From IMG/VR virus record IMGVR_UViG_3300040751_002953, positions 1 through 24,976 of that record: 24,976 nucleotides of DNA, one strand, 5' to 3'. The position numbers and the translations under genes were made by a program. Source of the stretch: a virus. How positions within the stretch are numbered: the stretch's first letter is position 1; the number at the start of each line of letters is the position of its first letter. The notes beneath the pieces were generated by a model that worked only from the letters and a program-made list of their open reading frames with translations, was not told the DNA's origin and ran no database searches. Of the stretch, positions 1 to 24,976 are shown one piece after another.

Positions 1-287
1 TTGAAGCAAAATACCTCACAGTATTACGTGAGATAGAACGCTGTCACAAATTGCTGGAACAGGATCAACATCCTGTGGAGCACGACAAGCAACTGAGAAA
101 TGCAGCTCGCCTGATGAGCAACAGTGAACTCAACAAAGAAGATCTGTCAGCAGACGAGATCTACGACATGCTGATTAAAATGAGTGAAGACGAAGTCAAA
201 AAGAAGATAGGTTTCTGGGCTATGCCACTTCCAGATTCAGATACCATAAATACTACTAAGACATACACAACAAAGCCCAGGCGGTAA
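1..287 (+). CDS. Hypothetical protein, 5'-truncated at window edge
   Basis: The reading frame is open from the left edge (first full codon at base 3) to the TAA at 285-287, giving 95 residues of an incomplete protein. An internal TTG at 51 is a possible start, but the open frame continues upstream of it, so truncation by the window is the simpler reading. The visible part is charged and largely helical in character, with an acidic segment (NKEDLSADEIYDMLIKMSED) and a basic, Thr-rich tail. I do not recognise a family. It ends two bases before the ClpX start, so it probably belongs to the same transcription unit. Confidence 0.7.
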   Translation, partial: EAKYLTVLREIERCHKLLEQDQHPVEHDKQLRNAARLMSNSELNKEDLSADEIYDMLIKMSEDEVKKKIGFWAMPLPDSDTINTTKTYTTKPRR

Positions 288-289
288 TA

Positions 290-1558
290 ATGACAGACAC
301 GAAAGAATTAAGTTGCAATTTTTGCGGAAAGTTTCGAGATCAGGTGGATAAACTGGTAGCAGGTCCTGGTGTCTACATCTGTAACGAATGTATTTCCATA
401 TCATATAAAATTATTGATCAGGAAACTTCAGTACCTACTGAATCAAACTTCGATATCCCCAGCCCACAGGAAATTAAAAACAAATTTGACGAGTATATAA
501 CTGGGCACCAGCAAGTAAAAGAAATGCTCAGTGTTAGTGCATACAACCACTATAAAAAAATTAAATTTGCTGACAATGGCATGCCGCTGGATAAGAGTAA
601 TATATTGCTAATAGGGCCTACTGGTACAGGCAAGACTCTGTTTGCTAAAACTCTGGCAAACATGATGCAAGTGCCTTTTGCTATTGCGGATGCAACCACA
701 CTCACAGAAAGTGGTTATGTGGGTGAAGATGTAGACAGTGTGCTGGAAAGACTTCTGAGTGCAAGTGATTACAATCTGGAAATGGCGCAACGTGGTATAA
801 TTTACATAGATGAAATAGACAAAAAGGCCAAACGCAGTGACACTGGCGCTAACACCAGAGATATCAGTGGCGAAGGTGTACAGCAAGCATTGCTCAGATT
901 GATTGAAGGCACAGTAAGTAAAATAAAAATCAGCGCACAAAAATATGGTGACGAGTTTGTGGAATTCGATACCAGTAATGTATTATTCATTGTGGGCGGT
1001 GCTTTTGTGGGAATCGAAAAAACCGTGCAGGAAAGAATTACCCGTAGCTCTAGCATAGGATTTGGTGCGAAAATTTCTTCCAGATCTAAAGATTTTGACA
1101 TCACTGATAAATTGATTTCAGATGATGTGGTAAAGTATGGATTGATACCAGAACTTGTGGGCAGACTACCCATTATTGGTGTACTGGAAAATCTTACTAA
1201 AGAACATCTACTTACCATTTTAATGAATATCAAACACAACGTGATTGATCAGACCAAACAACTACTGGAAATGGACGACATACAAATAAATTTTGGCGAT
1301 GAATACCTGGAAACCTGTGCAGAGTTGGCTATAGAAAAAAAGCTGGGCGCCAGAGCATTAAAAAGCATTGTGGAAGAAAGCATGATTAATTTGATGTTTA
1401 GAGCACCCGAACTCAGAAAAGCAGGTGTGGTTGCCATATGCCTGGATAAATATCCCAACAAGCCAGACAATAAACCCAGATTGGTTTATGAGAACGGCGA
1501 TCAGGAAACTGACACACACTACAGACTCTACAGAGGAGAGAATGAAAAAATATCATAA
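290..1558 (+). CDS. clpX: ATP-dependent Clp protease unfoldase subunit ClpX
   Basis: This AAA+ unfoldase recognises tagged proteins and threads them into ClpP. At 422 aa it is essentially the length of E. coli ClpX (424 aa). Visible parts in order are the zinc-binding domain (C9, C12, C31, C34), Walker A GPTGTGKT (109-116), pore loop GYVG (142-145), Walker B IIYIDE (170-175), the ClpP-docking IGF loop (256-258), an arginine finger in LVGRLP (R292) and the sensor-2 arginine in GARALKS (R355). The substrate-recognising RKH loop of bacterial ClpX is not recognisable: the segment at about 211-225 is shorter and lacks the RKH triplet. The gene lies about 19 kb from clpP in this window. The start ATG follows a weak purine stretch (AGGCGG). 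Its 3' end overlaps the bS21 gene by 17 bases. Confidence 0.97.
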   Translation: MTDTKELSCNFCGKFRDQVDKLVAGPGVYICNECISISYKIIDQETSVPTESNFDIPSPQEIKNKFDEYITGHQQVKEMLSVSAYNHYKKIKFADNGMPLDKSNILLIGPTGTGKTLFAKTLANMMQVPFAIADATTLTESGYVGEDVDSVLERLLSASDYNLEMAQRGIIYIDEIDKKAKRSDTGANTRDISGEGVQQALLRLIEGTVSKIKISAQKYGDEFVEFDTSNVLFIVGGAFVGIEKTVQERITRSSSIGFGAKISSRSKDFDITDKLISDDVVKYGLIPELVGRLPIIGVLENLTKEHLLTILMNIKHNVIDQTKQLLEMDDIQINFGDEYLETCAELAIEKKLGARALKSIVEESMINLMFRAPELRKAGVVAICLDKYPNKPDNKPRLVYENGDQETDTHYRLYRGENEKIS

Positions 1559-1877
1559 TGGTCCTGTAATACAGGGTGCAAAGGTTTACGTTAAAAATGA
1601 TGACGTAAATGGTGCCCTGAGAAAACTCAAAAAGATACTGGAAGGTGCAGATAGACAAAAAGAGCTCAGCAAGCGTGAGTATTTTGAAAAGCCCAGTATT
1701 ACCAGAAAACGCAACAAAGCCGCCGCCAAAAAACGCTCCCAAAAAGCAGAACGTCAGCGCCAATCTACAGGTGTTGCAAACAAAATCACTGGCGTAAAGT
1801 GGATGAAAAGCAAACGTAAGCGCAGACGTATACTGGATGCCGAAACAGCATTGACTTCTTATAAGCGAGGAAAATAA
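1542..1877 (+). CDS. rpsU: Ribosomal protein bS21 homologue with C-terminal extension
   Basis: bS21 is a small, exchangeable 30S protein located near the 3' end of 16S rRNA, where the mRNA Shine-Dalgarno site is paired. Residues about 14-68 match the bS21 pattern: a VYVKND strand, a helix with ALRKLKKI, then the hallmark REYFEKPSITRKRNKA (45-60) and a basic AAKKR helix. Bacterial bS21 is about 70 aa. This one is 111 aa, with about 40 extra basic residues (KSKRKRRR near 89-96). The start at 1542 is preceded by GAGGAGAG; an in-frame upstream extension from 1425 would lie inside clpX. It overlaps clpX by 17 bases and its TAATG is shared with the next gene. Viral bS21 proteins are known from marine phages (established). 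A role in favouring phage mRNA is inference. Confidence 0.88.
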   Translation: MKKYHNGPVIQGAKVYVKNDDVNGALRKLKKILEGADRQKELSKREYFEKPSITRKRNKAAAKKRSQKAERQRQSTGVANKITGVKWMKSKRKRRRILDAETALTSYKRGK

Positions 1878-2698
1878 TGAAGATAGTGATGGTTAGTGGA
1901 GGGTTTGATCCTATCCACAGTGGTCACATCGCCTATTTTGAATCTGCCAGGGAACTGGGAGATATTCTGGTAGTGGGTGTGAACTCAGATGCTTGGCTGG
2001 AACGTAAGAAAGGCCGCAGTTTCATGCCGCAAACCGAACGCAGTGCCATTGTGGAAAATTTGCAAATGGTGGACAACGTGGTGTGCATGACAGATGATAT
2101 GGATGCAGACGGAAGTGCAAGTGAATTTATATTGAGTGTGCTAAACAAGTATCAGAAAGAACCAGATATTGAATTTGTATTTGCCAATGGTGGTGATCGC
2201 ACATCAGACAACATTCCGGAAATGAATATCAAAGATAGCCGTTTGACATTTGCGTTTGGTGTTGGCGGTGAAGACAAAAAGAACAGCTCTAGTTGGATAT
2301 TACGTGAATGGAAGCACACTGTGGAAAAGCGGGTGTGGGGAGAATTCATAGACTTGTTCCAGGACGATGCTGTGAGAGTAAAAGAACTGGTGATTCAGCC
2401 AGGACAGGGAATCAGTTATCAACGCCACTTTAAACGTTCAGAAATCTGGTTTGTGAGCAAGGGTGTTATCAACGTTAAACATTCTATTGGCGACCCTGAC
2501 AATTACAGAATACACACACTGAAAGCAGATGACCAGATTCACATCAAAGAAGGTCAGTGGCACCAAGCATATAACCCATTTTACGAACCTGCACACATCA
2601 TTGAGATACAGTACGGTTCACAAACATCAGAAGACGACATAGAGAGATTGGAATATTATGAAAGCAGCAATGATACACGCACTGCGCAAGCGTTTTGA
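1877..2698 (+). CDS. Cytidylyltransferase-like domain fused to a type II phosphomannose isomerase-like cupin
   Basis: This is a two-domain protein of 273 aa. The N-terminal part (about 1-145) is a nucleotidyltransferase of the RfaE/TagD type: SGGFDPIHSGH carries the HxGH nucleotide-binding motif at 14-17, followed by GVNSDAWL and a GGDR segment (105-108). The C-terminal part (about 153-262) looks like a cupin related to the end of mannose-6-phosphate isomerase type II/mannose-1-phosphate guanylyltransferase, starting WGEFIDL and containing candidate metal ligands H184 and H229. Such proteins activate or isomerise sugars for surface glycans. The substrate cannot be read from sequence. It shares a TAATG junction with the bS21 gene, and its last 41 bases overlap the next gene. 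Confidence 0.8.
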   Translation: MKIVMVSGGFDPIHSGHIAYFESARELGDILVVGVNSDAWLERKKGRSFMPQTERSAIVENLQMVDNVVCMTDDMDADGSASEFILSVLNKYQKEPDIEFVFANGGDRTSDNIPEMNIKDSRLTFAFGVGGEDKKNSSSWILREWKHTVEKRVWGEFIDLFQDDAVRVKELVIQPGQGISYQRHFKRSEIWFVSKGVINVKHSIGDPDNYRIHTLKADDQIHIKEGQWHQAYNPFYEPAHIIEIQYGSQTSEDDIERLEYYESSNDTRTAQAF

Positions 2699-2858
2699 AG
2701 GCGAAATTGCCAGCGCACAAATGAATGTGGAAGTATATCTGCAAAATCCTACAGGTATTGGCGAGCATCCTGATATTGTGGAAGCAGTTGAGCAGGAACT
2801 TGCTAAGTTAGCAGAAGCAGACGAAAAACTGGAAACACTAAACAAATACTTCGGCTGA
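2658..2858 (+). CDS. Small conserved phage-type protein
   Basis: This 66-residue protein has the pattern IHALRKRFEGEIA followed by NVEVYLQNPTGIGEHPDIV and a helical, acidic C-terminus. I associate this pattern with small proteins of unknown function in T4-like phages (recalled, not verified). The ATG at 2658 overlaps the end of the cytidylyltransferase-cupin gene by 41 bases and is preceded by a GAGAGATT purine stretch. A later ATG at 2670 is a possible alternative start. No enzymatic motif is visible. Confidence 0.8.
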   Translation: MKAAMIHALRKRFEGEIASAQMNVEVYLQNPTGIGEHPDIVEAVEQELAKLAEADEKLETLNKYFG

Positions 2859-2864
2859 TAAATA
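2858..2864 (+). promoter_or_regulatory. ATAAATA late-promoter-like element
   Basis: ATAAATA overlaps the TGA of the preceding gene and lies 6 bases before the ATG at 2870. With T4 late-promoter geometry (element ending at about -6), transcription would begin at or next to that ATG. This is a single short A+T-rich match, so it is tentative. Confidence 0.3.
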
Positions 2865-2869
2865 ACAGT

Positions 2870-3031
2870 ATGGGACACCTGGAAGAAGAAGGATTCACAT
2901 ACTGGCAACATTTACAACGTGCATGGACGTTGAGCTTTGTGTGTTTCGTCCATGGATTATTCCCTTTTATATGGAAACACAAAGCAACGGAGATAATTAA
3001 CAGCAAATGGCCTATTCAGAAAAGGTACTAG
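2870..3031 (+). CDS. DUF6356-like mini-protein
   Basis: This 53-residue ORF reads MGHLEEEGFTYWQHLQRAW and then a hydrophobic LSFVCFVHGLFPFIW segment before a basic tail. The layout (HLxEEGxTYWxH, then a hydrophobic stretch with HGLFPF) matches the small family I know as DUF6356, sometimes annotated as capsule biosynthesis protein, which is found in bacteria and marine phages. The hydrophobic stretch could be a membrane-associated helix. Its last 25 bases overlap iscU in another frame. There is no Shine-Dalgarno sequence, and an ATAAATA element lies just upstream. Function is unknown. Confidence 0.7.
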   Translation: MGHLEEEGFTYWQHLQRAWTLSFVCFVHGLFPFIWKHKATEIINSKWPIQKRY

Positions 3032-3387
3032 ATCACTATGAGAATCCCAGGAATGTTGGAAAAATGGACGAAACTCAACCCGATGTTGGCACCGGGATGG
3101 TTGGAGCGCCAGCTTGCGGAGACGTCATGCGACTTCAAATACAAGTCGGAGATGACGGAATTATTAAGGACGCTAAATTCAAAACTTACGGATGCGGCAG
3201 TGCAATTGCTTCTAGCTCACTACTCACAGAATGGGTTCGAGGAAAAACCCTTGACCAAGCAGGAGAAATCCGCAATACACAAATTGCTGAAGAACTGGCA
3301 TTACCGCCAGTAAAAATACATTGCAGTGTGCTAGCAGAAGACGCAATTAAGGCCGCAATCAATGACTACAAGCGTAAGCACTCATGA
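3007..3387 (+). CDS. iscU: Iron-sulfur cluster assembly scaffold protein IscU
   Basis: IscU is the scaffold on which cysteine desulfurase and iron build a [2Fe-2S] cluster before transfer to carriers. All ligands are at the E. coli positions: C37 with D39 in ACGD, C63 in YGCGSA, and H105-C106 in IHCS. The LPPVK motif at 99-103, recognised by the chaperone HscA, is intact, so the protein should be able to engage the host HscA/HscB system. It is 126 aa, close to the 128 aa of E. coli IscU. A possible ribosome site CGGAGA lies 13 bases upstream. The gene overlaps the A-type carrier gene by ATGA, which suggests coupled translation. No cysteine desulfurase gene is present in the window, so sulfur would have to come from the host. 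Confidence 0.95.
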
Positions 3388-3704
3388 TCACAGTTGTACC
3401 AAAAGCCGCACACTGGGTAAAAAGCCAGTTGGAAAGCCGTGGCAGAGGCTTGGGTATTCGCCTGGGTGTGAAAACTGCTGGCTGTTCAGGATTCAAGTAT
3501 GTGTTGGAATTTGTGGACACACCAGAGGAATCAGATCATGTGTTTGAGCAACACGGTGTAAACTTCTATGTGGATCCAAAAAGTCTGTTAGCACTGGACG
3601 GCATGGAAGTGCAGTACAAAATCGAAGGCATTAACGAAGGCCTGGACTTCGTTAACCCAAATGTCACAGGTTCCTGTGGCTGTGGCGAAAGTTTCGCTGT
3701 ATAA
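3384..3704 (+). CDS. A-type Fe-S cluster carrier (IscA/ErpA/SufA family)
   Basis: This 106-residue protein has the A-type carrier layout, with [12 protein letters not shown] containing C34 and the C-terminal GSCGCGESF containing C98 and C100. These are the three conserved cysteines that bind iron or an Fe-S cluster. A-type carriers take clusters from IscU-like scaffolds and pass them to target enzymes. It is translationally coupled to iscU through an ATGA overlap. IscA, ErpA and SufA cannot be separated reliably by eye, so no symbol is given. The gene ends just upstream of a strong promoter. Confidence 0.93.
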
Positions 3705-3721
3705 TCAATAACTTATAACTA

Positions 3722-3749
3722 TTGACAAATTTACAGAAACTTGTATAAT
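3722..3749 (+). promoter_or_regulatory. Consensus sigma-70 promoter
   Basis: TTGACA at 3722-3727 and TATAAT at 3744-3749 match both hexamers of the sigma-70 consensus, with a 16-base spacer. It lies in the 78-base gap after the Fe-S carrier gene. The expected start site is near 3756, about 27 bases before the ATG at 3783. Confidence 0.85.
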
Positions 3750-3782
3750 ATAAAAGTTACTGTAATTTTAGGGTATATTGAT

Positions 3783-4226
3783 ATGACTATGCACATGATT
3801 CAGGGCGTTAACACGCTAAACACTCGCAAGCGCAAGCCCAAGATGACCAAAGGCAACATGCAACGCTGGGCGCAGGAAATGCAACAGTATAACAAACGTG
3901 CTCGTCAGCAAGGTGATCAACAGCTCACACTGGACGAGTATATTGACTATGTGCATGGCAAAGGCTTGCCCAAGAAGCGCAAACAGGAGTTTCAAGCATA
4001 TCAGGGCAACACAAATGTAAACTATCGCAGTACTAGTCACATTCCCAGTGCTGACATGGCAAAAACGTCAATGACAGCCGCCAAGCAAGAGCCCATGCAG
4101 TACAGCGGTGAACGCAAACTGATGGGCATTGCCACTATGCACAAGAGCAACATGGTGCCAGTGTTTGAAGAGGACGATGGCAGCAAACAATACGCAAAAG
4201 ATCTTGCACGTATGAGGAGAAATTAA
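3783..4226 (+). CDS. Conserved phage-type protein of unknown function
   Basis: This 147-residue basic, Gln- and Met-rich protein has a C-terminal block SGERKLMGIATMHKSNMVPV. I associate the GIATMHKSN pattern with conserved hypothetical proteins of marine T4-like phages (recalled, not verified). The start at ATG 3783 is preferred over an in-frame TTG at 3741, because 3741 lies inside the promoter spacer and AGGG at 3770-3773 is well placed for 3783. The first half is strongly basic (NTRKRKPKMTKGNMQRW), which could allow nucleic acid or ribosome contact (inference). The stop shares TAATG with the methyltransferase gene. Confidence 0.8.
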   Translation: MTMHMIQGVNTLNTRKRKPKMTKGNMQRWAQEMQQYNKRARQQGDQQLTLDEYIDYVHGKGLPKKRKQEFQAYQGNTNVNYRSTSHIPSADMAKTSMTAAKQEPMQYSGERKLMGIATMHKSNMVPVFEEDDGSKQYAKDLARMRRN

Positions 4227-4972
4227 TGGTGTACAATTATAGCTTTGGTGTTCCCAGAGCTAATCGATTGGAATACTTAAAGGCTGCAACCAGTACAGAC
4301 AGCGTGAAAGGTTTGAGAATTCTGGATTGGGGTGGTAACAATGGCAATTTGTTACGAGATGGTTTAGAAACTGGGGAAATGTTTGAACATGATTATACGT
4401 GTATTGACGTAGATACAGATGTAATATCTGAATGTCGTGAAAAACATCCTGATGCAAACTGGATAATTAGACCTGTAACACACCCTGTGTACAATATGCA
4501 CCAGGCCGATCAGGATATAGACTTTGAGCCTCACCTGAACAAATATGATATTGTTTTTGCATACAGTGTTTATACTCACGACATATGGGAAAAAATGGAA
4601 CATGATCTGGACGTAATGTATGCAATGACTCGCCCTGGAGGCAAAGTTTGTTTTACATTTATTGATCCTGAAGTTGCACATGTATTCAGAATAAAGCGCA
4701 TCAGAGAATATGGTGAAAGTGTACCAGAGGACTCTTTTAAAGACATCAAAGACTGGATGTATTTCATAAACAACGATACACTTACCAAAAGTTATGAGCG
4801 TGAACTGGATTGTGATTATTTTATTGCAATTTTTAACACTGATTGGATTATGAAAAAGATCACAAAACGCTGGGCCCAATGCCAATTATACAAACCAGAT
4901 CTCACTAAAATTCAGGATTGGGCAACTGAAGCCTGGCAACCCAGCATAGTAATACATAAGCCTTATGACTGA
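4226..4972 (+). CDS. Class I SAM-dependent methyltransferase
   Basis: This 248-residue protein has a Rossmann-type methyltransferase core. Motif I ILDWGGNNGN is at 32-41, an acidic strand end CIDVD near 59-63 would bind the SAM ribose, FAYSVYTH corresponds to motif IV, and MTRPGGKVCFTF is the usual post-motif loop (xxPGG). The pattern fits small-molecule or carbohydrate methyltransferases rather than DNA methylases, since no DPPY/NPPY motif is present. The acceptor is unknown. It starts within the TAATG of the preceding gene, downstream of AGGAG, and overlaps the next gene by 8 bases. Confidence 0.85.
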   Translation: MVYNYSFGVPRANRLEYLKAATSTDSVKGLRILDWGGNNGNLLRDGLETGEMFEHDYTCIDVDTDVISECREKHPDANWIIRPVTHPVYNMHQADQDIDFEPHLNKYDIVFAYSVYTHDIWEKMEHDLDVMYAMTRPGGKVCFTFIDPEVAHVFRIKRIREYGESVPEDSFKDIKDWMYFINNDTLTKSYERELDCDYFIAIFNTDWIMKKITKRWAQCQLYKPDLTKIQDWATEAWQPSIVIHKPYD

Positions 4973-5210
4973 CAAAACCAGAAAGCAACCACCAGTACCA
5001 GAAAACTGGCAGACTCTGTTAACTGAACAACAGTTACTCAGCTTACAGGGATTGACAAATTTTGGATGGTATGTGTATTTTATCAGACGTCCCATGTTTC
5101 TGGAAAGCACAGTGGTATTAAAGCACGATTCTCTGGGATATCGTGTGTTAGAAGACGATGGATTTTTTGACAAACCTTTTTACGATTTAAGAGACGAAGA
5201 CTTTGAGTAG
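4965..5210 (+). CDS. Small hypothetical protein
   Basis: This is an 81-residue protein with LLSLQGLTNFGWYVYFIRRP followed by a strand-rich section (VVLKHDSLGYRVLEDDG) and an acidic end. No catalytic motif, signal peptide or transmembrane segment is visible. It sits between a methyltransferase and a membrane protein, with short overlaps on both sides (8 bases), consistent with one operon. I do not recognise a named family. Confidence 0.75.
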   Translation: MTDKTRKQPPVPENWQTLLTEQQLLSLQGLTNFGWYVYFIRRPMFLESTVVLKHDSLGYRVLEDDGFFDKPFYDLRDEDFE

Positions 5211-5601
5211 TAAAACAGACGAAATCAGAGAAGAAGCCAAGGAGCAGGTGAAAGACAGCGCAATGAGCGAGAGTGGCAAAAAGGCCATGCAGTTCATGTC
5301 TGAAAGAAATCGCTTGCGCCAAGAGCTACAGGAAATGGAGACTCTGGTTGAAGAACTCAGTCCTGTAACCAGCACTGGTAAGAGCGATGAATACGTAAAA
5401 TGGATTGCCACTGTGCTGGCTATTAGTGGCGTGTTCATGATTAGTGCTGAAATGGGCACCATAGGGCAGATATGCTACATGCTGAGTTCAGTGTGTTGGG
5501 TGTACGTTGGAGCTAGCTGGAATGACAAGGCTATCATGATTGGCAGCGCAATCACTGGCACCAGCGTGGCAATGAATTTAACCAAATATTTAATCACATA
5601 G
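5203..5601 (+). CDS. Membrane protein with N-terminal coiled coil
   Basis: This 132-residue protein starts at a TTG that overlaps the preceding stop. The first 55 residues are highly charged and helical (coiled-coil-like ERNRLRQELQEMETLVEEL). They are followed by hydrophobic segments at about 64-83, 87-106 and 108-128. This suggests a cytoplasmic helical domain anchored by two or three membrane spans. No family is recognised; a holin-like or envelope-remodelling role would be speculation. The stop codon lies within a perfect hairpin (5593-5614). Confidence 0.75.
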   Translation: MSSKTDEIREEAKEQVKDSAMSESGKKAMQFMSERNRLRQELQEMETLVEELSPVTSTGKSDEYVKWIATVLAISGVFMISAEMGTIGQICYMLSSVCWVYVGASWNDKAIMIGSAITGTSVAMNLTKYLIT

Positions 5602-5614
5602 TGTTTTATGTGAT
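5593..5614 (+). other. Perfect hairpin across a stop codon
   Basis: ATCACATA (5593-5600) and TATGTGAT (5607-5614) form an 8-base perfect stem with a 6-base loop. The stem includes part of the TAG at 5599-5601. No T run follows, so it is not a typical intrinsic terminator. Its distal arm abuts an ATAAATA element at 5613-5619. It may stabilise or bound an mRNA, or be a protein site. Confidence 0.5.
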
Positions 5615-5619
5615 AAATA
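5613..5619 (+). promoter_or_regulatory. ATAAATA late-promoter-like element upstream of hsp20
   Basis: ATAAATA occurs in the 97-base gap before the Hsp20 gene. T4-type geometry would start transcription near 5625, leaving a leader of about 74 bases that includes AAGGAG at 5687-5692. No convincing TTGACA/TATAAT pair is seen in this gap, so this is the best candidate promoter. It remains weak evidence. Confidence 0.35.
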
Positions 5620-5698
5620 AAATCGTAGATAAGATGTTTTATGCCAACAGGGTAAAGCATGGTCTACTAGTAAACTTGCTTAATAAAAGGAGATTACC

Positions 5699-6172
5699 AT
5701 GACAAGCAAACAATTACGTATCACTTCTGATCTTTTAAACTCACCACTATATAAAATGAGCGTCGGCTTTGACAGTCTTTTCAATGACTTCTTTGCAGCC
5801 AATCCTGCGATTGCTAACACTGGCGGATATCCTCCGTACAATGTTGCACGTATCACTGACGCTGACGAAAATGTTTCCTATGAAATCACATTCGCATGTG
5901 CTGGTTTCTCAGAGGATGACATCGAAGTCACAGTTGAAAACAATCAACTGATCGTGAAGGGTAACAGTGGTGTACTTGCTGAAGAAGCAGGAACCACAGT
6001 GGACTTCATCCACAAGGGCATTGCAGAGCGCAACTTTGAGCGCAAATTTAAACTTGCTGACAATGTTGTAGTCAGCGATGCAACCCTGAAAGATGGCATC
6101 CTCAAGGTGAAGTTTAATCAGGTTATTCCTGAAGAGCTGAAGCCAAAGCGTATTGCTATCAACACAAAGTAA
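5699..6172 (+). CDS. Small heat-shock protein, Hsp20/IbpA family
   Basis: This ATP-independent holdase keeps unfolding proteins soluble. The 157-residue protein has a short N-terminal arm, GGYPPYNV at the entry of the alpha-crystallin domain, AGFSEDDIEV, the conserved GIAERNFERKFKLAD strand region, ATLKDGILKV, and a C-terminal IxI motif (IAI, 152-154) used for oligomer assembly. The layout is IbpA-like. A strong ribosome site AAGGAG (5687-5692) lies 6 bases from the ATG. Hsp20 genes are common in marine T4-like phages (established). An intrinsic-terminator-like hairpin follows directly, so the gene may be expressed at a different level from clpS downstream. Confidence 0.95.
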   Translation: MTSKQLRITSDLLNSPLYKMSVGFDSLFNDFFAANPAIANTGGYPPYNVARITDADENVSYEITFACAGFSEDDIEVTVENNQLIVKGNSGVLAEEAGTTVDFIHKGIAERNFERKFKLADNVVVSDATLKDGILKVKFNQVIPEELKPKRIAINTK

Positions 6173-6180
6173 AAAACCCT

Positions 6181-6199
6181 GGGGGCTTCGGCCCCCTTT
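6181..6199 (+). terminator. Intrinsic terminator-like hairpin after hsp20
   Basis: GGGGGC (6181-6186), loop TTCG and GCCCCC (6191-6196) form a perfect 6-base G+C stem with a stable tetraloop, followed by only three T residues and preceded by an A run. The short T tract suggests partial termination. The clpS ribosome site follows immediately. Confidence 0.75.
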
Positions 6200-6209
6200 C
6201 GAGGACAAC

Positions 6210-6506
6210 ATGCCACAGACACAGACAAAAGCAAAAACTCAGGTTCAATTAAAGTATCCTAATCGTTATCGTGTAATTATTTTCAACGACGATACTACTC
6301 CCATGGAGTTCGTTATTCAAATATTGATTGAAATATTTAACAAAGATATTGAATCAGCAACAGAATTAACCATGGAAGTTCATACAAAAGGAAAAGCCAC
6401 TGCTGGAATTTACACAGCAGAAATTGCACATGAAAAAGTAGCAGAGTCACTGAATTGTGTTCTATTGCACGGTTACCAATTGAAATTGTCCGCAGAACCC
6501 ATTTAA
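6210..6506 (+). CDS. clpS: ATP-dependent Clp protease adaptor ClpS
   Basis: ClpS delivers N-degron proteins (Leu, Phe, Trp or Tyr at the N-terminus) to ClpAP in bacteria. From ATG 6210 the protein is 98 aa; longer in-frame readings run back through the terminator and hsp20, so they are rejected. After a disordered Gln/Lys/Thr tail, the core shows YRVIIFNDDTTPMEFV with the N-degron-binding N26, D27, D28 and M32, then LTMEVHTKGKATAGIYTAEIA with H58. These correspond to N34, D35, D36, M40 and H66 of E. coli ClpS. GAGGA serves as the ribosome site directly after the terminator. No ClpA-like unfoldase is seen in the window, so its partner is either host ClpA or viral ClpX. Confidence 0.93.
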   Translation: MPQTQTKAKTQVQLKYPNRYRVIIFNDDTTPMEFVIQILIEIFNKDIESATELTMEVHTKGKATAGIYTAEIAHEKVAESLNCVLLHGYQLKLSAEPI

Positions 6507-6523
6507 CACACACAGGAGAAAAA

Positions 6524-7054
6524 ATGAGTAGTTTTACAATCAGGTTACCACAAGTAACCTTTAAAACCAGAGTACGCACAGAAGAATCACCAGGATTTGA
6601 TTGGAAGGATGTGACCACCAGTGATTTATTTGGCAGCAAGCGTGTGGTACTTTTTAGTCTGCCAGGTGCGTTTACACCCACCTGCTCCAGCACACACCTG
6701 CCAGGATTTGAAGCTGGCTACAATAATTTAAAAAAGAAAGGCATTGACGAAGTATACTGTTTGAGTGTGAACGACAGTTTTGTTATGAATGCCTGGTTCG
6801 ACCACATGGGCATCGAAAATGTCAAGCCTATCCCAGACGGCTCAGGTGAATTCACTCGCAAAATGGGTTTCCTTGTTGAGAAGGATAACTTGGGCTTTGG
6901 TATGCGTTCATGGCGTTATGCTATGATTATCAACGACGGTGTTGTTGAACAAATGTTTGTTGAGCCAGGTCAGGATGACAACGTTCCTAATGATCCATTT
7001 GTGGTCAGTGACTACGAAACAGTTTTTGAATATCTTGATCAAATGAATGGATGA
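6524..7054 (+). CDS. Peroxiredoxin, Prx5/AhpC-TSA (redoxin) family
   Basis: This thiol peroxidase reduces hydrogen peroxide and alkyl hydroperoxides. From ATG 6524 (AGGAG at 6514-6518) it is 176 aa. The active-site motif PGAFTPTC carries P47, T51 and the peroxidatic C54. Further Prx5 signatures are HLPGFE, SVNDSFVMNAWFD and GFGMRSWRYAMI with the conserved arginine. It matches the bacterial Prx5 type usually reduced by glutathione/glutaredoxin. An upstream in-frame start at 6455 would overlap clpS and is rejected. A viral peroxiredoxin may protect the infected cell, including its oxidant-sensitive Fe-S proteins (inference). It overlaps the next gene by 8 bases. Confidence 0.93.
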   Translation: MSSFTIRLPQVTFKTRVRTEESPGFDWKDVTTSDLFGSKRVVLFSLPGAFTPTCSSTHLPGFEAGYNNLKKKGIDEVYCLSVNDSFVMNAWFDHMGIENVKPIPDGSGEFTRKMGFLVEKDNLGFGMRSWRYAMIINDGVVEQMFVEPGQDDNVPNDPFVVSDYETVFEYLDQMNG

Positions 7055-8120
7055 TATCTTAGAGCTACATTTTGATGCTAGTGAATTTGACTGGCATACT
7101 TTTTGGACACTTCAGGTTCAGAAAAAATATCCAGAAGTAGAAAGTCTGGAAAAGGTTCATCACTGTGTAACACCACAAAAACTGGACGAAATTTTGGCGT
7201 ACTGTGTTGAGATATGCAAGACGCCAGAATTTCATCGCATGGTTGATCAATATTACCACAGTATTCTGCAGGACCTGCTTCCTGCAGACTGGATGATACA
7301 AACAGTATTCAATGTGAGAACCAGTTCACCAGAATGTGCCAAACTGGGAAAAACGGTGAACTTTCATTGTGATGGCTGGACTGGTAATGGCACTGATATC
7401 AGAACAGTCTGGACGCCCATTACTGAAAGTTTTGGTAATAACAGTTTATGGTGTTCAGATTCCGAACAAAGCCATGCTGTAACCAAAAGCATGATAACAG
7501 AACAATGGGATCATGTAAAAATACATGAGCAATGCTCTGCAATCTGTAAGCCAGTTGATATACAACCAGGAAGCTGTCTGATATTTCCCACCCATTTGAT
7601 TCATGGTGGTGTGTACAATGATACTGATCATACCAGATGGAGTATGGATGGCAGAATATTGTTAAAGGGCGGCAGTTACGGACGTAAAACGCCAGGTGGT
7701 TATTTTAGATTTCCAGGAACTTCCCCTGAACAACATAATCTGAAATTACCTGATATCTCCTGGGGAATTTATGCATCAGAGTGCTCAAAATATTCTGCAG
7801 AAATACCACAAGGTATACAACGCAACACCATCAAATCACTTATTCAAAGTCACAATCTGGACATTGTGCATTATGGACTTTATGACAGTGATGGGTTTAC
7901 CTGGATGCCTTTTCTCAGAGAAGTTGCAGATGCCGATCACGGTGTACAGGGAATACTGATGCTCAGTGTCTTTTGTCTACCAGATAATGATGTAATAAGA
8001 AATAAATTCTTGTCTGATATAGTTCAGAATAACAAAAAAATATATTTTGTGAATGAACAATTCCTTTTTCAGACAGATATAGATTTAGAATATGTAAATA
8101 AGTTATACGAATACAATTAA
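7047..8120 (+). CDS. 2OG-Fe(II) dioxygenase-like domain fused to a sporadic carbohydrate cluster (LIC12192-like) domain
   Basis: This 357-residue protein has two parts. Residues about 80-215 look like a 2-oxoglutarate/Fe(II) dioxygenase: H107 and D109 (NFHCDGW), distal H186 (PTHLIHGGV) and an arginine in RWSMDGR (197-203) that could bind 2-oxoglutarate. Residues about 236-357 resemble the LIC12192/sporadic carbohydrate cluster family, with EIPQGIQRNTIKSL, GILMLSVFCLPDND and IYFVNEQF matching the pattern I recall (IPxxxQ, then GIVxxSxxxLP, then a closing LxxVxE). Such clusters are linked to surface carbohydrate synthesis. The family assignments are from memory. It overlaps the peroxiredoxin gene by 8 bases. 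Substrate is unknown. Confidence 0.65.
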   Translation: MDDILELHFDASEFDWHTFWTLQVQKKYPEVESLEKVHHCVTPQKLDEILAYCVEICKTPEFHRMVDQYYHSILQDLLPADWMIQTVFNVRTSSPECAKLGKTVNFHCDGWTGNGTDIRTVWTPITESFGNNSLWCSDSEQSHAVTKSMITEQWDHVKIHEQCSAICKPVDIQPGSCLIFPTHLIHGGVYNDTDHTRWSMDGRILLKGGSYGRKTPGGYFRFPGTSPEQHNLKLPDISWGIYASECSKYSAEIPQGIQRNTIKSLIQSHNLDIVHYGLYDSDGFTWMPFLREVADADHGVQGILMLSVFCLPDNDVIRNKFLSDIVQNNKKIYFVNEQFLFQTDIDLEYVNKLYEYN

Positions 8121-8134
8121 ACAAGGAGCAAACA

Positions 8135-8344
8135 ATGAAGAAGTTAACCATAACTCTTTTAATGCTACTTGGGGGATGCGTTACAGCAGAAGCAGAGAAA
8201 GATGTAAACCGTGGAATGTGCACAAAGTTTATGCCCGTTCCAGATAAAAAAATAGAATGCGCAGGCGGTCGTGGTGTTGCACCACAGATCTGCGTGGAGA
8301 AAACTGTCATAAAACAATTTTGTGTGAGGTATGAAAAACTGTGA
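8135..8344 (+). CDS. Small cysteine-rich exported protein, probable lipoprotein
   Basis: This 69-residue protein starts MKKLTITLLMLLGGC, a short basic and hydrophobic signal with a lipobox-like LGGC ending at C15. The mature part would be about 55 aa, with further cysteines at 29, 42, 53 and 63 that could form disulfides in the periplasm. AAGGAG lies upstream of the ATG. Short exported lipoproteins in phages are sometimes outer-membrane spanins or surface-exclusion factors, but nothing here proves either. It overlaps the next gene by 4 bases and sits among envelope-chemistry genes. Confidence 0.75.
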   Translation: MKKLTITLLMLLGGCVTAEAEKDVNRGMCTKFMPVPDKKIECAGGRGVAPQICVEKTVIKQFCVRYEKL

Positions 8345-8784
8345 AACTTGATTACAAAGGCGTGGGTACAATAGGCTTTACCTGTAGCACATTTGATTTG
8401 CTACACGCAGGCCATATAACAATGCTGGAAGAAGCCAAGCGCCACTGTGATTATCTGATTGTGGGCTTACAAACCGACCCCACAATTGATCGCCCTGACA
8501 GTAAGAATCCACCTGTGCAAAGCATTGTGGAACGACAAATACAATTAAGTGCTGTAAAGTATGTGGACGAGATTGTGATCTACACCACAGAACAAGACCT
8601 GATTGACCTGCTGCTCACACTGCCTATTAACATCAGAATACTGGGCGACGAATACAAGCACAAGGATTTCACAGGTAAAGATATTTGTAAACAGCGTAAT
8701 ATCAAATTGATCTACAACGGTAGAGATCACAGTTTTAGTAGTACCAGTTTGAGAAAGCGTGTTGCTGAGTTGACTGAATTATGA
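8341..8784 (+). CDS. Glycerol-3-phosphate cytidylyltransferase-like nucleotidyltransferase
   Basis: This 147-residue single-domain protein of the TagD-like cytidylyltransferase family transfers CMP to an alcohol phosphate, giving a CDP-activated building block. It shows GFTCSTFDLLHAGHITML with the HxGH motif at 22-25, GLQTDP, VERQIQL, ILGDEYK and a C-terminal HSFSSTSLRKR that corresponds to the RTxGxSTT-type phosphate-binding motif. It begins at a GTG overlapping the preceding stop (GTGA). This is the second nucleotidyltransferase in the window, the first being fused to a cupin near 1.9 kb. Together with the glycan-type genes nearby it suggests modification of a phage- or host-surface glycan (inference). 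Confidence 0.85.
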   Translation: MKLDYKGVGTIGFTCSTFDLLHAGHITMLEEAKRHCDYLIVGLQTDPTIDRPDSKNPPVQSIVERQIQLSAVKYVDEIVIYTTEQDLIDLLLTLPINIRILGDEYKHKDFTGKDICKQRNIKLIYNGRDHSFSSTSLRKRVAELTEL

Positions 8785-9482
8785 TTAAAGAACTTGGACT
8801 TGACGAACATTTAATATGGAGAATTAATGGTCTGGATGTGCACTATGACCGTTCAGTTGATGGTGGCGGCAGTACATTCGGAAGAGAATTTATCCCATAT
8901 ATCAAAGAACGGTATCCTGATAGAGTGTTTGATCATGCGCTAGAATGGTGTGCCGGCCCAGGCTTTATAGGTTTTGGTTTATTACAGACTGGACTGTGTA
9001 ACCATATCCATCTATTAGAAAAACATGCACCAGCAGTAGAAATGCTTAATAGGTCAAAAAGCACTGCCCAAGATCCTGAAAAAGTTCATATATACCATAC
9101 TAACACTCCCAAAAACATTCCTGTTGGTGAAAAATTTGATTTAGTTGTGGGTAATCCCCCTTGGTTCAAAAATAAAACATTGATGAAAACTATGGTTAAC
9201 CCTTTACATTTTAATGAAGATAATGTCAGAATCTGTGTGGATCAAGATTGGACAGCTCATGCTGAATTTTTTAAACACATTAAAAACTATCTTTCTACTG
9301 ATGGGGTGATATTGTTGAGTCAGTGTGAAACAGGATCACCACTAAGAGAAGAAGAATTCAGGGACATGATTGAACAAGCAGGACTGAAAATCATAAGTGT
9401 GAATAATTCTAACAATCACTATAACAAAAACGCACCATTACAGATGTATTATATCGAAATAACACATGCATTTAATGAATAA
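8781..9482 (+). CDS. NPPW-type SAM-dependent methyltransferase (small-domain, PrmC/RsmC-like)
   Basis: This 233-residue methyltransferase has motif I EWCAGPGFIGFG (55-66), an acidic HLLEKH strand end and the catalytic GNPPW (124-128). The NPPW motif is typical of enzymes methylating amide or exocyclic amino groups, such as protein glutamine, rRNA guanine or adenine N6. The downstream LSTDGVILLSQCE fits the usual strand-loop. No target-recognition domain for DNA is obvious, so a protein, rRNA or small-molecule target is more likely. It starts in an ATGA overlap with the cytidylyltransferase gene and overlaps the next ORF by 17 bases if that starts at 9466. Confidence 0.8.
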   Translation: MIKELGLDEHLIWRINGLDVHYDRSVDGGGSTFGREFIPYIKERYPDRVFDHALEWCAGPGFIGFGLLQTGLCNHIHLLEKHAPAVEMLNRSKSTAQDPEKVHIYHTNTPKNIPVGEKFDLVVGNPPWFKNKTLMKTMVNPLHFNEDNVRICVDQDWTAHAEFFKHIKNYLSTDGVILLSQCETGSPLREEEFRDMIEQAGLKIISVNNSNNHYNKNAPLQMYYIEITHAFNE

Positions 9483-10272
9483 TATGACACCTGAAAAAAT
9501 ATTAAAAGCCCAAAACGTCTGGAATATGGCCAAGTATGTTTATTATCATACTGAAAAAAAACTTATGCATCACCCTGTTTACAAGGTAGGATATAAATCC
9601 TTTTGGCACACACTTTTTGGAAATAAAGCATGGGTAGAACTTAACCATTTAGCCACACAGGATACCACGGAACCATTTGTGATAAGCAACAACTGGATAA
9701 TAATTGCTCCTTTAAAAAATCCAGATGTATATAAAACATATTTGTCAGAAACACAAAGGCATATAGCATTTGTTAGAAATCCACTACAAAAAGTTTATTC
9801 AGGATTAATAGAGGAGAGTCGACTGCACATGAGCTCTCCTTATATGAGACACAGACCGTTATTACATGATTTTTCAGATATTTCTGTATCAAAATTGTTA
9901 AATATGCCTGATGATGTATTCGCCGATCAATATCTTTTCGCTCTATTGGTTAGTAGTCATTGTACTCCACAATTTTACTATGTAGAGGATCTCCAGGATA
10001 CTTATATCCCCATGGAAACAGAACTGTACGACTTGAGCACTATGTCCTCAGTTATGGCAGAATTGTTTCCAGAACATGAACAATATGCAGAAAGAGCATT
10101 AACTATTAAAAATACCACAGCAGGCGACCCATTGAAGGAAGTTTTCCAGTACAAACTGGAGCAGGCGCTTAAAAAAGATCAGGACTTAAAGGGTTATTTG
10201 CGTTCCTGGGTTGCATGTGACTATGAAAGATTACTAGCAGATCCCCGTGTTAGTCATTTAGCAAAAGATTGA
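9466..10272 (+). CDS. Sulfotransferase-like protein
   Basis: This 268-residue protein has features of PAPS-dependent sulfotransferases: an N-terminal KVGYKSFWHTLF (40-51) resembling the 5'-phosphosulfate loop, and AFVRNPLQKVYSGL (101-114) resembling the 3'-phosphate motif (RNPxxxxxS). The overall form is like carbohydrate sulfotransferases found in marine phages. The N-terminal motif is degenerate, so activity is uncertain. In-frame ATGs at 9466, 9475 and 9484 are all possible; none has a clear Shine-Dalgarno. The one at 9484 begins right after the preceding stop (9480-9482). The following promoter overlaps the stop codon. Confidence 0.65.
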   Translation: MHLMNNMTPEKILKAQNVWNMAKYVYYHTEKKLMHHPVYKVGYKSFWHTLFGNKAWVELNHLATQDTTEPFVISNNWIIIAPLKNPDVYKTYLSETQRHIAFVRNPLQKVYSGLIEESRLHMSSPYMRHRPLLHDFSDISVSKLLNMPDDVFADQYLFALLVSSHCTPQFYYVEDLQDTYIPMETELYDLSTMSSVMAELFPEHEQYAERALTIKNTTAGDPLKEVFQYKLEQALKKDQDLKGYLRSWVACDYERLLADPRVSHLAKD

Positions 10273-10297
10273 CAAATCTATCATAGTACCATACAAT
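10269..10297 (+). promoter_or_regulatory. Sigma-70-like promoter (TTGACA-N17-TACAAT)
   Basis: TTGACA at 10269-10274 and TACAAT at 10292-10297 are separated by exactly 17 bases. The -35 box overlaps the stop of the sulfotransferase-like gene. The expected start site near 10304 precedes GGAGG and the ATG at 10315. The same hexamer pair and spacing recur at 15048 and 23226. Confidence 0.85.
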
Positions 10298-10314
10298 AGT
10301 ATTTGGAGGTGTTT

Positions 10315-10740
10315 ATGTTTTTAAAATTACTTGAACGTATGGGCCGCAAGCGGGTAATACTGGATCGCTACAGTGACGAGCCATACCTAACCAGATACTA
10401 CTTGTTTTTAAAGGATCGCAAGTGGTTTCCGTTTAACATATTCCTTCACAATTTTCACAAAGGAGACCTAGATGACTTACATGATCATCCTTGGCCTTAT
10501 TGCACTATTCTTCTCAGGGGTGGTTACTGGGAGCATACTGCAGATGGCAAAAGAACCTGGCGAAAGGCCGGGACTATCAGGTGCGCTGGCAGTAGGAGCC
10601 TTCACCGTATTGAGCTGGAGCCTGGTGTTGATACTTGGAGCCTGTTTATACCAGGTCCTACAGTACGTGAGTGGGGCTTTATAGATCAGGGCAAATGGAA
10701 ACAATGGGAACAATACCTAGAGGAGAAGTATAATGGCTGA
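10315..10740 (+). CDS. Cupin-fold metal-binding protein
   Basis: From ATG 10315 (TTGGAGG upstream) this is a 141-residue protein; an earlier in-frame TTG at 10303 lies at the predicted transcription start and is rejected. The cupin-like centre has DDLHDHPW with H56 and H58, an ILLRGGYWEH strand pair and SLHRIEL with H97, followed by PTVREWGF. The two-histidine plus distal-histidine spacing suggests a bound metal. Similar small proteins with LHDHPW are widespread in bacteria and phages without known function. A second reading frame inside this gene (10472-10684) has its own good ribosome site. Confidence 0.8.
   Translation: MFLKLLERMGRKRVILDRYSDEPYLTRYYLFLKDRKWFPFNIFLHNFHKGDLDDLHDHPWPYCTILLRGGYWEHTADGKRTWRKAGTIRCAGSRSLHRIELEPGVDTWSLFIPGPTVREWGFIDQGKWKQWEQYLEEKYNG
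10472..10684 (+). CDS. Possible nested small membrane protein (overlapping frame)
   Basis: A 70-residue ORF lies entirely inside the cupin gene in another frame. AGGAG (10461-10465) sits 6 bases before its ATG. The product has two strongly hydrophobic stretches (about 4-24 and 40-66) separated by a charged, Gly/Pro-rich turn, like a two-span hairpin protein of the small holin or toxin type. Against it, the upstream AGGAGA also encodes residues near the cupin metal site, so the ribosome site may be chance. Hydrophobic alternate frames also arise from the host frame's codon pattern. Treat as a candidate only. Confidence 0.25.
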   Translation: MTYMIILGLIALFFSGVVTGSILQMAKEPGERPGLSGALAVGAFTVLSWSLVLILGACLYQVLQYVSGAL

Positions 10741-10966
10741 CAAATATTCTTGGGGCCGTATCCACAAAACTGAAGAGTTCTACGAAACTCAGATCATTTC
10801 AGACGTTATAGAAAATGTACTAGAGTATTTTGAAGTGGAAGAAATCGAAATGCTCACAGAGGATCAGATTGAACAGGTCAGAAGTTTCCGTGAGGAACTG
10901 AACGAATACAGTGTGATGCAGATTGGCTACAGTGACCTAATCAATATCTGGGAAAGCGCACAGTGA
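10733..10966 (+). CDS. Small acidic hypothetical protein
   Basis: This 77-residue acidic protein starts MADKYSWGRIHKTEEFYE and contains a helical VLEYFEVEEIEMLTEDQIEQ region. GAGGAG precedes the ATG, which lies 8 bases before the end of the cupin gene. No motif, signal peptide or membrane span is seen. It joins the next gene in a GTGA overlap, indicating translational coupling along this cluster of small genes. Confidence 0.78.
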   Translation: MADKYSWGRIHKTEEFYETQIISDVIENVLEYFEVEEIEMLTEDQIEQVRSFREELNEYSVMQIGYSDLINIWESAQ

Positions 10967-11121
10967 GCGAAGATAAACTTATCACAGATCGTGCCAAGTG
11001 GGAAGAACAACACCATAAAGAGTTCGATTACCAGCAAAAGAACAAACTGTGTTTGGAGTGTGGCGAAGCAGATGGCCGCCACACCTACACCTGTATCTAT
11101 TATGACCGGGATACTGAATGA
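10963..11121 (+). CDS. Very small CxxC protein
   Basis: This 52-residue ORF starts at a GTG overlapping the preceding TGA (GTGA) and ends in an ATGA overlap with the next gene, which is strong contextual support. The sequence has a charged helical N-terminus, then NKLCLECGEADGRHTYTC with C30, C33, H40 and C44. This looks like a minimal zinc-ribbon or metal site. Function is unknown. It is one of three tiny cysteine-rich proteins surrounding the dCMP deaminase gene. Confidence 0.7.
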   Translation: MSEDKLITDRAKWEEQHHKEFDYQQKNKLCLECGEADGRHTYTCIYYDRDTE

Positions 11122-11276
11122 TTGTGTGCATCTGCAAAGGGCTCACTGAACGCACCATCAAAGAGATGCTGGAATACACAGACTTTAAAGGCATCAAGCA
11201 AATGACTGGTGCATGTACTCAGTGCTGTAAATGCAAAGAAGAGTTTGAAAGGATTTTAACTGAATATGAAACCTAA
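11118..11276 (+). CDS. BFD-like [2Fe-2S] protein
   Basis: This 52-residue ORF lies between two coupled genes (ATGA at its start, 11-base overlap at its end). MIVCICKGLTERTIKEML followed by GACTQCCKCKEEF matches the bacterioferritin-associated ferredoxin (BFD) fold: C4 and C6 in CxC form, a helix, then C33 and C36 in CxxC form, with extra cysteines at 37 and 39. E. coli Bfd has C4, C6, C38 and C41. BFD-like domains bind a [2Fe-2S] cluster and take part in electron transfer, including iron release from bacterioferritin. Here it could be an accessory ferredoxin or a client of the viral IscU/A-type pair (inference). Confidence 0.72.
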   Translation: MIVCICKGLTERTIKEMLEYTDFKGIKQMTGACTQCCKCKEEFERILTEYET

Positions 11277-11868
11277 ATTTATATCAGCATACATGGATGT
11301 AGCAGAACGATTCGCACAACTAAGCACAGCAACTCGTGCCAAAGTGGGTGCAATCATTGTGAAAGACAATCGTATCATCAGCATTGGCTACAATGGAATG
11401 CCCAGTGGCTGGACCAACGAGTGTGAGCACAAAGAGTATATGCCTGTGGATGCAGGCGGCTGGCTTGACGCTGAGGATATCTTAGAGCAATGGCCATACA
11501 CAGAAGAAGTAGAAGTTGACGACGGCGAGTTTGTTAAAGGCCCTGATCATGAGGACAGGCCTGGTGTGTTTAATCCTGGTAAATGGACACCAAATGGAAA
11601 GAAGAAGGTTCGCACACGCCGTTATCGTATGAAAAGCAATCCAGAGGTGCTACATGCTGAGACCAACGCCCTCGCTAAAGTAGCACGTAGCCCAGAAAGT
11701 GCTGAGGGTGCCACACTGTTTTGTACACACTTGCCCTGTATAGACTGCGCAAAGCTGATCTACCAGAGCGGCATTAGCGAAGTGTATTACAGAGTAGAAT
11801 ATCAAGCAGCCAAAGGCGTAGGCAAAGAGTTCTTGGAAAAAAGTGGAGTCATAGTACAGAATGTATGA
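11266..11868 (+). CDS. Deoxycytidylate (dCMP) deaminase
   Basis: This zinc enzyme converts dCMP to dUMP, feeding thymidylate synthesis for phage DNA. The 200-residue protein has the deaminase core: AKVGAIIVKD, SIGYNGMPSGW, catalytic HAE (H130, E132) in VLHAETNALAKVA, and zinc ligands C158 and C161 in LPCIDCAKL. A charged insertion of about 60 residues lies between the N-terminal strand and the HAE motif (about 60-122). The T4 enzyme is of similar length and also has an insertion there. The start ATG overlaps the BFD-like gene by 11 bases. Confidence 0.93.
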   Translation: MKPKFISAYMDVAERFAQLSTATRAKVGAIIVKDNRIISIGYNGMPSGWTNECEHKEYMPVDAGGWLDAEDILEQWPYTEEVEVDDGEFVKGPDHEDRPGVFNPGKWTPNGKKKVRTRRYRMKSNPEVLHAETNALAKVARSPESAEGATLFCTHLPCIDCAKLIYQSGISEVYYRVEYQAAKGVGKEFLEKSGVIVQNV

Positions 11869-12037
11869 GCAGGCAAAAGGTGCTAACACACCAGGAGAAC
11901 GTTATGCAATCTGTGTGCAGTGTCCCTTTTTTGTGAAGCAAACCACACAATGCCGGAAATGCTGGTGCATCATGAAACTCAAAGTGAAAGTCAGAAGTGC
12001 ACAGTGTCCCGTGGGCAAATGGGGTAAAATTAAATGA
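11861..12037 (+). CDS. Small cysteine-rich, zinc-ribbon-like protein
   Basis: This 58-residue protein overlaps the end of the dCMP deaminase gene by 8 bases and the next gene by ATGA. Seven cysteines occur: ICVQCPFF (C18, C21), TQCRKCWC (C31, C34, C36) and AQCPVGKW (C49), with the CxxC pairs typical of zinc ribbons. The C..CP...K...C..C.C...K....CPxGKW pattern recalls small proteins of unknown function often seen in T4-like phages (recalled, not verified). Confidence 0.72.
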   Translation: MYEQAKGANTPGERYAICVQCPFFVKQTTQCRKCWCIMKLKVKVRSAQCPVGKWGKIK

Positions 12038-13071
12038 CTGTGTATTTTTGCGAGAAATCTATTAACAACATGAGCATAATAGATGATCTGCAAGACTGTG
12101 AAATTATAGTACCTTTTACTGATCATCCGATAACAGCATTTGAAAATTTAAAACAATCTTTGCTTAACGAACAGGATTTGATATTTTACTTGTGTAAGCA
12201 ATATGAACAACCGGATGAAAAAAATGTCAGAATTATAGATTATTTTTTACTAAAAGAATATTTGTACACACGACACCATGACCATAACACAGCATGGAAT
12301 CCACATGCTCAACAGGCCTTGTTGATTTTTGGTAAAATATATCGGGAACATCGTTTTGATGTATTACGTAATTTAATACATTCTGGTACACTGACTACAG
12401 AAAATTATAATTGGAGTTTGGGCTTATACGATATTCAGCAAAACACGTCAGTATATAATAAAAATCTAAATCGCATTCAGAACAGTGATTTGGATTTTGA
12501 TCAGATTAATCAGTTGTGTAGAAATTTAGAAGCAGACGATGATCAATATTGGGGATTTAGTGGCTATCCATACAGCACAGATGTTTACAAAGATGCTCTT
12601 TACAATGTGGTGATGGAAACATATGTACAAGAGCCCAATTGTTTGATTTCAGAAAAAACCTGGAAAAGCATATCAAATCACACACCATTTATCAGTGTGG
12701 TTTCTGAATGGCAGATGCAGGAATTGCATTCACAAGGCTTTCACACTTTCACAGAGTATTATCTGAAGCCAGGCGAACAGTATTGTGTAGAAACTATTAG
12801 TAAAAATTTTTCAGAATACTCAGAACGATTTCGTGCCAATATACTGAATAACACCAGCGAAATTTCTGATAAAGTAGAGCACAACTATGAAAATTTTATC
12901 AGATTAGCTAAACTGGAACAACAAAAACATCAGGATCTGTTTACAACTCCCATATATTTTAGACACAAAAATGACAAGTTAACCAGAGCAGACTATCCAA
13001 ACTTTTTCTTTCACAACGAAGTTTATGATTTTGGCAGATCCATCATCACAACCACTTCGCATGAGGAATAA
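12034..13071 (+). CDS. Glycosyltransferase-like protein of phage/virus type
   Basis: This 345-residue protein has no complete classical motif, but residues about 205-250 (LISEKTWKSISNHTPFISV and LHSQGFHTF) match a pattern I recall from phage and giant-virus proteins annotated as glycosyltransferase-like (xTEKTxKPIxxxxPFI ... LRxLGFxTF). The first 200 residues are divergent and helical. It starts in an ATGA overlap and is directly followed by a second glycosyltransferase-like gene, supporting a shared role in sugar decoration of virion or host surface (inference). Weak ribosome site. Confidence 0.55.
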   Translation: MTVYFCEKSINNMSIIDDLQDCEIIVPFTDHPITAFENLKQSLLNEQDLIFYLCKQYEQPDEKNVRIIDYFLLKEYLYTRHHDHNTAWNPHAQQALLIFGKIYREHRFDVLRNLIHSGTLTTENYNWSLGLYDIQQNTSVYNKNLNRIQNSDLDFDQINQLCRNLEADDDQYWGFSGYPYSTDVYKDALYNVVMETYVQEPNCLISEKTWKSISNHTPFISVVSEWQMQELHSQGFHTFTEYYLKPGEQYCVETISKNFSEYSERFRANILNNTSEISDKVEHNYENFIRLAKLEQQKHQDLFTTPIYFRHKNDKLTRADYPNFFFHNEVYDFGRSIITTTSHEE

Positions 13072-13782
13072 ATGAAAAAAATAACCACATTTTATCATTA
13101 CTGGATACCAGATGACTTCAGAGCACTGTTCTGGTATTGGTGGATGGACGAACAACTGGAAGCCATTAAGCAAAGCAAACTGTACCAGGTTTCAGATATA
13201 CACATGCATATCTGTATGCCGGTTTACTGGAATATTGACCCCAGAGGTATACAGTTTCAGGCTAACAAAACACTTGAGCCCATTCTGTTCAGGGACAAAG
13301 TGGAAGAATACATACGTTATAAGTATCCCTGGGTAAAAACCACATATCACGACCTCACACCAGAACATCAGTTTGAGGGGCACACGCTGGTGCCACTCTG
13401 GGAACATGCCAAACAGAACCCTGATCAGTATGTGGTATATGTGCATGCCAAAGGTGTGTGCAGTAGCAGCCCACAGGTGAAAATGTGGCGTGAGGCATTA
13501 AACACAGAAATGATCACTAAGTGGCCTGAAAGAGTGGCTGATATGTCAGATACACAAGTGTTGGCCGTAAAGGATAGCACGGTCAGAATAGATGCCACAC
13601 AGTTTTGGACACATGCTAGCGGGAATTTCTTTTGGGCTAATACTGATTATATCGCCAGTTTACAGAAGCCCATATACCCAGACAGATATGATTATGAACG
13701 CTGGATCACTTCTAGGGCACCAGAAATGAAATTTGTGCTAGATACTAATACAGATCATTTTTCAGATTATTATGGAGATTAA
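13072..13782 (+). CDS. Putative glycosyltransferase
   Basis: This 236-residue protein begins MKKITTFYHYWI and includes YVVYVHAKGV, a WTHASGNFFWANTDYI segment and RYDYERWI near the C-terminus. The order H(A/T)KG, then GNFWWANxxY, then an acidic E-W motif is one I recall from small virus and bacterial glycosyltransferases of the rhamnan/LPS type. There is no clear DxD motif, so donor and acceptor are unknown. It follows the preceding gene without a gap, downstream of GAGGA. Confidence 0.6.
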   Translation: MKKITTFYHYWIPDDFRALFWYWWMDEQLEAIKQSKLYQVSDIHMHICMPVYWNIDPRGIQFQANKTLEPILFRDKVEEYIRYKYPWVKTTYHDLTPEHQFEGHTLVPLWEHAKQNPDQYVVYVHAKGVCSSSPQVKMWREALNTEMITKWPERVADMSDTQVLAVKDSTVRIDATQFWTHASGNFFWANTDYIASLQKPIYPDRYDYERWITSRAPEMKFVLDTNTDHFSDYYGD

Positions 13783-13983
13783 ATGGCAAACGAAAGAATA
13801 GTTAAAGAATTGACTACCAGGGGTGGTGCTCACGGTATTTCAGGTGGGAGTATCGATAATCTGGACAACTATACAGATGAAGTTGTAAATAAATGCATAG
13901 AAGTTGTTAGTAGGGTATTAAAGGATAAGCCAAAACTCAGAAACAGAGTAGTGAACGCAATAAAAAATTATTTTGCAGGCTAA
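13783..13983 (+). CDS. Small hypothetical protein
   Basis: This 66-residue protein has a Gly-rich N-terminal part (TTRGGAHGISGGSIDNL) and a basic helical C-terminus (VLKDKPKLRNRVVNAIKNYF). GGAG lies upstream and the start directly follows the previous stop. No motif is recognised. Codon use and spacing are like its neighbours. Confidence 0.72.
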   Translation: MANERIVKELTTRGGAHGISGGSIDNLDNYTDEVVNKCIEVVSRVLKDKPKLRNRVVNAIKNYFAG

Positions 13984-13994
13984 AGGATCAGCAG

Positions 13995-14207
13995 ATGAAA
14001 AAAAGTTTAACACAGATGACCAAAGCAGAATTGCTGGAAGTCATCACAGAAAAAAATGTAATTATTGCAGATCTTAATGCAAAAATAGATGAATTAGAGG
14101 GAATGGCAGTGAGTAGTCAGGCAATTCCACTTGACGCAGATGCTAGTCGTATGTTATCATTGATGAATCAACGTATTAAGGCACTGGAAGAAAAGCACAA
14201 TGAGTAA
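13995..14207 (+). CDS. Small coiled-coil protein
   Basis: This 70-residue protein has a central heptad-like helix (LLEVITEKNVIIADLNAKID) and a second helix at the C-terminus (MLSLMNQRIKALEEKHNE). AAAGGATCAG lies upstream. It is probably an oligomeric helical protein; partner unknown. The stop overlaps the start of the next gene by 8 bases. Confidence 0.72.
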   Translation: MKKSLTQMTKAELLEVITEKNVIIADLNAKIDELEGMAVSSQAIPLDADASRMLSLMNQRIKALEEKHNE

Positions 14208-14586
14208 TAAAGTTTTTGTGTATGGCACTCTGCAAAGTGGTAACAGCCAACGTGGGCTTTGCCAGTTTGGTGAGGAACTTGCACAGTTTGTGGGCAAAGC
14301 ACACACTACAGAAAGCCAATTTGGCATGCTGAACCTGGGTGCTTTCCCAGGCGTGATCATGGGCGGAGTCTACGATGTGTCGGGTGAAGTGTGGGAAGTC
14401 ACTGACGATTGTATGGAACAGTTGGACTGGATTGAAGGATACCCTGAATTTTACAGCCGCAGACTAACTGAGACCACACAAGGCACTGCCTGGATGTACT
14501 ATCTTAAATCACCAGACCGTTATGGATCAGAAGCAGTTACCTCAGGCAATCATGGAGTACTGGAATGGTCAGGAATTCATACCTAA
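14200..14586 (+). CDS. Gamma-glutamylcyclotransferase-like (AIG2/YtfP fold) protein
   Basis: This 128-residue protein has the VFVYGTLQSG nucleation motif, GMLNLGAFPGVI and LDWIEGYPEFYSR. E79 is in the position of the catalytic acid of GGCT-like proteins. Family members act on gamma-glutamyl amines or glutathione-related compounds, releasing pyroglutamate. Similar folds are frequent in phages without known substrate. It overlaps the preceding and following genes by 8 and 22 bases. Confidence 0.85.
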   Translation: MSNKVFVYGTLQSGNSQRGLCQFGEELAQFVGKAHTTESQFGMLNLGAFPGVIMGGVYDVSGEVWEVTDDCMEQLDWIEGYPEFYSRRLTETTQGTAWMYYLKSPDRYGSEAVTSGNHGVLEWSGIHT

Positions 14587-15125
14587 ACACAATCACAGGT
14601 GCAAGTGTTAAGGAAATTCAACAAGCCATTGAACCACACAAGCATCAGATTACCACACAAACATTTTTAAAAATATCACCAGATATTCACGTAGGTTTAG
14701 AGACAGCCTGTAGAAATTTTATGAAAAATATTGGGCTGATAGATTTTTATAGTCACACAGATTTTGGTGCCTTGCCACCTGGCGGTAAACTGGATATTCA
14801 TATAGATACGAATGATAGCGGAAGAGAGTACACAGTTTTGTGTGGCCTTTTCGGCCATTCGGAAATGGAATGGATAACCTATCAGATGCTTCAGGATGAC
14901 AAATATAAAAAGATATTACCATTAGACGAAAACAGAGTATATGAGTACTACGATCCTGAAGGCATTGTTGACATTACGGCACAACAAAATTTGCAAGAAG
15001 TTTTTATTTCAAGCACAGATTATCCGCATACAGTTCATAATAATTCCTTGACAGACTGGGGGTATTTTGTTACAATGAGATTGTTACCAATTTTCAGGAA
15101 TGTTAGACATGAATATGGATTTTAA
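14565..15125 (+). CDS. 2OG-Fe(II) oxygenase-like / aspartyl-hydroxylase-like protein
   Basis: This 186-residue protein shows PPGGKLDIHIDTN with H79 and D81, a distal H155 in DYPHTVHN, and R172 in FVTMRLLP, about 17 residues after H155. The HxD...H...R order and spacing fit an Fe(II)/2-oxoglutarate oxygenase double-stranded beta-helix core, similar to small hydroxylases of marine T4-like phages. The target is unknown. ATG 14565 is preceded by GGAG with good spacing and overlaps the previous gene by 22 bases. A consensus promoter for the next gene is embedded in its last 80 bases. Confidence 0.65.
   Translation: MVRNSYLNTITGASVKEIQQAIEPHKHQITTQTFLKISPDIHVGLETACRNFMKNIGLIDFYSHTDFGALPPGGKLDIHIDTNDSGREYTVLCGLFGHSEMEWITYQMLQDDKYKKILPLDENRVYEYYDPEGIVDITAQQNLQEVFISSTDYPHTVHNNSLTDWGYFVTMRLLPIFRNVRHEYGF
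15048..15076 (+). promoter_or_regulatory. Sigma-70-like promoter inside the upstream gene (TTGACA-N17-TACAAT)
   Basis: TTGACA (15048-15053) and TACAAT (15071-15076) with a 17-base spacer lie inside the 3' end of the oxygenase-like gene, 32 bases before the lipoprotein start. They repeat the hexamers and spacing seen at 10269 and 23226. Expected start site is near 15083. Confidence 0.75.
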
Positions 15126-15642
15126 AAGAATTGCATTGTTTATATCAATTTCACTGTTTGTTCCAGGTTGTGCTGGTACACCAGTGGGTGGCAGTGATAA
15201 GCCCACAGTACCCAACAGTGGTGATGCCAGAAAAGCGTGTCCTACCACAACAGGCGTAGTGATTAACGTAACTGAAGTAACTATCCAGGGCAACGTGGAA
15301 GCCGCACAGGGTGTTGGTGCCGCTATTGGTGGTTACGCAGGACATGAAGCCGCAGGAGATAATGATGTAGCCAAAGTGTTTGGTGCCGTAGCAGGAGCCG
15401 CTGTGGGCACATACGCTGGCAATGCAGTGGGCAACGCCACACTGAACAAATCAGGTCAGGAATTAGTTATATTGGTGGGTGATACCAGTTACACTATACT
15501 GCAAGAAACAGACGTTCGTATGGGCTTTAGCTCAGGCGACACTGTGTACGTGATTGGTAATTTATCCAGTCGTAATTACTACAACCGTGGAAGCAATACC
15601 AATTGCACAAACGGTATTCGTGTCATTAAAAAAGGAGCATGA
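15109..15642 (+). CDS. SlyB-like glycine-zipper outer-membrane lipoprotein
   Basis: This 177-residue protein (from ATG 15109) has a signal peptide ending in the lipobox VPGC (C21), so it should be lipidated. Two glycine-zipper segments follow at about 68-83 and 91-110 (GVGAAIGGYAG and GAVAGAAVGTYAGNAVG), then a small beta-rich end (LVILVGDTSYTILQE). This matches SlyB/Pal-like glycine-zipper-2TM lipoproteins of the proteobacterial outer membrane. AGGA at 15096-15099 favours the start at 15109; in-frame ATGs at 15100 and 15115 are alternatives. It has its own promoter at 15048. A role in envelope stress, lysis or exclusion is inference. Confidence 0.8.
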   Translation: MNMDFKRIALFISISLFVPGCAGTPVGGSDKPTVPNSGDARKACPTTTGVVINVTEVTIQGNVEAAQGVGAAIGGYAGHEAAGDNDVAKVFGAVAGAAVGTYAGNAVGNATLNKSGQELVILVGDTSYTILQETDVRMGFSSGDTVYVIGNLSSRNYYNRGSNTNCTNGIRVIKKGA

Positions 15643-15643
15643 T

Positions 15644-16471
15644 ATGACTCAGCGTGTGTTTAGGATCTCAACAGGTCGTTATGGTGGTGAATTGGCTGTG
15701 GGCCGTGTGTCTGCAGATTTTGTGGACTACTGGCGTGAGCGAGTGGAAGAAGATGGAGATGGCGATCTGATCGAACATATCCTGGGTGTGGAGCATGACG
15801 ATGAGGACATGCGTGACTCAGACAGTCCTGAAATTGCTGAGGACTTTTATGGTTGGTTTGAATGCGACGACAAAGAGCACCTGAACGGTCCTTATGCAGA
15901 TAATTCTTACTTTGTGCAGGAAGTTGAACTGCATCCAGATGCTGTGATTGAATACGGCGCAGTGTGCTGGAAGGAAGGCATTGACCATGACTACAGCGTG
16001 AGCAAATTTGAAGAAGTTGGTGAGGAGTCTGAAGCACAGGATTACGAGAATCATTTGTACAGTCGTGAGTGCTATAGCACAGATCCAGATTCGGATCACC
16101 TGGGCGACGATGTGGAACTGGAACCAGTGTTGTTCTTCCACAGTTCAGAAAAAGGTGGCTTTGGCGAAGTGTTTGTGGTCACAGACGGTGCAGACTTTGA
16201 TCCTGATCTGTTTGCTATTGGTGCTTGTGAAACTGATCTGGGCACTATCATTGACAGTTACTGGTATGATGGCAGGCAACTGGAAGTGGACTGGGACTAT
16301 GCAGACACAACTGGCAAGGGTTATTATGCCACAGTGGGCTATATGAATCCCAAGTGGCATGACAGTTTAGACCAGTATGCACCTGACAGTGACAACATCA
16401 AAGAGTTGCTGGAAGAACTTGCTGACAGTGTGGCTTGGGTCAAAGAGCAACGTGAGGCTGAGCCTGCATGA
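15644..16471 (+). CDS. Highly acidic hypothetical protein
   Basis: From ATG 15644 (AAGGAG upstream) this is 275 aa and rich in Asp/Glu throughout, for example DGDGDLIEH, EHDDEDMRDSDSPEIAED and STDPDSDHLGDDVELEP. Aromatic and Gly residues are regularly spread, suggesting a folded acidic protein rather than a disordered tail. Acidic phage proteins are sometimes DNA mimics or inhibitors of nucleic-acid-binding host factors, but no specific family is recognised. An upstream in-frame start at 15554 would overlap the lipoprotein gene by about 90 bases and is not preferred. Confidence 0.8.
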   Translation: MTQRVFRISTGRYGGELAVGRVSADFVDYWRERVEEDGDGDLIEHILGVEHDDEDMRDSDSPEIAEDFYGWFECDDKEHLNGPYADNSYFVQEVELHPDAVIEYGAVCWKEGIDHDYSVSKFEEVGEESEAQDYENHLYSRECYSTDPDSDHLGDDVELEPVLFFHSSEKGGFGEVFVVTDGADFDPDLFAIGACETDLGTIIDSYWYDGRQLEVDWDYADTTGKGYYATVGYMNPKWHDSLDQYAPDSDNIKELLEELADSVAWVKEQREAEPA

Positions 16472-16695
16472 AGCCAGGCCCCACAGACGCACATTACTCT
16501 GCTTGGCAACAAACATTTGTTTTTTTGCCTAAAACAACACTGAGTAAGGAACGTGTGTGGGGCTGGTGCTGGAGACGCAAGCGAACAATACCCTGGACAC
16601 CGCCACAGTATCCACCTGACGCATGGAATCGTTGGGAGTATGAAACTGAGGCTGGTGTTATCCAGCGAGCACTAGAGGGAAAAGATGCGAATTGA
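16468..16695 (+). CDS. Small Trp-rich hypothetical protein
   Basis: This 75-residue protein has eight tryptophans and several prolines, e.g. [16 protein letters not shown] and [11 protein letters not shown]. It starts in an ATGA overlap with the acidic protein gene and overlaps the GMP reductase start by 11 bases, so it is probably real. No family is recognised. Confidence 0.7.
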
Positions 16696-17809
16696 ACGTG
16701 ATATAAAATTGGACTATTCAGATGTGCTGTTCCGTCCCAAACGTAGCACAATGGGCAGTCGTTCAGAAGTTGATTTGGTAAGACAATACACATTCAGAAA
16801 TGTAAATCCTGACTTCCCTGATAACATTCGCAGAGATGATTTTTCAGGTATTCCCATTATGGCAGCCAACATGGATGGTGTTGGCACTGTGAAAATGGCT
16901 AACGCACTTGCTGAACATGGAATGTTTACCTGTTTGGCAAAAGGCACTCCACTAGAGTTGCTGGGCGGTGTTAAAGACTGGAGACTCACAGCCGTTAGTT
17001 CTGGTATTACTGCTGAGGACAGACAGAGCTTGGATATCAAACTCAGAAAGTATCCTGAAATTCGATTCGTGTGCTTGGATGTGGCAAATGGATATTCAGA
17101 AAGGTTCTTGGACTTCGTAGCAGACTTTCGTGAGCGTTATCCAGAAAAAATTATAATTGCAGGCAATGTGGTTACGCCTGATGTTACAGAGGAGTTAATT
17201 TTACGTGGAGCAGATATTGTCAAAGTGGGCATTGGTCCTGGTAGTGTGTGTACTACTCGCATTAAAACAGGTGTGGGCTATCCTCAGCTCTCAGCAGTCA
17301 TTGAGTGTGCCGACGCTGCTCATGGACTTGGTGGTCATATCATTGCTGATGGGGGCTGTAGTTGCCCTGGAGATGTAGCAAAGGCTTTCGGAGCAGGTGC
17401 AGACTTTGTGATGCTGGGAGGCATGCTTGCAGGAACTGATCAAGGCGGGGGTCAGGTAGTTAATCGTCTGGGCAATCCGCTGAAGGATGCTTACGGAGAA
17501 GTTACTAGTAAGCCTAGCAGTGCAACTGAAAAAGCATATGTACAATTTTATGGCATGAGTTCAAATGCCGCACAGGAGAAGCATGGTGGAAGAAAAGAAT
17601 ACAGAGCAAGCGAAGGAAGAACTGTTCGTATACCGTATAGGGGCGATGTTCACGCCATCGTGGGAGACATTCTGGGTGGTATCCGTAGCACTTGTACTTA
17701 CGTGGGCGCAAAGCGGCTGAAGGATCTCAGCAAGTGCACAACCTTTATACAGGTAAACAACGGCAAGCAACACAACACAGTGTTTGAATCAAACACCACT
17801 GGAGATTAA
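16685..17809 (+). CDS. guaC: GMP reductase (GuaC-type)
   Basis: GMP reductase converts GMP to IMP with NADPH, allowing guanine nucleotides to be rerouted to adenine nucleotides. The 374-residue protein tracks E. coli GuaC (347 aa) along its length: [39 protein letters not shown], then [12 protein letters not shown] with catalytic C189, [18 protein letters not shown], and VMLGGMLAG. It lacks the CBS domains usual in IMP dehydrogenase. Differences from E. coli are loss of the HKHY segment near residue 85 with shortening there, and an insertion at about 255-285. The start ATG overlaps the preceding gene. In this phage it could balance purine pools for A+T-rich DNA (inference). Confidence 0.92.
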
Positions 17810-18238
17810 ATGATAGACGGAGCTAAAACAAAGGATGTGGTAGCATCAGGTATCAATCATGCTGAAAAAGCATTATTGCTTTTCATTGTGTTTGGCACTA
17901 TCTGGGCTGCTGGCATGGATATTATAAAAATGTTCACCAGTCAGGGACAAATGGCATTAGCAGATTTATTCCTGTTGTTCATTTATGCAGAAATACTGGG
18001 CATGGTGGGTGCCTTTTACAAAGACCATCGTATCCCTGTAACACTGCCACTGATCATTGCAATGACTGCGCTAACCAGAATGATTGTGCTACAAACCAAG
18101 GGCACAGATGCTGTTAACATAATCTACGAAAGCCTGGGTATTTTTATACTGGCAATCAGTGCATACGTGATGAGCATGAAAGACATGATCAGCCTCAAAA
18201 AGATTTCACTCAGGAAGGAAGATGACAACAATAATTGA
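17810..18238 (+). CDS. PsiE-family membrane protein
   Basis: This 142-residue membrane protein has four hydrophobic spans at about 21-41, 52-70, 76-95 and 104-124. The pattern FLLFIYAEILGMV, then RIPVTLPLIIAMTALTRMIVL matches the PsiE (phosphate-starvation-inducible E) family. PsiE function is not established. The N-terminus is cytosolic and charged, and the C-terminus basic then acidic. GGAG lies upstream; the start follows the guaC stop directly. It overlaps nadE by 17 bases. Confidence 0.8.
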   Translation: MIDGAKTKDVVASGINHAEKALLLFIVFGTIWAAGMDIIKMFTSQGQMALADLFLLFIYAEILGMVGAFYKDHRIPVTLPLIIAMTALTRMIVLQTKGTDAVNIIYESLGIFILAISAYVMSMKDMISLKKISLRKEDDNNN

Positions 18239-19157
18239 TGAAATAATGCGGTACAACCGTGAACCGGTATTAAGTGAGTTTTTTGAAACCAGACTCAAAG
18301 AGCTTATCTCATACGGACTGTATCCTAATGCTATTCCAGAAATGAGCAGAAAGATATCCAGTTATCTGTTCAAATATAAACACGATAATAACATAGATAC
18401 GGTTGTTATTGGAATGAGTGGCGGTATTGATAGTGCTCTGACTGCGGCATTGTTTAAAGAGGCAGGGTATACTGTTAGAGGATATACAATGCCCATTGAG
18501 CAAAAACCCACAGAAACTGCTCGAGGCATCGAAGCATGTAATGCACTAGGTATTGAACACCAAAACATTGATCTCAGTCTAGCATATCGGGACATGATTG
18601 ATCGTTACACTAACGGTGCGCTGGATGATACACTAGCAGATGATTATATAGAATCAGCAAAACGTAGAGGTAACATTCGTGCTCGTTTGCGAATGATGAC
18701 ACTGTATAACCAGGCCAGTAAGTACAGCGGATTTGTTGCTAGTACAGATAATTTCAGTGAACTGGCGGCAGGCTTCTGGACACTACATGGCGATGTAGGC
18801 GATGTCGCTCCCATACAGAGTTTAACAAAGAGTTGGGAAGTACCTGCCCTGGCAGAATACATGGGCGTACCGGACAGCATCATTGAAGCAGTGCCCACAG
18901 ATGGACTGGGCATCACAGACAAGGATGAGGACCAATTTGGATTCAGTTACTTGCAGTTTGATATCGCACTGTTCAGTCTATTGCAAAACTTTAATAGTGA
19001 TGCAGCCACTGACAGCGACCAGAAAATAATGGGTGCTGTAAGAGATCGTATAAGTAACACAGTATTTAAGCGAACTAATCCTCTGAACTTGCCTCACCCA
19101 TTATACAATGATAGATTAGAGCAACTTCAGGAATTAGACATCAGATTAAGGAGATAA
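18222..19157 (+). CDS. nadE: Ammonia-dependent NAD synthetase
   Basis: NadE performs the last step of NAD synthesis: amidation of nicotinic acid adenine dinucleotide using ATP and ammonia. The 311-residue protein has the ATP pyrophosphatase P-loop SGGIDS (66-71), GNIRARLRMMTLY (150-162), ASTDNFSELAAGFWTLHGD (174-191) and PTDGLGITDKDEDQFG (225-240). There is no N-terminal glutaminase (CN-hydrolase) domain, so free ammonia should be the nitrogen source. The full set of active-site segments suggests an active enzyme. The ATG overlaps the PsiE-like gene. NAD restoration can counter NAD-depleting defences, and NadE would act in that direction only if its precursor is available (inference). Confidence 0.93.
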   Translation: MTTIIDEIMRYNREPVLSEFFETRLKELISYGLYPNAIPEMSRKISSYLFKYKHDNNIDTVVIGMSGGIDSALTAALFKEAGYTVRGYTMPIEQKPTETARGIEACNALGIEHQNIDLSLAYRDMIDRYTNGALDDTLADDYIESAKRRGNIRARLRMMTLYNQASKYSGFVASTDNFSELAAGFWTLHGDVGDVAPIQSLTKSWEVPALAEYMGVPDSIIEAVPTDGLGITDKDEDQFGFSYLQFDIALFSLLQNFNSDAATDSDQKIMGAVRDRISNTVFKRTNPLNLPHPLYNDRLEQLQELDIRLRR

Positions 19158-19158
19158 C

Positions 19159-19500
19159 ATGGACGCTTTATTTTTAGTTTTGCTAGTAGTGGGATTAGGA
19201 CTTGCCACTTGGTTTTTCTTACGTAACCCATCAGCAAAAGAACAGATCACTGAAGCTGTGGAAGACGCCGCAGAGTTCATTGACGATGTAGTAGAAGATG
19301 TTGTGGAAACCATCGAAGAAGTCAAAGTGGAACTGGACAAAGTAACACCCAAGCCAAAGCTACCCACCACAAAAGTGCTAGAAGGCATGACCAAAGCCAA
19401 GCTGGAAGAGACTGGTCGTGAGTATGGTGTTGAATTAGACAAGCGTATGACCAAGGCCAACATGATTAAAGATCTACGTGCTAAATACAAAAAGTTGTAA
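19159..19500 (+). CDS. Single-span membrane protein with C-terminal HeH/SAP-like motif
   Basis: This 113-residue protein has one N-terminal membrane segment (about 2-21), a long acidic helix (EDAAEFIDDVVEDVVETIEE), a Lys/Pro linker, and a C-terminal helix-extended loop-helix-like unit: MTKAKLEETGREYGVELDKR followed by MTKANMIKDLR. That last unit resembles HeH/LEM/SAP-type motifs in phage proteins that bind DNA or proteins. The combination suggests tethering of nucleic acid or a protein to the inner membrane (inference). ATG follows GGAG, directly after nadE. Confidence 0.75.
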   Translation: MDALFLVLLVVGLGLATWFFLRNPSAKEQITEAVEDAAEFIDDVVEDVVETIEEVKVELDKVTPKPKLPTTKVLEGMTKAKLEETGREYGVELDKRMTKANMIKDLRAKYKKL

Positions 19501-19552
19501 TAGGGATATTACTAAACTCATCAGGGAAGATATTTAATAGAGGATGTCAATT

Positions 19553-19825
19553 ATGGACATAAACACGTTATTAATAGCTGGGGTCGTTGCGGTTGTTGCA
19601 ATAGTAGGATTCCGTGTAATTCAAGACAGAGTACGTAAAGTTAAATTTAGCAACATGCCTGAATTAAAAGCAGATCCTGAAGCAATAAAACGGTTTCAGA
19701 GCGAAGTAATTGAAGCATATGGTAAATTACCAGAAACACCTGAAGAAGTTATTGAAGCATTTCATGCATTGGGATGGAAGTTAGATATTGATATTGATAA
19801 ACTACTATCAGATATCAAAAAATAG
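19553..19825 (+). CDS. Small single-span membrane protein
   Basis: This 90-residue protein (from ATG 19553) has an N-terminal hydrophobic segment (about 4-22, LLIAGVVAVVAIVGF), then a basic stop-transfer region and a helical soluble domain with PETPEEVIEAFHALGW. AGAGGA at 19539-19543 is well placed for 19553, and too close for the in-frame ATG at 19544. No family is recognised. The gene ends just before the G+C-rich non-coding segment. Confidence 0.72.
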   Translation: MDINTLLIAGVVAVVAIVGFRVIQDRVRKVKFSNMPELKADPEAIKRFQSEVIEAYGKLPETPEEVIEAFHALGWKLDIDIDKLLSDIKK

Positions 19826-19854
19826 CTTTTTCGTGCCCTAGAATAAACATTTAG

Positions 19855-19861
19855 ATAAATA
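19855..19861 (+). promoter_or_regulatory. ATAAATA late-promoter-like element upstream of structured RNA
   Basis: ATAAATA precedes the structured segment. With T4 late geometry transcription would start near 19867, exactly at the first base of the first long hairpin. This coincidence supports it modestly. Confidence 0.4.
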
Positions 19862-19990
19862 CAAGCGGTGAGGGTAATACCCTTCACCCTCACCTATGCT
19901 TGTAATGCAGGCTGCCCTTACCGGGGCGGTGAGTCGCTGGAATCCAGGACTTACAGTACAAGCGAGCGGTGCCGTGAGGACCGCGCAACG
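19861..19990 (+). ncRNA. Structured G+C-rich non-coding RNA or 5' leader (candidate)
   Basis: This stretch, within the 198-base gap between two genes, is clearly richer in G+C than its surroundings and folds extensively. Helices seen: GGTGAGGGT (19867-19875) with ACCCTCACC (19886-19894), 9 perfect pairs; GCTGCCC (19911-19917) with GGGCGGT (19924-19930); GTGAGTC-g-CTGG (19929-19940) with CCAGGACTTAC (19944-19954), 11 pairs around an AAT loop; GCGGT (19966-19970) with ACCGC (19980-19984). GCTTGTA (19898-19904) can pair with ACAAGC at 19861 or with TACAAGC at 19957-19963, giving alternative folds. It matches no RNA family I know. It may be a free RNA or the regulated leader of the gene at 20024. 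Confidence 0.6.
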
Positions 19991-20023
19991 AAGGCTAATT
20001 AAATTAGATTCGGAGAAAATCAA

Positions 20024-20320
20024 ATGAAAAAGAAAATAGCAATGATATTTGCTGTGTTGTTGTGGGCTGAATTTGCCTACGCAACTGATGTAATGCCCAG
20101 AGTCAGACTGGCAAAACACGAAGTAATTACCACCTCAAATAATTTAGAACATGTTACTGTAACTGCACCACGTATCAGTGATTTGGATCTGGATAATTAT
20201 ATGGGTTTGAGAGCCGCACTGAGTAATGTTATACTGTATCACAAATACGATGTTGTAACTGATACCTGGAAATATACAGGAACAGATACAAACGATTTTG
20301 AATACCCTACTGCAAAGTGA
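20024..20320 (+). CDS. Small secreted protein with signal peptide
   Basis: This 98-residue protein begins with a classic Sec signal peptide (MKKKIAMIFAVLLWAEFAYA, cleavage after residue 20). The mature 78 residues contain a strand-rich part (HVTVTAPRI) and a Tyr-rich end. There is no lipobox cysteine and no cysteine at all in the mature part. CGGAG precedes the ATG, and the gene lies directly downstream of the structured G+C-rich segment and upstream of a terminator. It may therefore be a stand-alone transcription unit. No family is recognised. Confidence 0.8.
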   Translation: MKKKIAMIFAVLLWAEFAYATDVMPRVRLAKHEVITTSNNLEHVTVTAPRISDLDLDNYMGLRAALSNVILYHKYDVVTDTWKYTGTDTNDFEYPTAK

Positions 20321-20326
20321 ACAATT

Positions 20327-20358
20327 AAAGCCTGCTTTTTAGTGGGCTTTTCTTTCTT
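20327..20358 (+). terminator. Intrinsic terminator
   Basis: AAAGCCTGC (20327-20335) pairs with GTGGGCTTT (20342-20350) over 9 positions including two G-U pairs, with loop TTTTTA, followed by a T-rich tail (TCTTTCTT). This is a typical rho-independent terminator for the secreted-protein gene. Confidence 0.85.
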
Positions 20359-20361
20359 GCA

Positions 20362-20369
20362 TATAAATA
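20362..20369 (+). promoter_or_regulatory. T4-type late promoter (TATAAATA)
   Basis: TATAAATA is the exact T4 late-promoter consensus. It lies directly after a terminator and 7 bases before the ATG of the SufE-like gene. The predicted start site (about 20375) would give an almost leaderless mRNA. Confidence 0.6.
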
Positions 20370-20376
20370 ATCCTAT

Positions 20377-20757
20377 ATGTATGCAACTCAATTAAAAAAT
20401 ATAACAACCAAGCATGACTTCCTGGATTGGTGTATAGACATTGACGAGAGTTCTGCGTTTAAGCGTAGAATTAATTCCACAGAATATCGTGTAAGTCAGT
20501 GTGTTTACGGAACTTGTCTGCTTGCAGATTTTAAACATCATAAATTTAATTTATGTTATTACACAGGAAATTATATTTTTTCCAGCTTATGCCATATATT
20601 ATGTGCCTATATGCAGGATAAAACTGCTGATGAAATACAAAATATCAATCTGGAAAACTTTAAAGATATACTGAATTTTTACACAGTGGAAAACAAAATA
20701 GCTTTTCAGCGTATATTGAATCACACAAAGATACTTGCAAGAAAACTCACAATGTAG
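20377..20757 (+). CDS. SufE-like Fe-S/sulfur-acceptor protein (divergent)
   Basis: SufE accepts sulfur from a cysteine desulfurase (SufS) and stimulates it. The 126-residue protein resembles the SufE domain: DFLDWCIDID, then EYRVSQCVYGTCLLA, which matches the NRVxGCxSxVWL active-site pattern with C42 as the candidate persulfide cysteine, then YIFSSLCHILCAYMQDKTADEI, matching the xLIVRGLLALLxxxxxGxTPxEI helix. The C-terminal helix (IAFQRILNHTKIL) fits too. Canonical loop residues are not all kept, so function is uncertain. It could supply sulfur to the viral IscU/A-type pair through the host desulfurase. No Shine-Dalgarno sequence is visible. Confidence 0.6.
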   Translation: MYATQLKNITTKHDFLDWCIDIDESSAFKRRINSTEYRVSQCVYGTCLLADFKHHKFNLCYYTGNYIFSSLCHILCAYMQDKTADEIQNINLENFKDILNFYTVENKIAFQRILNHTKILARKLTM

Positions 20758-20763
20758 TATAAT
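20735..20763 (+). promoter_or_regulatory. Sigma-70-like promoter for clpP
   Basis: TTGCAA (20735-20740, 4 of 6 matches) and a perfect TATAAT (20758-20763) are separated by 17 bases at the end of the SufE-like gene. The expected start site near 20770 is about 22 bases before the clpP ATG. Leader contains AGG before the start. Confidence 0.65.
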
Positions 20764-20791
20764 AAACAAAACACAAACACAGGTAAAATAA

Positions 20792-21376
20792 ATGAACTTT
20801 GTACCATATGTAATTGAAAAAACCAGCCAGGGCGAGCGCAGTTATGATATCTACAGCCGCTTGCTCAAAGAACGCATCATCTTTTTAAACGGGGAAGTAC
20901 ACGATGCTGTGAGCAATTCAATTTGTGCACAGATGCTTTTCCTGGAAGCGGAAGATCCTGATGCAGATATTTACTTCTACATCAACTCACCCGGAGGTGT
21001 TGTGACGTCAGGCATGGCAATGTATGACACCATGCAGTATATCCAGCCAGACGTCAGTACCATTGTGATGGGTCAGGCCTGTAGCATGGGCAGTTTGCTA
21101 GCACAAGCAGGTGCTCCAGGCAAGCGCAAAATGCTACCAAATGCCAGACACATGATTCACCAGCCAAGTGGTGGCGCCGGAGGACAAGCAACTGACATCC
21201 AAATTCAAGCAGAAGAAATTCTCAAAATGAAACGTAACCTCACGCAGATCTATGTGGATCACAACAGTGTGGGTAAAACATATGACGAGTTCCATGATGC
21301 CATGGAACGTGACAACTTTATGAGTGCACAAGAGGCACTGGAATTTGGTTTGGTTGATGAAATCATAAACAAGTAA
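20792..21376 (+). CDS. clpP: ATP-dependent Clp protease proteolytic subunit ClpP
   Basis: ClpP is the serine-protease chamber partnered by ClpX or ClpA. The 194-residue protein covers the mature enzyme without an obvious long propeptide. The catalytic triad is visible: S98 in [11 protein letters not shown]123 in [15 protein letters not shown] and a probable D174 in ERDNFMSA. The oxyanion-loop [16 protein letters not shown] and the handle-helix region (about 130-160) are intact. C97 replaces the usual alanine next to the active serine. Intact core residues and the IGF loop in viral ClpX suggest they could work together or assemble mixed complexes with host subunits (inference). It has its own promoter at 20735. 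Confidence 0.96.
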
Positions 21377-21384
21377 ATAGTAGT

Positions 21385-22203
21385 ATGATTACTGATTTTG
21401 GATTTTTAGAATACACCTATAACCCTGTGAAATTCAGTGAAGTTGGTGTGTTTTCTGCTCTGAACGATATGGGATTCAGTCTGTTTGCAGAGCATCAGAA
21501 TTCCACAGTCACAGTTTGGAACCAGGGAAGATCTTTTATACTGTTACGAAAAGATTCTGACTGTGATGTACCAGGTATATCAGGAATAGGTTTGTATACA
21601 GATCAAATACAGCCAGGATTACCACAGGACAATGCCACAGGTTTCAGTATAACATATGATCCTGAAGGTAACAGAGTGTTATTTTTTGACAGTAGCATAG
21701 CGGAAGATCAAAATTATATCAGAGCTAGTAAGACAAAAATGCCCAGCAATACATTTAAAAATATTGCTGGTGTTTCTTTGATTTCACAAAAACCAGAAAC
21801 AGAAATTTTTTATCAACAGTTGGGATTTCGCAAGACAAAAAACAGACACAATGCTTGCACAATGGTGTCGTCAAGCAATGACTTCAGTATTGTTTTGTCG
21901 GAAAAAATTTCAGATAATGCAAACAACTGCATTGTGTTTGATACTCAGGATGTTTTTTATGCTACCAGTAAATTTATGTTAAACAAATTTAATTTAAAGA
22001 CTTTTGATTTACCTAAAAATCAGAACTTTGGTGATCTTAATTATAAAATTCGTGGATATAATTGTCTGGCTTTCGGTAATACAGAAAGCTACAGTATAGA
22101 AAATTTATGCTTAGAGCCACTGCCTAACCTGGATATGATTTTCAGAATGAGAAAACAATTTTTACATTTGTGTCCTGAAAATCTGGAGATGCATTATGCT
22201 TGA
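21385..22203 (+). CDS. VOC-fold (glyoxalase/HPPD-like) protein
   Basis: This 272-residue protein reads as two halves like the paired domains of vicinal-oxygen-chelate proteins. The first half has FLEYTYNP, LNDMGFSLFAEHQNSTVTVW and QGRSFILL, resembling the N-terminal half of 4-hydroxyphenylpyruvate dioxygenase (LGF, H-S, QG). The second half starts IAGVSLISQKPETEIFYQQL GFRK, a typical VOC entry (IxHVxLxxxxxxxxxxFYxxLGF). Metal ligands are not all evident, so it may be non-catalytic. No strong ribosome site is seen. It overlaps the next gene by 8 bases. Confidence 0.5.
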   Translation: MITDFGFLEYTYNPVKFSEVGVFSALNDMGFSLFAEHQNSTVTVWNQGRSFILLRKDSDCDVPGISGIGLYTDQIQPGLPQDNATGFSITYDPEGNRVLFFDSSIAEDQNYIRASKTKMPSNTFKNIAGVSLISQKPETEIFYQQLGFRKTKNRHNACTMVSSSNDFSIVLSEKISDNANNCIVFDTQDVFYATSKFMLNKFNLKTFDLPKNQNFGDLNYKIRGYNCLAFGNTESYSIENLCLEPLPNLDMIFRMRKQFLHLCPENLEMHYA

Positions 22204-22504
22204 ATACTATGATCGTGTACATCAGCTCAGTGATGAAAAACTCATGGATGAAATAGAGGGACTGAACAGAAAAATTGCAAAAATGAAAAACCCCAATGCA
22301 GCTATCTATGAACAATTATTACAGATGCTGGAAATAGCACAAAGTGCATATCAGGAAAGCATGCTCAGACGCAGAGTAAAAACAGAAGACACAGTGTTAA
22401 ATATTGGTGATATACAAGGAGAAGTATATCAGCCTGACTACAGCGATGAAAAATTGTTGGAAGTGTTAGTACAAGGATATGTCGGCACACATAAAAAGGA
22501 ATAA
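22196..22504 (+). CDS. Conserved phage-type helical protein
   Basis: This 102-residue protein has LSDEKLMDEIEGLNRKIAKM and YEQLLQMLEIAQSAYQE as two long helices, followed by DIQGEVYQPDYSDEKLLE. This arrangement matches a small protein of unknown function that I recall from marine T4-like phages (not verified). It overlaps the VOC-like gene by 8 bases and is followed two bases later by the next gene. Confidence 0.75.
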   Translation: MLEYYDRVHQLSDEKLMDEIEGLNRKIAKMKNPNAAIYEQLLQMLEIAQSAYQESMLRRRVKTEDTVLNIGDIQGEVYQPDYSDEKLLEVLVQGYVGTHKKE

Positions 22505-22506
22505 TA

Positions 22507-23229
22507 ATGAAAGCAATTGATTTAACCAAAACTATACCAGTTAACATCATGTTGTTTAACAACAATACTCTGGAATCACTAAATCTGGATCTGAGTTTTA
22601 CGTTAGCAACAACAGCAATCAGTGAATCACAAAAGGACCTGGATCAGGCCAGACTGGATCAGAATGTGAGTTTCACTAAAATAGTGACATTCATAGACTG
22701 TGTGATCAAAGACAGCGTTGTGTATTCCAGACAAGACACAGAACTGGTAGAGCAAATTTTTGGCAGTGTGGAAAATAATTTTATTACACTGGAAGATGTG
22801 AGTGAAATGGTTTTGATTGCAGCTCTACACTGTAAATTTAATAGCTTGATCAGTGAAAACAGCATGGTAAGCACAGTCACAATGAAAGAAAAAATTCAGG
22901 ACATGCAATTTAATTATACTTTTATGGATGAAGGTGAAGGTTATACAGAATTGCCCAGCAAGTCTGAATGGTGCCCTGAACTCAGTTACTGGGACGAACC
23001 CTGGTGGATGAGGGCAGACATAATCACAATAGACAGAATTGCAGAAACCCAGGAAGAATTGGAAAAATGGCGAAGCACTGATATGATAACAGTGGAAGAA
23101 TCCAGCAAAGCATTATTTGACCAGATAGATCAGCAATACAAAGAAATGTTTTCAGAAGATGAGGTCAAGCAAGGCGAGCTGGTTGAAATTGATTTTGATA
23201 AGAAGCCTGGCCTCAGACTAGTTGATTGA
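22507..23229 (+). CDS. Hypothetical acidic protein
   Basis: This 240-residue acidic protein has an N-terminal strand region (TIPVNIMLFNNNTLESL), a central helical part and a SEWCPELSYWDEPWWMRAD segment rich in tryptophan. No family or catalytic motif is recognised. The start follows the previous stop by two bases, downstream of AAAGGA. The stop TGA falls inside the -35 box of the promoter at 23226. Confidence 0.75.
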   Translation: MKAIDLTKTIPVNIMLFNNNTLESLNLDLSFTLATTAISESQKDLDQARLDQNVSFTKIVTFIDCVIKDSVVYSRQDTELVEQIFGSVENNFITLEDVSEMVLIAALHCKFNSLISENSMVSTVTMKEKIQDMQFNYTFMDEGEGYTELPSKSEWCPELSYWDEPWWMRADIITIDRIAETQEELEKWRSTDMITVEESSKALFDQIDQQYKEMFSEDEVKQGELVEIDFDKKPGLRLVD

Positions 23230-23254
23230 CAAAGTGTCTTATATACAGTACAAT
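23226..23254 (+). promoter_or_regulatory. Sigma-70-like promoter (TTGACA-N17-TACAAT)
   Basis: TTGACA (23226-23231) and TACAAT (23249-23254) with a 17-base spacer repeat the pattern at 10269 and 15048. Predicted start is near 23261, only about 4 bases before the ATG at 23265. Confidence 0.85.
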
Positions 23255-23264
23255 ACACAGTAAT

Positions 23265-23735
23265 ATGTCTAATATACAGCACAAAATTGATGAAGCAACT
23301 GGTATAGAAATGCTATACAGGAATAGACCTTTGCGAAATGTTCCTGTGATTGAAAGTGTTGCTGAACAGTATAATCAACACTGTAACGATTTAGACTTGC
23401 TGGAACTGATAACACAAACAGAGAACAACCGTGACTTTTTGATTCCTGAATACTATAAGGAAATGGATGTGGAAGACTATATTAGAGCTCGAGCCCGGAT
23501 GGAAGCTCCAGACATAGCGGCTAGAGTAGAACACGAGCTCACCCTATTCAAAGCCAGGAACCTATATCCTGTGCTACAATTAATGATATATATAGTAGAC
23601 ACCATGCGTAAACACAACATTGTGTGGGGTGTGGGCAGAGGCAGTAGCGTGGCCAGTTATTGTCTTTACTTGATAGGTGTGCACAAAATTGACAGCATCA
23701 AGTACAACTTAGATATTCGCGAATTTTTAAAATAG
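23265..23735 (+). CDS. DnaE-motif protein (fragment-like homologue of DNA polymerase III alpha)
   Basis: This 156-residue protein (ATG 23265) carries near its end GVGRGSSVASYCLYLIGV (122-139) followed by KIDSIKYNLDIREFLK. This closely follows the bacterial DnaE/PolC segment GPGRGSAAGSLVAYxLGIT...DPLxYxLxFERFLN at the start of the polymerase palm. Everything downstream in DnaE, including the catalytic aspartates, is absent, so it is not a polymerase. The in-frame TTG at 23226 is inside the promoter and is rejected. No Shine-Dalgarno precedes the ATG. Similar short proteins occur in marine T4-like phages (recalled). It might bind nucleotide or compete with the host polymerase (inference). Confidence 0.75.
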   Translation: MSNIQHKIDEATGIEMLYRNRPLRNVPVIESVAEQYNQHCNDLDLLELITQTENNRDFLIPEYYKEMDVEDYIRARARMEAPDIAARVEHELTLFKARNLYPVLQLMIYIVDTMRKHNIVWGVGRGSSVASYCLYLIGVHKIDSIKYNLDIREFLK

Positions 23736-23743
23736 AGGAACAT

Positions 23744-24232
23744 ATGGCAACACGTAGAACAAACAGAGGTCAGATCATAGATATGGATGCAATAATTGCG
23801 TCTGCTAAACCTACCTCAAGTGCAGTTGGAAATATGGGTGTAAATGCAAAGGGCGATAAACTGGGCCCTGGCGGTCGTATTGTGCAAAAAAGTGAAGACC
23901 GTGTGAGAGATCACTATAAAAACAGTCCACGAAGTAGTAACGATAAACAGAGTCTGAAAGGTTCCATGCCTGATGCGCCTAAAACCAAGGTAGACAGAGT
24001 ATCAGAACCTAAAACTGCAAAAACAGCCCGAGAAAATACCAGAGTAACACAAGAACAAGTAAGCCAAAAGCGTGAACAACTCAAACAGGAAATACAACCA
24101 GACTTACCCACAGAGCCTGCAGAGTTTGATGCACCTGACGATCTGGAACCACTGGGTTACCGTGAAGTCGAACTTCCAAATGGTGATATAGAAATGGTTC
24201 CCTACTACAAGGATGACAGTGATGGAGAGTGA
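23744..24232 (+). CDS. Conserved phage-type basic/disordered protein
   Basis: This 162-residue protein starts MATRRTNRGQIIDMDAIIAS and includes AVGNMGVNAKGDKLGPGGRI, a form I recall from conserved T4-like phage proteins (not verified). The middle (about 55-115) is Lys/Ser/Gln-rich and probably disordered, with a coiled-coil-like EQVSQKREQLKQEIQ. The end is acidic (EVELPNGDIEMVPYYKDD). GAGGA precedes the ATG. It overlaps the next gene by 11 bases. Confidence 0.75.
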   Translation: MATRRTNRGQIIDMDAIIASAKPTSSAVGNMGVNAKGDKLGPGGRIVQKSEDRVRDHYKNSPRSSNDKQSLKGSMPDAPKTKVDRVSEPKTAKTARENTRVTQEQVSQKREQLKQEIQPDLPTEPAEFDAPDDLEPLGYREVELPNGDIEMVPYYKDDSDGE

Positions 24233-24578
24233 TGACACCACTATCCAAGTGGGTGATTTGGATTTTGATATTACAGGTATGAACAGTATCATACTGGGTG
24301 ACGACATTTATACCAGTTCCAGTGAGGGCGATATTATGTTAACTGGGTTCGACGATCCCTTGGCCTCAATCGGTAACACATTTACTTGGGACACGTTGTT
24401 GGACAACCCCAGTATCAAAATAGGCAAGCATGAAATCACAGAAGAAACAGCAGAAAAACTTCAGGCTTTGCTGGACATGATTGACAGTTTAGAGAACGAC
24501 AATGATCTCAAAGCATTGTTCAACACACAATTAGCATTTAACAGGATCAAGAACACAGATGAAAATCAGAGCAATTAG
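24222..24578 (+). CDS. Conserved phage-type acidic protein
   Basis: This 118-residue acidic protein contains Ser/Asp-rich strands (DDIYTSSSEGDIMLTGFDD) and a helical end (EITEETAEKLQALLDMID). AAGGA at 24208-24212 favours ATG 24222; the in-frame ATG at 24213 is immediately next to that site. No enzymatic motif is seen. It overlaps its neighbours by 11 and 20 bases, indicating one operon with the genes on both sides. Confidence 0.72.
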   Translation: MESDDTTIQVGDLDFDITGMNSIILGDDIYTSSSEGDIMLTGFDDPLASIGNTFTWDTLLDNPSIKIGKHEITEETAEKLQALLDMIDSLENDNDLKALFNTQLAFNRIKNTDENQSN

Positions 24579-24912
24579 TGACAACATTCTATGCACAGAT
24601 GCAGACTTTGGCGACTATGTGAGTGAAAGTGGCATCGTGGTTAAAAGCAATATGGGTGAAGGATCAGGAATTACGCCCAGATGGTTTAAGATTTGGGAAT
24701 GTGGTCCTGAAGTACACAGAGAAATCAGTAGCCGAGTAGGCTGGTGGGTATTGGTCAGTTATGGGCGTTGGACAGAAGGTGTGGAACTGGAAGATGACCG
24801 ACTGGAAGGCGGCAAAGCCAAGGTGTGGAAAGTAGATCCAGAAGCCTGTTTAGCCCTAGCAGAAACCAAAGAGAATGCATTCAATTACAATTCAGAAGCG
24901 GCCTGGAACTGA
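24559..24912 (+). CDS. GroES-like co-chaperonin (phage gp31-like)
   Basis: This 117-residue protein has MKIRAISDNILCTDADFGDY, then SGIVVKS, a mobile-loop-like SNMGEGSGITPRWFKIW, GPEVHREISSRVGWWVLV and YGRWTEGVELE. This order fits a GroES-type beta-barrel (IRPLxDxVLV...SGIxL...GxVxAVGxG...VxxGDxVLY), and resembles cyanophage proteins annotated as GroES-like. Phage co-chaperonins such as T4 gp31 direct host GroEL to fold capsid protein (established for gp31). Similarity to GroES is remote, so confidence is moderate. Its stop shares TGATG with the next gene. Confidence 0.6.
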   Translation: MKIRAISDNILCTDADFGDYVSESGIVVKSNMGEGSGITPRWFKIWECGPEVHREISSRVGWWVLVSYGRWTEGVELEDDRLEGGKAKVWKVDPEACLALAETKENAFNYNSEAAWN

Positions 24913-24976
24913 TGAAATTTCCTGAATATCCTAAAACGTCAGGCATAGGCACAACAGGTGCCGCAGGATGCATTAT
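24912..24976 (+). CDS. Hypothetical protein, truncated by the window end
   Basis: An ATG overlapping the previous stop (TGATG) opens a frame that continues to the right edge; 21 full codons are visible, with a Gly/Thr-rich sequence (TSGIGTTGAAGCI). Too short to classify. Confidence 0.55.
   Translation, partial: MKFPEYPKTSGIGTTGAAGCI

Follow-up and report, generated by a model that had tools for sequence, protein, structure and literature searches.

The ClpS adaptor encoded by this viral DNA appears to stand without its partner unfoldase ClpA, most likely because the fragment is truncated, to judge from gene order in related records. The window (the whole stretch of DNA analysed, 24,976 bases) is a fragment of an incomplete virus record. 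It probably comes from a jumbo-type tailed phage with its own ClpAPS and ClpXP set, the clpA gene lying about 7–14 kb past the fragment end. The presence of ClpA in this very phage is most likely, given five collinear relatives that carry it. Neither of the two mechanisms put forward in the initial annotation (ClpS acting on host ClpAP only, or a ClpX that has evolved to use ClpS) would be needed for this phage, because the collinear records carry a full-length ClpA.

Results

The Clp genes of the window

The three Clp genes of the initial annotation, clpX, clpS and clpP, are real and intact, as judged from profiles, motifs and structure (Table 1). Its statement that no ClpA is seen also holds for the window: ClpA was absent from the ORFs across the 24,976 bases, the largest of which encodes 422 amino acids.

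Table 1. Features of the window relevant to the Clp gene set.
Feature	Description	Position	Strand	Evidence
clpX	422-aa ClpX unfoldase	290–1558	+	NCBIfam NF003745 and TIGR00382, motifs
hsp20	Small heat-shock protein directly 5' of clpS	5699–6172	+	PF00011, E 2.7e-16
Shine-Dalgarno-like element	GAGGA plus spacer, 5' of the clpS ATG	6200–6209	+	Sequence
clpS	98-aa N-degron adaptor	6210–6506	+	PF02617, PDB alignment, residue table, structure match
clpP	194-aa peptidase, cellular type, not a capsid-protease fusion	20792–21376	+	PF00574, NF001368, tree
gp31-like gene	gp31-like head-morphogenesis protein	24559–24912	+	phrog_931, E 1.1e-9, collinearity

The ClpX sequence scored above the cut-off for both NF003745 (E 9.6e-147) and TIGR00382 (E 5.7e-138), and it contains the four zinc cysteines of the C4 domain, the Walker A and B motifs, a GYVG pore loop, an IGF ClpP-docking loop and the sensor GAR motif. 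Its domain make-up is that of a conventional ClpX: the C4 zinc domain is present and Clp_N is absent.

ClpP has the catalytic triad Ser98/His123/Asp174 and matches PF00574 with an E value of 1.8e-80. It passes the NCBIfam models NF001368 (312 bits; cut-off 249) and NF009205 and falls just under the cut-off of the TIGR00493 equivalog (291.6 bits; cut-off 308.6); the ClpP-related head-maturation models scored below their cut-offs. In the ClpP tree, the window clustered in a phage-only clade of 32 rows (support 100/99). ClpP is about 70% identical to its best bacterial relatives, which are mostly from Alphaproteobacteria, and identity reaches 86% in other phages. The phage-only clade and the higher identity to phage sequences suggest that ClpP has long been resident in phages, and a recent capture from a host was rejected on the same grounds. 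A link of this phage to an alphaproteobacterial host is possible from the ClpP sequences.

The start of clpS is backed by the Shine-Dalgarno-like GAGGA located four bases 5' of its ATG. The protein matches Pfam ClpS (PF02617) with an E value of 1.1e-24, and its predicted structure (mean pLDDT 86) had the ClpS proteins of E. coli and Caulobacter as top Foldseek matches, with TM scores of 0.84/0.87, an rmsd of 0.8 Å and 45% identity for E. coli ClpS (3o2h). The N-terminal extension has about 16 residues. The residues lining the N-degron pocket were taken from Caulobacter and E. coli ClpS (PMC12493166 and PMC8346999). In the PDB alignment, the contacts to the alpha-amino group (E. coli Asn34, Asp35 and His66) and the gatekeeper Met40 are present as N26, D27, H58 and M32; together with T30, V35 and V57 (Thr38, Val43 and Val65), seven pocket residues are kept. 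The initial annotation had credited this ClpS with all of the pocket residues, which is accurate for these seven but not for the position of E. coli Met62, occupied here by Thr54. Among 37 phage ClpS sequences (window included), this position is Thr in 24, Ala in eight and Met in four. Thr54 may mark a difference in specificity, with membership of the ClpS family retained.

The interface between E. coli ClpS and the ClpA N-domain involves Glu79, Glu82 and Lys84 of ClpS and Glu23, Glu28, Thr81 and Arg86 of ClpA, with a salt bridge between Glu82 and Arg86 (PMC12493166). Two of the three ClpS docking residues are kept in the window, as E71 (Glu79) and K76 (Lys84); Glu79 is found in all 37 phage ClpS sequences and Lys84 in 35. 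The replacement of Glu82 by H74, at the salt-bridge position, was counted against the explanation that we favour.

Other elements of the window were also noted. A GC-rich hairpin (GGGGGC-TTCG-GCCCCC, 6181–6196) lies between hsp20 and clpS; it was rejected as a signal, its fold energy being no better than that of shuffled sequence (z −0.81), and a promoter scan gave background levels only. NifU/IscU-like and IscA-like iron-sulphur assembly genes are located side by side at 3007–3704, the IscU-like protein being 80–82% identical in two relatives. Genes for IMP dehydrogenase/GMP reductase and NAD synthetase lie close together at 16685–19157 and are kept in four other records (G016, G017, G025 and G007).

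ClpA in collinear relatives

Related viral contigs and isolated phages were collected on the basis of ClpS, ClpX or ClpP relatedness. Profiles of ClpS, ClpP, ClpA, the Clp_N domain and the zinc domain of ClpX were run against 50 records. A ClpA-sized match spanning nearly the whole ClpA profile was obtained in 26 of these 50 records.

Five larger records (G011, G017, G025, G026 and G030) are collinear with the window and extend past its end. They have in common the order ClpX, Hsp20-ClpS, ClpP, orf272, orf240, a short DNA polymerase III alpha piece, orf162 and the gp31-like gene, the intervening genes partly varying from one record to another. ClpS was present in all five, and ClpX in all but G017, a contig that begins just before Hsp20 and does not cover ClpX; for G026, only part of the interval was read. 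The gp31-like gene, which is the final complete gene of the window, served as the anchor for the region downstream. In each of the five records, an ORF of 730–734 amino acids encoding ClpA was found 6.8–13.5 kb past this gene (positions approximate, to within a gene length). The initial annotation had made its proposal dependent on there being no viral clpA elsewhere, and on this point the relatives, with a full-length ClpA at that distance, go against it. The DNA polymerase III alpha piece is, in the window, a stand-alone sequence of about 170 amino acids related to that subunit (23226–23735), and it is kept in relatives, adjoining orf162 and the gp31-like gene.

The ClpA proteins of the collinear relatives have two AAA+ domains, a Clp_N domain and a ClpP-docking loop, without a middle domain; likewise, 14 phage ClpA sequences all contained two Walker A motifs and no ClpB middle domain. 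The best NCBIfam model for the phage ClpA was that of ClpA (TIGR02639), not ClpB, with E values of 1e-240 or better in the relatives of the window and bit scores (about 760–900) below the equivalog cut-off of 993. For the G017 protein, E. coli ClpA was the best PDB match; the alignment spans the full length and pairs an IGF motif with the docking IGL of E. coli. Residues Glu23, Glu28, Thr81 and Arg86 are identical in nine of the 14 phage ClpA sequences, including all those from the relatives of the window.

The same arrangement extends through the ClpP clade: ClpA was found about 13–23 kb downstream from ClpP in 16 of the 17 records with at least 18 kb after this gene, some of which are near-copies of one another, so that the independent phages are fewer. 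In the remaining record, G032, the sequence stops about 7.5 kb past the gp31-like gene. The records most similar to the window, G015 (collinear almost throughout) and G016, stop before the place at which ClpA would be expected, and none of the records found overlaps the end of the window itself.

Distribution of ClpS, ClpA and ClpX

Among isolated phages, ClpA was present in all 29 records with ClpS (after exclusion of two misfiled bacterial contigs and a fragment of 4.9 kb), a set that represents a handful of phage lineages only. ClpX was found in at least 14 of the 29 and in at most one more (among the matches listed), about half of these records thus having no ClpX; profile searches found none in Vibrio phage 2.275 and Serratia phage BF. 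ClpS therefore follows ClpA, not ClpX, since the isolates pair it with ClpA, often without ClpX. The clpA-clpS and clpX-clpP records labelled “Acinetobacter phage MD-2021a” (CAKLQF020000008.1 and CAKLQH020000043.1) were rejected as bacterial contigs misfiled as phage, with argC and aroF as neighbours.

In a sister lineage, derived from different samples (G042, 265 kb; G043, 133 kb; and G049), ClpS and ClpP were present (at 156863–157096 and 228980–229522 in G042) and no ClpA was seen; ClpX was not seen either in G042 and G043. Five long, incomplete contigs (G033, G035, G038, G039 and G041) contained ClpX and ClpS, with no ClpA seen. Judging from these two sets of records, ClpS need not be accompanied by a visible viral ClpA, and use of the host ClpA by ClpS is a plausible and natural reading for the sister lineage. 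The sample numbers would place the sister lineage in freshwater, although this is a guess. Compared with the window as possible counterexamples, G042 and G032 both have fewer genes and less order in common with it. In gene content and gene order, the window groups with the ClpA-bearing records, outside the G042 lineage.

Discussion

Alternative explanations

The phage might instead lack ClpA altogether, its ClpS retargeting the host ClpAP and its ClpP perhaps mixing with host subunits. Retargeting of this kind was proposed by Iyer et al. (2021) for other jumbo phages with ClpS (PMC7824862), and the absence of ClpA from the 265 and 133 kb of G042 and G043, together with the retention in ClpS of Glu79 and Lys84, the residues used with cellular ClpA, is consistent with it. 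We nevertheless consider this explanation unlikely for the window, the gene content and order of which match those of the ClpA-bearing records rather than those of G042 or G032, and given that ClpA was encountered in every collinear record reaching far enough (5/5).

An adaptor role for ClpS on a viral ClpX that evolved to accept it would fit the proximity of the two genes, as ClpX is followed by ClpS, on the same strand and within 2–14 kb, in all 26 metagenomic records holding both. This is nevertheless the least probable reading of all: the ClpX is of the conventional type described above, ClpS retains its ClpA-docking residues, about 15 of the 29 isolate records with ClpS have ClpA without ClpX (among the matches listed), and Bacillus phage G and the Lak phages have ClpX with no ClpS match at tblastn sensitivity. 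The tracking of ClpA by ClpS in isolates and the kept docking residues led us to reject a partnership of ClpS with ClpX. Many phages have ClpP-like prohead proteases, and PHROG head-maturation families match the ClpP of the window, which might then be a capsid-maturation protease, with ClpX and ClpS as unrelated acquisitions sharing no common function. That possibility is very slight, as the profile scores mark the protein as a complete ClpP of the cellular type, with the head-maturation models below cut-off, the neighbours of clpP are metabolic genes, and ClpX retains the IGF loop needed for docking on ClpP.

A probable phage-encoded Clp system

According to the explanation that we favour, a phage-encoded set with clpA beyond the fragment end, ClpP would be the peptidase, ClpX one unfoldase, and ClpS the adaptor of a second unfoldase, ClpA. 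The phage ClpS would bind proteins starting with a bulky hydrophobic residue and dock on the N-domain of the phage ClpA, its N-terminal extension threading into the ClpA channel, and the substrate would then be passed to ClpA-ClpP. ClpX-ClpP would work alongside, on other, ClpS-independent substrates. The phage subunits presumably form complexes among themselves rather than with those of the host, and the system may contribute, in the course of infection, to the turnover of proteins of the host or the phage. It is conceivable, if rather doubtful, that the four proteins form a self-contained machine apart from that of the host, in which the altered Met62 pocket leads to the destruction, in infection, of proteins with phage-specific N-terminal residues. 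As for the takeover system for controlled proteolysis suggested in the initial annotation, a phage-encoded set of this kind is supported at the level of the genes, since they recur together and their order is conserved, and “takeover” is an interpretation placed upon them. A phage enzyme generating N-degrons was also considered and rejected, no leucyl/phenylalanyl-tRNA-protein transferase being found in the 50 phage records.

The apparent paradox of an adaptor without its unfoldase gives way to a simpler picture, that of a phage-encoded Clp system, and cautions against reading the absence of a gene from a 25-kb fragment. Jumbo phages of several host groups keep a near-full bacterial Clp system in conserved order, with Hsp20 beside ClpS. 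The recurrence of Thr or Ala at the Met62 position raises the question of a shifted phage N-degron code. In all of the relatives compared, and in Pseudomonas phage PA5oct, Hsp20 immediately precedes ClpS, a thymidine kinase gene intervening in Agrobacterium phage Atu_ph07 and Sinorhizobium phage Phosso, and the pairing may hint at the handling of aggregated proteins.

Comparison with known systems

The E. coli ClpAPS system resembles that of the window in the ClpS fold, the alpha-amino contacts, Glu79/Lys84 and the ClpP triad, and its ClpA N-domain docking residues are found in the ClpA of the relatives; it differs in having Met62 where the window has Thr, and an N-terminal extension of 25 residues rather than about 16. 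Counterparts are also found in phages. Pseudomonas phage PA5oct and its relatives, and Sinorhizobium phage Phosso, have ClpX, Hsp20-ClpS, ClpP and ClpA within a single isolate genome, whereas the ClpP of PA5oct is only 53% identical to that of the window and FtsH is encoded nearby. The RefSeq record of PA5oct (NC_071039.1) labels ClpX and ClpA “porphyrin biosynthesis” and ClpP “head maturation protease”, hiding the Clp set from text searches. ClpX, ClpA, ClpB, ClpP and ClpS have been listed together in the Agrobacterium jumbo phage Atu_ph07 (PMC6102473). Like the set proposed here, that of Atu_ph07 (NC_042013.1) combines ClpX, ClpA, ClpP and ClpS in one phage, with Hsp20 just upstream of ClpS, and its ClpP and ClpX are 72% and 43% identical, respectively, to those of the window. 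Unlike in the window, where ClpA is not directly seen, the set of Atu_ph07 is found within a 490-kb genome, with a thymidine kinase gene between Hsp20 and ClpS, and is accompanied by ClpB and another ClpP-like protein. The Clp set of the window is a further member of the set already reported in giant phages.

Follow-up and report, generated by a model that had tools for sequence, protein, structure and literature searches.

The gap upstream of a short open reading frame (ORF) in a 24,976 b virus record, analysed over its whole length (hereafter the window), encodes a member of an undescribed RNA family whose structure is real. With moderate confidence, we read the element as a conserved cis-acting leader at the 5′ end of a late phage mRNA, from a previously undescribed RNA family, that would control translation by exchanging one strand, S. 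The leader probably determines when, or in what amount, a small protein that is secreted or sits in the membrane is made. The two pairings of S, with a strand T next to the Shine–Dalgarno sequence and with the loop L1 of the 5′-terminal hairpin, were shown to be both conserved and mutually exclusive.

Fold and predicted transcript start in the window

The leader lies in a 198 b gap (19826–20023) between the ORFs at 19544–19825 and 20024–20320. Folding of the G+C-rich block at 19855–19990 yielded −59.6 kcal/mol (z −4.8), and none of 200 shuffles was equally good. The helices of 9, 7, 11 and 5 bp named in the original prediction were all present in this fold (P1, GCTTGTA/TACAAGC, P4 and P5; Table 1), and the direct repeat TACAAGCG was found at both 19860 and 19957. 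The block that had been delimited does fold, but the conserved part is longer, reaching to about 20015 with a terminal hairpin (PT) and the Shine–Dalgarno sequence. No Rfam 15 covariance model reached its gathering cut-off in the window or in seven loci with relatives, and no tRNA cloverleaf or tmRNA was detected in the window with ARAGORN. These identities were consequently dropped, and the earlier description as an unassigned structured RNA stands, given a fold beyond that of shuffles and the lack of Rfam, tRNA and tmRNA matches.

Table 1. Positions of the predicted promoter, leader parts and downstream features in the window
Feature	Position	Strand	Basis
T4-type late promoter GATAAATA; ATAAATA 19855–19861	19854..19861	+	sequence
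P1, 5′-terminal hairpin GGTGAGGGT/ACCCTCACC	19867..19894	+	fold; hairpin at equivalent place in every relative
P1 stem, 9 bp	19867–19875/19886–19894
L1, P1 loop AATACCCTTC	19876–19885
P2 closing helix, 7 bp, GCTTGTA 19898–19904/TACAAGC 19957–19963	19898..19963	+	fold; coevolution in 14 members
P3, enclosed by P2	19911–19918/19923–19930
P4, enclosed by P2	19931–19940/19944–19952
P4, 11 bp, GTGAGTC.CTGG/CCAG.GACTTAC	within 19929–19954
P5 hairpin, bulged G19971, GNRA loop GTGA 19974–19977	19966..19984	+	covariation; model R1 match
5 bp of P5	19966–19970/19980–19984
S, switching strand CGAAGG	19989..19994	+	coevolution with T and L1
S–T pairing	CGAA 19989–19992/TTCG 20009–20012
S–L1 pairing	GAAGG 19990–19994/CCTTC 19881–19885
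PT terminal hairpin: CGAA/TTCG, then CTAAT 19995–19999/ATTAG 20003–20007	19989..20012	+	covariation, model R1
Shine–Dalgarno CGGAG, adjoins PT 3′ end	20011..20015	+	sequence; equally abutting in relatives
ORF, 98 aa, signal-peptide-like N-terminus, behind leader	20024..20320	+
Terminator-like hairpin 3′ of ORF	20327..20350	+

P1 begins where T4 late transcripts would start, 4–6 nt past ATAAATA. By T4 late-promoter geometry, we take 19867, the base of P1, to be the start site in the window, which agrees with the earlier proposal that this element (19855–19861) would start the RNA at the first hairpin. The window shares with the family an ATAAATA a few nt 5′ of the 5′-terminal hairpin: the motif preceded P1 by 4–6 nt in nearly all relatives (GTAAATA in L025), and a hairpin began at this distance in every one. 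The promoter is predicted to be of the T4 late type, as GATAAATA resembles the −10 element TATAAATA and a gp55-like late sigma factor (similar to T4 gp55; E 3.5e-7 and 4e-6) is encoded by the two largest related records, outside the window fragment.

Approximately 6 bp 5′ of the leader's ATAAATA, a site of 16 bp was observed at L020:9076, L094:2234, L015:6950, L013:9121, L033:4775, L035:5382, L041:4782, L025:4743 and L095:6869; it reads TTAACACATCAGTTAA or, reverse-complemented, TTAACTGATGTGTTAA, with small variants. Each of these loci held this one copy and no other, and the site was absent from the window. TTAACACATCAGTTAA/TTAACTGATGTGTTAA looks like a putative protein-binding site dedicated to the leader promoter.

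Relatives and covariation

No related loci were obtained when the two window ORFs flanking the leader were used for the search, and NadE and ClpP as queries yielded 87 related phage loci. Two of these, L036 and L038, carried TTAGATTCGGAGAA in front of a short ORF, with a homologue of ORF 19159 on one side and ClpP on the other, the same place as in the window. A shared architecture was seen when the sequence past ATAAATA was compared across the remaining loci; further members came from two pattern scans, and L150, L149 and L025 were found later. Approximately 20 distinct versions were present in uncultured T4-like phage contigs, all at the same genome place, before the SufE-like and ClpP genes, with one strong model match per phage record (whole records up to 340 kb).

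The leaders are approximately 145–215 nt long and share one layout: ATAAATA, P1, P2 with inner helices, a bulged P5, and PT adjoining the Shine–Dalgarno sequence, followed by the ATG of a short ORF. One base of P5 is bulged and its loop is usually of the GNRA type; PT reads GC(UAA)..(UUA)G, and S and T lengthen it downward. In type A, a covarying helix P3, AAAGUUnAGGAACUUU and an inner hairpin lie within the P2 domain; this domain is smaller in type B and has its own version in the window (P3, P4). Conserved inner motifs are a UNNGUAU loop, AAAGUUnAGGAACUUU and the bulged GNRA hairpin. Three loci (L112, L114 and L127) had a shortened P2 interior between types A and B. In L020 and L023, S was complementary to L1 (GAGAGU/ACUCUC) and the full PT hairpin was missing, which suggests that S–L1 can be kept alone.

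The alignment of P5 and PT comprised 16 sequences, with the window and L036 left out. Paired cells made up 96.9%, two-sided changes occurred in 12 of the 16 pairs, and the covariation was 0.721, compared with 0.234 ± 0.028 after shuffling and at most 0.127 with slid partners. All 7 pairs of P5 covaried in relatives, and RNAalifold recovered the same helices unaided. For ten full type-A leaders the covariation was 0.442 versus 0.195, with coevolution of the inner helix P3 (p 4e-5); the outer helix P3a was paired in most type-A members, its coevolution being not significant (p 0.15). P2 coevolved with p 1e-5 (permutation, 14 members). The compensating substitutions proposed earlier as a check were thus found in P5 and PT, in P2, in the pairings of S and in the full type-A alignment. 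A covariance model built on the 16 P5 and PT sequences (R1) matched the window at 19963–20016 with 35.1 bits (E 9e-10), the next best place in the window scoring 12.9 bits. Since the window had been left out of the model, this match is a test on a sequence outside the training set.

A chance G+C-rich structure or a coding sequence is already refuted by the covariation, and we assign this reading practically no probability. The window alone holds a 43-aa ORF (19896–20027), whose conservation as protein had been named as evidence against an RNA; the ORFs within the leader were unconserved among relatives, and the candidate leader-encoded peptide was rejected. Nothing in favour of chance or coding remained after the comparison, with the covarying P5 and PT, the recovery of the window by an independent model and the coevolving strands all standing against it.

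Window DNA gave only short matches to isolate phages, the best among those listed covering the signal-peptide start; L035 DNA gave one 23-nt match, and the small protein of a relative gave none (tblastn). A patterned scan of bacterial genomes returned 41 matches, with no convincing member among those screened; L193 reached 18 bits and was rejected, as it had none of the remaining architecture. The leader RNA was not described in the literature searched.

Two partners for strand S

Cross-pairing permutations, run on 13 and 14 members in which S or L1 differs, returned p 3e-5 (S × T) and p 6e-5 (S × L1), values from which shared ancestry is not removed. When the set was cut to six members, each from a different S hexamer class, p for L1 × S was still 0.005. 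The control pairings were null (L1 × T, p 0.59; L1 × Shine–Dalgarno, p 0.93), and pairing of L1 with T or with the Shine–Dalgarno sequence was rejected on this basis. Examples of matched L1/S changes are UUC/GAA, UCC/GGA, CGC/GCG, CUC/GAG and GUC/GAC, and L025, found later with the model, fits as well (L1 GCUAACC, S GGUUGC, T AACC). The P1 loop of the window is complementary to S over 5 bp (CCTTC/GAAGG, −5.2 kcal/mol).

The original prediction had also proposed alternative pairings. Two exclusive conserved pairings do exist, but the conserved exchange is that of L1 versus T for 19989–19994 and not the one envisaged, in which GCTTGTA would pair with either copy of TACAAGCG. The copy at 19860 shares bases with the promoter, and its seven bases that matter (19860–19866) end just before the expected start at 19867, so that GCTTGTA has the second partner only in the predicted transcript; relatives have an equivalent of the second copy only (P2). 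The other proposed alternative, AGGGT-AAT-ACCCT inside P1, had no counterpart in relatives.

In the mechanism we propose, P1 would form once the RNA leaves the polymerase and would shield the 5′ end. Capture of S by L1 would leave the region before the Shine–Dalgarno sequence open and translation on, whereas pairing of S with T would form a hairpin stacked on the Shine–Dalgarno sequence and reduce translation. The P2 domain and P5 may set the balance, possibly via binding of a protein or ligand or by folding time alone, and the leader would thereby set the timing or level of a late protein that is small and either membrane-bound or secreted. In the computed fold, the 6 nt 5′ of the Shine–Dalgarno sequence went from an openness of 0.15 to 0.68 when S was captured, and the Shine–Dalgarno sequence itself from 0.61 to 0.63. 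Because the latter hardly shifts, direct masking would be weak, and which way the switch works is guesswork. Exchange of S as a means of translation control is the mechanism we favour, with S–T as the lower-expression state, a direction we infer from the modelled openness. Points against the preferred explanation are the different downstream gene in the window, the L1–S pairing of only 5 bp there, and L020 and L023 with their incomplete PT.

Downstream gene, alternatives and known leaders

In most relatives (L033, L035, L038, L013 and others), the leader was followed by a 47–63 aa one-transmembrane (TM) protein with CxDGxxC and then the TM segment. This motif is usual rather than universal: it was missing from the protein downstream in L009 and from the 98-aa ORF of the window, which has a signal-peptide-like start instead. 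Neither the 98-aa ORF nor the relatives' ORFs belonged to a Pfam or PHROG family (above cut-off for the former). As the 98-aa protein of the window replaces the one-TM CxDGxxC protein, the leader is kept where the gene is changed. No terminator was found between leader and ORF; one was found 3′ of the ORF, and hairpins similar to that at 20327–20350 were visible past the small ORF in L036 and L038. Elsewhere, the window encoded a PsiE (phosphate-starvation-inducible) family protein (17810–18238; Pfam E 2e-19) adjoining NadE, and the fragment was dense in host-like genes (290–1558, 6153–6506, 20792–21376, 3007–3704 and 20377–20757), including ClpX, ClpP and, on a weak Pfam match, a SufE-like protein. 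Inspection by eye also pointed to a ClpS-like protein and to Fe-S scaffold proteins of the IscU/A type.

The original prediction had left the choice between a free phage small RNA and control of the secreted-protein gene. A discrete or processed noncoding RNA that acts by itself, as a scaffold, sponge or host-targeting RNA, with the ORF being incidental, would account for a conserved leader in front of a short, variable protein that is replaced in the window, and for the elaborate multi-helix architecture in single copy per genome. We nevertheless regard it as unlikely, since the leader has no terminator of its own before the next gene, the covarying PT always adjoins the Shine–Dalgarno sequence and then the ATG, and the protein of most relatives is of the recognizable CxDGxxC one-TM family. 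Control of the downstream gene is probable from the model of exclusive pairings beside the Shine–Dalgarno sequence and the lack of a terminator before the ORF. Late phage mRNAs are often stabilized by a 5′ hairpin, and P1 starts a few nt at most from where transcription is expected to begin; the leader could accordingly be constitutive, its hairpin blocking decay and its pseudoknot keeping the start region open for translation, with no switching in vivo. This reading, which we hold to be equally improbable, does not account for S coevolving with both T and L1.

The leader might also be a metabolite or ion riboswitch, a special case of the preferred explanation in which the P2 domain would be the aptamer and L1–S versus T–S the expression platform. 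The two exclusive conserved pairings and the inner motifs (UNNGUAU loop, AAAGUUnAGGAACUUU, bulged GNRA hairpin) point this way. However, the P2 interior, expected to be the most conserved part, is the most variable (it differs among type A, type B and the window), the downstream gene has no known metabolic role and no Rfam class applies, and we rate this case as somewhat less probable still than the noncoding or constitutive RNA. The leader resembles translation-controlling riboswitches with anti-anti-Shine–Dalgarno exchange in that one strand is common to two exclusive helices near the Shine–Dalgarno sequence, but it lacks a conserved aptamer core or known ligand, and PT abuts the Shine–Dalgarno sequence rather than burying it.

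In T4 gene 32 mRNA, a 5′ pseudoknot is the translational operator for gp32. The leader shares with it a pseudoknot in a T4-type phage mRNA leader, 5′ of the Shine–Dalgarno sequence, and likely translation control; the pseudoknot here, L1–S, is supported by coevolution. Unlike gene 32, the leader has P1–P5 and PT, an unrelated short gene, one strand exchanged between two partners and no known binder. Structured leaders of marine phages include manA, wcaG and PhotoRC-II (PMC2864571), all in Rfam and none matched by the leader. The manA and wcaG motifs of marine T4-like phages are likewise structured 5′ leaders, seen chiefly in marine metagenomes and in T4-like cyanophages (PMC2864571), whereas the present leader has no Rfam match, another architecture and gene context, and no cyanophage isolate. 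The Downstream-peptide motif (RF01704; cyanobacteria and marine samples) also precedes short ORFs but gave no match in the Rfam scan of the window and relatives. In a survey of pelagimyophages, no riboswitches were found and late promoters could not be predicted (PMC7029224).

More tentatively, the family may be a new sensing leader class that only uncultured T4-like phages have. The P1 loop and the strand before the Shine–Dalgarno sequence would compete for S and so time, by folding or through binding of a phage or host factor, a small late protein that is membrane-bound or secreted and perhaps lysis-related. Structured leaders of phage late genes are little charted, and the leader extends the RNA families of large uncultured phages by one. 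With a defined two-way pairing exchange by the ribosome-binding site, at a fixed place, RNA-level timing of late genes becomes testable with a short reporter.
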